Assembly: GCA_902561155.1 (NCBI GenBank)
Contig: CACEOY010000004.1
Location: 1-64,000, forward strand
DNA from: an uncultured Pelagibacteraceae bacterium
GTDB taxonomy: Bacteria; Pseudomonadota; Alphaproteobacteria; Pelagibacterales; Pelagibacteraceae
Direction: 5' to 3'
DNA length: 64,000 nucleotides
Part shown: positions 1-64,000 of the stretch, piece by piece
How positions within the stretch are numbered: the stretch's first letter is position 1
Layout of the letters: every line of letters starts with the position of its first letter
Notes under the pieces: generated by a model
Told to the model about the DNA's origin: nothing
The model's database searches: none
Seen by the model: the letters and a program-made list of their open reading frames with translations, nothing else
Translations under genes and position numbers: made by a program

Positions 1-251
1 CTAAAATTTACCAACCAAACAGCTATGAAAATATTAATTATTGATGCACCAATTAATAGGGACTCGGCCATTACAAGTTGACCGGGTAAAGCGTAAGTAA
101 AAAAACTTGATGCAGCACTTTGTTGAATATTTAATCCAGCATCCTTAAGTAAAGCTCCTAGAGCAACAAAGCATGCCGCTAATGGTATTGCTGGGCTTCT
201 AACGCCTATTAATGATTTTAATCCTTTAAAAAAGATTTTTGAATTTATCAT
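1..251 (-). CDS. AzlC-family permease, N-terminal part (runs off window)
   Basis: This is the first ~83 codons of a membrane protein reading off the left edge. The translation starts MINSKIFFKGLKSLIG and contains hydrophobic segments around residues 20-40 and 62-80, with a short ALPGQLVMAESLL stretch that resembles the conserved G-x-x-Q segment of AzlC permeases. AzlC with its small partner AzlD exports branched-chain amino acids in Bacillus and its relatives. The ATG overlaps the livF stop codon as ATGA, so it is probably translated by reinitiation as the last seen gene of the liv operon. The family call rests on a fragment and is moderate; the C-terminal half and any azlD lie outside the window. 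Confidence 0.6.
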   Translation of the reverse strand, partial: MINSKIFFKGLKSLIGVRSPAIPLAACFVALGALLKDAGLNIQQSAASSFFTYALPGQLVMAESLLIGASIINIFIAVWLVNF

Positions 252-1033
252 CCTCCAAGAAACAATCGGCCTACATCAGGATTTTTTAAAAGATCATCCC
301 CTTTGCCAGCAATCGCTGTTTGGCCAGAAACTAAAACGTATCCGATATCTGCAAACTCTAAACCTTTTTTTGCATTTTGTTCTACAAGAATAATAGTTTT
401 CTTTTCGGCTTTTTGAAGATCATCTAAAATTTCAAAAACCATATTTATGTATTTTGGCTCTAAACCAATTGATGGTTCGTCTACTAATAGAATTGATGGT
501 TTCATTACTAGGGCTCTAGAGATCTCTAACAATCTTCTCTCACCGCCTGATAAAACTTTTGCTGGTTGATTTCTTCTATTTCTTAATCTTTCATATTTTT
601 GAAAAATTCTTTCAGCTTCTTCATAGGCTTCATCCTGTTTATCTTTAATATAACCACCCATTAAAAGATTTTCTTCAACCGTCATATCAGGAAATACTGA
701 ATTGTCTTGTAAGATGTAAGCTATACCAACTTTACTTAGTTTTTGTGCAGGAGTTAATTTTGTGATTTCATCACCTTCTAATTCAATTTTTCCATCGAAA
801 ATATTTGTGAAGCCATAAATAGAATGGAGTATTGTTGATTTTCCTGCTCCATTAGGTCCAATTAAACATAATGATTGAGCTTTACTGACGGTTAAATCAA
901 AGTTGTGAAGGATTTCCATTTTTCCATATCCAGCATTTAAACCTCTGATAGTTAGATGAACATCGTTAGGAGATAGTTTATTAAGATCTTCTAATCCAGG
1001 TGCTTTACCTAAAACATCGTATTGATTTGCCAT
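248..1033 (-). CDS. livF: Branched-chain amino acid ABC transporter ATPase LivF
   Basis: Cytoplasmic ATPase of a Liv-type importer, pairing with LivG under the LivH/LivM channel. The 261-residue protein has Walker A GPNGAGKST at residues 59-67, the Q-loop glutamine near 109, the LSGGE signature at 161-165 and Walker B ILLVDE at 181-186. Lack of a long C-terminal extension and the ILQD Q-loop region fit LivF rather than LivG. About 30 extra residues precede the usual domain start. It follows livG with a TAATG overlap (stop and start share one base) and is itself coupled by ATGA to the AzlC-like gene. Substrate cannot be read from the ATPase; Liv-type systems may carry branched-chain amino acids, other amino acids, amides or urea. 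Confidence 0.93.
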   Translation of the reverse strand: MANQYDVLGKAPGLEDLNKLSPNDVHLTIRGLNAGYGKMEILHNFDLTVSKAQSLCLIGPNGAGKSTILHSIYGFTNIFDGKIELEGDEITKLTPAQKLSKVGIAYILQDNSVFPDMTVEENLLMGGYIKDKQDEAYEEAERIFQKYERLRNRRNQPAKVLSGGERRLLEISRALVMKPSILLVDEPSIGLEPKYINMVFEILDDLQKAEKKTIILVEQNAKKGLEFADIGYVLVSGQTAIAGKGDDLLKNPDVGRLFLGG

Positions 1034-1767
1034 TATTGTGCTCCTAGATAAGCATCTACAACTCGCTTATCATTTTTAATTTGATCAGGTGAACCCTCTG
1101 CTAACATTTTTCCGTGCGCTAAACAGAAAATTTTTTGAGCTAGACTCATAATCACCTTCATATTGTGTTCGATAACTAACAAAGTTATCCCATAATCATT
1201 ATTAATTTTAATCAATCTGTCTATAATTCCATTAATTAAAGTTGGATTTATTCCGGCAGTTGGCTCATCTAATAAAAGCATTTTAGGTTCATTCATTAAA
1301 GCCATTGCTAGTTCAAGTAATTTTTGCTGTCCAAATGATAGATCTCCTGCTCTCAAATTTCTTTTTTGATAAAGGCCTACAAAGTTTAGAAGGTTTTCTG
1401 CTTTTTCAGTAAGTTCAGCAGGTATTTTTGCAAAAATAAATCCAGAGTCACTTGCTTTGTGACTTATAAGCATGTTTTCTACGCAATTAAGTTTTGAATA
1501 AATTCTTGTTTGTTGAAAAGTTCTTAACAAACCAAGTTTAGCGACTGCTGGAACAGGCATTTCAGATACCTCTGTATTATTGAAAACAATAGATCCTTTG
1601 TCTATTGGATGAGTTCCTACAATAGAATTAAATAAAGTAGTTTTGCCAGAACCATTAGGTCCAATTAAACCAACAATTGACCCTTGTTCTACTGAAACAG
1701 AAATATCTACATTAGCTTGAACACCGCCAAAAGATTTACTTACGCTTTTAACTTCTAAAATACTCAT
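1033..1767 (-). CDS. livG: Branched-chain amino acid ABC transporter ATPase LivG
   Basis: Second ATPase of the importer. The 244-residue protein has Walker A GPNGSGKTT at 36-44, the LivG-typical RTFQQTRIY Q-loop segment near 82-90, the signature LSFGQ at 143-147 and Walker B MLLLDE at 163-168, followed by PTAGINP, a LivG hallmark. The start codon overlaps the livM stop as ATGA (4 bp), and its stop overlaps the livF start, so the three are translationally coupled. LivG normally dimerises with LivF. The length is a little short of the usual ~255 residues but no motif is missing. Confidence 0.94.
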   Translation of the reverse strand: MSILEVKSVSKSFGGVQANVDISVSVEQGSIVGLIGPNGSGKTTLFNSIVGTHPIDKGSIVFNNTEVSEMPVPAVAKLGLLRTFQQTRIYSKLNCVENMLISHKASDSGFIFAKIPAELTEKAENLLNFVGLYQKRNLRAGDLSFGQQKLLELAMALMNEPKMLLLDEPTAGINPTLINGIIDRLIKINNDYGITLLVIEHNMKVIMSLAQKIFCLAHGKMLAEGSPDQIKNDKRVVDAYLGAQ

Positions 1768-2828
1768 TTTAATTCCACCTGTGCTTTACGATCTTTTTCA
1801 TCAATTACTTCACCAAATCTTTCTGGGTATTTTTCCCTTAACCAGCCCATCAATCCCTCCGGAAAATAAACTACAATCACAACAATTAAAACTCCTAGCG
1901 CAACATATTGCCAACCCAATATAAAAGTCCAAAGTCCTTCTTTGAAAAAATGGAATAAAGTTGCACCAATAATTGGTCCCCATAGAGTTCCTTTGCCACC
2001 AAGTATTGCCATTAAAACCATGAACACTCCCATCTCTCTTCCGTCAAATGCAACATCGGTAGAATCTATATATCCAATTAGTCCACCCATAATTCCACCA
2101 GCTAGACCACAGAAAAATGCAGAGCACATCCAACCAACAATTTTATATTTCATTGTTTGAATGCCCATTGCTTCTGCTTTATCTTCGTTATCTCTTATCG
2201 CATTTAAAATTAATCTAAATCTAGAGCCGTAAATATATTTAACAAAAACAAATGCTAGAACTAATACTAGAAAACTTAAGAAGTAAAAAAATTGACCTCT
2301 TGCTTCAGGATCAACTATTTCTGCTGGAAAAGGTGGTGTAGTGAATCCCTGACCTGCCCCGATAATTTCTATTCCTCCAGCAATTTCTCCTGCTGCAATG
2401 CCTAAACCCAAAGTACAAATCGCAAAGTAATGACCTCTTAAACCTAAAATAGCATAACCAATCGCGCCAGCGATAATTGTTGGTACGATTGCTGCAACTA
2501 ATAATCCAACACCTATTCCTTGAAAATATTGTGCTGTAGTATGCACAAAAGTTTTTTCTCCACCACTTTCTGTCCACTCTGCTAATGGAAAGAACATTCC
2601 AACTTGAACTGATGCAGTTAGGTACATTCCAAGACCATAGAAAAGAATATTTCCAAAAGAATTGTAACCCATCTCTCCACCTTGTAAGTTCCACGTCATT
2701 GCTAGAACGATTAAGACACAAAGATATGTAAGCTGAACTTTAAAAGCAGAAAATAAAAAAGGTGCAGCTAAACCAAGGATTATTAGGCCTGAATATAAGA
2801 TTAAATCTTTCTGTTTTACTGCATTCAT
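1764..2828 (-). CDS. livM: Branched-chain amino acid ABC transporter permease LivM
   Basis: Inner-membrane permease subunit (354 residues) with about ten hydrophobic segments. The family signature for coupling to the ATPase is visible as the stretch RLILNAIRDNEDKAEAMGI near residues 206-224, and a conserved glycine-rich segment (GGKGTLWGPIIGA) lies further on. It forms the channel with LivH. Its stop codon overlaps the livG start by 4 bp and its start codon abuts the livH stop (TAA directly followed by ATG), so the gene order livJ-H-M-G-F is a single tight operon. The soluble C-terminal tail is charged (EKDRKAQVELK), as expected on the cytoplasmic side. Confidence 0.93.
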   Translation of the reverse strand: MNAVKQKDLILYSGLIILGLAAPFLFSAFKVQLTYLCVLIVLAMTWNLQGGEMGYNSFGNILFYGLGMYLTASVQVGMFFPLAEWTESGGEKTFVHTTAQYFQGIGVGLLVAAIVPTIIAGAIGYAILGLRGHYFAICTLGLGIAAGEIAGGIEIIGAGQGFTTPPFPAEIVDPEARGQFFYFLSFLVLVLAFVFVKYIYGSRFRLILNAIRDNEDKAEAMGIQTMKYKIVGWMCSAFFCGLAGGIMGGLIGYIDSTDVAFDGREMGVFMVLMAILGGKGTLWGPIIGATLFHFFKEGLWTFILGWQYVALGVLIVVIVVYFPEGLMGWLREKYPERFGEVIDEKDRKAQVELK

Positions 2829-3722
2829 TTATTTTAAATACTCCCTTTTCTTTGAAAGTTTAAATCTTCTGTAAACCAATATGAATACTAGCAGCATAAA
2901 CACTGCTCCTATTCTAAATTCTGTTCCTAAAATATAATCTGCAAATTCCTCAAATAGACCTAAGCCCATACCCGAAACTGCCACGGCTGGTAAATTTCCA
3001 AGACCTGCAACTATGACTATCATGAAAGATCTAACTGTATAAGGAAGTCCTACATAAGGATGAAGAGTTAGCGTAATTGAAATTAAGGCTCCTGCGATTC
3101 CACATAACGCTGCATTAATTCCAAAAGTTGCAGCATAAACTTTTTCGGTATCTACGCCTAGAATTTTTGCTGCTCTTGCATTTTGAGCTGTAGCTCTAAT
3201 AGCTCGTCCTAATCTAGATTTTTTCATATATATAACTAAAGCGATTGCATATAAAACACTTATTACAGCAGAAAATATTTTTGAATTTGGTAAAGTTACT
3301 GAATTATCAAATAACATTGTTGTTCCATATCCTGATTGAGCAACCACAACGTCTGCACCAAAAATAAAATTCATTAATTGTTGAAATACGATTGCAATAC
3401 CAAAAGTTGCTAAAATCGAAATAAATAAATCGCGGTCTACAACTTTATTAATTACTAATTTATAAAGTGCCCAACCAACAAAAAACATTATAATTGGAGA
3501 GACAATAACTCCCCAAGCAGGGTGAATTCCAGCAAGATACATTGTGTATGCAATATATCCTCCAAGTATTACTAAATCACCTTGTGCAATATTTATTATA
3601 TTCATTACTCCCCATTGGAGTGCCATACCGTATGCGATTAAAGCAAATAAAATTCCTAAAAGAATTCCGTCCAAAGATGCTTGGACCATTAGCATTGGGG
3701 CTTTAAAAATTAAAAAATCCAT
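2829..3722 (-). CDS. livH: Branched-chain amino acid ABC transporter permease LivH
   Basis: Second permease subunit (297 residues), the first translated membrane gene after the binding protein. It shows eight or so hydrophobic segments and the LivH coupling region around GRAIRATAQNARAAKILGVD near residues 172-191. The start MDFLIFKAPMLMVQASLDGI and the segment GILFALIAYGMALQWGVMNI match LivH family beginnings. It lies about 70 bases downstream of livJ, and a GC-rich hairpin with a following T-rich tract sits in that gap, so it is likely expressed at a lower level than livJ by read-through. It abuts livM directly. Confidence 0.93.
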   Translation of the reverse strand: MDFLIFKAPMLMVQASLDGILLGILFALIAYGMALQWGVMNIINIAQGDLVILGGYIAYTMYLAGIHPAWGVIVSPIIMFFVGWALYKLVINKVVDRDLFISILATFGIAIVFQQLMNFIFGADVVVAQSGYGTTMLFDNSVTLPNSKIFSAVISVLYAIALVIYMKKSRLGRAIRATAQNARAAKILGVDTEKVYAATFGINAALCGIAGALISITLTLHPYVGLPYTVRSFMIVIVAGLGNLPAVAVSGMGLGLFEEFADYILGTEFRIGAVFMLLVFILVYRRFKLSKKREYLK

Positions 3723-3740
3723 AAAAGATTATAACCTTTT

Positions 3741-3771
3741 AAAAGAAAAGCCCCCGGAAAACCAGGGGCTT
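3741..3771 (-). terminator. Hairpin between livJ and livH, likely partial terminator
   Basis: Read on the minus strand, a 7-bp stem AAGCCCC/GGGGCTT (3771-3765 pairing with 3754-3748), extendable into the loop by CC/GG pairs, is followed by TTTTCTTTT. This is an intrinsic terminator shape placed after the binding-protein gene and before the permease genes. Such sites commonly lower the membrane components relative to the abundant binding protein. Because livH has no visible promoter of its own, partial termination is the likely role. Confidence 0.75.
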
Positions 3772-3791
3772 ATCAATGCATTAATTAGTTA

Positions 3792-5033
3792 TTAGCCTCG
3801 CTCTGACCACTTAGGTATTGGGTGGTAGAATTTGTCTGAAGCCCATTTTGTTGGAGCAACAACTTTATTCTCACACGTATCACCTTTACATCTTACTTGG
3901 AACAAGATCATTGGCTTGGCAACGTTTTGGCCACCAGGTCCAAATTTAATGTTTCCATAGAAAGTTTGCATTTCAGTGTCAACTAGCGCATCTCTAACTT
4001 TATCTCTATCAAATGAATTTGCTCTTTCGAACGCATCTTTGAATACTAATAAAGCAGCAGATGATTCAGCTGATTGGTACGGCGGTGCATAACCAAATTC
4101 TTTTTTAAAGTCTTTGTCATATTTTTTACCTGAACCAAAAAACTTATCTTTGTAGCTTAAGTTTTTATGCCACTGAGAAGCACATAGTGCGTATTCTGAA
4201 TTCTTTCCATGTTGTTTAGAAAGTTTTGCAGCATCGCAATGTGTCATCGCTAACATTGGAACATCAACTTTCATCTCAGAAATTTGTCTGATTGCAGTTA
4301 ATGCGCCTTTAGTGTGGCCAGATACAACAAGTACATCAGGTTTAGTTGCTTTAACTTTAGCTAATGTAGCAGCCATATCATTTAACTCTTTTGGTAATTT
4401 ATCATCGATTATAATCTCTGATCCAGTTCTTTTAGCTGCATCTAAGATACCAAGTCTCACGTCTTGTGAGAATGCATCTTGTTCAAATGCTTGCGCTATT
4501 CTAACTGGCTTACCACCATTTTTTTCAACAGCAAGATCGATTGCTACTTCAAGATATTGGTTAGCAGGTGATAACACCGCGAACAAATATTTATATCCTT
4601 TTGTAAATAAAGATCTTGATGCACCGTTTGCTTCAACCATAGGAATTTTATATTTCTCGGTTACTGGTGCAATGGCTTTCGTTAAACCTGAACTGTATGG
4701 TCCAAGCATGTAATGAACGCCGTCCTGTTTAATTAGTCTTTCAGCTAACTGAGCAGCTCTTTTAGGGTTTGACTCATCATCGTAATATATGATTTCAAAC
4801 TTGTAACTTTTTCCACCAACTTTTACACCACCCATTTTGTTAATTCTGTCGACGGCCATGTTATAACCGTTTTGAGTGTGTACTCCATTAGAAGAATATT
4901 TTCCTGTAAGAGATATTGCAGAACCTAACACAATGTATTCACCGTCTACTTTTGCAAAAGAAGATGTGAAAGATACAAGTGCTAAAGTTATAGCTGAAAT
5001 AGATGTAATAAATAGTTTTACTAATTTATTCAT
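3792..5033 (-). CDS. livJ: Liv-type periplasmic amino acid-binding protein
   Basis: Periplasmic receptor of the importer, 413 residues, with a clear signal peptide (about residues 1-27, cut after SFA) and a type I periplasmic fold of the Peripla_BP_6 family, beginning IVLGSAISLTGKYSSNG after the signal. Features include YDDESNPKRAAQLAERLI, a conserved family segment, and cysteines in the C-terminal part (RCKGDTCENK) that may form a disulfide. A strong GAAGGAG-like ribosome site lies just ahead of the ATG, in line with high expression. The AT-rich 77-base leader contains four tandem TTAA units (5047-5062). The ligand is not readable: branched-chain amino acids are the default, but related receptors bind amides, urea or other amino acids. 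Confidence 0.9.
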   Translation of the reverse strand: MNKLVKLFITSISAITLALVSFTSSFAKVDGEYIVLGSAISLTGKYSSNGVHTQNGYNMAVDRINKMGGVKVGGKSYKFEIIYYDDESNPKRAAQLAERLIKQDGVHYMLGPYSSGLTKAIAPVTEKYKIPMVEANGASRSLFTKGYKYLFAVLSPANQYLEVAIDLAVEKNGGKPVRIAQAFEQDAFSQDVRLGILDAAKRTGSEIIIDDKLPKELNDMAATLAKVKATKPDVLVVSGHTKGALTAIRQISEMKVDVPMLAMTHCDAAKLSKQHGKNSEYALCASQWHKNLSYKDKFFGSGKKYDKDFKKEFGYAPPYQSAESSAALLVFKDAFERANSFDRDKVRDALVDTEMQTFYGNIKFGPGGQNVAKPMILFQVRCKGDTCENKVVAPTKWASDKFYHPIPKWSERG

Positions 5034-5110
5034 TATTTCTCCTTCGTTAATTAATTAATTAATGACAAAGTAAAACAAGAATTTGAAAAAATGGCAACAG
5101 TAAGAATTAA

Positions 5111-5725
5111 TTAATAGTTTTGAGATGCCGCGACATATACAGCTATAATAATTAATACACACGCTGAGATTGTATTTAAAACTTTGGGGTTATCTTTTAA
5201 CCAAATTGATACTTTGTTTGCTGCAAACGCGTAAATCATCAAAGTCAAAAAATCTAAAGATACATATGTTATTATCAAGATTAAAAATTGAGCAGTATAG
5301 TTTGATGTAAAATCAATAAACGATGTAAAAATTGTGCCAAAAAATATTATTGATTTAGGACTTAATCCTGCAACAAGAAAGCCATCTCTATAAAAAGAAA
5401 AAATAGACTTTAAATTTTTATTTCCAGAACTAATCATTTTTATTTTTGAAGTGTAAGTGTCGTAAGCTAAGTAGATGATATATAAAATTCCAGCCCATTT
5501 TAACATTTGTAGAATATCCGGATTATCACTTAAAAAAGTTCCAATAAAAAATACAACTAGGATACCCTGACAAAAATTTGCAGATATATCTCCAAATGCT
5601 GTCCACACAGAATTTTTAATTCCATAATTTAATGTATGAGAAACTATTACAACACGCGGTGGTCCTGGAGTGATAAATAAAAATAAAATTATTTGTAAAA
5701 ATATTAAAAAATCAGTGGGAAACAT
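5111..5725 (-). CDS. LysE/RhtB-family amino acid exporter
   Basis: A 204-residue inner-membrane protein with about six hydrophobic segments and the TPGP motif at residues 19-22, the signature of the LysE/RhtB translocators. Members export amino acids or related small molecules (lysine, homoserine, threonine, leucine). Residues FFIGTFLSDNPDILQMLKWAGILYI continue the family pattern of the second and third segments. Its ATG is only 7 bases from the ATG of the divergently read TIGR03643 gene, so its promoter must lie inside that neighbour. Substrate unknown. Confidence 0.85.
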   Translation of the reverse strand: MFPTDFLIFLQIILFLFITPGPPRVVIVSHTLNYGIKNSVWTAFGDISANFCQGILVVFFIGTFLSDNPDILQMLKWAGILYIIYLAYDTYTSKIKMISSGNKNLKSIFSFYRDGFLVAGLSPKSIIFFGTIFTSFIDFTSNYTAQFLILIITYVSLDFLTLMIYAFAANKVSIWLKDNPKVLNTISACVLIIIAVYVAASQNY

Positions 5726-5732
5726 TATTTAA

Positions 5733-6047
5733 ATGACTATATATGAATATATGAAGAAAAAAAGTTATATTCCTCAAACTAAAGTTAAAAATCCTGAACC
5801 TAAAAAAAAAGGAACTGACTGGGTCATTTGGGCTGCTTGGGCAGACAGAATTACCTTTGAAGAAATAAAAGAGAAAACCGGAAATAGCGAGTCTGATGTA
5901 ATTAAAATAATGCGAAAAAATTTAAAACCTTCGGCATTTAGACTTTGGAGAAAAAGAGTTCATAACACTAGCATTAAACACAGAAAAAAATTTAAGTTTG
6001 AGAGAAAAAAATTAAGAGAAAAAATAAGGATAAGTGATATAAGTTAA
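5733..6047 (+). CDS. TIGR03643 (DUF2805) family protein
   Basis: Small basic protein of 104 residues. Its core, around residues 28-84, carries the conserved pattern of W-A-A-W-x-D-R near 33-39, ITFEEIKEKTG, a helix-turn-helix-like middle, and LKPSAFRLWRKRV near 64-76, followed by H and K residues. This pattern matches the conserved family TIGR03643, whose function is not established; the tryptophan- and arginine-rich small fold suggests nucleic acid contact, but that is inference. An alternative start is Met7 at 5751. It is followed 2 bases later by the glutaredoxin gene, suggesting cotranscription. Confidence 0.8.
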   Translation: MTIYEYMKKKSYIPQTKVKNPEPKKKGTDWVIWAAWADRITFEEIKEKTGNSESDVIKIMRKNLKPSAFRLWRKRVHNTSIKHRKKFKFERKKLREKIRISDIS

Positions 6048-6049
6048 TT

Positions 6050-6304
6050 ATGAAAAAAGTTACTATGTATACTGGGAATCCATGCTCATTTTGTGAAGCT
6101 GCTAAAGCACTTTTAAAAACAAAAAATGTTGAAATAGAAGAATTAGATATTTGGAAAGATCCTGCAAAAGCAAAAGAAATGATACAAAGAACGAACGGTG
6201 CTAAAACCATACCTCAAATTTTTATTGGTGACCATTATATTGGTGGTAATGATAAACTTCAGGCTGCAAATAGAAGCGGCGAGTTAGATAAATTACTCAC
6301 TTAA
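6050..6304 (+). CDS. grxC: Glutaredoxin 3 (GrxC type)
   Basis: An 84-residue dithiol glutaredoxin. The active site is C12-S-F-C15 (the usual form is CPYC), followed by the cis-proline loop TIPQIF and the glutathione-binding GGNDKL segment. It reduces protein disulfides and mixed disulfides with glutathione and typically serves as electron donor to reductases. The active-site middle residues SF instead of PY should alter the redox potential; such variants are known in glutaredoxins. It forms a two-gene unit with the TIGR03643 gene and converges on the PfkB kinase gene one base later. Confidence 0.92.
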   Translation: MKKVTMYTGNPCSFCEAAKALLKTKNVEIEELDIWKDPAKAKEMIQRTNGAKTIPQIFIGDHYIGGNDKLQAANRSGELDKLLT

Positions 6305-6305
6305 C

Positions 6306-7205
6306 TTATTTTAAATCTGTTAATAAGGGCATAGAATTACCTGCACCAAGTTTTAATGTTGATAAACCTGCCACTTGATTAGCAATATTTAAACACTCCT
6401 TAATACTTTTATTCTTTGACAAAGCGTAGGCCAATCCACCGTTAAAAGCATCACCTGCACCAGTTGTATCTTCAACTTTTTTAAATGGAAGAGCTTTAAT
6501 ATAGATTTCCTCATTGCCATCGGAATAAAAAAGTCCCTTTTCTCCCAAAGTAATTATTACCTTTTTAAGTCCTAACGCTAAAAGTTTTTTTGCGCTTTCT
6601 TTTGCATCACTTTCATTATTAATTTTTACTCCGGTATAGAATTCTGACTCTGCTTCATTCGGAGTAAAATAGTCAGCTAAAGTAAAAAATTCCTTATCTA
6701 ATTTACATGCAGGTGCAGGGTTCAAAATGTTTATCAACCCATTTTCTTTAGCTGCTTTCAAACAATGTAACGTCACTTCTATTGGTATTTCTAATTGAGT
6801 TAAGAATATTTTTGATTTTTTTATTATATTTATATCTATTTCATCTTTAGTAAAACTCGCTGGGGCACCTCTAATAACAGTAATTGCATTCTGTCCAGTA
6901 TTACTATCAACGTGGATCCCTGCAACTCCTGTTTGATGCTCTTTTGAAATTATGATGTTAGATGTATCTATTTTATTTTGTTTAAGAGAGTCTAAAGCAA
7001 GTTTACCGTAATCATCATTTCCAATTTTAGAAATAAAGTTCACATTGCATCCCAATCTTGCTAGAGCTATTGCTTGATTGCAACCTTTCCCACCCGGGCC
7101 AATATTATATTTATCACCAAGGATGGTTTCACCAGTTGTTGGAATTTTATTTGCTGAAAAACTTAAGTCTGCAACAAATATACCTAGAACAGTAACTTCA
7201 CTCAT
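6306..7205 (-). CDS. rbsK: Ribokinase (PfkB family sugar kinase)
   Basis: A 299-residue PfkB kinase. The substrate-binding motif GPGGKGCNQA is at residues 37-46, and the anion-hole/catalytic motif DTTGAGDAFNGG begins at 246 with the catalytic base D252. The segment FTPNEAESEFYTG resembles the ribokinase TPNE motif. The probable reaction is ATP-dependent phosphorylation of ribose to ribose-5-phosphate, though other nucleoside or sugar substrates are possible because no ribose transport genes are nearby. Its start overlaps the ccdA stop by one base (TAATG), so it is translated with ccdA. Confidence 0.85.
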   Translation of the reverse strand: MSEVTVLGIFVADLSFSANKIPTTGETILGDKYNIGPGGKGCNQAIALARLGCNVNFISKIGNDDYGKLALDSLKQNKIDTSNIIISKEHQTGVAGIHVDSNTGQNAITVIRGAPASFTKDEIDINIIKKSKIFLTQLEIPIEVTLHCLKAAKENGLINILNPAPACKLDKEFFTLADYFTPNEAESEFYTGVKINNESDAKESAKKLLALGLKKVIITLGEKGLFYSDGNEEIYIKALPFKKVEDTTGAGDAFNGGLAYALSKNKSIKECLNIANQVAGLSTLKLGAGNSMPLLTDLK

Positions 7206-7918
7206 TAACCAAGCTTAGTTAGAAAAGGAAAAGTTGTCAAAATATAATAGCTTATAACCTGTATTGAATTTGTAAGTATCAAAATACCAGTGATCAACAA
7301 AATTACTCCACCGCCTGTTTTAACTTTTGAGTAGTGTTTGCCAAACCCTTTTTTAGAGTTTAAAAAAATCGTCATATAATAACCAGAAAGTATAAAAGGT
7401 ATTGCAAGCCCAAGAGAGTAAAAAGATAGTAATATTACTCCACTTACTATAGTTGTTTCAGTAGCTGACAAAGCTAAAATTGAACCTAATACAGGACCTA
7501 TACAAGGCGTCCATCCAAAAGCAAACGCAGCGCCTACAACAAAAGGAAAAACAAAATTATCTTTATAATTTCCGGTATCTATTTTCTTATCTTGATTAAG
7601 AAAATTAAAATTTAAAATACCTATAAAATTAAGAGAAAATAAAATAATTATAATACCAGCGGCTATCCTAAGTTCTTTACCAAAAAAGATTAATACATTC
7701 CCTAGAAATGATGCGGCCATTCCTAGGCTAATGAAAACAAAAGAGAATCCTAAAGCAAAAATAATTGTTTTAATCAGAACAACTTTTTTATCCTTATCTA
7801 TTTCATCGAGTTTTTTTCCTGTGATGTAAGATATGTAACCAGGTATTATAGGTAAAACACAAGGAGTTAAGAAGCTTATAAATCCAGCGCCAAAAGCTAA
7901 GAATGATTTAATTAACAT
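7205..7918 (-). CDS. ccdA: CcdA-type thiol-disulfide electron carrier
   Basis: A 237-residue inner-membrane protein of the DsbD/CcdA family with six predicted membrane segments. The two redox cysteines sit in the family motifs FLTPCVLPIIPGY (C20) and GWTPCIGPV (C139). It passes electrons from cytoplasmic thioredoxin across the membrane to keep periplasmic thiols reduced, mainly for cytochrome c maturation. The short length without thioredoxin-like domains indicates CcdA rather than full DsbD. It starts 23 bases from a divergent small membrane gene. Confidence 0.92.
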   Translation of the reverse strand: MLIKSFLAFGAGFISFLTPCVLPIIPGYISYITGKKLDEIDKDKKVVLIKTIIFALGFSFVFISLGMAASFLGNVLIFFGKELRIAAGIIIILFSLNFIGILNFNFLNQDKKIDTGNYKDNFVFPFVVGAAFAFGWTPCIGPVLGSILALSATETTIVSGVILLSFYSLGLAIPFILSGYYMTIFLNSKKGFGKHYSKVKTGGGVILLITGILILTNSIQVISYYILTTFPFLTKLG

Positions 7919-7941
7919 AAATTAATGATACAATTATCATA

Positions 7942-8283
7942 ATGATTATTAAATACATAAGTTTTTTACTAGGGTTAATATGGTCCTACTCATTTATTAA
8001 AACTCAATCAATTTTTAGTAATAAAACTGCGTTATTATTCAAAATATTTATTTCAAAAGTATCATGGTTTACTTTCGTTGCAGCCTGTTATTTTGGTTAC
8101 AAAAACTTTTCATTTAAGGCAACATTAATTGGTATTGCTATAGCTGTAATCATTGTACATTTGAGTTTTTTCTTTTTATCTAATTATTTTAGCAAAAGAA
8201 TAGGACAAGATAATCTTATAAAAATTAAAACAGTATTTGAGTATGCGTTAATTGCCTTTATTGTGTATTTTGTTTTTTTTTAG
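7942..8283 (+). CDS. Small four-helix membrane protein, unknown
   Basis: I do not recognise this 113-residue protein. It has four hydrophobic segments, about residues 2-20, 34-53, 60-83 and 98-113, separated by short basic loops (SNKTALLFK, YKNFSFK, KRIGQDNLIKIK). The small size and basic loops resemble small multidrug-resistance-like or EamA-half proteins, but no motif proves this. It is divergent from ccdA with a 23-base gap and its TAG stop overlaps the converging histidine phosphatase stop by 4 bases. Confidence 0.6.
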   Translation: MIIKYISFLLGLIWSYSFIKTQSIFSNKTALLFKIFISKVSWFTFVAACYFGYKNFSFKATLIGIAIAVIIVHLSFFFLSNYFSKRIGQDNLIKIKTVFEYALIAFIVYFVFF

Positions 8284-8831
8284 TCTGTTGGAATTGTGCT
8301 TAGCACGTTAAATTTTTTGTCTGTAATTACTATTTCTCCTGAACTAGGAACTGCATCAGTAATAGCAGTAATTATACTGTAATGAGTTATTAAAATTAAG
8401 TTGCCACCATCGCCGTCCCAATTATTAATAAATGTTCGAAGCTGCTTAAGTTGTTTGGGTTCATTTTTTGCAAATGATGACTGGAAGGTTGAATTTAAAG
8501 CAGAAAATTCGAAATAATTTTTAAATGCGTATTTTGCAGTATCTTTACATCTACACCATTGACTACTTAAAACTTTATCTACAGGAATTTTATTTTTTTT
8601 AAATAGTTTACCTATAGCTTTCGATTGTTCAATCCCAACCTTATTTAAGTTTCTTTGTGTCTTACAATCATTTATTTTAAATCCCGGAGGATCTCCGCCT
8701 CCTGGAGCTAGTGCGTGCCTAATTAATATTATTTTATCCCCTTCTTTTGCTTCGGCCCATAAATCCTTAGCAACTAGACTTTGAAAATTTAATAGTTGAG
8801 AGAATATTAATAAGTAAAAAATCTTTTTCAT
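8280..8831 (-). CDS. Exported histidine phosphatase superfamily protein
   Basis: A 183-residue protein with an N-terminal signal sequence (about residues 1-21, ending LVA-K). The catalytic motif is R38-H39-A in ILIRHALAPGG, where the usual third residue is G. A second catalytic histidine is in LILITHYSII. Cysteines in WCRC and NDC could form disulfides in the periplasm. It probably removes phosphate from a periplasmic substrate, which cannot be named. Its ATG overlaps the msrB stop as ATGA, making cysE-msrB-phosphatase a coupled unit. Confidence 0.82.
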   Translation of the reverse strand: MKKIFYLLIFSQLLNFQSLVAKDLWAEAKEGDKIILIRHALAPGGGDPPGFKINDCKTQRNLNKVGIEQSKAIGKLFKKNKIPVDKVLSSQWCRCKDTAKYAFKNYFEFSALNSTFQSSFAKNEPKQLKQLRTFINNWDGDGGNLILITHYSIITAITDAVPSSGEIVITDKKFNVLSTIPTD

Positions 8832-9205
8832 TCTTTAGGTTTGAAAACTAAACATGTTCCATTATTACAATATCTTTTACCAGTAGGTTTTGGTCCATCT
8901 TCAAATAAATGTCCATGGTGTCCTTTACAGTTTTTACAGTGGTATTCAGTTCTTGGATAACCAATTAGATTGTCAGTTTTTGTTTCAAATACATCAGGAA
9001 GAGATTTAAAAAATGATGGCCATCCAGTTCCACTGTCAAATTTCATGCCAGAGTCAAATAGTTTTATACCACAACCAGCGCAATGATAAGCGCCTTCTCT
9101 TTTTTCATTATTTAATGGACTCGATCCTGGAGGTTCCGTGCCTTCTTGTTTTAAAATATAATTTTGTTCTGGAGTTAAATTGGCGTTCCAATCTTTATTT
9201 TTCAT
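8828..9205 (-). CDS. msrB: Peptide-methionine (R)-S-oxide reductase MsrB
   Basis: Repairs the R-sulfoxide of methionine in proteins. I chose the ATG at 9205 (125 residues, [14 protein letters not shown]) because it is where family members begin and overlaps the end of cysE by only 11 bases; a longer reading frame from 9256 would lie mostly inside cysE. Zinc ligands are C42, C45, C90 and C93 in HCAGC and [20 protein letters not shown] and the catalytic C113 in RYCNN are intact. An extra cysteine, C118, follows close behind. No signal peptide, so it is cytoplasmic. It is coupled to the downstream phosphatase by ATGA. Confidence 0.93.
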
Positions 9206-9773
9206 CTTTAACTTTATCATCGACACCATAAGGTTTAAACGTGCCTTTGTTTCCAACTTTTATTTCTTTAGCAGGTATACCGATCACAGTTGCATTTTCT
9301 TTAACATCATTAACCACAACTGCATTAGCAGCAACTCTAGAATTATTTCCAATTTTAACGGGTCCTAAAATTTGAGCGCCTGAACCTATTACAACATCAT
9401 TTCCAATTGAAGGATGTCTTTTTTCATGTCTTTGCCTTTCGCTGTCGATACTAGGGGATATACCTCCTAAAGTAACCGCATGATAAATTGTTACGTTGTT
9501 ACCTATTTCTGAAGTTTCTCCTATTACAACTCCCATTCCATGATCTATGAATAAATTTTTTCCAATTTTTGCTCCAGGATGAATTTCTATTCCTGTAAAA
9601 AATCTAGTTGTCTGAGAAATAATTCTGGCAATTAAATCAAATCCTGCAATGAAGAAAAAATTTGCTATTTTATGAAAAAATACAGCTTTCACACCTGGGT
9701 AAGTGAGAATGATACTCACTAAAGATTTTGCCGCAGGATCTCTAGATTTTATAGATTCTAAATAATCGATCAT
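9195..9773 (-). CDS. cysE: Serine O-acetyltransferase CysE
   Basis: Transfers acetyl from acetyl-CoA to serine, the first step of cysteine synthesis. The 192-residue protein has a left-handed beta-helix of hexapeptide repeats from about residue 62 to 165, with catalytic residues D77-H78 in [17 protein letters not shown] and H98 in YHAVTLGG. It is the short, EpsC-like form without the long N-terminal helical domain of the enterobacterial enzyme. It leads a three-gene minus-strand unit with msrB and the phosphatase. Confidence 0.93.
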
Positions 9774-9832
9774 AGTTATGTATATAATGACTACTTGAAA
9801 AATTTAAAGAATTATTTATAAAGTCACAAATT

Positions 9833-10234
9833 ATGAGTAAACCATTTCACTTAGCTATACCAGCAGGTAATTTAGACACTGCAATTGACTTCTATAAAAA
9901 CGTTCTCGGATGTAAATTAGGTAATGGAGAAAAAGACAAGTGGATTGATGTTGATTTTTGGGGCAATGAACTTACTCTTCACAAAACTGAAACTAAGCTT
10001 CCAAGAGAGAGACATGACGTAGATATGGGAAAAGTTCCAGTGCCTCATTTTGGAGTTCATTTAAATACAGAAGTATTCAATAAGATTAAAAAAAATATAG
10101 AACAACACGATAAAGTAAATTATCTTGATAATCCTTACACTAGGTTTAAGGGTCAAAAAGAAGAGCAAGAAACATTTTTTATAGAAGACCCTCACGGTAA
10201 CGTTTTAGAGCTTAAAACGTTAAAGAATAATTAA
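9833..10234 (+). CDS. VOC (glyoxalase/bleomycin resistance) superfamily protein
   Basis: A 133-residue protein with two paired beta-alpha-beta-beta-beta motifs typical of the vicinal oxygen chelate fold. Likely metal ligands are H6 in PFHLAIP, a histidine in VPHFGVHL and the glutamate in GNVLELK. The region FYKNVLGC is the common family helix. Members include glyoxalases, dioxygenases and resistance proteins; the exact reaction cannot be told. Its stop abuts the stop of the converging trypsin-like protease gene with no gap. Confidence 0.85.
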   Translation: MSKPFHLAIPAGNLDTAIDFYKNVLGCKLGNGEKDKWIDVDFWGNELTLHKTETKLPRERHDVDMGKVPVPHFGVHLNTEVFNKIKKNIEQHDKVNYLDNPYTRFKGQKEEQETFFIEDPHGNVLELKTLKNN

Positions 10235-11446
10235 TTATCCAATTTTTTTAAATTTATCAGGTTTGCCATCTCCATTTGTATCAATGCCCGATGCATCAGG
10301 TTTTCCATCAAAATTTGAGTCAACGTACCAAATATCTATCGTGCCATTTTCACCTTTATCAATAGCGATAATATCTGGTTTACCATCTCCATTGGTGTCT
10401 TTTCCTATCATGTCAGGTTTTCCGTTATGATCTGAGTCTTTTAAAACTAAATCAATTTTTCCATCACCATTTTTATCTATGTAAAAGGTATCTGGCTTAC
10501 CGTCATTATTTGTGTCAATTTTCTTTGCAACTTTTTTGCTTACTTTTGGTTTAATTTTTTCTGGCTCTTTTTTTAAAGAGGTTGATGAAAGATTATTAAT
10601 AAATTTAAGAACTTCTAAAGAAGTTACCGCAAAGTTAAGGTTCTCTCCTTTGGACTTAAAAGAGTTTACTCCAATTAACTTTCCATCATTATTTAATAAA
10701 GGCCCCCCAGAATTTCCTGTGCTTATCGGTGTCTGGGTCTGAATTATATTTGCAGTATGTTTTGTATCTTTATATCTCCATTTAAAATTTTCTCTTACTT
10801 GGCTCACATAACCTTTTGAATAAGTCCATGAAAAATTATTTGGATGTCCAATTGCATGAACATCGGACCCGACTTCAGGAAGAGAGTTGCCCAATGGTAT
10901 CTCGTTAACTCTATCTGGTAACACTCCATTAATTTTTAAAAGTGCTAAATCTTTTGTTGCATCGTATCCAATTACTGTAGCAGGATACACATCGCTTTTA
11001 CTTGGCTCTTGGCCTTGAAATTTTATTACAACCCCAACATTATTAGCTCCTTGAATAACGTGCCAATTAGTTATTACAGCTCCAAGTTTTTTATTTATTA
11101 TTGATCCAGAGCCGTGAGCTTTTAATTTAGTATTAACAACTAATACAACGCTATCTGAAAAACTTTTATAAATATTTGTAGAAATTAATCCTCTAGTTTT
11201 AGGTGATTTATTTTTTGTTTTATTTAAAATTTCAAGAGCTCCAATTGGCATAGAATCTTTATCTAAATCAATTAGATTTTCATCAACTTCAATATCTCCA
11301 ATTTTTGACCCTCCTCTAGTAAGGTTTTTTGAGAAATCTTCTTTAAATAATGAAATTTCTTTTTTATCTGCGTATGATAAACTTTGAAAAAAAAGGCCGA
11401 AAATAAAAATGACACTTATTAAAAAATTTGTTTTAGTATTTTTCAT
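10235..11446 (-). CDS. Exported trypsin-like serine protease with seven calcium-type repeats
   Basis: A 403-residue exported protease. Residues 1-26 form a signal peptide ending SYA. The S1 domain (about 90-285) carries the triad H129 (ITNWHV), D166 (KDLALL) and S246 (TGNSGGPLL). A lysine-rich linker (about 292-310) leads to seven tandem 13-residue units starting at D311, D324, D337, D350, D363, D376 and D389, each of the form D-x-N-x-D-G-x-x-D, as in thrombospondin type 3 or EF-hand-like calcium loops. There is no PDZ domain, unlike DegP. Its first 13 codons overlap, head-to-head, the signal peptide codons of the CHAT gene; a GATAAT -10-like element lies just upstream inside that gene. Substrate unknown; a functional link to the CHAT protein is inferred from position. 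Confidence 0.88.
   Translation of the reverse strand: MKNTKTNFLISVIFIFGLFFQSLSYADKKEISLFKEDFSKNLTRGGSKIGDIEVDENLIDLDKDSMPIGALEILNKTKNKSPKTRGLISTNIYKSFSDSVVLVVNTKLKAHGSGSIINKKLGAVITNWHVIQGANNVGVVIKFQGQEPSKSDVYPATVIGYDATKDLALLKINGVLPDRVNEIPLGNSLPEVGSDVHAIGHPNNFSWTYSKGYVSQVRENFKWRYKDTKHTANIIQTQTPISTGNSGGPLLNNDGKLIGVNSFKSKGENLNFAVTSLEVLKFINNLSSTSLKKEPEKIKPKVSKKVAKKIDTNNDGKPDTFYIDKNGDGKIDLVLKDSDHNGKPDMIGKDTNGDGKPDIIAIDKGENGTIDIWYVDSNFDGKPDASGIDTNGDGKPDKFKKIG
10238..10516 (-). repeat. Seven in-frame 39-bp repeats coding calcium-type loops
   Basis: The 3' end of the trypsin-like protease gene is seven units of exactly 13 codons. Four units read DTNGDGKPD or DTNNDGKPD and the others diverge at 1-4 positions (DKNGDGKID, DSDHNGKPD, DKGENGTID, DSNFDGKPD). 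The aspartates at positions 1, 3 or 5 and 9 match calcium ligands in EF-hand-like loops. Unit five is the weakest. The exact 13-residue spacing suggests a continuous rod or solenoid rather than paired EF-hands. Confidence 0.9.
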
Positions 11447-14400
11447 AGGCTTGATATTATCTACTTTTGATACTAATTCAAACGCTTCTATATTTAAATT
11501 TAAATTCGAAGAACTAGAAAAAGCCCAAAAACTATATCCTTCTGACCCAAAAGGGGCTCACGAAATATTAGATAAATTAATAATACATTATGAAAAAAAA
11601 CCTCCTAAAGATTTTCCTTGGTTAGCATACGCATATAGCGATAAAGCTAATTGGTTACGTGATGAAGGAAAAAATGAGGAGTCTTTAGAATTGCGTATTA
11701 AGTCCTGCAAACATCATCAAAAAAAATATAGAAAGCAGAAGGTAAATGATGGTGAAGGCAATCTATTATTTTGTTATTATATGCTTAGTTTAGCTTATGA
11801 AGAGCTTAAATTTTTTAAAGAAAGTATTGAAACTTCGACTAAAGCAATAAAAATTTTTGAAAAATATAAAAATTTTCAGGTTAATAAACATAATGGTTTA
11901 ACAGAGTTTAATTATCAACTTTTTCAAAGAGCTGTGGTTTATGAAAAAACATTTCAATATGATAATTCTATTAATGATTTTGAAAAATTATTTGAACTTA
12001 TAAAAAACCCTAATAGAGAAAATCAAAGAGAAGCCGACAATTATATACGTGCCGCAAGAAGTCTTTCAGCTATATATGGAAAAAAAGGTGATAGTAAAAA
12101 TGAATTTAAATATAAAAAAATTTATTATGACTCGGTATACAAATTTGCTAACTCAGATCCATATAGATTAGCTTCAGCAAATGTTACAATGGGAAATTAT
12201 TTTAATAGTCAAAAAAATTCTGAAGTAGCTATTAATCATTTTAATGAGGCTATAAAAATTGCAAATAGTACTCTTCAAGACTCAAGTCTTAATTATGAAG
12301 ATAGATCAGTAATACTTAATAGCAAAATGACAGCCATGGTGGGAAGAAACACTGCTTTTGATCGTCAAGATCCTGATAACGAGAGAACAAAAAAAATAGC
12401 ATTTGAACTCATTGAACTTAACAAGCAATTTAAATTAATAGATAAAAGAACAGATGGTTATGAATATTTAGTAGATTATTATAACAAAAATGAAGATTAC
12501 GATAATGTAAAAGAAACTTATAAAAAAATATATCAATTACATGACAAAAAACTTGTTGAAGCAAAAAAGACAAAAAGAGTTCATTTAAGAGGTATTTTAG
12601 AAGGTATTGTAATTGCGGATATTAGACGAACAAAATTTGAAGAGGCTTTTAATTATATAGCGCTCAATAAGTTCCAAGAAAGTATTAAAATAGCTAATGA
12701 ATTAAAAAAATATGAAACACCTGACGAAGGAGCGGCTGAAATATATGACAAAGTCAGTTTATTAAACCTTTATGGAAGGGCTTATGGCGGCTTAGCAGAT
12801 CATAAAAAGTCTATAACATATTATTTACAGGCATTAGATATTTTAAACAAATCTTTTGAAAAAGATTATCTGCAGGAAGAAACAATCCTTAATAATTTAG
12901 CTTTGGCATATAACACTGTTGGAGAAAGAGATCTTGCAATAAAATATATGACTGAGGTCGGAAAAAGAATAGAGAAAAGAAATACACTTGATATCTATAA
13001 AGTTGATACTTATTCAAATTTAGCTGCAATAATTCCAGATAGAAAACTTGCTAAAAATTACGCGCTCAAAGCTTATAATATTCTCCTAAACAGCAAAGAG
13101 GAGTTTAGAAATGATTTAAGTTTCATCAACGCGGCAACTATTCTTGCTGAATTTTATTTTGCAGAAAAAAATTACTCTGAAGCAGAAAAAATAATTCTGT
13201 CTGGATACGAATATGCGAAAGTAAATTATCCAAAAAATATTTTGTCTTTCAGTAATTATCTTTATTTGTATGGCGATATAGCTGCAGTGAAAAATAAAGA
13301 TTATGATACTTGTATTAAGTACTCTAAAATAATTATTGATGAATTAGCAAAACTAGATGCTTCATCATCAAGCTTAGTTAAACCTCGTATACTTAAATGG
13401 TCTTGCCATTCTTCTAAAGGTGAAAAGGAAGCTGCTTTCGATGAACTATACAAAGCTATAATGATAATAATTCAAGAATTTGACAGAAATAACTTCGAAC
13501 TAAATTTTGAAGTAAATAAACTTGTAAAAGATAACAGAATTTTCATCGAAAATTTTATATCTAGAATTATTAATTATTCCCACAAAGAAAAAAATATACT
13601 CCAAAAATATAAAAATGTTAATTTTTTAGATTTAGCTTTTGGTTTGCAGCAAATTGTTAAAACAAATGAACTAAATGTAAATCTTTCTCAAGCTATATCG
13701 AGAGAATTATCAAGTGATGACAAAATTTCTAATAAGATTAAAAAATATTCATCGCTTCTTATAGAGCGACAAGGACTTCTCAAATTAGCTTCTCTTGATG
13801 ATAGAAATATTAAAAAAAACAACACCAAACTTTCGAAAGTAAACAAAGATATCGTTATATTAAAAAAACAAATTTTAAATGATTATCCAGAGTTTAAGAA
13901 AAATTTTGCTAATCAAATGGTTATAGGGAGTGTATTATCCCCTTCTATGCCTGAGGATGAGGCATTGATACAATTTTCAATCGGAAAATTTTTCTCTTTT
14001 GCATCAGTTATTACTAAAGAAGATTATACAATTACACATCTGCAGAGAAGAAATCCAATTTCAAATCCCCAGCGAAAATGGAAACTCACAACTCATAGTG
14101 AAGTTTCGAGGTTAGTTGAAGATTTAAGAAAAAACTTGCAACTTGTTGGTGGCAAACCAGTAAAATTCGATCTAGAAAAAAGTAGTTTATTGTTTGATAT
14201 GCTTTTTACAGAAAATATCTTTAATATTTTAAAAGATAAAAAGAAGTTAGTAATTGTTCCAGATGGTTCGCTTTATGGCTTACCATTTGAGCTTTTATAC
14301 GAAAAGAAAAATAAAAAATGGCTAGTTGAAAAATACTCTATAACAGTAAGTCCTTCTTCATATAGCTACGCTGCTTTAAATCTAGACAAAAAAATACCTT

Positions 14401-15140
14401 ATAACTCTAAAAATAGTTTTGCAGGATTTGGTAATCCAAAAATCCAGGATGTAAAATTAGCTAAAAACCCTGATATTGAAAAGGTAGAATTGGAATTTTC
14501 AAGAGTGTTTACAAGAGGTGGATCGGTAAATTTAAAATATTTAAAGATGTTTCCTGAATTACCCGAAACTGAAGATGAGTTAAGAAAAATATCTACCAAG
14601 TTTGATAGCAATTCTAAACTTTATCTAAGAGAGGAATTTAATGAAAAACAAATTAAATCAATCGATTTCAAAAAATTCAAAGTTGTTAGTTTCGCAACAC
14701 ATGCATTAGTAGTTGGGGAAATAGAGGGTTTAGCAGAACCAGCGATTGTTTTAAGTGTTCCTAATAAAGCGACTAAAGAAAATGACGGATTATTGACAGC
14801 TTCTGAAATAGTAAAATTAAATATGGGCACTGACCTAATTATTCTATCAGCTTGTAATACAGCATCATCAAGTGGAAAAACTAACAGTGAAGCTTTATCT
14901 GGTTTAGCAAATTCATTTTTCTATTCGGGTGCAAAGAGTTTACTAGTAACTCACTGGTCAATAATTTCAGATACTTCAGTCCAATTAATTTCCGATACTT
15001 TTGATTTTTTAGATGAAAGCAATGGCGATCTGTCTATTGCATTAACTAAAGCCAAAATAAAAATGTTGAAAAACAGCGAAACTCAACATCCTATTTATTG
15101 GGCGCCATATACACTGGTAGGTAGATCAAATATTTATTAA
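11409..15140 (+). CDS. Exported TPR-CHAT caspase-like protein
   Basis: A 1243-residue protein with a signal peptide (about residues 1-26, MTLIKKFVLVFFIGLIL then SNA). Residues ~30-620 are helical with TPR-like pairs, for example around LNLYGRAYGGLADHKKSI and ILNNLALAYNTVGERDLAI; a less structured helical stretch runs to ~850. The C-terminal CHAT domain includes VPDGSLYGLPFELLYE at 950, the catalytic H1098 in SFATHALV and C1149 in ILSACNTA, and LLVTHWSIISD, all typical of clan CD CHAT proteases. It is therefore probably a periplasmic or envelope peptidase with a TPR sensor. It begins 38 bases inside the divergent protease gene; AAAAGG at 11391-11396 may serve as ribosome site and TATGAT at 11373-11378 as a -10 box. 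Confidence 0.9.
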   Translation: MTLIKKFVLVFFIGLILSTFDTNSNASIFKFKFEELEKAQKLYPSDPKGAHEILDKLIIHYEKKPPKDFPWLAYAYSDKANWLRDEGKNEESLELRIKSCKHHQKKYRKQKVNDGEGNLLFCYYMLSLAYEELKFFKESIETSTKAIKIFEKYKNFQVNKHNGLTEFNYQLFQRAVVYEKTFQYDNSINDFEKLFELIKNPNRENQREADNYIRAARSLSAIYGKKGDSKNEFKYKKIYYDSVYKFANSDPYRLASANVTMGNYFNSQKNSEVAINHFNEAIKIANSTLQDSSLNYEDRSVILNSKMTAMVGRNTAFDRQDPDNERTKKIAFELIELNKQFKLIDKRTDGYEYLVDYYNKNEDYDNVKETYKKIYQLHDKKLVEAKKTKRVHLRGILEGIVIADIRRTKFEEAFNYIALNKFQESIKIANELKKYETPDEGAAEIYDKVSLLNLYGRAYGGLADHKKSITYYLQALDILNKSFEKDYLQEETILNNLALAYNTVGERDLAIKYMTEVGKRIEKRNTLDIYKVDTYSNLAAIIPDRKLAKNYALKAYNILLNSKEEFRNDLSFINAATILAEFYFAEKNYSEAEKIILSGYEYAKVNYPKNILSFSNYLYLYGDIAAVKNKDYDTCIKYSKIIIDELAKLDASSSSLVKPRILKWSCHSSKGEKEAAFDELYKAIMIIIQEFDRNNFELNFEVNKLVKDNRIFIENFISRIINYSHKEKNILQKYKNVNFLDLAFGLQQIVKTNELNVNLSQAISRELSSDDKISNKIKKYSSLLIERQGLLKLASLDDRNIKKNNTKLSKVNKDIVILKKQILNDYPEFKKNFANQMVIGSVLSPSMPEDEALIQFSIGKFFSFASVITKEDYTITHLQRRNPISNPQRKWKLTTHSEVSRLVEDLRKNLQLVGGKPVKFDLEKSSLLFDMLFTENIFNILKDKKKLVIVPDGSLYGLPFELLYEKKNKKWLVEKYSITVSPSSYSYAALNLDKKIPYNSKNSFAGFGNPKIQDVKLAKNPDIEKVELEFSRVFTRGGSVNLKYLKMFPELPETEDELRKISTKFDSNSKLYLREEFNEKQIKSIDFKKFKVVSFATHALVVGEIEGLAEPAIVLSVPNKATKENDGLLTASEIVKLNMGTDLIILSACNTASSSGKTNSEALSGLANSFFYSGAKSLLVTHWSIISDTSVQLISDTFDFLDESNGDLSIALTKAKIKMLKNSETQHPIYWAPYTLVGRSNIY

Positions 15141-15146
15141 TTGCTA

Positions 15147-15176
15147 TTGACTTAATTACAGTAAATCTAATATAGT
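15147..15176 (+). promoter_or_regulatory. Predicted sigma-70 promoter of metY
   Basis: TTGACT (15147-15152) and TATAGT (15171-15176) are separated by 18 bases. The expected start, about 6-7 bases later, falls right at the 5' end of the SAM-II riboswitch, so position and motif support each other. It lies 7 bases after the CHAT gene stop codon. Confidence 0.7.
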
Positions 15177-15181
15177 CCTTA

Positions 15182-15233
15182 TAGCGCTGAGTTAAAACAA
15201 ATTGCGGGCGCTTAACAAATCCAGCTAAAGCGT
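15182..15233 (+). promoter_or_regulatory. SAM-II riboswitch
   Basis: The sequence follows the SAM-II pattern: stem AGCGC (15183-15187) pairing with GCGCT (15208-15212), the loop beginning TGAGTTAA, an ATTGC segment, and the 3' tail AACAAATCCAGCTAAAG that forms the pseudoknot in this class. SAM-II binds S-adenosylmethionine. Its tail CTAAAGCG (15225-15232) is perfectly complementary to CGCTTTAG (15249-15256) in the following terminator, giving an alternative antiterminator stem. SAM binding would occupy the tail and free the terminator, switching metY off at transcription. Confidence 0.9.
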
Positions 15234-15243
15234 CAAGTCTCAG

Positions 15244-15272
15244 ACCACCGCTTTAGTCGGTGGTTTTTTTTT
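15244..15272 (+). terminator. Riboswitch-controlled intrinsic terminator
   Basis: A perfect 7-bp stem ACCACCG/CGGTGGT (15244-15250 with 15258-15264) with loop CTTTAGT is followed by an uninterrupted run of T to 15272. It lies between the SAM-II and SAM-V aptamers and shares eight bases with the SAM-II tail, so it is the expression platform of SAM-II. Confidence 0.93.
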
Positions 15273-15282
15273 AGAAAAATAA

Positions 15283-15341
15283 AACCAGGTATTTGAACTG
15301 TATTGTACACCTGGCTTTTTGCCGAAGTACTAAAAAGGGAG
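15283..15341 (+). promoter_or_regulatory. SAM-V riboswitch covering the metY ribosome site
   Basis: The stem CCAGGT (15285-15290) pairs with ACCTGG (15309-15314) around the loop ATTTGAACTGTATTGTAC, and the 3' part AAGTACTAAAAAGGGAG contains the ribosome binding site GGGAG (15337-15341). These elements match the SAM-V class described in marine bacteria, including Pelagibacter. A GTAC/GTAC pairing (15305-15308 with 15327-15330) is a likely part of the pseudoknot. SAM binding would hide the ribosome site, giving a second, translational layer of metY control. Confidence 0.88.
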
Positions 15342-15347
15342 AAAAAA

Positions 15348-16643
15348 ATGACAAAAAAAATTAAACATCCAGAAACAATAGGTTTACATGGAGGTGACTA
15401 TCGAAGCGATCCAGCAACTACGTCGGTAGCCGTACCTATTTATCAAACAACTTCTTATCAATTTAAAGATGCAAAAACTGCCGCAAATTTATTTGGTTTA
15501 AAAGAATTTGGAAATATTTACACAAGAATTAATAATCCCACTTGTGACGTCTTAGAAAAAAGAGTTGCAGCGCTTGAGGGTGGAATGGCTGCGGTGGCAG
15601 TTGGTTCTGGTCAAGCTGCTTCTGCTTTTTGCGTTCAGAATGTTGCTCAAGCAGGAGATAATATAGTTTCATCTACGGATTTATATGGAGGAACAGTTAA
15701 TTTATTTAAAAATACTTTAAGAATGCAAGGTATAGAAGTTAGATTTGCAGATCCATCTGATCCAAAAAACTTTGAAAAACTTACTGATGAAAAAACTAGA
15801 GCTTACTATGGAGAGTCTTGTCCAAATCCTTATTTAAGAGTATTTCCAATTAAAGAAGTTGCTGATATTGGAAAAAAACATGGTGTTCCACTTATAATTG
15901 ATAACACTGCAGCGCCAGTAATTTGTAAACCATTAGAGCACGGTGCAGCAGTTGTTATGCATTCGTTAACTAAATATATCGCAGGTCATGGTACTTCTAT
16001 TGGAGGAATAATTGTTGATGGAGGAACTTTTGATTGGGTGAAAGATCCCAAGAGACAACCTTTGTACAATACTCCTGATCCAAGTTACAATGGTGCAATC
16101 TGGGGGAGAGACGTTCCTAAGATGACTGGAGCAAATGTTGCTTTTGCTGTAAGAGCTCGTGTCGTGCTTTTACGTGACCTAGGTGCTCCCTTGTCACCTT
16201 TCAATGCATTCCAAATTATTCAAGGTTTGGAAACTGTAGCTTTGAGAATGAAACAACATTGCGCTAATGCGGAGAAAGTTGTTAAGTTTTTAGAATCACA
16301 AAAAAAAGTTAAAAATGTAATCTATCCAACTAATCACCAGGGTGAGATAAGAGAAAGAGCAAAAAGATATATGAATGGTGGTTATGGTTCTTTAGTGGGT
16401 ATGGATTTAGGATCTAAAGAAGCCGGAGCAAAGTTTATTGATAATTTAAAGTTACTTTATCATGTGGCTAATATCGGAGATGCTAGAAGTTTAGCGATCC
16501 ATCCAGCATCTACAACGCATAGTCAGCTTAATGACAAACAACTTCAAGAAGCCGGGGTAACACCAGGGTACGTCAGATTGTCCATAGGTATAGAGCATCC
16601 TGACGATATTATTGCTGATATTGAGCAAGCTTTAGCTGCATAA
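15348..16643 (+). CDS. metY: O-acetylhomoserine sulfhydrylase MetY
   Basis: PLP enzyme that makes homocysteine, or methionine if methanethiol is the thiol, from O-acetylhomoserine. I start it at the ATG at 15348 (431 residues, MTKKIKHPETIGLHGG), 6 bases after the GGGAG ribosome site; an in-frame TTG at 15303 would translate the SAM-V aptamer and is rejected. The PLP lysine is K209 in HSLTKYIAGHGTS; IYTRINNPTCDVLEKR and SIGIEHPDDI are typical of the Cys/Met enzyme family. Length fits MetY (about 430). In SAR11 cells, which depend on reduced sulfur, use of methanethiol from DMSP is plausible but is inference. Regulated by the tandem SAM riboswitches upstream. Confidence 0.94.
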   Translation: MTKKIKHPETIGLHGGDYRSDPATTSVAVPIYQTTSYQFKDAKTAANLFGLKEFGNIYTRINNPTCDVLEKRVAALEGGMAAVAVGSGQAASAFCVQNVAQAGDNIVSSTDLYGGTVNLFKNTLRMQGIEVRFADPSDPKNFEKLTDEKTRAYYGESCPNPYLRVFPIKEVADIGKKHGVPLIIDNTAAPVICKPLEHGAAVVMHSLTKYIAGHGTSIGGIIVDGGTFDWVKDPKRQPLYNTPDPSYNGAIWGRDVPKMTGANVAFAVRARVVLLRDLGAPLSPFNAFQIIQGLETVALRMKQHCANAEKVVKFLESQKKVKNVIYPTNHQGEIRERAKRYMNGGYGSLVGMDLGSKEAGAKFIDNLKLLYHVANIGDARSLAIHPASTTHSQLNDKQLQEAGVTPGYVRLSIGIEHPDDIIADIEQALAA

Positions 16644-16707
16644 CTTTTTAGTTAGCTAGATTTACTTGACGTCTAAATGACTTCAAAATAATATTTATCT
16701 TAATTCT

Positions 16708-19140
16708 ATGAAATCAAAAGCTAAAGTAGTTGTTGTTGGAGGTGGTGTTGTAGGTGTAAGCACGCTTTATCATTTAGCTAAAAAAGGATGGTCTGACGTA
16801 GTACTTATTGAACGAAAAGAACTTACATCTGGATCTACTTGGCATGCAGCTGGATTATTGCCTTTATTCAATATGAGTTATTCTGTGGGACAGCTTCATA
16901 GATATGCTGTTCAACTTTATAAATCTTTAGAAAAAGAAACTGGAAAGAACGTAGGATTTAGTGTTGTCTCTAATATACGTTTAGCTCAAACTCAAGATAG
17001 GATGGATGAATATCACCAATATGCTGGTGTAGCTAAAACAATTGGCGTTGACGTAAAATTTTTAAAACCTGAGCAAGTAAAAGAGATTTGGCCATTGTGT
17101 AATATTGAAGGTTTAGTTGGAGCAATTCAACACCCAGAAGATGGGTATATTCAGCCAGCAGATTTGACACAAGCTATGGCAACTGGTGCAAGAAATCATG
17201 GTGCAGAAATTTATAGAAACACAACTGTCTCAGGAATAAAACAAACTAAAGACGGATGGGTAGTTCAGACAGATAAAGGGGATATAACTTGCGAACATGT
17301 AGTTTCTTGTAGTGGTAACTTTGCAAGACAAACAGGAAGAATGGTAGGATTAGAAGTTCCAGTTATGCCGGTCGAACACCAATATATAGTAACTGAACCA
17401 CATCCGGAAATTCAAAAAAGAAAAAAAGAAGGTAAACCAGAAATGGGAGTTTTAAGAGATAGTGATAATTCTTGGTACATGAGAGAAGAAGCTGGCGGAT
17501 TATTACTCGGTCCATATGAAAAAGGAGCGCCATGTTGTTATGTAGATGGACCTTCAAAAGATAGTGAGTATGAATTATTTCAAGAAGATTTAGACAGATT
17601 AGCTCCGCATATAGAAGGAGCAATTAAAAGAGTGCCAGCATTCGGTGAAGTTGGAGTTAAAAAAGTTTACAACGGAGCGATTGCTTATACTCCTGATGGA
17701 AATCCAATTGTTGGACCTGCTTGGGGTTTAAAAAACTTTTGGATTAATGAAGGACATAGTTTTGGTATTACAGCAGCAGGCGGAGCTGGATGGCAATTAG
17801 CTGAGTGGATAATAGACGGAGAACCAACAATAGACATGCTAGGCGTTGAACCGAGAAGATATGGTGCATACGTTACAAAATCTTATTTAAAAGCAAAGAA
17901 TGAAGAGGCTTATGCAAATGTGTTTACTGTTCATTATCCTGATGAGGAACGTGAGGCTGGTAGGCCTCTAAGACAAGCACCTTGTTACGATAGATTGAAA
18001 AATCTTGGAGCAGTTTTTGGATCAAAATTTGGCTGGGAGCGAGCTAACTTTTTTGCAGACAAAGGAGAGAAACAAGAAGACGATTGGTCTTTTAGAAGAT
18101 CTAAGTGGTTTAAAAATGTCGAGCGAGAATGTAAAAATGTAAAAGAGAATGTGGGATTACTTGATATGACTGCATTTGGGAAATGTAGAATTAAGGGGCC
18201 TGGAGCAGAGGAATTTTTAGACAAACTAGTTGCTAATAAATTACCCAAAAAAATTGGAAGAATAAATCTTTGTCATGCTTTAAATACAAAAGGTGGCGTT
18301 CACTCAGAATTTACAATTATGAGAGAAGCAGAAGATAGTTTTTATTTAGTTTCAGCAGGTGCCTACCAAAGACTTGATCATGATTGGATACATAAGTGGA
18401 TGCCTGAAGATGGAACAGTGCAGTATGAAAATTTAACTAATAGTATGGGAGTTTTAGTTGTTACTGGACCAAAAGCTAGACAACTAATGCAGAAAGTTTC
18501 ACGATCAGATTTTTCTAACGAACGATTTAAATGGTTAAGTGCACAAAACATTAATATTGGTTTAGCACCATGTAACGCAATGAGAGTTAACTTTGTTGGT
18601 GAATTAGGTTGGGAGTTACATCACCCAATTGAATACCAAAATCATATATTTGATCAGCTTATGGAGGCTGGAAAAGAATTTGGTATAAAACCTTACGGTA
18701 TAAGAGCGATGAATAGTTTAAGATTAGAGAAATCTTATAAACTTGTGGGTACAGAATTATCAATTGAATACTCTCCATACGAATCTGGTTTAGATAGATT
18801 TATTCATCCTAATAAAGGAGATTTTATTGGTCGTGCGGCATTAGACAAATGGAGAGCAAAAGGCTTTTCAAATAAATTAGTTACTATGGAGATTCATGGT
18901 GTTACAGATGCTGATGTGCTAGGAAACAATCCTATTTATGATAACGGATCAGTCGTAGGTAGAGCAACTGGTGGTGATTTCGGATTTAGATTAAATAAAT
19001 CAATAGCTTTAGGGATGGTAAAACCTGAATTAGCTAAAGTTGGTAAAAAATTAAAAATTGATATCCTTGGTAAAATGCATGAGGCTTCAATAGTTGAAGA
19101 TTCTCCGTATGATGCTGAAAATAAATTACTTAGGGCCTAA
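16708..19140 (+). CDS. Dimethylglycine/sarcosine dehydrogenase-like flavoprotein with GcvT domain
   Basis: An 810-residue two-domain enzyme. The N-terminal FAD oxidoreductase domain has the dinucleotide motif GGGVVG (11-16) and SGSTWHAAG, in which H46 matches the histidine that binds FAD covalently in dimethylglycine and sarcosine dehydrogenases. From about residue 430 on there is a GcvT-like tetrahydrofolate domain (for example LLDMTAFGKCRIKGPGAEEF, FVGELGWELHHP). It oxidatively demethylates dimethylglycine or sarcosine, passing the C1 unit to tetrahydrofolate and electrons to ETF. The next three genes are EtfB, EtfA and ETF-quinone oxidoreductase, with the etfB ATG directly following this stop, so the whole electron route is in one operon. 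Dimethylglycine is the more likely substrate because sarcosine oxidase is encoded nearby. Confidence 0.9.
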   Translation: MKSKAKVVVVGGGVVGVSTLYHLAKKGWSDVVLIERKELTSGSTWHAAGLLPLFNMSYSVGQLHRYAVQLYKSLEKETGKNVGFSVVSNIRLAQTQDRMDEYHQYAGVAKTIGVDVKFLKPEQVKEIWPLCNIEGLVGAIQHPEDGYIQPADLTQAMATGARNHGAEIYRNTTVSGIKQTKDGWVVQTDKGDITCEHVVSCSGNFARQTGRMVGLEVPVMPVEHQYIVTEPHPEIQKRKKEGKPEMGVLRDSDNSWYMREEAGGLLLGPYEKGAPCCYVDGPSKDSEYELFQEDLDRLAPHIEGAIKRVPAFGEVGVKKVYNGAIAYTPDGNPIVGPAWGLKNFWINEGHSFGITAAGGAGWQLAEWIIDGEPTIDMLGVEPRRYGAYVTKSYLKAKNEEAYANVFTVHYPDEEREAGRPLRQAPCYDRLKNLGAVFGSKFGWERANFFADKGEKQEDDWSFRRSKWFKNVERECKNVKENVGLLDMTAFGKCRIKGPGAEEFLDKLVANKLPKKIGRINLCHALNTKGGVHSEFTIMREAEDSFYLVSAGAYQRLDHDWIHKWMPEDGTVQYENLTNSMGVLVVTGPKARQLMQKVSRSDFSNERFKWLSAQNINIGLAPCNAMRVNFVGELGWELHHPIEYQNHIFDQLMEAGKEFGIKPYGIRAMNSLRLEKSYKLVGTELSIEYSPYESGLDRFIHPNKGDFIGRAALDKWRAKGFSNKLVTMEIHGVTDADVLGNNPIYDNGSVVGRATGGDFGFRLNKSIALGMVKPELAKVGKKLKIDILGKMHEASIVEDSPYDAENKLLRA

Positions 19141-19890
19141 ATGAAAATACTTGTAGCAGTTAAAAGAGTAATTGATTACAACGTCCAAATTAGAGTCAAA
19201 GAGGACGGATCTGGTGTGCATACTGACAATGTTAAAATGTCAACTAATCCACCTGATGATAATGCTGTTGAAGAGTCTGTTAAACTAAAAGAGTCCGGAA
19301 AAGTAAAAGAGGTGATCGCTATTTCAATTGGTGAGGATAAAGCTCAAGAAACCATTAGAAAAGCATTAGCAATAGGAGCTGATAAAGGAATTCATGTTAA
19401 AGCTGACAGCTATATAGAGCCATTAGGTATAGCAAAAATATTAAAAAAAATTGTAGAGAAAGAAAAACCAGATATGGTTTTCCTGGGCAAACAGGCAATT
19501 GATGATGATTGTAATCAAACAGGTCAAATGTTAGCAGCAATGCTGAACTGGCCTCAAGCAACATTTACATCTAAAGTTAATTTAAAAGATAAATCTGCAG
19601 AAATAATTAGAGAAATTGATGAAGGGCTTGAAACTATAGAAGTTAATTTACCAGCTGTAGTTTCTTGTGATTTAAGATTAAATGAACCAAGGTTTGCGTC
19701 TCTTCCTAATATCATGAAAGCAAAAAAGAAACCTATGGAGCAAATAAATGCGAAAGATTTAGGTTTAGATCTTACAAATAGAATTCAACAAATTAAAGTA
19801 GAGGAGCCACCAAAAAGGAAAGCTGGTATTAAAGTTGCAAACGTTGCTGAATTAGTAAGTAAACTTAAAAATGAGGCTAAGGTACTATAA
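19141..19890 (+). CDS. etfB: Electron transfer flavoprotein beta subunit
   Basis: A 249-residue ETF beta subunit, beginning [20 protein letters not shown] as the family does. The signature-like region [18 protein letters not shown] (adenine nucleotide contact) and [19 protein letters not shown] are present. With EtfA it carries electrons from the dehydrogenase just upstream to the membrane quinone. The ATG follows the upstream stop with no gap, and its stop overlaps the etfA ATG by one base (TAATG). Confidence 0.95.
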
Positions 19891-20843
19891 TGTCAGTATT
19901 ATTAATAGCAGAACATGATAACTCAAAATTGAAACCATTTACATTAAATGCGATTACCGCAGCATCTAAGATCGACAGCGATGTTCATGTTTTAGTAGCT
20001 GGATCAAATTGTGAAAACGTATCAAATGAAATAGCAAATGTGCCTTTAGTAAAGAAAGTTTTATGGTGTGACTCACCTAATTATCAAAATTATCTGCCTG
20101 AGAACCTAGCGCCTTTAGTAACAAAAGCTGCAGAACAATATGATCATGTTGTAGCGTCTGCAAATACTTTTGGAAAAAATTTTATGCCAAGGGTAGCAGC
20201 AGCGTTAGATATTTCTCAAGTAAGTGATATTATTAAAGTTTCTAGTCCTGATACTTTTGTAAGACCTATTTATGCCGGCAATGCTTTTGCAACAGTAAAA
20301 AGTAATGATAAAAAAAAATGTGTAACTATTAGACCTACTTCATTTGAACCAGCTGAGAAAACTGGTGGCTCTGCAAAAATTGAAAAAATTGAGGCAGTTG
20401 ACGTGCCAAATATTTCAAAATTTATAAAGAGAGAGGAAACAAAATCAGAAAGACCAGAGCTAGGAACAGCAAGAGTAGTTGTGTCAGGTGGTAGAGGTTT
20501 AGAAAGTGGAGAAAATTTTAAATTAATTACTGATATCGCTGATAAGCTTAACGCTGCTGTAGGTGCGTCCCGAGCTGCTGTCGATGCAGGTTACATAAGT
20601 AACGATCATCAAGTTGGTCAAACAGGAAAAGTAGTAGTGCCTGACTTATATATAGCTGTAGGAATTTCTGGAGCGATTCAACATCTTGCTGGTATGAAAG
20701 AGAGCAAAATAATTGTCGCAATTAATAAAGATGGTGAAGCACCTATTTTTAGTGTTGCAGACTACGGTTTAGAAGCAGATTTGTTTAAAGCTCTTCCGGA
20801 GTTTTTAGCTGAGTTAAACAAACTGAATACTATCCAAAAATAA
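19890..20843 (+). CDS. etfA: Electron transfer flavoprotein alpha subunit
   Basis: A 317-residue ETF alpha subunit that holds the FAD. The C-terminal domain shows the conserved VVSGGRGLESGENF, GASRAAVDAGYI, VGQTGKVV, LYIAVGISGAIQH and AINKDGEAPIF segments of the FAD site. Partner of the preceding EtfB. It is 21 bases from the ETF-quinone oxidoreductase gene, so all electron carriers for the upstream dehydrogenase are made together. Confidence 0.95.
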   Translation: MSVLLIAEHDNSKLKPFTLNAITAASKIDSDVHVLVAGSNCENVSNEIANVPLVKKVLWCDSPNYQNYLPENLAPLVTKAAEQYDHVVASANTFGKNFMPRVAAALDISQVSDIIKVSSPDTFVRPIYAGNAFATVKSNDKKKCVTIRPTSFEPAEKTGGSAKIEKIEAVDVPNISKFIKREETKSERPELGTARVVVSGGRGLESGENFKLITDIADKLNAAVGASRAAVDAGYISNDHQVGQTGKVVVPDLYIAVGISGAIQHLAGMKESKIIVAINKDGEAPIFSVADYGLEADLFKALPEFLAELNKLNTIQK

Positions 20844-20864
20844 CTAGTTTGATATAGTAATTTC

Positions 20865-22472
20865 ATGGCAAGAGAAGCAATGGAATATGACGTAGTTATC
20901 GTTGGTGCAGGACCAGCGGGATTAACTACTGCTATTAAACTGAAGCAGCTTGACCCAAATTTAAGTGTTTGCATACTTGAAAAAGGTTCTGAAGTTGGTG
21001 CTCATATTTTAAGTGGTAACGTATTTGAAACACAGGCGCTTGATGAATTATTACCTAATTGGAAAAATGAAAATGCTCCGATTAAAACAAAAGTAAGCAA
21101 AGAAAAATTTTTATTTCTTAGTAAAAATTCTTCTTTAAGTTGGCCGACATGGCTTTTACCAGCTGTTCAAAAAAATCATAAAAATTACATTATTAGTTTG
21201 GCTAATCTTTGCCGTTGGCTTGCTGAGCAAGCAGAAAAGATTGGTGTAGAGATATTTCCAGGGTTTCCCGCAAGTGAAGTTTTATATAATGAAGATGGAT
21301 CTGTAAAAGGTGTAGCAACACAGGATATGGGTTTAGATAAAGAAGGTAATAAAAAAGATACTTTTCAAGAAGGTATGGATTTGCATGCTAAAGTTACAGT
21401 TTTTTCAGAAGGATGTAGAGGCCACTTAGGCAAACAATTAATTAAAAAATTTAATTTAGATAATGGAAAAAATCCACAGCAATACGGTATTGGTCTAAAA
21501 GAAATATGGGAAGTTAGTGAACAGCAGCACCAAGAAGGTATGGTAATGCATACAGCAGGATGGCCATTAGATAAAAATACTTACGGTGGAAGCTTTATAT
21601 ACCACGCAGAAAATAGACAAATTTATTTAGGATACGTTATTGGTTTAGATTACCAAAATCCACATCTTTCGCCGTTTGATGAGTTTCAAAGATTTAAAAC
21701 TCATCCGTCAATTAGAAAAATGTTTGAAGGAGGAAAAAGGATTTCATTTGGAGCAAGAGCTTTAATAGAAGGTGGTATTCAAAGTCTACCCAAAATGTAT
21801 ATGCCAGGAGCGTTGCTAATCGGTTGTGATGCTGGAACTTTAAATATGCCAAAGATTAAAGGCTCTCATACAGCAATGAAAAGTGGAATAATTGCAGCTG
21901 AAACAATTATAGAGCATATCAAAAATAAAGTAGATCTATCTATATATGAAAAAAAATTCAAAGAAAGTTGGGCTTACAAAGAGTTATATGCAGCAAGAAA
22001 TGTTAAACCAAGTTTTAGTTGGGGTTTAATAATGGGTATTATTTTTACAGGGATTGACCAGATACTTTTTAGAGGCAAGCTACCATTTACTTTAAAACAT
22101 AAACATGCTGACCATGAAGCCTTAAAACCTGCAGATCAAATGCCTAAGATTGATTATCCAAAACCTGATGGCAAGTTAACTTTTGACAAAACGAGTTCAG
22201 TTTATCTTACTGGAACTAACCATACCGAAAATCAACCTGTGCATTTAAAGCTTAAAGATCCAGAATTACCAATTAAATACACTCTTCAAAAGTACGATGA
22301 ACCGGCTAAAAGATATTGTCCAGTCGGTGTTTACGAAATTCAGCAGGAAAAATTTGTGATTAACTCACAAAATTGCATCCATTGTAAAACTTGTGATATT
22401 AAAGAGCCTTCCCAAAATATTATTTGGGTTACCCCTGAAGGTGGTGGTGGTCCCAAGTACGGAAATATGTAA
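20865..22472 (+). CDS. Electron transfer flavoprotein-ubiquinone oxidoreductase
   Basis: A 535-residue membrane-bound flavoprotein that passes electrons from ETF to ubiquinone. It has the FAD motif VVIVGAGPAGL near the N terminus and a C-terminal 4Fe-4S site with C485 (RYCPVGVYE) and C504, C507, C510 (QNCIHCKTCDIKEP), all four ligands intact. The ending GGGGPKYGNM is typical of the family. Start could be the ATG at 20865 or Met6 at 20880. Its position after etfBA completes an electron route from N-methyl oxidation into respiration. Confidence 0.95.
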   Translation: MAREAMEYDVVIVGAGPAGLTTAIKLKQLDPNLSVCILEKGSEVGAHILSGNVFETQALDELLPNWKNENAPIKTKVSKEKFLFLSKNSSLSWPTWLLPAVQKNHKNYIISLANLCRWLAEQAEKIGVEIFPGFPASEVLYNEDGSVKGVATQDMGLDKEGNKKDTFQEGMDLHAKVTVFSEGCRGHLGKQLIKKFNLDNGKNPQQYGIGLKEIWEVSEQQHQEGMVMHTAGWPLDKNTYGGSFIYHAENRQIYLGYVIGLDYQNPHLSPFDEFQRFKTHPSIRKMFEGGKRISFGARALIEGGIQSLPKMYMPGALLIGCDAGTLNMPKIKGSHTAMKSGIIAAETIIEHIKNKVDLSIYEKKFKESWAYKELYAARNVKPSFSWGLIMGIIFTGIDQILFRGKLPFTLKHKHADHEALKPADQMPKIDYPKPDGKLTFDKTSSVYLTGTNHTENQPVHLKLKDPELPIKYTLQKYDEPAKRYCPVGVYEIQQEKFVINSQNCIHCKTCDIKEPSQNIIWVTPEGGGGPKYGNM

Positions 22473-22518
22473 AATAATTATTGCATTTATCATAAAGAAA
22501 GCATAATTGCTTTCCAGA

Positions 22519-23430
22519 ATGTTGAAAATCTTAGAAAATAGTCCCGCTGCTATCGTAGTTTTAATTGCTGGTATCTTTTGGTCTTTTGGGCCACTTGTTG
22601 TCAGAAACATTGATGGAGCAGAACTAATTGCTTGGCAGTATTTATTTTTTAGAGGTTTAGTAATTTTTTTAGTTTTAAATATTTATTTGTTTTTAATTGA
22701 AGGTAAAAAATTTAAAAAAAATTATAGTAAAATAGGATTGTCCGGATTTATAGGTGGTATATGTTTAGGTGTTGCCAAAGTCACATTTATTCTGTCAATA
22801 ATAGCAACTGAAGCAGCAATTACTTTGTTAATGCTAGCAGCAATGCCTTTTTTAGCATCAATTTTAGCTTACATTTTTTTGAAAGAAAAAATATCAAAGC
22901 CAACATTAATTTCAATTTCAATAGCAGCTATAGGAATAATATTTATGTCACTTGACAGTAAAAATGGTGGCACATTGTTCGGTTTAATAAATGGACTTTT
23001 ATCTTCACTTGGATTTGCGGGATATACAGTTACTCTTAGATGGCGAAAAAATACTCCAAAATTAACAACGGTTGCAATGGGTGGTCTTTTCTGTACCCTC
23101 GTTGCAGTTATAGTTCTGATTTTTAAAGGTGATAATATATTCATTTCATTAAAGAATTCATCTCTATCCTCTTTACATGGCTTTTTAGTTTGCTCAGGAT
23201 TAATATTATATTCATTGAAATCAAAATTTTTACCTGCTGCTGAATTAACTTTATTATCTCTTACCGAGGTTTTGGCTGGAATATTTTGGGTTTGGTTACC
23301 CTTGTTTGGAATTAATGAAGTGCCAAGTGTAAATACATTTGTAGGTGGTGTATTTATGACTTTTTCTATTATTTATTATGGTTTAAATACTAGACGTAAA
23401 ATGTTTAGGTATTCAAGAGGTGTTACTTAA
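22519..23430 (+). CDS. EamA/DMT-family transporter
   Basis: About 303 residues with ten hydrophobic segments in two EamA repeats, typical of drug/metabolite transporters; segments such as IFWSFGPLVVRNI and IATEAAITLLMLAAMPFLA are characteristic. I favour the ATG at 22519; an in-frame TTG lies four codons earlier. It follows the ETF-QO gene by 46 bases and converges on soxG, with the last 18 bases overlapping it. A role in moving a compound of the methylated-amine pathway is possible from context but not shown by sequence. Confidence 0.87.
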   Translation: MLKILENSPAAIVVLIAGIFWSFGPLVVRNIDGAELIAWQYLFFRGLVIFLVLNIYLFLIEGKKFKKNYSKIGLSGFIGGICLGVAKVTFILSIIATEAAITLLMLAAMPFLASILAYIFLKEKISKPTLISISIAAIGIIFMSLDSKNGGTLFGLINGLLSSLGFAGYTVTLRWRKNTPKLTTVAMGGLFCTLVAVIVLIFKGDNIFISLKNSSLSSLHGFLVCSGLILYSLKSKFLPAAELTLLSLTEVLAGIFWVWLPLFGINEVPSVNTFVGGVFMTFSIIYYGLNTRRKMFRYSRGVT

Positions 23431-23946
23431 TAAAGCTGTATCTTTTAATCTTTTTTGAAAATAATCCTCATAGGACTTATTACAAGTTATAATGAACTTA
23501 TTTCCTAAATTATAAATCGAGCAGTCTATTCTTGCAATAATAGTCTGAGCCATGGTTAATTTTGGAAATTTTTCTTCTCTCAAATCAAAATGAGTTAATT
23601 GATTTATAAAGTAGTCTTTATTTTCTCCTTCAATTTCAAAATATACTTGCCCATAAGAATAATCAGAGGCAAGCATATTTTCATTAGTGTTAATTGAAGA
23701 TACCAAGTTTAAAATTTGATGATGTTCTTTTTTATCCATTAAAATTAAACTCCACTGATCAAAAGAATTTTTTGCAAATAGATAATTTAAATCGTACTTG
23801 ATCTCTAGGTTTTTTGATGGTGGTTTAATTGAGGTTTTCTCTTCAATTGTATTATTAAATTTTTCAAGTCCATTCCCTCTAATTATTATTTGATGATAAT
23901 CTTTTTGTGAAACTTTAACACCAGGAATTGATAATATATTTGTCAT
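23413..23946 (-). CDS. soxG: Sarcosine oxidase gamma subunit
   Basis: A 177-residue protein that I assign mainly from position as the last gene of soxBDAG, coupled by ATGA to soxA. The start MTNILSIPGVKVSQKD and the C-terminal part with FDLREEKFPKLTMAQTIIARIDCSIYNLG recall the SoxG fold, which is related to the GcvT C-terminal region and caps the folate site of the alpha subunit. The sequence is quite diverged, as SoxG usually is. Its 3' end overlaps the convergent transporter gene. Confidence 0.82.
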   Translation of the reverse strand: MTNILSIPGVKVSQKDYHQIIIRGNGLEKFNNTIEEKTSIKPPSKNLEIKYDLNYLFAKNSFDQWSLILMDKKEHHQILNLVSSINTNENMLASDYSYGQVYFEIEGENKDYFINQLTHFDLREEKFPKLTMAQTIIARIDCSIYNLGNKFIITCNKSYEDYFQKRLKDTALLSNTS

Positions 23947-26924
23947 GAAGTTAACCTTTTATTTTCTGGATCAATAAATACTGGATTTACTATTTCAACA
24001 GGGATATTTTTGGTCTTTCCTGTGGCAGTGACAAAAAATTTCTGACCAAATAAATTTTTACCGCCTTTTATCATAGCAAGACCAATTGAATGATTTAAAT
24101 TTGGACTGTGATAACCTGAGGAAACATGTCCAAGATATTTAATTGGATTTGTAATTTTTTTTGGTAACTCGTTTAATTCGACTATATGTTGACCTTCTTC
24201 TATAATGTCTTTTTTATTAATTGGTAAAAGACCAACAAGTTGTTTTCTGTCTTCTCTAGAGGTGTCTGGACGAGTGAGAGATCTTTTGCCAATAAAGTCT
24301 TTTTTATTTTTACCTATCATCCAATTATAGTTGAGGTCTATGGGGGTGACTGTGCCATCGGTTTCTTGACCAATTACTATGTAACCCTTTTCTGCTCTAA
24401 GTAAATGCATGGTTTCAGTTCCGTATGGAATTAAATTATACTCTTTACCGCAAGAAAATATTTCTTGCCAAAGCTCTAAGCCAAATTTGGGAGGAACATA
24501 AATTTCATAACCTAATTCACCTGTAAAGCTTGCTCTCATAATTCTGATTTTAGTTTTTTTATAATCAAAGTTTTTAAAAGTCATAAATGGGAAAGCATCA
24601 TTGCTAAAATCAATATCAGGAAATACTTTCATCATAATTTCCCTCGTTTTAGGTCCGCTAATATTAAATGTAGAAAACTGTTCAGTAATGGAGTTTAAAA
24701 AAACCTGCAAATGAGGCCACTCTGTTTGCAAATATTCCTCCATATCTGCAAGTACTTTCGGTGCACCGCTTGATGTAGTTGTGGCTATAAAATGCTGATC
24801 ACTTATTTTGCAGATTATTCCATCATCTTTTATCATGCCATCCTCACCTAGCATCATAGCATATCTAGATGTCATTGGTTTCATTTTTGAAAATGCATTA
24901 GTGTACATTAAATTCATAAATTCCAAAGCATCTCTTCCTTTAATTTCAATTTTACCTAAGGTACTACCATCTAAAATTCCAGCATTCTCTCTTAACATTT
25001 TTGACTCTCGTTGCACTGCTTGATGCATGGTTTCGTTTTCACTTGCTTTAAAATACCAAGGTCGTTTCCACTGCCCTACATTTTCGAAAACAGCATTATT
25101 TTTTAAATGCCATGAATGAATTGAAGTTTTTCTTTCAGGATCATAAAATTCGTAAGTACTTCTTCCTGCGATAGCTGCAAAGCTCAATGGTGCATAAGGC
25201 GGTCTATAAGTAGTAGTTCCAACCTCTGATATTTCCTTTTTTAACATCTTTGAGACTATCGCAAGTGAATTAATACTACTAATTTTACCTTGGTCTGTTC
25301 CCATACTATTTGTTGTGTATCTTTTTAAGTGTTCAATACGATCAAATCCCTCTGTTATAGCCTGTTTCAAATCTTTAGTCGTAACATCATTATGAAGATC
25401 AACAAAAGATTTTGACCAATTAGAATTGTTTTTCTTTTTCGTTTCCCACAATTCCGTAATTGAAAATTTATTTGGTACGTTTAAATTAATATCTAATGAT
25501 ACTTTTTTTGTTTTAAAGATTGAAAGTTTTTCATTAATTTCATCACATAACTTTTTAAAATTATAATTTCCACTTGTTGATCCTAAGGTGATGGTTTTTT
25601 GAAAAGGTGTATCAGGTTTAAATGAAAGTATATTTTTATCCCATTTAACCAAGCCTTTTGATTGTGTAAATAAATGTATATCAGGATTATACCCGCCCGA
25701 GACACATAACATTGAAGACTGTAGTTTTTTAAATGATTTACCTTGTCTAATAGTAATGGTCTCTACTTTTTTATTGCCATCACATCCTTCTATTTCTGCA
25801 TCGCTGAAAAATGAAATTTCATTATCTTTTAAAATTTTTTTTATTTCAGTCTCAATATTGTCTTTTTTTCTAGAGTCAACGTAAGCATTCGGTTTGCAAC
25901 CTAAACTAATTAACTTTTTAAGCAGGCTTAATGAAGATGAGTTATTTGTAAATATAACTGGTTCCTTTTCAGGAACAACACCGTATCTATGAATATATTT
26001 TTCAAATGAAGATGCTAACATTACTCCTGGCAAATCATTATTTCTAAAAGAAATAAATCTTTCTATATGACCATTAGCTATTATCGTGTTTGAAGTTCTG
26101 ATTTTGTGTAACGTAAGCTCTGATTTATTTAGTTCAATTTTTTTTCCAGCAAATTTATCTTCCAAGGCTATAAGATGATTTGTGAAATTGTATGTTGTTA
26201 CTAAAGTATTTTTTAAAATAGTAATATTTTTTGAATTTAAAATTAATTTCTCAGTTTCACTTATCCACTTTCGAGGTGTCAAATCGTTTATTGTTTTAAC
26301 TTTATTTGAATTTTTAAGCACACCTCCCAAATAACTATCTTGTTCAATAAGCAAAACTTTATATTTCGTATTTATAAATTTTTTTGCTGCAGCTAACCCG
26401 CTTAACCCTGCCCCTATGATAACTACATCATTATTGTGATATTGGTGAGTGCTTTTAGACCTGAAATTTTTTGGTGGTTTACCTAATCCAGCTGAACGTC
26501 TTATTAAAGGTTCGTAAAGATTTTTCCAAAAACCTTTCGGACCCATGAAAGTTTTGTAATAGAAACCAGCTGAGAATATCGGTGAAAGAATATTATTAAT
26601 CGCTCCAAAATCATATGTTAAAGACGGCCATCGATTTTGGCTTGTAATCTCTATTCCATCATAAACTCGTTTAATCGTTGCTCGAGTGTTAGGCTCATTA
26701 TGTTCACTTATTATCTGTACCAATGCATTAGGCTCTTCAATTCCACAAGTATATATTCCTCTAGGTCTATGATATTTAAAACTTCTACCAACTAATCTGA
26801 TATTATTTCTTAAAAGTGCAGAGGCAATAGTATCGCCTTCATAAGCTTTATAAGTTTTGCCGTCAAAAGTAATTTCAATTTGTTTTTTTGAGATATATTC
26901 ACAATTGTTGTTTATAGCTGACAT
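23943..26924 (-). CDS. soxA: Sarcosine oxidase alpha subunit
   Basis: The 993-residue large subunit of heterotetrameric sarcosine oxidase. Domains in order: a ferredoxin-like N-terminal region (about 13-95, with only C60 conserved of the iron-sulfur type cysteines, as usual in SoxA), a Rossmann domain with VVIIGAGLSGLAAA at 167-180 that binds NAD in known enzymes, and a C-terminal GcvT-like folate domain (about 620-990, with YAMMLGEDGMIKDDGI and MRASFTGELGYEIYVP). It channels the methyl carbon removed by SoxB to tetrahydrofolate as methylene-THF. It follows soxD by 3 bases and is coupled to soxG by a 4-bp overlap. Confidence 0.93.
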   Translation of the reverse strand: MSAINNNCEYISKKQIEITFDGKTYKAYEGDTIASALLRNNIRLVGRSFKYHRPRGIYTCGIEEPNALVQIISEHNEPNTRATIKRVYDGIEITSQNRWPSLTYDFGAINNILSPIFSAGFYYKTFMGPKGFWKNLYEPLIRRSAGLGKPPKNFRSKSTHQYHNNDVVIIGAGLSGLAAAKKFINTKYKVLLIEQDSYLGGVLKNSNKVKTINDLTPRKWISETEKLILNSKNITILKNTLVTTYNFTNHLIALEDKFAGKKIELNKSELTLHKIRTSNTIIANGHIERFISFRNNDLPGVMLASSFEKYIHRYGVVPEKEPVIFTNNSSSLSLLKKLISLGCKPNAYVDSRKKDNIETEIKKILKDNEISFFSDAEIEGCDGNKKVETITIRQGKSFKKLQSSMLCVSGGYNPDIHLFTQSKGLVKWDKNILSFKPDTPFQKTITLGSTSGNYNFKKLCDEINEKLSIFKTKKVSLDINLNVPNKFSITELWETKKKNNSNWSKSFVDLHNDVTTKDLKQAITEGFDRIEHLKRYTTNSMGTDQGKISSINSLAIVSKMLKKEISEVGTTTYRPPYAPLSFAAIAGRSTYEFYDPERKTSIHSWHLKNNAVFENVGQWKRPWYFKASENETMHQAVQRESKMLRENAGILDGSTLGKIEIKGRDALEFMNLMYTNAFSKMKPMTSRYAMMLGEDGMIKDDGIICKISDQHFIATTTSSGAPKVLADMEEYLQTEWPHLQVFLNSITEQFSTFNISGPKTREIMMKVFPDIDFSNDAFPFMTFKNFDYKKTKIRIMRASFTGELGYEIYVPPKFGLELWQEIFSCGKEYNLIPYGTETMHLLRAEKGYIVIGQETDGTVTPIDLNYNWMIGKNKKDFIGKRSLTRPDTSREDRKQLVGLLPINKKDIIEEGQHIVELNELPKKITNPIKYLGHVSSGYHSPNLNHSIGLAMIKGGKNLFGQKFFVTATGKTKNIPVEIVNPVFIDPENKRLTS

Positions 26925-26927
26925 GCT

Positions 26928-27278
26928 TTACTTCTTTACTGCAAAATTTCCTGATCCCACTAATGGCTCGCCAGATGGTGATTTTAAAGTATTTTCAAAA
27001 TCACTAAGATCTGGTCTTTTTTCATTTACTTTATAGACCTTCAATATTTGATCGGTTGATGTGTTTCTTACTGCATTAAACCATTTTTTACATCCATGGG
27101 AATGGACCCATCTCTCATAAAAAATTCCTTTAGGGTTGTTTCTGTAGAAAACATATTCTCCCCAATCTTTATCAGATAAACTTTCTGGATTTTTAGGACG
27201 GATTACGTGAGCTTCCCCTCCATTTGCAAATTCCGATTGATCTCTCTCACCGCAATATGGACATTTAATTAAAATCAT
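26928..27278 (-). CDS. soxD: Sarcosine oxidase delta subunit
   Basis: A 116-residue zinc protein. Residues C6 and C9 (IKCPYCGERD) and H59 and C63 (VHSHGCKKWF) line up with the zinc ligands of the known heterotetrameric enzyme. It is a structural subunit bridging alpha and beta. It sits 2 bases after soxB and 3 bases before soxA, in the standard B-D-A-G order. Confidence 0.95.
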   Translation of the reverse strand: MILIKCPYCGERDQSEFANGGEAHVIRPKNPESLSDKDWGEYVFYRNNPKGIFYERWVHSHGCKKWFNAVRNTSTDQILKVYKVNEKRPDLSDFENTLKSPSGEPLVGSGNFAVKK

Positions 27279-27280
27279 GA

Positions 27281-28531
27281 CTAGTGTGCAACAGCTGCAG
27301 CGCCGTGCTCATCTATTAATCTTCCGTCAGAAAATCTACTTAATGCAAATGGAGCATTTATTTTATGTGGTTCATCTTTTGCAATTGTATGTGCAAATAC
27401 GTTTGCACTACCAGGAGTAGCTTTAAAACCGCCAGTTCCCCAACCACAATTAAAATATAAACCTTCAACATCACACTTACTTATAATTGGACTTGCGTCA
27501 GGACATATGTCTACTATACCTCCCCATTGTCTTAACATTTTCATTTTTCCAAAAATTGGATAGAGTTCAACTATTGCTCTAACTGTTTCTTCAATTACAT
27601 CATAACCACCTCTTTGGGTGAAAGAATTGTAACCATCTGTGCCAGCTCCTATTACTAATTCTCCCTTGTCAGACTGACTTACATAAGCATGTACAGCATT
27701 AGACATGACTACTGTATTTATAACTGGTTTAATTGGTTCAGAAACTAAAGCTTGCAAAGGTCTACTTTGTAAAGGCAATCTTACTCCAGCAGTTGCTGCA
27801 AGAACACTTGTGTGACCTGAAGCTACGACACCAATTTTACTAGATTTAATAAAACCCTTTGTTGTTTCAACACCTTCAACTTTATAATTATCAGTCTTAA
27901 TTCCTTTAACTTCACAGTTTTGAATTATATCTACTCCTAATTCATCGGCTCTCATAGCATATCCCCAAGCAACAGCATCATGTCTGGCCACTCCTCCTCG
28001 TGGTTGATATGCCGCTCCAAGAACTGGATATCTTAAATTGTCTGTATTCATGATTGGAACTAAATCTTTAACTTCGTTTTTGTCCAACCACATAGTATCC
28101 AAACCGTTAAGTCTATTAGCAGATACCCTTCTTTTAATCTCTTTAATATCATGTTCGTTATGCGCCAAATTTAAAACTCCCCTTTGACTAAACATCATAT
28201 TGTAGTTTAAATCTTCAGATAAATTTTCCCATAATTTAACTGCATGGTCATATAGATTCGCACTTTCATCCCATAAGTAATTAGATCTAATGATCGTAGT
28301 ATTACGTCCTGTGTTTCCACTACCCAACCAACCTTTTTCTATAACTGCAATATTTTTTATCCCATGATGTTTAGCAAGATAGTACGCAGTACCTAGACCA
28401 TGTCCCCCGCCTCCAACTATAATAACATCGTAATGTTTTTTTGGATTGGGGTTTCTCCACATTTTTCCCCAATTTTCATTATCTGAAAGTGAATTTTTAA
28501 TTAAGCTTGTAATTGAATATTTTTTTTTCAC
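27281..28531 (-). CDS. soxB: Sarcosine oxidase beta subunit
   Basis: The 416-residue catalytic subunit that oxidises sarcosine to glycine, formaldehyde equivalent and hydrogen peroxide. The FAD motif [17 protein letters not shown] lies at 36-52. The histidine in [12 protein letters not shown] (H184) fits the covalent FMN site of the family. [14 protein letters not shown] near the C terminus is also typical. The gene starts the soxBDAG operon; only 39 bases separate it from the lipoprotein gene upstream, so its promoter is either in that gap or shared. Confidence 0.95.
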
Positions 28532-28570
28532 AACTTAAGGTACCAAAAAAATTTAATGTCAGCCAGTGAA

Positions 28571-28912
28571 TTAATCTAAAATCTTTATTTTTGAATTGAC
28601 GTCTATTTTTCTTCTTAACTCAGAAACTCTTTTCTTAAGTAGAGAGCAAACTTCGGTTTCTGTAATTTCAAGAAAATTAACACATTTTACTTTTTTTCTT
28701 TCTGGATTATGTTTGTCTGCATAAGCTATTGCATGTTCCATTGGACTTTTACCTGTTTGTTTTTTTACGCCATAATTTACTGCTGTTGAAACAGCTGATT
28801 GGGCTAAATTTCCACCACCTAATGATGTAGATGCTGGACCCAACAAAGCCATAGTCTCAGCACAGCCAGAAACAAATAAAGTTAGCAACAAGCTAATTAA
28901 AATTTTTCTCAA
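28571..28912 (-). CDS. Small lipoprotein, unknown
   Basis: A 113-residue protein with a lipoprotein signal: MRKILISLLLTLFVSGC gives a proper lipobox VSGC with C17 as the lipid-bearing residue. After it come a glycine/serine-rich spacer (TSLGGGNLAQSAV) and a basic, cysteine-containing tail (KKVKCVNF, TEVCSLLKK). I cannot assign a function. It is on the same strand as soxB, 39 bases upstream, and has its own 106-base leader holding two inverted repeats. Confidence 0.75.
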   Translation of the reverse strand: MRKILISLLLTLFVSGCAETMALLGPASTSLGGGNLAQSAVSTAVNYGVKKQTGKSPMEHAIAYADKHNPERKKVKCVNFLEITETEVCSLLKKRVSELRRKIDVNSKIKILD

Positions 28913-28939
28913 ATATCCCTCTCTTTTTTTAAATGCTTA

Positions 28940-28985
28940 TATGTTATTTCTGTAACATAAAAACATTTATTTGCTCACAATGAGC
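28940..28985. other. Two inverted repeats upstream of the lipoprotein gene
   Basis: TATGTTA (28940-28946) and TAACATA (28953-28959) form a 7-bp inverted repeat with a 6-base spacer, ending 28 bases before the lipoprotein ATG, a position suited to an operator or hairpin. GCTCA/TGAGC (28973-28977 and 28981-28985) with a 3-base loop forms a second element, which on the minus strand could be a weak terminator for the dehydrogenase gene upstream. Confidence 0.4.
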
Positions 28986-29018
28986 TTATCAAAAACAACC
29001 AGAAATTGTAATTAATAT

Positions 29019-29969
29019 TTACTTAATTTCTCGAATCGGCTTATTATTCATACATGAATTAAGGTTTTCGATCATCTGAAAATAAAACTTTGAATAATTT
29101 TCCACAGTAACATAGCCCAGGTGCGGCAATAAAAAAGCGTTAGGTAAAAATCTTAGTTTGTGGTCTTGAGGTAATGGTTCTTGATTATAAACATCTAAAC
29201 CAGCGCCAGCAATCTGATCGCTTTCTAAAGCTTCTATAAGATCTTTTTCATTAACTATTTCACCTCTAGAGGTGTTGATTAAAAAAGAGGACTTTTTCAT
29301 TTTTTTAAATTCTTTTTTTGTGACTAAGTTTTTATATTTTTCCCCTAAAACAACATGAATAGATAAAATATCTGAGGTTTTTATTAAATCGTCTTTACTC
29401 ATTGGTAAAACATTTAATTTGTTAGCCTCGGTTAAATTTAAATTTTCACTCCATGCTGAAACTTCCATACCAAATGCTTGACCAATTTTAGCAACTTGGC
29501 ATCCAATTTTACCTAGACCTATTATTCCTAATCTTTTTCCCTTTAATTCGTAACCAATAGTCGTTTGCCAATATCCTTGGAACATATTGTCAATTTCTTG
29601 CTTTAAGTTTCTCATTAATCCAAGTATTAAAGCCCAAGTTACTTCCGCAGCTGGATTGGGATTTATATCTGTACCACAAACTAATATTTTTTTTTCTTTT
29701 GTTGCACTTAGATCGATAGCTTTATTTCTAGTTCCAGAAGTCATTATAAATTTTAACTTTGGTAAATTTGAAATAAGAGTTTTTGTAATTTTTGTCCTTT
29801 CTCTCATTATAAATAGAGTTTCAAAACCTTTTAAAGCTTCTATAGTTTCTAATTCATTTTGGAAAGGCTCATTGAAAATTGTAAACTCATATTTAGATTT
29901 ATACTCATCTAAGTTAATAATCTGACTGAATACATTTTGGTAATCATCTAAAACCGCAACTTTAAGCAT
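29019..29969 (-). CDS. D-2-hydroxyacid dehydrogenase (phosphoglycerate dehydrogenase-like)
   Basis: A 316-residue NAD-dependent dehydrogenase. The Rossmann motif GKRLGIIGLGKIG is near residue 146, and the catalytic set is visible as the arginine in INTSRGEIVNE, the glutamate in VYNQEPLP and the histidine in LLPHLGYVT. It interconverts a 2-keto acid and a D-2-hydroxy acid; which one is unknown. Lack of an ACT domain argues against the long serine-pathway enzyme. Its start overlaps the end of the EamA gene upstream by 8 bases. Confidence 0.87.
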   Translation of the reverse strand: MLKVAVLDDYQNVFSQIINLDEYKSKYEFTIFNEPFQNELETIEALKGFETLFIMRERTKITKTLISNLPKLKFIMTSGTRNKAIDLSATKEKKILVCGTDINPNPAAEVTWALILGLMRNLKQEIDNMFQGYWQTTIGYELKGKRLGIIGLGKIGCQVAKIGQAFGMEVSAWSENLNLTEANKLNVLPMSKDDLIKTSDILSIHVVLGEKYKNLVTKKEFKKMKKSSFLINTSRGEIVNEKDLIEALESDQIAGAGLDVYNQEPLPQDHKLRFLPNAFLLPHLGYVTVENYSKFYFQMIENLNSCMNNKPIREIK

Positions 29970-30855
29970 TTAATTTCCTGTTTGATAAATAAATACCTGA
30001 CAAAATAAATGAGGCACCTATAAAGTGGTATAATTCAAGTTTTTCTCTAAATATTATAATTGCTAATATTGCGCTCAGTAATGGCATTAATTGAACAAAC
30101 ATTGTTGCTCGATTTGGTCCGACTATCTCTACGCCTTTCTGCCAGCAGTAATAAGCTGCTAACGCAGGGAAAATTACAACATAAAAAAGAATGACGAAAA
30201 ACGCTTTATTGAAATTTACTTCTAGACCGATCGATCTTTCATAAAAAAATTGTGGAATTAAAAATATTATTCCAACTGTGACCATTAATTGTATCAAAGT
30301 GAATTGAGAAAATTTAAAACTATGTTTCTTAAGTAATGTTGAATAAATTGACCAAGAGAGAACACAAACCAACATCCATATATCCCCTTTATTAAAGCTT
30401 AAAGATAGGATCCTATTTAAGTCAGCATTTGAAATAATTGCGCTAATTCCTATAATTGATAATAATAATCCTATTATTTGAAAAATATTTGTTTTATCTA
30501 CTTTCATTAAGGATGAAATAATTATCGTTATAGCTGGAATTGCAGCAAGTACTAATACTGCGTTTATTACTTGGGTATAATTCAGCGCAAAATATACTAC
30601 AGAGTTAAACGTGCTTATAGTAATAACTCCCATAAAACTTATTACCATCCAATTTTTTTTAATGTAATTAAAATTGTTGAAAATTTCTTTATAAGTAAAT
30701 GGAATTAAAATTATCCAAACTGAAACCCATCTTAAAAAATTTAAAGTTAAAGGAGGTACTTCAAATAGATAGGCAAATTTACCTACTATAAAATTGCCTG
30801 ACCAACATAATGTCGCAAACACAAGTAGTAAATATGCTAAATAATTTTTTGACAA
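29962..30855 (-). CDS. EamA/DMT-family transporter
   Basis: A 297-residue membrane protein with ten hydrophobic segments in two EamA repeats. Typical segments are FATLCWSGNFIVGKFAY at the start and IFREKLELYHFIGASFILSG at the end. Members move amino acids, purines or other metabolites, mostly outward. It lies 8 bases after the D-amino acid dehydrogenase gene and overlaps the hydroxyacid dehydrogenase gene, so these three form one unit. Confidence 0.88.
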   Translation of the reverse strand: MSKNYLAYLLLVFATLCWSGNFIVGKFAYLFEVPPLTLNFLRWVSVWIILIPFTYKEIFNNFNYIKKNWMVISFMGVITISTFNSVVYFALNYTQVINAVLVLAAIPAITIIISSLMKVDKTNIFQIIGLLLSIIGISAIISNADLNRILSLSFNKGDIWMLVCVLSWSIYSTLLKKHSFKFSQFTLIQLMVTVGIIFLIPQFFYERSIGLEVNFNKAFFVILFYVVIFPALAAYYCWQKGVEIVGPNRATMFVQLMPLLSAILAIIIFREKLELYHFIGASFILSGIYLSNRKLNA

Positions 30856-30863
30856 ATAAATCC

Positions 30864-32111
30864 TTAAATAAATCTTGAAGAGCTGTAGGGAGTTAAATTT
30901 AAATTAGTTTTCTCCTCATTAACTATTCCGGAAACAATCTTTCCAGTTATTGCTCCCAAAGTCCAGCCCAAATGATGATGTCCAAAGGCATAAATGATAT
31001 TTCTATTTTTCAATGAAGGTCCAATAACTGGCAAGAAATCTGGAAGAGTAGGTCTAAAACCTAACCACTCGTCTTGAAAGTTCCCAAGTTGGGGGAGCAA
31101 TTCTTTTGCACATTTATCTAAGTAATCAATTCTTTTTTTTGATATTGGATTATCAAATCCACCAAGTTCAACAGTACCTACCGCTCTTAAACCTTGGTTC
31201 ATTGGGGTCATTCCAAAACCTCTATCAAGAAAAATAACTGGTCTTTTAAGCAGATGATCCATTTTTTTGTAATGAATATGATATCCTCTTTCAGTATCTA
31301 GAGGAATTTTTTCACCTAATTGATCAGTCAGTTTTTTTGAGAAAGCTCCACATGCTAAAACAATTTTTTCAAAATTAAAATTTCCCGAATTTGTTTTTGC
31401 TTGGGTTTGATTATATCTTGTTTGTTCAACATTAATAACTTCTTCTTTTTTGAACTTTCCTCCTAATTTTAAAAAATGTTCAAATAGTTTTTTTGTTATC
31501 CCTTTTGGATCCCTAGCATGGTAAGCGTAATCATAAATAACACCAGCATCAAAAACTGGCTTAAGATTTGGTTCCAATTCTAAAACTTCTTCTCTATTTA
31601 AAAGCCTTTGTTTAATTCCTAAATCATTTCTTATTTTAATCTCCATCTTTCTGCTTTTTAAATTTTTATTAGTCCAAACATATATTATCCCTTTCCTCTC
31701 AACTAAGTTTGTAGTATCTATTTCACTTAATATTTCATCATACGCGTCAAGAGATAAATCTAAAATTTGATGCATAAATTTTGTTGTATGCATCATTGAT
31801 TTTTTTGTTGATGATTTTAAATATTTTAAAATCCACGGAATCATTTTAGGAATATAATTCCATTTTAAAGCTAAAGGTCCATAAGAACTTAAAAGCATTT
31901 TAGGTATATCGTAAATTACATCAGGTCTATTAAGTTGAACAACTGCGTAAGGGGAAAAATGACCTGCGTTACCATATGAACTCATACTACCTGGGTCTTC
32001 TTTATCAAAGATTGTTACTGGGATTCCTTTTTTCTTTAGTTGTAGTCCTATACATACGCCTTGAATGCCAGCGCCAACAATACCAACAGAATTACATTTA
32101 TAATTGTTCAT
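30864..32111 (-). CDS. D-amino acid dehydrogenase-like FAD oxidoreductase
   Basis: A 415-residue DAO-family flavoprotein with the FAD motif VGIVGAGIQGVCIGLQL near the N terminus. GNAGHFSPYAVVQ near residue 48 and the C-terminal FGHHHLGWTLGAITGKIV match the DadA group, which oxidises D-amino acids and feeds electrons to the membrane. The substrate could also be D-hydroxyproline or another imino acid, since these enzymes look alike. It heads a three-gene unit with a transporter and a hydroxyacid dehydrogenase. Confidence 0.83.
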   Translation of the reverse strand: MNNYKCNSVGIVGAGIQGVCIGLQLKKKGIPVTIFDKEDPGSMSSYGNAGHFSPYAVVQLNRPDVIYDIPKMLLSSYGPLALKWNYIPKMIPWILKYLKSSTKKSMMHTTKFMHQILDLSLDAYDEILSEIDTTNLVERKGIIYVWTNKNLKSRKMEIKIRNDLGIKQRLLNREEVLELEPNLKPVFDAGVIYDYAYHARDPKGITKKLFEHFLKLGGKFKKEEVINVEQTRYNQTQAKTNSGNFNFEKIVLACGAFSKKLTDQLGEKIPLDTERGYHIHYKKMDHLLKRPVIFLDRGFGMTPMNQGLRAVGTVELGGFDNPISKKRIDYLDKCAKELLPQLGNFQDEWLGFRPTLPDFLPVIGPSLKNRNIIYAFGHHHLGWTLGAITGKIVSGIVNEEKTNLNLTPYSSSRFI

Positions 32112-32161
32112 GTGACAAATATAATTTAAAAATTGTAAATTTTATAGTGCGATAGATTAGA

Positions 32162-32623
32162 CTAAATAAGAGCTTCGTTATCTTTATCTTTATTTACACC
32201 TGTCTCAGGTTTTCCGTTTTTCTTTGGTTTCTTTTCCTCTTTATTTTTAGAGAATAGAAAATCTCCTGTGATTTTACTTTTTGCGGCAGTTTTTTTGATA
32301 TACCCTTCTATATCAGCACCGTTTTCAGTTCTCAAATTATTGGAAAATTCAATATCACCTTTCACAACTCCTGATGAACCTATAACAACATTATCTGCTG
32401 AAACTTTTCCATCAAGATGACCGTGGATCTCAACTGTCTCTGCCTCGACCCCACCTGAAATAGAGCCTGTTTCTTTAATAACAATTTCTTTTGAATATAC
32501 TGGTCCTTTAACTAAACCAGCTACATCTATAGCACCTGAGCTGTTTACAGTACCATCAATGCTTACTGTTTCACTAATTAAAGATCTTTCTGAGTCTTTT
32601 AACGATTTTTTATCACCAAACAT
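32162..32623 (-). CDS. Bactofilin (polymer-forming cytoskeletal protein)
   Basis: A 153-residue bactofilin. A short N-terminal tail (MFGDKKSLKDSERSL) leads to a beta-helix of about 100 residues with regular glycine- and valine-rich turns (SIDGTVNSSGAIDVAGLVKG, VSADNVVIGSSGVVKGDI), and a lysine-rich disordered tail ends the protein. Bactofilins self-assemble without nucleotide and guide local cell wall growth, stalks and curvature. It is downstream of rodA, 98 bases on, on the same strand, so a role together with the elongation machine is likely. Confidence 0.92.
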   Translation of the reverse strand: MFGDKKSLKDSERSLISETVSIDGTVNSSGAIDVAGLVKGPVYSKEIVIKETGSISGGVEAETVEIHGHLDGKVSADNVVIGSSGVVKGDIEFSNNLRTENGADIEGYIKKTAAKSKITGDFLFSKNKEEKKPKKNGKPETGVNKDKDNEALI

Positions 32624-32721
32624 AATTTAATAATTAAAATTAGACCATCTAAACTACATTAAAGCAAGAGTTAATTTTTTTAAATTGGGTTCATTTTGGT
32701 CCAATTTCTTAATGAATTTAA

Positions 32722-33846
32722 TTAATTTACCGGAGTGTCTTTATAAATTTTACAAGACATCGCTATTCCTAAACCTAGCATTATTGCCAACATTGAAGAT
32801 CCCCCATAAGACATAATTGGTAATGGGGCTCCTACAATTGGCAAAAGACCAAGAACCATGCCCATATTTACCGCTACATATATAAAGAATGCCGTAGCAA
32901 AGCTGTAGCAATATAGTTTGCCAAAACTACTTCTTGTAACATCACCTATTTTTATTAATCTTAATATAATAATGCTGTAAAGGATTAGAATAAACAAAGA
33001 GCCAACAAAACCAAATTCCTCAGAAAATAAGGTAAAGATAAAGTCTGTATGCTTTTCAGGAAGATAATCTAAGTAGCTTTGGGATCCATTTAAAAACCCT
33101 TTGCCAAAAATACCACCTGATCCAATGGCTATTTTAGACTGTATTATTTGGTATCCAGCTCCCAGCGGATCTCTGTCAGGATTAAGAAAAGTTAGAATTC
33201 TGGCTTTTTGATAAGGCTTTAAAAATGCAATAGCTATTGGTGTTAATGATATAAATAGTATCGATGCGTAAGCGAAAAATTTAACACGTACTCCTGCAAG
33301 CCAAGAAACAGTAATGCCTCCCAAAGCTATTAAGATTGAAGTTCCTAAGTCAGGTTGAGCAACAACTAACAAAACTGGTGCAACTAACGCTACAACAGGA
33401 AGGAATAAAAATTTTATTCTGTTTACATCTTGTGTGGATATTCGATGATAGTATTTTGCTAAAAATAAGATTAAACCAATTTTCATTAACTCTGATGGTT
33501 GAAGATTCATAAAATAGAAGTTAAGCCATCTTTGTGATCCAGAGGAAGTTAGACCGAAATATTTAACTCCTAAAAGTAAAATAAAAAATGAAAGATATAA
33601 AAGAGTACTTGTTTGATACCAAAATCTAATTTGAAAAAGAGATATTACTAAAAACATAAGGAAGAAAACTCCAAACCTTAAAATATGACTTTTGGTATGA
33701 TAATCGAACTTTCCTCCATCCGTTGAGTACATTGCAAACATACTTACAATACCTAATAGAAATATTGATAAAACTAAAACATAATCCATAGACATAATTT
33801 TATCTCTAAATGTCATTGACGATTGAATTGATCTTGGCTGAAACAT
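32722..33846 (-). CDS. rodA: Peptidoglycan glycosyltransferase RodA
   Basis: A 374-residue SEDS-family membrane protein with ten hydrophobic segments that polymerises glycan strands during elongation, together with PBP2. Family features include GSQRWLNFYFMNLQPSELMKI, LVVAQPDLGTSILIALGG with the catalytic aspartate, and the periplasmic loop with YQIIQSKIAIGSGG and KHTDFIFTLFSEEFGFVG. Its ATG shares one base with the mrdA stop, so the polymerase and its transpeptidase partner are coupled. Confidence 0.95.
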   Translation of the reverse strand: MFQPRSIQSSMTFRDKIMSMDYVLVLSIFLLGIVSMFAMYSTDGGKFDYHTKSHILRFGVFFLMFLVISLFQIRFWYQTSTLLYLSFFILLLGVKYFGLTSSGSQRWLNFYFMNLQPSELMKIGLILFLAKYYHRISTQDVNRIKFLFLPVVALVAPVLLVVAQPDLGTSILIALGGITVSWLAGVRVKFFAYASILFISLTPIAIAFLKPYQKARILTFLNPDRDPLGAGYQIIQSKIAIGSGGIFGKGFLNGSQSYLDYLPEKHTDFIFTLFSEEFGFVGSLFILILYSIIILRLIKIGDVTRSSFGKLYCYSFATAFFIYVAVNMGMVLGLLPIVGAPLPIMSYGGSSMLAIMLGLGIAMSCKIYKDTPVN

Positions 33847-35777
33847 TATATTTCTTCTCCAATTAAATTCTTAACATTTTCCCTTAATTGATCTCTTTCT
33901 AAAACTTTTTTTATTACCTTTTTTGCAATCGGAGCAGCTGATCCACTTCCTGTTCCTCCATGCTCTACGACAACACTAATTGCATATTTTGGATCTGAGT
34001 AAGGTGCGAATGCAACAAAGAGCGCATGATCTCGATCTTTATAATCAATATCTTTCTGTTTAATTTCTAGCTCTCTTTGTAATTCTGTAAATCTTTTTAT
34101 TTGAGAAGACCCAGTTTTTCCAGCAAACATAAACTTTTGATCATTATATCTTGACCTGAATGATGTTCCTCCCGCTTCATTAGTTGCAGCAAACATTGCA
34201 TCTTTCACAAAATTTATGTTCTCTTGATTTCTAAAAAGTGGTTTAAGATCAAAATTTGATACTAACATATCAATTGGTAAAGGCTCATTTGGATTTTCAT
34301 TTTTATATTTAATATACTCTCTTAAATTATTTTTTTTCTCGTTTGTAAGAACTCTAGGTTTAATTTCAAATCCGCCATTAGCAATTTGAGCGGTCATTAA
34401 ACATAATTGTAATGGAGTACTTTGAAAATATCCTTGGCCAATTCCAGAGTGTAATGTTTCACCTAAATACCAATTTTTTCCTATAAATTTTCTTTTCCAT
34501 GCGGTGCTTGGAACAACTCCTGGCCTTTCCTCTATAAACCCATCTAAAACTTTTTTTCCTAAGCCGAATTTTTTCGCTGTTTCAGACAATCTATCTACAC
34601 CAAGTAATCTTGCTACTTCATAAAAATAAACATCACAAGATCTTTGTATTGCTGATCTCATATTCATAGGGCCGTGACCTTTTTTTTTCCAGCAGTGAAA
34701 CTTCTCACCATATAATTCTGTTACACCACTACAGTTTAAATATTTTTTAGGGTTCCAAATTCCATTTTCTAAAGCGCTTAATGCAACAATTATTTTAATA
34801 GTTGAACCGGGGGGGTATAATCCAGCAATAGCTTTATTGTTAAGAGGTTTTTTTTCATTTGAAATTAATTCATTCCAATATTTTTTATCTATTCCATGAA
34901 CAAAAGAATTAGGATCATAACTTGGTGATGAGGCCATTGTAATAATGTCACCATTATAAATATCCATAACACATACGGATGCTGCTTTATCTTCTAAAAC
35001 TTCAGAGGTATATTTTTGAATTTCAAGATCTAATGTGGTTCTATAATTCTTTCCTGACTCTCCTGGATCGATTTGAATTTGTTTTATCCTTTTTCCGAAA
35101 GCATTTACCTCATAACGTTGAAATCCAACTTTACCTATAATATCTTTATCTAATTTATTTTCTAATCCAGTTTTTCCAACAGCTATTCCAACCGACATAT
35201 CTTTTAAATATTGTTTTTTTTGAAGATCTTTTTGACTAACTTGAGAAACATAGCCGACTAAATGCGCCGTGGATTGATCTGGATATTGTCTAGCTACAGA
35301 CACGATGGGTTCAACTCCAGGTAATTCATGTAAAAACAAGTTTATTCTAGAAAACTCTGACCATGTTAGATTGTCTGAAACTATTATTGGCTCCCAAGGT
35401 TTTTGTTTAGCAATTTTTCTTTTTAAATAAAATATTCTCTTGTCAGAAAGATTAAGTATTGTTTTAAGTCTAAAAAAGAGTGTTTCTAAATTTGGTGAAT
35501 TCTCAGGAGTTATATGTAATTGATAAACTTTTTCATTAGATGCAATTTCTTTATCAAAATAGTCTCTAATAACTCCTCTTTGAGGGGCTAATTTCCATTC
35601 TCTGAAACGATTTTTGTCTGATAATGTTTTATACTTAGTCGCCTCATTAATTTGTAATGAAACCAATCTTCCAAAAATTCCACAAAAAACAATTGTTTTG
35701 GCAGCAGTTAAAACAAACATTCTTCTGCTTATTAATTTGGATTTGATGACAGTATTTCCTGATCCAAAATTAATCAT
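33846..35777 (-). CDS. mrdA: Penicillin-binding protein 2
   Basis: A 643-residue class B PBP that cross-links peptidoglycan in elongation. One membrane segment is near 20-40, followed by a dimerisation domain and the transpeptidase domain with S325-T-I-K (active serine), S380-C-D (the SxN motif in its usual PBP2 form) and K554-T-G. The order mreB-mreC-mreD-mrdA-rodA is the classical elongasome operon. Start overlaps mreD by 8 bases. Confidence 0.95.
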   Translation of the reverse strand: MINFGSGNTVIKSKLISRRMFVLTAAKTIVFCGIFGRLVSLQINEATKYKTLSDKNRFREWKLAPQRGVIRDYFDKEIASNEKVYQLHITPENSPNLETLFFRLKTILNLSDKRIFYLKRKIAKQKPWEPIIVSDNLTWSEFSRINLFLHELPGVEPIVSVARQYPDQSTAHLVGYVSQVSQKDLQKKQYLKDMSVGIAVGKTGLENKLDKDIIGKVGFQRYEVNAFGKRIKQIQIDPGESGKNYRTTLDLEIQKYTSEVLEDKAASVCVMDIYNGDIITMASSPSYDPNSFVHGIDKKYWNELISNEKKPLNNKAIAGLYPPGSTIKIIVALSALENGIWNPKKYLNCSGVTELYGEKFHCWKKKGHGPMNMRSAIQRSCDVYFYEVARLLGVDRLSETAKKFGLGKKVLDGFIEERPGVVPSTAWKRKFIGKNWYLGETLHSGIGQGYFQSTPLQLCLMTAQIANGGFEIKPRVLTNEKKNNLREYIKYKNENPNEPLPIDMLVSNFDLKPLFRNQENINFVKDAMFAATNEAGGTSFRSRYNDQKFMFAGKTGSSQIKRFTELQRELEIKQKDIDYKDRDHALFVAFAPYSDPKYAISVVVEHGGTGSGSAAPIAKKVIKKVLERDQLRENVKNLIGEEI

Positions 35778-36288
35778 CAGCCCCCAAAAACATTATTTTT
35801 TTATAAAAATTAAATATTACCCAGATAAAAGGATAAAATAGAAAAGTAAAAAATGCATTATAAGATATATCTACATATGAAAGTTGTAAGTCAGAAAAGT
35901 TCAATATTAAAACTAAATAAACTAAATTTGAAAAAAATATTGCAAGTATAAAAGTAAACCAATCTGTAAATAAAGACATATTTACAGTAACTTGACGAAT
36001 GTAAGATGCTACGAAGGAAACAGTTAAGTAAGATATTGAACTTATACCCAATGGTAAACCCATTACAACGTCATTTATAATACCTGCAAAGAATATATGT
36101 CCATTTCCCAAGACAGTAGAGTTTTTTAACATCCAATAATAAATTATTATTATTTGAAGGTTAAATGACAAAATTTCAAACATATTACTAAAATGTGTAT
36201 CAATCTCGCTTATTGATAAGTAATACAAAATTATTAAAGGAAAAGAATTTATAATACTATATTTTAAATTTTTGTATAAAATTGCCAT
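35770..36288 (-). CDS. mreD: Rod shape-determining protein MreD
   Basis: A 172-residue inner-membrane protein with five to six hydrophobic segments. Sequence conservation in MreD is low; the assignment rests on size, topology, the GHIFFAGIINDVVMGLPLGISS segment that resembles family members, and position between mreC and mrdA. It abuts mreC directly. Confidence 0.88.
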   Translation of the reverse strand: MAILYKNLKYSIINSFPLIILYYLSISEIDTHFSNMFEILSFNLQIIIIYYWMLKNSTVLGNGHIFFAGIINDVVMGLPLGISSISYLTVSFVASYIRQVTVNMSLFTDWFTFILAIFFSNLVYLVLILNFSDLQLSYVDISYNAFFTFLFYPFIWVIFNFYKKIMFLGADD

Positions 36289-37140
36289 TTAAAAATTATC
36301 CTTACTAATATTTATTAATTGAACTGTTACAAAAGACAATTGATTTGGATCAGAAAACAAATTAACTTTAACATCCAATTCATCCATTTCAGTTTTTCCT
36401 ACTGGTATTCCCGGAAGGAATATTCCATCTTTTCCGGATGTAAAAACTGTTAAATTTCCATAGGGTTCGTATAATTCTGGTAAATACTCTAGAACTGGTT
36501 TGCTCTCTCCTTTTCCAGATAAAATTGCTTGAACGGAATCTTCCCCAAAGCTAATAGGTATCCTACTATTAAGATCATTTAATAAAAGAACTCTTGAAGA
36601 TAAATAATTTACCTCAACTATTTTACCTACTAAATAATTTCCATCCACGACTGGCATACCTTTGTTTATTCCTGACTTTGATCCTCTATTGATAACAATT
36701 GATTTAAGAAATGGACTATCTTTATCAAGAAGAACTTTTGCTATAATACTTTTTCCTTTAATTTTTACATCTGACTCTAGTATTTTTCTTAAACTATCAT
36801 TTTGATTTTTTAGAAATTCAACTTGAAATTCTTTATTCTTTAGATTTTCAAGTTCGGCTTTTAAATCTTTATTTTCTTTCATCGCAAATGCAGTTTCTTT
36901 TATTTTATCATTTAGTTTTGGCAATAATTTAAAAGGCGCAGTTGAGATATTTGTTAATCTATAAATCCCATCATTAATTAAAAATTTTGTAAAATTTATA
37001 GCTTTGAATTGATAGGTGTCCAATAGAAATATAATTATCGCTAAAATTAAAAGAAATACTAAAGAAAATTTTTGTCTAGCTCCTTTTTTTAATAGAGCTG
37101 ATCTTATAGCTATTCCGAAATCATCTCTGCTTGAGGACAT
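36289..37140 (-). CDS. mreC: Rod shape-determining protein MreC
   Basis: A 283-residue protein: short cytoplasmic tail, membrane segment about 27-43, a coiled coil about 78-120 (KLNDKIKETAFAMKEN and what follows) and a periplasmic beta domain with the family motif INRGSKSGINKGMPVV. It forms a periplasmic scaffold for PBP2. It follows mreB by 15 bases. Confidence 0.94.
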   Translation of the reverse strand: MSSSRDDFGIAIRSALLKKGARQKFSLVFLLILAIIIFLLDTYQFKAINFTKFLINDGIYRLTNISTAPFKLLPKLNDKIKETAFAMKENKDLKAELENLKNKEFQVEFLKNQNDSLRKILESDVKIKGKSIIAKVLLDKDSPFLKSIVINRGSKSGINKGMPVVDGNYLVGKIVEVNYLSSRVLLLNDLNSRIPISFGEDSVQAILSGKGESKPVLEYLPELYEPYGNLTVFTSGKDGIFLPGIPVGKTEMDELDVKVNLFSDPNQLSFVTVQLINISKDNF

Positions 37141-37155
37141 TTTTTTCTTTGTCCA

Positions 37156-39772
<2,617 letters not shown>

Positions 39773-39853
39773 AATCTGAAAAACATATTACAAGCAAAAC
39801 GAGAATATGCAAATACTTATAATTAAATCCTCAAAAATTTAGTTCAGATTGGG

Positions 39854-41423
<1,570 letters not shown>

Positions 41424-41424
<1 letters not shown>

Positions 41425-43190
41425 TAAACTAAAATCTTTCCTTCGTCAGAAATTTCTTCCTCTTCTTCAGGTCCTAAAATCATTTGATTATGTGGTTTAC
41501 CAGAAGGTATCATAGGAAAACAATTTTCAGCTTTATCAACCAAACAATCAAAAATTACTGGTCTATCTATATTAACCATCTCTTTTATCTTTTCATCAAG
41601 TTCATCAGGAGTCTTTGCTCTTATACCAACGCATCCATACGATTCAGCAAGCTTTACAAAATCAGGTAGTGCAGCGGTATAACTTTCAGAATAGTTTTTT
41701 TCATGCAACAATTCTTGCCATTGTCTGACCATACCCATGTATTCATTGTTTAAAATGAAAATTTTAATTGGCAACTTATATTGCACTGCTGTAGACATCT
41801 CTTGCATCGTCATTAAAACTGAAGCTTCTCCAGCTATATCTACTACTAATTTGCCAGGATTGGCTATTTGAACACCGATTGCGGCTGGTAAACCATACCC
41901 CATAGTACCTAATCCTCCAGAGGTCATCCATCTGTTAGGTTTATTGAACTTGTAATGTTGTGCGGCCCACATCTGATGTTGGCCAACTTCAGTTGTCACA
42001 AATGTGTCTTTGTCTTTCGTTAACTCATATAGTCTTTGAACTGCATGTTGAGGTTTGATTATTTTGTTACTATTAATAAAATTAAGAGACTTTTTTTCTC
42101 TCCACTTTTCAATAGTGCTCCACCATTTTGATGTTTTCTGTTTGTTAGAGCTTAAAAAATTTTTATTTTTTTCCTTAAATCTCTTTATTAAAGATTTTAA
42201 GAATTTTGAAACATCGCTTACTATTGCTAAATCAACTTTTATATTTTTGCCAATAGAGGATGGATCAATATCAACATGTATTTTTTTTGATTCAGGGGAA
42301 AACTCATCAACTTTTCCGGTTATTCTGTCATCAAATCTTGCACCAATGTTAATCATTAAATCACAATCGTGCATTGCGTTATTAGCTTCAAATGTTCCGT
42401 GCATACCTAACATTCCTAAAAATTGCGGGTCGTCTCCAGGGTAAGCACCTAATCCTTGCAATGTTGAAGTGATTGGGAATCCAGTTAAAGAAACTAACTC
42501 TCTCAAGTATTCGCTGGCTTGAGGCCCAGAATTAATTACTCCTCCTCCAGTGTAAAAAATTGGTTTCGAAGATTTTTTTAATAAATCAATAAATTTATCT
42601 AATTCATTATTTGAAATTTTATGTGTAGCTCTACCATTCAGTTTTTTCTTAAGAGTGCTTTTAGAAAAGCTATATTTCCCTTTTTTAAATTGAATGTCTT
42701 TTGGAATATCAACCAATACGGGACCAGGTCTTCCTGTTGTGGCTACTTCAAAAGCTAAATGTAAAACTCTTGCAAGATCATTTACATCTTTAACCAACCA
42801 ATTATGTTTTGTGCAGGGTCGAGTAATGCCAGTCGTGTCACATTCTTGAAAAGCATCAGTGCCAATTAAATGTGTTGGTACTTGACCAGAGATACAAACT
42901 AAAGGGACTGAGTCCATATAAGCATCTGTTAAAGCTGTAACAGCATTAGTTGCGCCAGGACCAGAGGTAACTAACAAGATGCCTGGTTTACCACTTGACC
43001 TAGCATAGCCTTCAGCAGCATGTCCTGCACCTTGTTCATGTCTCGCTAAAATATGTTTAATTGATTTATGATTTTTCAGTTCATCATAAATTGGAAGAAC
43101 AGCCCCGCCAGGATAACCAAAAATATAATCAACTTTTTGATCCTCTAAGGCTTTAAAAACAATTTCTGCACCAGTAAATAATTTAGGCAT
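41424..43190 (-). CDS. ilvI: Acetolactate synthase large subunit
   Basis: A 588-residue thiamine diphosphate enzyme, first step of valine/isoleucine synthesis. The N-terminal domain has FGYPGGAVLPIYDEL and the catalytic glutamate in ARHEQGAGHAAEGYARSSG. The C-terminal cofactor motif starts at VDIAGEASVLMTMQE; the usual GDG is here AGE, which holds the first metal-binding residue position in altered form and deserves checking. The FAD domain lies between. It is the first gene of the ilvI-ilvH-ilvC-leuA run. Could equally be named ilvB. Confidence 0.93.
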
Positions 43191-43227
43191 TTATACAATC
43201 TACCGGAGAATCTCTTTTGGTCAAGTT

Positions 43228-44145
43228 TTAGCTAACAAGATTTAAAATTTTTTTTAAGATAATAGAAGAATTACTTGAATATATCATGTGCCAATCACTC
43301 ATATGAGCTCTAGACCAAGTTTTTTGTCTTTTAGCATATTGTCTGGTTTTAATGTTCATTAATTCTATGAGATTTTTTTGGTCTAAATCTCCACTCAAAA
43401 ACCTTTGAATTTCTTGGACTCCAATTATCTTATTGGGTGATAATGTTTTTTTAAGCCTTTTTTTTTTAAACTTTATGACTTCATTAATACACTTTTTTTC
43501 AATCATAGACTTAGTCCTCAACTCAATATTTTTTATTAGTTGGTTTTTTGGTGTATTAATAAAAAATTTATTAAATACGTAATTTTTAAATAACGGTTTT
43601 GTTTTTTTTGCCCACTGGTAAATTGATTTTTTTGTAAACTTTTTAACCTCATATGCTCTAAGTGTTCTTTGAGTGTCAAATGGGGAGATTTTATTTTTTG
43701 AAATAGGGTCTAGTTTAATTAATTTCTTATAAAATTCTCTCTGACCTAATTTTTTATGAAGATTTCTTATGCTATTTCTATCAGAAAATTTAATGTTTGG
43801 TATTTTGCTTATACCATCAGTTATTGCCTTAAAATATAGACCGGTTCCCCCTACTAGTATTGGAACTTTATCTTTTTTGAATATTTTATTGATTTTATCT
43901 GCAGCAAGTTTAAGCCATTTTCCTGTAGAAAAAACAGCTCCAGAAGATTGAAATCCGTATAAATGATGTTTTGCTAATCTTAATTCATTTTTACTTGGTC
44001 TAGACGATAAAATTTGAAAATCTTTGTATACTTGCATGCTATCCGCATTAATTATTTCCCCATCAATTTTTTTTGCTAAATTAATTGCTAATTTTGTTTT
44101 ACCTGATGCAGTTGGACCGGCTAACAAAATAATTTTTCTTTTCAA
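43228..44145 (-). CDS. miaA: tRNA dimethylallyltransferase MiaA
   Basis: A 305-residue enzyme that adds dimethylallyl to A37 of tRNAs reading U-starting codons. P-loop GPTASGKT is at 10-17, and NADSMQVYKDFQILSSRPS is the tRNA/substrate motif; LVGGTGLYFKAITDG is also typical. It abuts the protease gene upstream by 2 bases. Its place near hflK-hflC is shared with many proteobacteria. Confidence 0.95.
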   Translation of the reverse strand: MKRKIILLAGPTASGKTKLAINLAKKIDGEIINADSMQVYKDFQILSSRPSKNELRLAKHHLYGFQSSGAVFSTGKWLKLAADKINKIFKKDKVPILVGGTGLYFKAITDGISKIPNIKFSDRNSIRNLHKKLGQREFYKKLIKLDPISKNKISPFDTQRTLRAYEVKKFTKKSIYQWAKKTKPLFKNYVFNKFFINTPKNQLIKNIELRTKSMIEKKCINEVIKFKKKRLKKTLSPNKIIGVQEIQRFLSGDLDQKNLIELMNIKTRQYAKRQKTWSRAHMSDWHMIYSSNSSIILKKILNLVS

Positions 44146-44147
44146 AA

Positions 44148-45563
44148 CTATTTGAGTTTTACACCAAGGTATCTACGTTGATTATTATTATTGATAATTG
44201 TTAGATATAAAGGTTGTCCTTTATCTTTAACTTTTTTTATTAAATTATCTAAATTATCAATTTTTTGAATTTTTTTCTTCTGTATTTCAATTATCACATC
44301 ATTTATATTTAATAAACCTGCTACAGGACTTCTCTTTGATATCTCTACAATGACTGCTCCCTTTAAACTTTTATCTAAGTTTCTTAATTTAATATCATCT
44401 GAGTTTAAATCTCTTACAGTTATTTTTAATGTGTCTACGTCTAATTCTTTTGTTTTTTTTGGTAACTCAGCTTTCTTTTCTTTAAACTCACTCGAAGACT
44501 CAAGTCTACCTAGAGTAAGTCTTTTATCGATCATCTTTTTATTTCTCCAAATTTTAAGTGTAACACTTTTTCCAACATCAGTACTTGCAACTACCTTAGG
44601 AAGTTTTCTCATTGTATCAATTTTTTTTCCATCAAACTCAAGAATGATATCTCCAGCTTTTATACCAGCTTTGTCTGCGGGACTTTTTTCTCCAACACTT
44701 GCAACTAATGCTCCAGATGGTTTTTTTAAATTTTCTACTTCTGCTATTTCTTTGGTAACTTCTTGAATTCTAACTCCAAGCCAACCTCTTCTTGTTTCAC
44801 CATATTTTATTAATTGATCAATAATGTTTGAGGCAGCATTTGCTGGAATTGCAAAACCAATTCCAATTGATCCAGCTTGACCAGGAGCAATTATAGCTGT
44901 GTTAATTCCAATTACTTCACCCTTTAAATTAAAAAGAGGACCGCCAGAGTTTCCCTGATTTATAGATGCATCAGTTTGAATAAAATCATCGTAACGTGTT
45001 AAATTAATATCTCTATTTCTTGCTGATATAATTCCTGAAGTTACAGTGCCACCTAATCCAAAAGGATTTCCAATTGCCACAACCCAGTCTCCAACTCTTG
45101 CTTTGTCCGAGTCACCAAACTCGACAACTTTAAAATCATTTTTGCTTTCTTTAATTTTTAGAACTGCAACATCTGCGTAAGGATCTGAGCCTAAAACTTC
45201 TGCTTTATATTCCTTATCACCAATTCGTACAATTATATCTTCAGCATTAGCGATAACGTGATTATTTGTTACTACAACGCCTTCTTTTTTTATTATAAAT
45301 CCAGACCCCAAAGATGAGGCTTTTCGCTCAGTTGGTCTTTGAAATTCTTTAAACATATCTTCAAAGGGTGATCCCGGAGGAAATTGGAAAGGAAATTGAT
45401 TATTATTTGTTGTACGAATAGTTTGAGTAGTTGAAATGTTAACGACTGATGGCATGAGTTTTTCAGCTAAATCAGCAAAAGAGTCGGGTCTGGAGTTAGC
45501 ATTTATATTGCTAGAGTAAGATGTAATTAAAAAAACTATTATTAATTTTTTAAGTATTTTCAT
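44148..45563 (-). CDS. Periplasmic serine protease of the DegP/HtrA family
   Basis: A 471-residue Do-type protease. A signal peptide covers about residues 1-22 (SNINA). The triad is H102 (VTNNHVIA), D131 (YADVAVLKI) and S206 (INQGNSGGPL). Two PDZ domains follow (about 255-340, GWLGVRIQEVT; and about 380-470). It degrades or holds misfolded envelope proteins. It lies downstream of hflK-hflC and DUF2065, as in many alphaproteobacteria, grouping membrane protein quality control genes. Confidence 0.95.
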   Translation of the reverse strand: MKILKKLIIVFLITSYSSNINANSRPDSFADLAEKLMPSVVNISTTQTIRTTNNNQFPFQFPPGSPFEDMFKEFQRPTERKASSLGSGFIIKKEGVVVTNNHVIANAEDIIVRIGDKEYKAEVLGSDPYADVAVLKIKESKNDFKVVEFGDSDKARVGDWVVAIGNPFGLGGTVTSGIISARNRDINLTRYDDFIQTDASINQGNSGGPLFNLKGEVIGINTAIIAPGQAGSIGIGFAIPANAASNIIDQLIKYGETRRGWLGVRIQEVTKEIAEVENLKKPSGALVASVGEKSPADKAGIKAGDIILEFDGKKIDTMRKLPKVVASTDVGKSVTLKIWRNKKMIDKRLTLGRLESSSEFKEKKAELPKKTKELDVDTLKITVRDLNSDDIKLRNLDKSLKGAVIVEISKRSPVAGLLNINDVIIEIQKKKIQKIDNLDNLIKKVKDKGQPLYLTIINNNNQRRYLGVKLK

Positions 45564-45749
45564 TTAGCTTCTAATATACCAAATTATAACAAATCCTATA
45601 AATAAGAAAAAAATTCCAGAATATCTTAACTTATTTTCGGGCATAGTTTCTATTAACTTTAATATATTTTTTATTCTTGACGGAAACATGGCAAGTAGAA
45701 GTCCCTCTAGGAAAAAAAGTAATCCTATAGCCATTATAAGATCACTCAT
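45564..45749 (-). CDS. DUF2065 small membrane protein
   Basis: A 61-residue protein with two hydrophobic segments (about 4-22 and 42-59) joined by a basic loop (SRIKNILKLIETMPENK). Size, the start MSDLIMAIGLLFFLEGLLLAMFP-like pattern and location right after hflC match the YjeT/DUF2065 family. Function unknown; the association with HflKC is widespread. It abuts the HtrA gene directly. Confidence 0.88.
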   Translation of the reverse strand: MSDLIMAIGLLFFLEGLLLAMFPSRIKNILKLIETMPENKLRYSGIFFLFIGFVIIWYIRS

Positions 45750-45757
45750 ATTTAAAA

Positions 45758-46630
45758 TTAGTTTTTTTTAACTAGACCTGATTTTCCAAAAAATTTAAAG
45801 AAATCACTGTCTGGTGAAAGTATTAAAGATGTGTCTCCGCCTATGAGTGATTTCTCATAAGATTGCATTGCTCTGTAAAAGCTAAAAAATTGTGGATCTT
45901 GCCCAAAAGCATCAGCAAATATTTTATTTCTTTGGCCGTCGCCTTCACCTTTCATAATTTCAGATTTTTTCTTAGCGTTTGCTAGAATTACTGTAACCTC
46001 TTTGTCTGCGGTAGACTTAATTCGTGTTGCTATTTCTGCACCTTGGGCTCTAAATTCTTTTGCTTCTCTTTGTCGTTCAGTTTGCATACGTGCATAAATC
46101 GCTTCACTGTTTGCTTGTGGTAAGTCTGCTCTTTTAATTCGAACATCAACAATCTCTATTCCAAAGTTTTTGGCTTCAGTGTTTACATCATTTTGAATTA
46201 TTGACATTTGTTTTGCTCTATCTTTTGATAACAGAGTGGCAAGTTCTTGTTTACCTAGAACTCCTCTTATTCTTGAATTGATAATTGTCGCAAGTCTTTG
46301 TCTTGCAACCCTTTCATTTCCCACTGATATATAAAATTTTAACGGATCAACTATTTTAAATCTAGCGATAGCATCTACAATCAACCTTTTTTGGTCTGCT
46401 GCAATTACCTCTTCTGGAGGATTGTCTAAGTTTAATACTCTTTTGTCCAAATACGCAACGTTTTGAATAAAGGGCAATTTAAAATTTAAACCTGATTTAT
46501 TTACAATTTTTTTAGGATCACCAAACTGTAATACTATAGCTTGGTTGATTTCTTGAACAATAAAAATTGATTGAAAAGCAGTTATGCCTAAAACAACAAT
46601 TATTGGAATAAAAAATTTAGATACTTTCAT
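45758..46630 (-). CDS. hflC: FtsH modulator HflC
   Basis: A 290-residue SPFH/band 7 protein with an N-terminal membrane anchor (about 6-25). The motif QEINQAIVLQFGDPKKIV begins the SPFH domain; the C-terminal coiled coil includes TERQREAKEFRAQGAE. With HflK it forms the large periplasmic cage that controls the FtsH protease. Its ATG shares one base with the hflK stop. Confidence 0.95.
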   Translation of the reverse strand: MKVSKFFIPIIVVLGITAFQSIFIVQEINQAIVLQFGDPKKIVNKSGLNFKLPFIQNVAYLDKRVLNLDNPPEEVIAADQKRLIVDAIARFKIVDPLKFYISVGNERVARQRLATIINSRIRGVLGKQELATLLSKDRAKQMSIIQNDVNTEAKNFGIEIVDVRIKRADLPQANSEAIYARMQTERQREAKEFRAQGAEIATRIKSTADKEVTVILANAKKKSEIMKGEGDGQRNKIFADAFGQDPQFFSFYRAMQSYEKSLIGGDTSLILSPDSDFFKFFGKSGLVKKN

Positions 46631-47733
46631 TAACTACCACTCTTCTTTTTAATTTCTGGTAAAGGTAAATAAGGTACTACTCCTGAACCTGATTCTTTAT
46701 CAATTATAACTTTATCTATGTCTGCTAAAACTTTTTCCATTGTCTCAAGAAACATCCTTTCTTGAGTAACTTGTTTAGCATTTTTATATTCTCCATAGAT
46801 TGCTAAAAATCTTGAAGCTTCACCTTCAGCTGTAGCAACAACTTCTTTTTTATAGGCTTCAGCTTCTTGTAAGATTTTTTCCGCATCACCTCGAGCTCTC
46901 GGAATAACATCATTGGCATAAGCCTCTGCTTCGTTCTTAGATCTTTCTTTATCAGCTCTTGCCGCTTGAACATCTCTAAATGCATCTATCACCTGACTTG
47001 GTGGGTCTGCTTTTTGAGTTTGAACTTGAGTAATTTGAATACCAGAGCCATACTCGTCCAAAATATCTTGAGTAATTTCTGCAACTTCAATTTCAATATT
47101 TGATCTTCCCTCAGTTAATATTGATTGAATTTCACTCTTAGCAATAACTTCTCTCATAGCTGTTTCTGAAGTCGCTTTAACTGTTTCAACTGGACTTTGA
47201 ATATTAAATAAAAATTTTCCAGCATCTTTAATGACCCAAAATACCGAGTAATTAATATCTACAATGTTTTCATCCCCTGTTAACATTAAACTTTCCTCTG
47301 GAACTTCACCAACTCCTGATGACCTTCCACTATCACTAGCTCCTCTAAAACCAACATCTATTCTATTAACTTTTGTAACTTTGGGTTTAAGAACTCTTTC
47401 TATTGGAAATGGAAAGTGGTAATTTAATCCTGGTTGAGTTGTATTAACATATTTTCCAAATCTTAATACAACGCCTTGCTCATCTGGAAGAACTCTATAC
47501 AAACCACTTAAAACCCAGATGACTAATAAAATTAATAATCCTAAAATTATAGGTTTGCTTCCACCAGATTTTCCACCTGGCATAAATCTATTTATTTTGT
47601 TTTGAATATTTCTTATAAGCTCGTCAATATTTGGCGGTTCTCTTCTTGATCCCGAACCGTTCCCACTCCCACCTGTAGGACCCGATGATCCCCATGGTGA
47701 TTGACTCTTAAATATACTTCCTATTAAACTCAT
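46630..47733 (-). CDS. hflK: FtsH modulator HflK
   Basis: A 367-residue SPFH protein. The N-terminal cytoplasmic tail is glycine- and serine-rich (GSSGPTGGSGNGSGSRREPP), as is usual in HflK, followed by a membrane segment about 62-82 and the SPFH domain beginning YRVLPDEQGVVLRFGKYV. A helical region with repeated ADKERSKNEAEAYANDV follows. First gene of a long co-directional block running to the bactofilin gene. Confidence 0.95.
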   Translation of the reverse strand: MSLIGSIFKSQSPWGSSGPTGGSGNGSGSRREPPNIDELIRNIQNKINRFMPGGKSGGSKPIILGLLILLVIWVLSGLYRVLPDEQGVVLRFGKYVNTTQPGLNYHFPFPIERVLKPKVTKVNRIDVGFRGASDSGRSSGVGEVPEESLMLTGDENIVDINYSVFWVIKDAGKFLFNIQSPVETVKATSETAMREVIAKSEIQSILTEGRSNIEIEVAEITQDILDEYGSGIQITQVQTQKADPPSQVIDAFRDVQAARADKERSKNEAEAYANDVIPRARGDAEKILQEAEAYKKEVVATAEGEASRFLAIYGEYKNAKQVTQERMFLETMEKVLADIDKVIIDKESGSGVVPYLPLPEIKKKSGS

Positions 47734-47809
47734 GACACTTTATATAGTGACTTTTATTGTAAAAACAAGTTAAGTAATAGCGATATTATGACCGAAATAT
47801 TAATATATT

Positions 47810-48604
47810 ATGAGTGAAAAACGACCTCCTAAGCAATTTGTTAAGACTCCAATTAATGGAACAAAATACACATTGTTAATTTCAAGCGCAAAAGGTGGGG
47901 TTGGTAAATCCACAATTGCAGTCAACTTGGCTTTTGCTTTACAAAAATTAGGATTTAAAATTGGCATTCTCGACGCTGACATTTACGGACCTTCTTTGCC
48001 AAAATTAATTAATTTTAATGAAAAACCAAAAACTGAAGATGGTAATAAAATTATTCCAATTGAAAAATACAATGCTCAATGTATGTCAATGGGTTTTTTA
48101 GTTGACGAACAAACACCAATGATATGGCGAGGACCAATGGTGATCAGTGCTATAAAAACAATGACACAAAAAGTGTTATGGAAAGACAGAGATTTTATCA
48201 TCATAGATATGCCGCCGGGCACGGGTGATACTCAGTTAACATTTGCTCAAGAAGTAAAAGTTGATGGTGCTATAATTGTCTCTACTCCACAAGATTTAGC
48301 CCTTCTTGACGTAAAAAGAGGGATACAAATGTTTGAAAAGACTGGCGTTAAAATTTTAGGCTTAATAGATAATATGAGTTTTTTTAAGGGAGATGATGGA
48401 AAAGAATATAAAATATTTGGGGAAGGTGGAGTAGTGAAAACAGCAAAAGAATTTAACAAAGAATTTTTAGGTCATCTTCCATTAAATCAAGATTTGAGAA
48501 ATTCGGCTGATATTGGAGATCCTATTACTCATTCTCAACCTGATCATGAAGTTTCAAAAATATTTAAGAATATTGCTGAAAAAATTAAACAAGCTTTTCT
48601 TTAA
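47810..48604 (+). CDS. Mrp/ApbC-type P-loop ATPase
   Basis: A 264-residue MinD-like ATPase related to iron-sulfur cluster carrier proteins. The deviant Walker A is KGGVGKST at 28-35; YGPSLPKL and [15 protein letters not shown] are Mrp hallmarks. Two departures: the N-terminal MIP18 domain of long Mrp proteins is absent, and the CxxC pair that normally follows the NMS segment is missing (here [17 protein letters not shown]). An iron-sulfur carrier role is therefore uncertain. It is divergent from hflK (76-base gap) and overlaps the convergent thyX by 20 bases. Confidence 0.88.
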
Positions 48605-49532
48605 ATTCAAAAGAACTCATTAACTCATTCCACTCTCTCTTAGACAGACCTGAGTCTTTATAAGAAACTTTTTTACCTTTTGCCATTTGTTGAATTATTT
48701 TTTTACCTTTAGCAGAGACATGTACCGCTCCAACTCTATAATCTAAGAAAGCTGAATGAGTTATTGGAACCCATTTTTTTACAGTGTCTAACATAGTTTC
48801 TGCATAAACTCTAATTTCATACTGAGCATGACTATCAGCCCTAAGAAATAAAAAGTTTAACAAATTTAATAAATCTGTTTTCCAATACCATTGAGTATAT
48901 GAATTTAAAGTTAAGTTCATTCTTGCAAGTTCTCTTGCCAAACCTGCTTTGCCCTCATCAATTGTAGTTCCATCAAATCTTTCGTTAAGCATTTTTTCAT
49001 AATTGTCGTAAGTTCTTGTCGCATCATCTTTTAAAATTTTTAACACTTCATCTGCTTGCTCACCCGTAATTAAGTCTCCTCTACCTTGTCTATTTGAAAT
49101 AGATTGGGCTGATAATTGTTCTTTAGAAGGAATATAAAATTCTTTATCTAAAATAGAATATCTTGCTGAATATTCATTTACGTTAGCAGTTCTGTGTCGT
49201 ATCCATTGTCTTGCAATAAATATTGGAAGTTTAACATGATATTTTATTTCACACATTTCGAATGGAGTTGAATGCCAATGTCTCATTAAATATTTTATTA
49301 AACCTTCATCAGTTGAAACTTTTTTAGTTCCTTTGCCATATGAAACTCTAGCTGATTGCACTATTGATGTATCATCACCCATATAATCAACTACTCTTAT
49401 AAAGCCATGGTCTAAAACAGGTAATGCCTCATAAAGTATTTTTTCTAATTCCGGTGAAGTAACTCTTTTCGTCTGATTTTTTTGAGACTGTTGATCAGCT
49501 ATTTCTTGCTTTTGTTCATTCGTTAGTTTCAT
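48585..49532 (-). CDS. thyX: FAD-dependent thymidylate synthase ThyX
   Basis: Makes dTMP from dUMP with methylene-THF and FAD. I start it at the ATG at 49532 (315 residues, [15 protein letters not shown]). A longer frame up to 49661 would run antisense through the tmRNA acceptor piece and has no family similarity. The ThyX motif is at 112-126 in [16 protein letters not shown]. It uses reduced flavin instead of making dihydrofolate, which fits genomes lacking ThyA/DHFR. It overlaps mrp tail-to-tail by 20 bases and its start is about 50 bases from the tmRNA transcription start on the other strand. Confidence 0.95.
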
Positions 49533-49546
49533 TTTGAATAAAGTTA

Positions 49547-49576
49547 TTGAATCTCTAAAAAAGAGTTTTATATTAT
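49547..49576 (+). promoter_or_regulatory. Predicted promoter of the tmRNA gene
   Basis: TTGAAT (49547-49552) and TATTAT (49571-49576) are 18 bases apart, placing the start near 49583, at a small hairpin GTTGG-TTTT-CCAAC (49581-49594) just ahead of the acceptor piece. It lies in the narrow gap shared with the divergent thyX start. Confidence 0.5.
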
Positions 49577-49582
49577 AAATGT

Positions 49583-49840
49583 TGGTTTTCCAACTATGAC
49601 GATAAACGAATTTCGTAATAAACATTGCGGACGTGGGGGCAGTACCCACCACCTCCACCATTTACAACTTGAGGGGGTGAATTAGGCTCGACGGGTGTCT
49701 AAAAGTTTTTCTTTCGTTCGAGATAGTTCCGACGTAACGGACTAATTATAAATGCAAATAATAAATTTGCACTTGCTGCTTAATTAACTTGTTAATTAAG
49801 TGAACGGGGTTTGGGGCACCTGGCAACAGAACGCCCCTTA
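49583..49840 (+). ncRNA. ssrA: tmRNA, circularly permuted two-piece form
   Basis: Rescues stalled ribosomes. The acceptor piece comes first: GCGGACGTGGG GGCAGTA CCCAC (T arm, 49627-49649) and ACCTCC-A-CCA ending at 49660. A 12-base spacer follows, then the coding piece begins GGGGGTGAATTAGGCTCGAC at 49673. GGGGGT (49673-49678) pairs with ACCTCC (49651-49656) and leaves the G3-U70 wobble that marks alanine tRNA-like molecules. P2 is supported by TTCGTT and ATAG of the coding piece pairing with AACGAA and CTAT near 49594-49610. The tag frame and a 9-bp hairpin carrying its stop follow, then a GGGGC-CTGGCAACAG-GCCCC structure ends the RNA near 49838. Permuted ssrA is the known alphaproteobacterial form. 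The exact 5' end is uncertain. Confidence 0.95.
49754..49783 (+). other. tmRNA tag frame, ANNKFALAA stop
   Basis: The resume codon GCA at 49754 opens the frame GCA AAT AAT AAA TTT GCA, then CTT GCT GCT TAA, giving the degradation tag ANNKFALAA after the charged alanine. The ALAA end is the conserved protease-targeting signal. The stop codon lies inside a perfect 9-bp hairpin, CTTAATTAA-CTTG-TTAATTAAG (49779-49800). Confidence 0.93.
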
Positions 49841-49841
49841 A

Positions 49842-50615
49842 ATGAAAATGAAAAATATATTAAAAAAAATTTTAGAAATATTTGGATTTAAACTTTTAAG
49901 AATGAAGGAAAGAAATAAACATACTACCTTCGGTATAATAAATCATTTGTTAAATATAATAACTAAATCAGGTAAGTATTCTCATTTAACAATTTTTGAT
50001 ATTGGTGGGAATGTGGGTGAATTTAGCAAAGAACTTGAAACACATTTAATCAAAGAAAAAAATGAGTATAAATTTTTTATTTTTGAACCAAATCCTAATT
50101 TAATAAAAGAAATAAAACAAAAGAAAATTAAAAATTCAAATATTTTTAATTATGGTATTGGTGATAAAAAAGAAGAAAAACTTTTTAAAATCCACGACCA
50201 CCACGAAAAATCATCATTTTTAAATATTGATAAAAATTATTTTAAAAATGAAAAAAAATATAATATTTATGATTTTAAGTGTAAAATCGAAACATTAGAT
50301 AGTTTTTCAAACGAGAATAAGATAGATCATATAAATTTTTTAAAAATAGATACTCAGGGTTACAATGCTAAAGTTTTGGAGGGTGCTAAAAATTTAATAA
50401 AAAACAACGCTATTGATTTTATTTATACTGAAATTACGATTGGACCCAAATATGAATTAAACGAAACTTTTTTTGATTTTGAGAAAATTTTAAATGAAAA
50501 TTACGATCTTTACGGTATTGATGTAGGTCAATATTATCTTGAGGTGATTTCAAGAAGATCGATGGATCAGTTGAACCTAGATCTATTTTATGTAAATAAA
50601 AAAATGATTCAATAA
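49842..50615 (+). CDS. FkbM-family methyltransferase
   Basis: A 257-residue SAM-dependent methyltransferase. The SAM motif is FDIGGNVGEFSKEL at 52-65, and INFLKIDTQGYNAKVLEGA is the FkbM core. Members methylate sugars and polysaccharide ends, often in surface polymer islands. It is lysine- and asparagine-rich and very AT-rich. Its ATG (49842, or 49848) is 2-3 bases after the tmRNA, with no room for a promoter or ribosome site; Met21 at 49902 is an alternative start. A location next to tmRNA suggests an accessory, strain-variable gene. Confidence 0.88.
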   Translation: MKMKNILKKILEIFGFKLLRMKERNKHTTFGIINHLLNIITKSGKYSHLTIFDIGGNVGEFSKELETHLIKEKNEYKFFIFEPNPNLIKEIKQKKIKNSNIFNYGIGDKKEEKLFKIHDHHEKSSFLNIDKNYFKNEKKYNIYDFKCKIETLDSFSNENKIDHINFLKIDTQGYNAKVLEGAKNLIKNNAIDFIYTEITIGPKYELNETFFDFEKILNENYDLYGIDVGQYYLEVISRRSMDQLNLDLFYVNKKMIQ

Positions 50616-50646
50616 ACTCTTTAGAATAGAACAACGATACAAAATT

Positions 50647-50910
50647 ATGATACTCAATTTTATTTTAAAATATATTGGTTTTTTTGCAGCGTTTTGCACA
50701 ACTATTTCTTTTTTGCCTCAAGCAATTAAAGTTTATAAATCTAGAAGCACAAAAGATATTTCATTATACATGTTTTTAATTTTTACAATTGGGACTACTT
50801 GCTGGCTTATATATGGAGTAATAATTTCATCAGTTCCCATTATATTGGCGAATGCAATAACTCTCGTTTTAAGTTTTTTTATTTTAGTGTATAAAATCAA
50901 ATATAAATAA
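50647..50910 (+). CDS. SemiSWEET-type PQ-loop transporter
   Basis: An 87-residue protein with three hydrophobic segments (about 5-22, 41-60, 64-83) and the PQ motif at P24-Q25 (SFLPQAIKVYKSRSTKDIS). This is the half-transporter unit that dimerises to form a sugar uniporter, as in bacterial SemiSWEETs. It follows the FkbM gene by 31 bases, so a linked sugar role is possible. Confidence 0.9.
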   Translation: MILNFILKYIGFFAAFCTTISFLPQAIKVYKSRSTKDISLYMFLIFTIGTTCWLIYGVIISSVPIILANAITLVLSFFILVYKIKYK

Positions 50911-50918
50911 AAAAAGAA

Positions 50919-51038
50919 ATGGAAATTATTTTTATAATTGTTGGATTATTTCTAGTCTATTATCTTTTTAGACCTACTTCCAAAGAAGAGTTAAAAAGGT
51001 TTAAGGATAATGACAACTGGTCAAACATGGGTTTTTAA
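50919..51038 (+). CDS. Micro-protein with one membrane helix, 39 residues
   Basis: An open frame starting ATG at 50919 and ending TAA at 51038. It encodes a hydrophobic N-terminal helix (MEIIFIIVGLFLVYYLF) and a charged tail (TSKEELKRFKDNDNWSNMGF). The start follows the SemiSWEET stop by 8 bases and has a purine-rich AAAAAAGAA ahead of it, which fits a coupled small membrane protein. I do not recognise it. Confidence 0.5.
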   Translation: MEIIFIIVGLFLVYYLFRPTSKEELKRFKDNDNWSNMGF

Positions 51039-51115
51039 AAAATATATTTATCCCCCAAATAAAGTAATAATCCCAAAGCTATACCGGTAATAGCCCAGAA
51101 TAATTTATCTTTCAT
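51035..51115 (-). CDS. Micro-protein with one membrane helix, 26 residues
   Basis: An open frame starting ATG at 51115 and ending TAA at 51035: one hydrophobic helix (FWAITGIALGLLLYLG) between charged ends. The start overlaps the MazG-like gene end by 11 bases, as genes in this genome often do, and its stop overlaps the convergent micro-gene stop. Chance occurrence cannot be ruled out at this length. Confidence 0.4.
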   Translation of the reverse strand: MKDKLFWAITGIALGLLLYLGDKYIF

Positions 51116-51482
51116 TTATCAGTTTTTCTAAATTTGGTTTGAAGTAGTTGGGTCCTTTCATTACTTTGCCGAACTCATTGTAAATAGGTTTGCCGTCCTC
51201 CCCAAGTTTGCTCATATTAGAATTTTGAACTTCATCAAAACATATGTCTAAATTAATTCCAAAGGCATGGCCTGCGCCATAAGTTACATAAAGTATGTCA
51301 GTTAAAGCATCTGCCACTTCTTTTATATTTTTATCTTTTAAAGCAACTTTAAGCTCCTCTAGTTCTTCAGCGATTAAATCGTATCTGAGCTTAACTATTT
51401 TTTCTTCAGGAAATTTAGCTTTATTTTTGACTTCTTGTCCAAATGTTTTCATAAATTTTCCCACTTTTTCAAAATTACTCAT
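51105..51482 (-). CDS. MazG-like / PRA-PH nucleotide pyrophosphohydrolase
   Basis: A 125-residue all-alpha pyrophosphohydrolase. The metal-binding pattern is in LIAEELEELKVAL (E39, E40, E43) and EVADALTDILYVTYG (E55, D58, D62). Related enzymes clean non-canonical NTPs or act on phosphoribosyl-ATP. The C-terminal part (MSKLGEDGKPIYNEFGKVMK) matches a group annotated as MazG-like, often in phage and marine genomes. Substrate unknown. Confidence 0.82.
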   Translation of the reverse strand: MSNFEKVGKFMKTFGQEVKNKAKFPEEKIVKLRYDLIAEELEELKVALKDKNIKEVADALTDILYVTYGAGHAFGINLDICFDEVQNSNMSKLGEDGKPIYNEFGKVMKGPNYFKPNLEKLINER

Positions 51483-51541
51483 ATTTCCGCCTTTATATTT
51501 TTTTAAATAAAATATAAATATAATATATCAAAGAATCATAA

Positions 51542-52930
51542 ATGAAGTATAGAAACGAATTTGATAGTATAGGCAAAATTAAAGTACCTGGTGATAAGTA
51601 TTGGGGTGCATCAACAGAGAGATCAAATAAATACTTCAACATTGGTGATTTTTTAGTTAGACCAATAGTTATTCAGTCAATTGCAGTTATCAAAAAAGCT
51701 GCCGCTATCGTCAATAAAAATAATGGTGACTTAGATGCTAAAATTTCAAAATACATAGTTAAAGCGTCAGAAGAAGTTATAAGAGGAAAACTAGATGACC
51801 ATTTTCCACTGAAAGTTTGGCAAACAGGATCGGGCACTCAAACAAATATGAATGTAAATGAAGTTATTTCTAATAGGGCTATAGAAATGCTTGGAGGAAA
51901 ACTTGGATCAAAAAAACCTATACACCCTAATGACCACGTCAATAAATCACAATCAACCAATGATGTTTTTCCCTCTGCTATGCATATTTCGATAGCAATG
52001 AAAACGAAGCAAAAACTTTTACCATCATTAAAGATCTTAGAAAGAGAGCTTTATAAAAAAGTAAAAGAATTTAACAAAATTGTCAAAGTTGGAAGAACAC
52101 ATTTACAAGATGCAACACCAATTACTTTAGGGCAAGAATTTTCAGGATATCACGCACAACTTAAGGAATGCATAAATAGGATTGAAGACGCTTTAAAAGA
52201 AATTTATTATCTTGCTCAAGGCGGTACCGCAGTTGGAACTGGTTTAAACACAAAAAAAAATTTTGATGTAAAAATAATTAAAGAAATTTCAAAAATAACA
52301 AAATTACCTTTCAAACCAGCTAGAAATAAATTTGCTGCTCTTGCAGCGCATGATGCAATTGTAAATTTTTCTGGCACTATGAATACTACGGCAGTTTGTT
52401 TAATGAAGATTGCTAATGATATTCGTTTTCTTGGTTCTGGACCACGTGCAGGATACGGAGAGTTAATATTACCATCTAATGAACCTGGTTCTTCAATAAT
52501 GCCTGGAAAGGTGAACCCAACACAGTCTGAAGCAGTTACTATGGTTTGTGTAAAAGTTATTGGTAATCACAATGGAATAACTATGGCGGGCTCTCATGGT
52601 CATTTTGAATTAAATGTTTTTAAACCTTTAATTATACACAATATTCTTCAGTCTATTGAGATAATGGCGGACTCATCTAAAACGTTTGCACTTTATTGTA
52701 TAAAGGGAATTAAAGCAGATAAAAAAAGAATCAAAAATTTACTGGATAATTCCTTAATGATTGTAACAGCACTAACTCCTAAAATGGGTTATGACAATGC
52801 TGCTAAAATTGCTAAAGCAGCACATAAAAATGGAACTACGTTAAAAGAGGAAGTTTTAAAAACTAATCTTATTTCAGAAAAAGAGTATGATAAGATTATG
52901 GATCCAATTAAAATGACTAAGCCTAAATAA
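51542..52930 (+). CDS. fumC: Class II fumarase
   Basis: A 462-residue fumarase, interconverting fumarate and malate in the TCA cycle. The signature [16 protein letters not shown], the [16 protein letters not shown] active-site segment and the [18 protein letters not shown] segment are complete. Aspartase is related but fumarase fits these segments. It stands alone between divergent MazG-like and the helicase gene, with an 81-base gap after it. Confidence 0.95.
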
Positions 52931-53011
52931 GTTCTATTACACCTTTAATAAGGGTATTAAATATCATCTTTTTAATTATACTAGGTAGTGTATAAAAGTT
53001 AAATAGAAGTC

Positions 53012-55044
53012 ATGTCATCTGAAAATAAATTATTAGATAACTTAAATAGCGTACAAAAAAAAGCTGTATTAGATACTGAGGGACCAAACTTAATTGTCGC
53101 TGGCGCTGGCTCTGGAAAAACAAGAGTGCTTACTACCAAACTAGCTTACATAATAAGTGAGAAAAGAGCATGGCCTAATCAAATCTTATGCGTGACTTTT
53201 ACAAATAAAGCGGCAAAAGAAATGCAGAATAGAGTTCTAGGATTTATTAAAGGCAAAAACAGCGCTGTGCCTTGGCTTGGCACGTTTCACTCGATTAGTG
53301 TGAAATTTTTAAGAAGGCACGCAGATGCAATTGGTTTTAAAAGCAATTTCACAATTCTAGATTCAGATGATCAAAAAAAATTGATAAAAAAAATATGTGA
53401 AGCTGAAAACATAGATGCAAAAAAAATATCACCTCAATTTATTATTTCTTTTATTGATAATTGGAAAAATAAGGGATTAACATACAAAGAAGTAAAGATT
53501 AATAAAAACAATACATTAGAGTCACGAATTTTAAAAGTTTATTCAATTTATCAGCAGAAAACACAAGATTTAAATGCAATGGATTTTGGTGATTTAATTT
53601 TATTTACAGTCAAACTATTAGAAAACAATAATGATATTGCTGAAATATATAGAAATAATTTTAAGTATATTTTAGTTGACGAATATCAAGACACCAACTT
53701 TATTCAAAACAAATGGTTGAATTTATTAGTTAACTCTAAACAAAACATATGTTGTGTTGGGGACGATGATCAGTCGATTTATAGTTGGCGGGGAGCCGAA
53801 ATTAAAAACTTTTTAACTTTTGATAAAATTTATCCGAATTGTAAAGTTTATAAATTAGAACAAAATTATCGATCTACTAAAAATATTTTAGAGACGGCAT
53901 CCAGTTTAATTTCAAACAATAACAGTAGAGTAGGAAAAAAGCTTTGGTCTTCAGGTAATGATGGTGATCTTGTTAAATTAAACTGTTATAGCAGTGGAAA
54001 AGATGAAGCTACAGGAGTAAGCGATATTATTGAAAGTAAAATTAAGAAAAAATATTCATTAAATAATGTAAGCATACTTGTAAGAGCTATTTACCAAACC
54101 AGAGAATTTGAAGAAAGATTTCTGAAAATTGGTTTAGGCTATAGAGTTTTAGGCGGTATAAGATTTTATGAAAGGACCGAAGTAAAGGACGCAATAAGCT
54201 ATTTGAGAATTGTTAATCAAAAATTTGATGATTTGGCAATGGAAAGAGTAATTGGAGCACCTAAAAAAGGTATCGGTGATGCTACTCTAAAAAAAATATA
54301 CGAATACGGATCTAAAGAAAAATTATGTCTAGAAGACGCTATAATAAATTTAATCAAATTAGATCAATTCAAACCAAAAATAAAAAAAACATTTTCTCTT
54401 TTGATAAGGATGATAGAGAAATGGAGAAACGATACAAAAAAAATTAATCATTATGATTTGTTAAAACTAATTTTAGATGAGTCGGGTTACTCGTCTACAT
54501 TAAAAAATAAAAAAGATTTAGAGAATGAAAACAGACTCGAAAACTTAAAAGAACTTTTAAGAGCGATGCAAGATTATGAAAATTTACAGGATTTTTTAGA
54601 ACACGTATCCTTAGCTACTTCAGCTGATCAAGAATGGGAAGGAGAAAAAGTAAATTTAATGACAATGCATGCAGCTAAAGGTTTAGAGTTTGATGTTGTT
54701 TTTTTACCTGGCTGGGAAGAAGGTTTATTTCCTCATCAAAAATCTTTACAAGAAAAAGGTGATTTTGCTTTAGAAGAAGAGAGAAGATTGGCCTATGTAG
54801 GAATCACAAGGGCAAAAAAAGAGGCTTTTTTATCTTTTGCAATGAGAAGGGCTTATCAAGGAGATTGGATGGACGCTGTTCCCTCGAGGTTTGTAAATGA
54901 ATTGCCAGAAAATAATATAGAAAAAAATGAAATAGTTGAAAAAGAAAATGATGATGATTTTGATTTTAATCAAGATAATTTAATAGAATTAGGAGATGAA
55001 TATAGAAGTCCTGGATGGGATAGGCTTAAAAAGAAATTAATAAA

Positions 55045-55057
<13 letters not shown>
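53012..55057 (+). CDS. UvrD/PcrA-type superfamily 1 DNA helicase
   Basis: A 681-residue 3'-5' helicase. Motifs in order: Q motif LNSVQKKAVL, Walker A GAGSGKT at 31-37, ILVDEYQDTN, QSIYSWRGA, QNYRST, TMHAAKGLEFDVVFLPG and EERRLAYVGITRAKK. It serves in repair and replication. At 681 residues it is shorter than E. coli UvrD (720) and could act as the genome's sole UvrD/Rep helicase. It overlaps pepP by 13 bases. Confidence 0.93.
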
Positions 55058-59624
<4,567 letters not shown>

Positions 59625-59669
59625 TTTTAATACATATCAAAAAAATTATATTTGGTAAAATTTTGTTTT

Positions 59670-60593
59670 TTAAATACTTGCTGTAAGAGGCTTTTTTAAT
59701 GTTTCAATCCGAGCTTTTTTATTAATTGAATTGGAACCTATGTTTGACCAATTAGATTTATCTGAGAAAAATTTTATTAATAATTTATTTGTTAGTGCAT
59801 GACCTCCTTGGGATGTGATAACGTGTCCTATTATTCTATTTCCAGACAACATAAGGTCACCAATACAATCTAAAATTTTATGGTAAACAAATTCATGTCT
59901 GTTTCTAAGACCATCTTCATTTAAAATTTCATTGTCTTTTACTACTATCGCGTTCTCTAATGATCCACCTTTGGCTAAACCTTTGCTTTTAATATAATCA
60001 ATATCTTCATATAGACAGAATGTTCTTGAATTATAAATTTCTGTTAATTTATCTTGACTTAATTTAAATTCTTTTCGTCTAGTTCTAATCAATGGATTTG
60101 AATAAACAATTTCAAAATCTATAATTAAATCGTTATTTGTAGGTTCTATTGAAATAAATTTTTTTCCTTCTTTAATTTCAACTTTTTTTTCGACCTTAAT
60201 AAGTTGTCTTGGTATTCTTTGTTCTTTGATGCCAGCAGATCTAATAGCTTCAACGAAATCACTAGCAGAACCATCTAGTATTGGGATTTCTGATGCGTCT
60301 ACCTCTACAAGAGCATTATCTATTCCTTCGCCAAAAAATGCTGCCATCAAATGTTCTACGGTTGAAACAGAGATGCCATTTTTGTTAGCTATTTTCGTAC
60401 AAAGTATTGGTTCAATTACATTGTTATAATTAGCAGGAATTAGATCATTTTTATCAATATCAACTCTGCAGAATTTTATGCCAAAATTTTCAGCTGCTGG
60501 TTTTATAATTAATTTAGCGTTTATCCCGTTGTGCAAACCTACGCCATTTAATTTTATTGGCTTATTAATTGTTTTTTGATTGGCAAATAACAT
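59670..60593 (-). CDS. lpxC: UDP-3-O-acyl-N-acetylglucosamine deacetylase LpxC
   Basis: A 307-residue zinc enzyme, the committed step of lipid A synthesis. Zinc and catalytic residues are in STVEHLMAAF (H81) and HKILDCIGDLML; the dyad-like LDGSASDFVEA and the GVGLHNG start motif are present. Normally it follows ftsZ in this cluster; here ftsA is directly upstream. Confidence 0.95.
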   Translation of the reverse strand: MLFANQKTINKPIKLNGVGLHNGINAKLIIKPAAENFGIKFCRVDIDKNDLIPANYNNVIEPILCTKIANKNGISVSTVEHLMAAFFGEGIDNALVEVDASEIPILDGSASDFVEAIRSAGIKEQRIPRQLIKVEKKVEIKEGKKFISIEPTNNDLIIDFEIVYSNPLIRTRRKEFKLSQDKLTEIYNSRTFCLYEDIDYIKSKGLAKGGSLENAIVVKDNEILNEDGLRNRHEFVYHKILDCIGDLMLSGNRIIGHVITSQGGHALTNKLLIKFFSDKSNWSNIGSNSINKKARIETLKKPLTASI

Positions 60594-60657
60594 TTGATAG
60601 GTATATTAAATAAGGTAGATCTTCTTAAAACAAATAATGTTTCAAAAAATAACAGTT

Positions 60658-61851
60658 TTACTCAAATAAACTAGAAAAAATCCTAGAAATTAATGATTTT
60701 TTTTTGTTTACGACTGGTATTGCTTCCTTAGACCAACCTTTAGATAAAAGTTGAGCGAATATTTTAATAGATTCTAAGGGATCCCCCTCATTTTCTTTAA
60801 GAAAATTTAATTTACATTTTTTTAAACTATTTTCAAAAATAAAATGAAATTTATATGAGATATTTTTATCTTCAAAATCTAAATATAAAGCAACCTCTTT
60901 ATCTTTAAAATAATATAAGTTTTTATTTTTATTAAACAAAATATTCGCTATTTCCTCTATTCTCGCAGAAGAAATTTCAATTATATGTTTAATGCTAATT
61001 TTTCTAAAATTATTTTTATCAAAAAATTTTTTATCTACATATAAGTTTTCATCTGAAATTTCAAAACTAGAGTCTGAAATTATTTTTTGAACAGTTGAAG
61101 TTTCAAGAGAACAAACCTTTGAAATATCTTTAATAATAATATCTGATCCAAAATTAAATTTTTGAGAAAAACAAAAAGCTGATTCAAAGAAAAAAGATAC
61201 ATTTGACTCACTTTTACCTATTTTAATTTTTATAAATGTATCATCTTTATAGTTATTAATTATTTTGATACCATCGGAGAAACTTTTAAGAATTACCCTG
61301 TTAATACTCAAGTTGCATTTATTGAATAAAGTTTTCAAGTTTTTAAACTCATTATTTTTTATTAAAAAGAAAGTCAGCTGATGAGAATAAAAATCACCGT
61401 ATAAGCCAATTGGTAAATTTTTAATTTGCTTATTGTCTAATAAGTATTTTGTATTGAAAAGATGAATTATTGTTTTATCGTTTTCAGATTCTGATAATTT
61501 TGATTTAATATCATTTAAAATATATGAGATATCATCAGATAGTATTTGATTTCCATTTAGTTTTTTGAAGCCACTTATATTAATACAGTCAAATTCAGTT
61601 TGATTAATAATGACATTAATTTGTGAAAAAAGCAGATTAGATTTGCTCTCAACTTTTTTAACTACTTTTTTTAAATTCTCTACAGTGGTTGCTAAATCTA
61701 TTATTTTTCCATTTTTAAAACCTGAAGGTGAAAATAATTCATGCTCTATAATTTTAAAGTTGAGCTCGTCATCGTGCTCACCAATTGCTACTAAAAAGTT
61801 TTCATCATTTATCTCTAAAAAAAGATTTTTTTTTTTTAATTTATTCATCAT
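60658..61851 (-). CDS. ftsA: Degenerate FtsA-like division protein
   Basis: A 397-residue protein assigned to FtsA by position after ftsQ and by a collinear pattern: a long N-terminal SHS2-containing part (KIIDLATTVENLKKVVKKV, IIHLFNTKYLLDNKQIKNLP, ILKSFSDGIK) resembles E. coli FtsA segments. Yet the actin-type motifs are eroded: phosphate-1 reads LFLEINDENFLVAIG instead of LDIGTSK-like, phosphate-2 DIGGGT reads IKIGKSES, and no adenosine LTGGG motif is seen. The C terminus KKKSLISRIFSSLFE keeps an amphipathic membrane-targeting helix. It probably still tethers the divisome but ATP binding is doubtful. Coupled to ftsQ by ATGA. No ftsZ follows. Confidence 0.75.
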   Translation of the reverse strand: MMNKLKKKNLFLEINDENFLVAIGEHDDELNFKIIEHELFSPSGFKNGKIIDLATTVENLKKVVKKVESKSNLLFSQINVIINQTEFDCINISGFKKLNGNQILSDDISYILNDIKSKLSESENDKTIIHLFNTKYLLDNKQIKNLPIGLYGDFYSHQLTFFLIKNNEFKNLKTLFNKCNLSINRVILKSFSDGIKIINNYKDDTFIKIKIGKSESNVSFFFESAFCFSQKFNFGSDIIIKDISKVCSLETSTVQKIISDSSFEISDENLYVDKKFFDKNNFRKISIKHIIEISSARIEEIANILFNKNKNLYYFKDKEVALYLDFEDKNISYKFHFIFENSLKKCKLNFLKENEGDPLESIKIFAQLLSKGWSKEAIPVVNKKKSLISRIFSSLFE

Positions 61852-62516
61852 TTTAAAATGAGTTGATCTTTAACTCTATAATCAAAAATTGTATATTTTT
61901 CAAAATCAATTTTTTTACCTAAATCCATAAAATTTTTTAGGCTTGTGACAAAGTTTTTTGCAGGTAATTTAATTACCACTTTATTTTCTAATAAAATATC
62001 CCATCTTCCAGCATCAAAATAGTAAAATGATTGAATTTTAAATATTGGAAAATTAATTTTTTTTAAAATAGAGTAAACTTCTAAAAAATTTTTTTGCTTA
62101 CCGAAAATATTTGGTAATTTTTCTAAATTTTGATTTTTAAAAAACTTAATTTTTTCGCCTTTTTTAGTTAAATAATATTTATCCTTTTTATCATTAAGAA
62201 CTGCAATTGGTTCTTTTTCGTAAACAAAAATTAGAAGCTTAGATGGGAAAATTTTTTTAAATTCTAAATAATTTATAAAATCATAATCTTCCAATATTTT
62301 TTTAATTTTTTTCTCATTTAAAATGAACAAACTTGAATCATATAACTCATTTGCAAAATGATATTCTATTTTTTTTTTTTCAAGAAATTTTAGATTTTTT
62401 ATTTCTATATTTTTAATCTTAAATAACTGAAATGCAGGGTTTAAATTGTTAGGATTAAATGTTGTAAGCAGTATTACTAATAAAAATAGTGATAAAACAG
62501 TAGCAGTTTTTTTCAT
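61848..62516 (-). CDS. ftsQ: Cell division protein FtsQ
   Basis: A 222-residue bitopic protein: short tail, membrane segment about 5-20, and a POTRA domain beginning IKNIEIKNLKFLEKKKIEYH, followed by LNEKKIKKILEDYDFINYLE and FVYEKEPIAVL, the typical POTRA strand pattern. It recruits FtsL/FtsB to the divisome. Overlaps ftsA and ddl by 4 bases each. Confidence 0.88.
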   Translation of the reverse strand: MKKTATVLSLFLLVILLTTFNPNNLNPAFQLFKIKNIEIKNLKFLEKKKIEYHFANELYDSSLFILNEKKIKKILEDYDFINYLEFKKIFPSKLLIFVYEKEPIAVLNDKKDKYYLTKKGEKIKFFKNQNLEKLPNIFGKQKNFLEVYSILKKINFPIFKIQSFYYFDAGRWDILLENKVVIKLPAKNFVTSLKNFMDLGKKIDFEKYTIFDYRVKDQLILK

Positions 62517-63442
62517 TTATTTAAGCTTGCATCTAAAATTAACTTTTGGACAAGTTTTTTAAATGAAATTTTTTTATAATTGGCTATTTCTGGAACCAAA
62601 GATAAATCTGTCATTCCTGGCTGAGTATTAGTTTCAAGTAGATAAAATTTATTGTTATAAAATTTAAAATCAGACCTTGTTACTCCTCGACATCCCAGAA
62701 TTTTATGTGTCCTTTGTGCAATTTTTAGAACCTCATTATATTTTTTTTTAGGAATATTAGCTGGCATTATATGATCGGTTTTTGCAGATTTTGTGTATTT
62801 GGCCTTGTAATCATAAAACTTTCGTTTAGGCTTTAATTCAATAGCACCCAACGCTTTGCCATTTAAAACTGCAACTTGAATTTCTTGTCCACCAATAAAA
62901 TTCTCTATTATCAATGTATCGTAAATTTTTAATAGACTTTTTATATTTTTTTTTAAAGAAATTAAATTCTTACAGATTTTAACACCAATGCTTGATCCCT
63001 CATTATTTGGTTTGATTACCATTGGATATTTTAATTTTTTTAATTTTATAGTCTTTTTAAAATTTTTAAAAATATAGTTTTTTTTATTTATAATCTCGAA
63101 TTTTGGAGTAGTTATTTCATATTTGATAAATATTTTTTTTGAGATTAATTTATTCATTGCATTCATCGATGATAATACACCTGAGTGCGTATAAGGAATT
63201 TTTGAATATTCAAAAAAACTTTGTGCATAACCATCTTCGCCTTCCTCTCCATGAAGTGCATTAAAGATTATGTCTGAATTGCTTTGTTTAATATCGAAAA
63301 ATGATTTTTTTTTAGGATCAAATGTTTCTACTTTATAACCTAATTTTTTTATAGCAGCTATACAAGCTTTTCCGGTTTTTAAACTTATCTCTCGCTCTCT
63401 TGAATTTCCACCTAAAACTACTAGAATTTTTTTTTTAACCAT
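62513..63442 (-). CDS. ddl: D-alanine-D-alanine ligase
   Basis: A 309-residue ATP-grasp enzyme that makes D-Ala-D-Ala for peptidoglycan. I prefer the ATG at 63442 (MVKKKILVVLGGNSRERE) with an AGGTG ribosome site 12 bases upstream, over an in-frame GTG five codons earlier. HGEEGEDGYAQSFFE, PMVIKPNNEGSSIGVKIC and LETNTQPGMTDLSLVPEI hold substrate, ATP and magnesium residues. It overlaps murB by 8 bases. Confidence 0.94.
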   Translation of the reverse strand: MVKKKILVVLGGNSREREISLKTGKACIAAIKKLGYKVETFDPKKKSFFDIKQSNSDIIFNALHGEEGEDGYAQSFFEYSKIPYTHSGVLSSMNAMNKLISKKIFIKYEITTPKFEIINKKNYIFKNFKKTIKLKKLKYPMVIKPNNEGSSIGVKICKNLISLKKNIKSLLKIYDTLIIENFIGGQEIQVAVLNGKALGAIELKPKRKFYDYKAKYTKSAKTDHIMPANIPKKKYNEVLKIAQRTHKILGCRGVTRSDFKFYNNKFYLLETNTQPGMTDLSLVPEIANYKKISFKKLVQKLILDASLNK

Positions 63443-64000
63443 TGTTGTTAGTGTCACCTACTATTTTGAGTTCTAATTCTAACCTAACATTACTTTTTTC
63501 AAGAACTTTTTGTCTTACTAATTCAATTAATTTTTCAATATCTTCGGAAGATGCTCCTCCTTCGTTTACAAAAAAATTACAATGTTTTTTTGATATACTT
63601 GCCTTACCAAATGATAAGAGGTTGCAATTTGAGTCTTTAATTAATTCCCAAGCTTTTTTATCTTTTGGATTTTTAAAAGTACTACCGCAAGTTTTTATTT
63701 GGCTTGGTTGAGAATTTTTTTTATTTGCAATGTAATTTTTAATTTTTTCATAAATCAAACTTTTATCACCTGTTTTTGCTTGAAGTTTAGCTGACAGAAT
63801 TATTAAATCTTTAGGTAAATTAGTACCCCGATAGTTAAATTTTATTTGACTCCTCTTAAATTCTTTTAGATTACCATTAAAATCTATTGTTTTAATTGAA
63901 ATTAGTATGTTAGAAATTTCGTCTCCATAACAACCACTATTCATCATTATAGCGCCACCTATTGAACCTGGAATACAGGATAAAAATTCAAAATTAGTAA
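63435..64000 (-). CDS. murB: UDP-N-acetylenolpyruvoylglucosamine reductase MurB, C-terminal part
   Basis: The frame stays open to the right edge, so the N-terminal FAD-binding half is outside the window. The visible part has CIPGSIGGAIMMNSGCYG, a MurB hallmark near the substrate site, CGSTFKNP with the catalytic serine, and the terminal LELELKIVG with the catalytic glutamate. MurB makes UDP-MurNAc. The 3' end overlaps ddl by 8 bases. Confidence 0.94.
   Translation of the reverse strand, partial: TNFEFLSCIPGSIGGAIMMNSGCYGDEISNILISIKTIDFNGNLKEFKRSQIKFNYRGTNLPKDLIILSAKLQAKTGDKSLIYEKIKNYIANKKNSQPSQIKTCGSTFKNPKDKKAWELIKDSNCNLLSFGKASISKKHCNFFVNEGGASSEDIEKLIELVRQKVLEKSNVRLELELKIVGDTNNNG

Follow-up and report, generated by a model that had tools for sequence, protein, structure and literature searches.

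The window considered here, a stretch of 64,000 nucleotides from an uncultured Pelagibacteraceae bacterium whose assembly comprises 967 kb in 20 contigs, carries two genes for proteases with signal-type N-termini, a DegS-like trypsin and a TPR-CHAT protein with a caspase fold, which are read outward from the same spot. The features of this locus are as follows.

10237..15145, no strand: unit of two genes that is either wholly present or wholly missing, compared with the empty site of G016 and other relatives (blastn)
10235..11446, minus strand: exported DegS-like trypsin of 403 aa with C-terminal calcium-type repeats (Pfam Trypsin_2, 4e-27; Foldseek)
11369..11446, minus strand: trypsin signal peptide, aa 1-26, MKNTKTNFLISVIFIFGLFFQSLSYA (hydropathy)
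11309..11320, minus strand: TRGG at aa 43-46 of the trypsin pro-segment, recurring in the CHAT partner (motif scan)
11189..11200, minus strand: K-x-[RK]-G step at the edge of the protease domain, aa 83-86, a candidate maturation site (26 homologues)
10583..11179, minus strand: trypsin protease domain, aa 90-288, with H129/D166/S246 (Pfam, homologue alignment, AlphaFold)
10244..10516, minus strand: seven repeats of 13 aa each, aa 311-401, with the pattern D-x-[ND]-x-[ND]-G-x-x-D (sequence and AlphaFold model)
11409..11446, no strand: 38 bp shared by the signal-peptide coding ends of the two genes, which lie on opposite strands (ORF calls; recurs in L023 and L024)
11409..15140, plus strand: exported TPR-CHAT protease of 1243 aa (Pfam CHAT, 7e-50, and TPR)
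11409..11486, plus strand: signal peptide of the CHAT protein, aa 1-26, MTLIKKFVLVFFIGLILSTFDTNSNA (hydropathy)
11547..13478, plus strand: TPR or helical superhelix, about aa 47-690 (Pfam TPR; helices with pLDDT mostly 70-90)
14184..15125, plus strand: CHAT caspase-fold domain, aa 926-1239 (Pfam)
14511..14522, plus strand: TRGG at aa 1035-1038, within the CHAT domain (motif scan)
14700..14702, plus strand: catalytic His1098 (invariant in alignment A2)
14853..14855, plus strand: catalytic Cys1149 in LSACNTA (invariant in alignment A2)

In the AlphaFold model of the trypsin, a Deg-type protease domain predicted with confidence (aa 90-288) is joined by a disordered linker (289-304) to a solenoid (306-403) with one strand per 13 residues. 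The best Foldseek matches of the protease domain, and its nearest solved structures, are DegS without the PDZ domain. The trypsin fold and Deg-type His-Asp-Ser triad that characterise HtrA/Deg proteases were recovered by Pfam, by the TIGR02037 region, by alignment and by Foldseek; of the one or more C-terminal PDZ domains that also belong to this family none was found in the Pfam scan of the window trypsin, in which the repeats take their place. Searches with PADLOC and NCBIfam returned no equivalog.

The CHAT domain of the second protein scores 170.6 bits against PF12770, well above the curated cut-off of 24. The mean pLDDT of its AlphaFold model is 67, with the CHAT-domain part poorly modelled. 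Among its Foldseek matches separase is on top and the TPR-CHAT protein of Craspase is included, and the sequence gave no match at E 0.01 when compared with PDB chains. The original prediction held that both catalytic sets are complete, which is borne out by the alignments: H129/D166/S246 is invariant across 26 trypsin homologues, and H1098/C1149, the His-Cys dyad expected of CHAT peptidases, in 5 homologues (aligned with a fragment numbering of +44). The seven calcium-type repeats it described are likewise all present, as consecutive 13-aa units from DTNNDGKPDTFYI to DTNGDGKPDKFKK.

These repeats follow the pattern D-x-[ND]-x-[ND]-G-x-x-D, which is of the calcium-binding-loop type, and by their sequence they look calcium-binding. 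Seawater contains about 10 mM Ca2+, so that the repeats would be saturated outside the cytoplasm. For this reason we rejected gating by calcium as the likely switch; calcium would probably drive folding after export instead. The proposal of an exported, calcium-gated two-protease unit is thus retained in its first part, with calcium as a folding or export cue in place of the gate.

Signal-type hydrophobic N-termini, called with a hydropathy heuristic rather than SignalP, are found in both window proteins and in nearly all full-length homologues. The 38-base overlap on opposite strands predicted at 11409-11446 proved exact to the base (ORFs 10235-11446, minus, and 11409-15140, plus). Head-to-head overlaps were also observed in L023 (38 bp) and L024 (41 bp), both at unrelated genomic sites, and the trypsins of these two loci form a supported clade with the window trypsin. 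It had been reasoned that a start elsewhere, lacking a signal peptide, would speak against export; the starts with signal peptides are instead conserved in homologous pairs.

Several relatives lack both genes. When L223 was compared with the window by blastn, positions 8332-10236 joined directly to 15146-16642, and the same break occurs in L222, L224, L225, L227 and L228. In G016 the end of a glyoxalase gene (10236) abuts 15146, just before the SAM-V riboswitch region. As the boundaries 10236 and 15146 match the gene pair, exactly these two genes have been gained or lost, and because these boundaries coincide with the two genes and the overlap is repeated in L023 and L024, the overlap is not a matter of chance. 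A close relative, L022 (AG-343-D23), shares 97% DNA identity. The sporadic distribution and the clean insertion or deletion could also be expected of a pair that merely hitch-hikes in a variable genomic island. This explanation is strongly contradicted and we regard it as very improbable, given that the island is exactly these two genes and that the pairing recurs at different sites, with C14 layouts, and in Scalindua and Sulfurimonas.

The riboswitch mentioned above is a SAM-V element (Rfam RF01826) at window positions 15278-15344 (plus strand), upstream of a gene for a PLP enzyme of Cys/Met metabolism; just before it, at about 15183-15240, lies a sequence that resembles a second, SAM-II-like element but scores below the Rfam threshold. 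A permuted (two-piece) alphaproteobacterial tmRNA was found at 49543-49874 of the window.

The pairing of the trypsin with a caspase-fold gene is real. The genus was surveyed in 169 genomes, which are incomplete assemblies, so that absences are to be read as soft. Caspase-fold genes were found in 16 of them (CHAT in 2, C14 in 14), and the long-type trypsin, called at more than 530 bits with the next best match at 113, in 14. In 13 of these 14 genomes a CHAT or C14 gene adjoins the trypsin or lies no more than 2.6 kb away (overlap of 13 genomes; hypergeometric P=8e-16 for 169 genomes), and in the fourteenth, G118, whose protease coordinates agree with the end of the L022 contig, the contig ends at the overlap itself. 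Conversely, all 17 caspase-fold genes of the genus have an exported trypsin within 4 kb. In the other three C14 genomes (G009, G060 and G173) this is a different exported trypsin, divergent from C14 at a distance of 0.6-1.3 kb, and the single one of this type that was scanned contains TPRs. Independent occurrence of the two genes across relatives, which would have counted against the original prediction, was not seen in the genus.

The best matches of the protease come from Pelagibacteraceae (SAR11), mostly uncultured isolates. In a named genome collection, CHAT (3 loci) or C14 (18 loci) stands beside the trypsin in all 21 Pelagibacteraceae loci, counting those in which the N-terminal end of the trypsin is not cut by the contig. 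Outside SAR11, the trypsin is also paired in Scalindua, with CHAT, and in Sulfurimonas, with C14; it is unpaired in two alphaproteobacterial MAGs, and one Bacteroidetes contig that carries it ends inside a TPR gene.

A general association of trypsins with CHAT proteins was considered and rejected, since in other Alphaproteobacteria 40 CHAT loci were examined over about 12 kb and none had a trypsin there. Searches of IMG/VR with the CHAT protein found no relatives. With the trypsin, two viral contigs (L020 and L021) were obtained, each with only a distant trypsin that has a lipoprotein-like N-terminus and lies in a conserved neighbourhood devoid of a caspase-fold gene.

The arrangement of the pair varies. 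In the C14 layout, C14 is followed by the trypsin, mostly with a 4-bp overlap, after which come a small conserved gene and one resembling pentameric ligand-gated ion channels (pLGIC-like). In the MORN-C14 layout the trypsin is convergent with MORN-C14 and ECF sigma-like genes adjoin, and in the PDZ-CHAT layout the order is pLGIC-like gene, trypsin, PDZ-CHAT. In G047 and L044 the PDZ domain is carried by the CHAT partner, where DegS has it on the protease itself. The trypsin tree requires at least three changes of the partner fold label, of which the starred branches alone force just one. Since gene order and partner fold drift while the pairing persists, the pairing is probably under selection. 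Conserved pairing, as originally predicted, is therefore upheld by 13 of 14 genomes, and a divergent overlap as the fixed layout is not: with several layouts and either CHAT or C14 as the partner, it is the pairing and not the overlap that is invariant.

Other genes recur around these loci. pLGIC-like exported genes, with weak Pfam support (Neur_chan_memb at the cut-off), lie beside trypsin-caspase pairs in 21 SAR11 loci (e.g. L016:11098-12567, L015:6113-7624). A small conserved family of about 155 aa (MAKIRKSASIES...), which has no Pfam match, is found at L030:2393-2860 (minus strand) and 21 other loci, as a rule separating the trypsin from the channel-like gene. Small exported proteins encoded in tandem (DDIRDFEIEGMSIGDSLLDY...) account for 65 genes across 18 loci; they surround C14-trypsin loci (L016, L025, L047, L143 and others) and are possible substrates or immunity proteins. 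Fusions of MORN repeats with C14 (L029:9212-11311, minus strand; L019:5664-7929, plus strand) adjoin ECF sigma-like and anti-sigma-like genes. In Scalindua (L036:5083-7224, plus strand) the trypsin is a fusion with DUF4384 and a zinc finger of the zf-HC2 anti-sigma type, and is followed by a TPR-CHAT protein with a zf-HC2 match.

Short motifs shared between the partners bear on how they might work together. Shared 5-mers are only twofold enriched overall, which is why only specific motifs were used as evidence. The motif [WY]I[TK][KR]K occurs in 19 of 35 trypsins and 18 of 33 C14 proteins, while the 480 other ORFs of the neighbourhoods contained no instance (Fisher 5e-39, kinship ignored), and among 554 ORFs it is confined to the two partner proteins. 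In trypsins it is placed in the linker before the calcium repeats; in C14 it frequently follows directly on the signal peptide and recurs ahead of the caspase domain (L016: aa 310 of the trypsin, aa 26 and 88 of C14). The trypsin and CHAT protein of the window itself lack WITKK-type motifs. Before the protease domain the trypsins share K-x-[RK]-G within an otherwise variable pro-segment, with R/K85 in 26 of 26 and G86 in 25 of 26 homologues, distant MAG sequences included. Among 696 ORFs, TRGG is found in the pro-segment of the head-to-head trypsins and in the CHAT domain of their partners, and otherwise in one other paired trypsin. As a class-wide check found RG, though not TRGG, to be common at this position in many unrelated CHATs, the CHAT half of the TRGG match is weak evidence.

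The [WY]I[TK][KR]K and K-x-[RK]-G signals suggest that the trypsin and the caspase-fold protein may act on each other, although motif sharing could mean binding instead of cutting. That one protease of the pair cleaves the other seems to us somewhat the better bet. Characterised CHAT proteases do not all cleave after Arg or Lys. Orthocaspases cut after basic residues (PMC6426788). That the caspase-fold protein would act first is a tentative reading, to which we give a little less than even weight.

The order could also be reversed, with a DegS-like trypsin that senses envelope damage and activates the caspase-fold protease as executioner. In favour of this, the protease domain has its closest match in DegS, an envelope-stress sensor; known bacterial pairs include cases in which a trypsin-like protease activates a pro-enzyme (PMC12799240), and WITKK-type motifs also stand at the N-terminus of C14, as a pro-site would. 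However, the trypsin has no DegS PDZ sensor, PDZ or TPR sensor domains are carried by the caspase-fold partner, and the basic-Gly site would suit a basic-specific caspase-fold enzyme more than a DegS-type pocket, which makes the reversed order unlikely. We judge it equally unlikely that both are co-regulated but independent proteases, which digest or survey envelope or external proteins and do not cleave each other. Divergent overlapping starts can give co-regulation, and neighbours resembling ECF sigma and anti-sigma factors together with PrsW suggest regulated envelope proteolysis; yet partner-specific shared motifs and a basic-Gly site in the pro-segment would not be expected, nor would a pairing that persists across several gene orders while the partner fold changes.

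We thus favour, with slightly more than even confidence, a mobile module of two genes whose exported protease products act on one another in SAR11, either in the periplasm or at the cell surface. As the partners are kept together across species despite the swap of caspase type, they probably switch each other on in the envelope. The TPR-CHAT protein would probably be a regulated sensor protease, whose TPR superhelix (PDZ domains in sister systems) may detect a ligand or an envelope protein that has been damaged. The trypsin, DegS-like in its protease domain, would probably start out as a precursor that has a pro-segment and a repeat tail folded by calcium. The CHAT partner would cut this precursor at basic-Gly sites (TRGG, aa 43-46, and KTR|G, aa 83-86), and the cut trypsin would be the working enzyme.

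As for the purpose of the pair, conflict or phage defence is possible at best. The pair occurs sporadically, behaves like a cassette and has exchanged its caspase-fold member; in these respects it resembles conflict systems (PMC7159879, PMC8195603, PMC12799240), but those have been described as intracellular. The ECF sigma-like and PrsW genes at some loci suggest envelope stress, and envelope-stress proteolysis as the purpose is a slightly more doubtful proposal. Similarly doubtful is the broadest version, a new class of extracytoplasmic two-protease cascade in free-living bacteria, in which a common calcium-folded trypsin would be matured in the periplasm by swappable caspase-fold sensors (TPR-CHAT, PDZ-CHAT, C14, MORN-C14), the whole serving SAR11 as an immune or cell-death switch of the envelope. 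SAR11 are among the most abundant bacteria of the ocean. The pair offers a small testable gene set with predicted cut sites.

An exported trypsin and caspase-fold pair of this kind was not found described in the open-access full-text literature, and the systems nearest to it each share only part of its properties. With the TPR-CHAT protein of Craspase (Csx29), which is among the Foldseek matches, the window protein shares a TPR superhelix, a C-terminal CHAT domain and a His-Cys dyad. Unlike Csx29, it is exported and has a second protease instead of a CRISPR partner: no cas genes that would link it to Cas7-11 (gRAMP) were recognised in the neighbouring ORFs of the window, and where a cytosolic relative of Csx29 would be expected, the protein has a signal-type N-terminus and no PDB match at E 0.01. 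The trypsin resembles DegS/HtrA in its protease domain (TIGR02037 region; Foldseek DegS lacking PDZ) but differs by the missing PDZ, by its pro-segment and seven calcium-type repeats, and by being genetically tied to a caspase-fold gene. The caspase-nuclease (canu) and trypsin-nuclease pairs (PMC12799240) follow the same two-gene logic, a protease activating a partner pro-enzyme; there, however, the canu caspase gene stands beside a gated MBL-type nuclease, whereas the unit described here has two genes, both for exported proteases, and no nuclease. In alphaproteobacterial fusions of trypsin, pseudo-orthocaspase (QC) and DUF4384 (PMC6426788), trypsin and caspase fold are linked in one chain, but their caspase domains have no catalytic dyad, whereas the window has separate genes with intact catalytic sites; DUF4384 is also part of the trypsin of Scalindua and adjoins the type-E trypsin. 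Bacterial gasdermin operons (PMC9612521) likewise bring caspase-like (C14/CHAT) and trypsin genes together in conflict operons, but no gasdermin was recognised among the genes examined here and the window proteins are exported. The caspase-like systems known from bacteria are for the most part found in the cytosol and act upon nucleases, pores or CRISPR targets; the pair in SAR11, if our reading is true, would represent a bacterial counterpart of protease cascades that run outside cells, for example complement or Toll-Spätzle processing.
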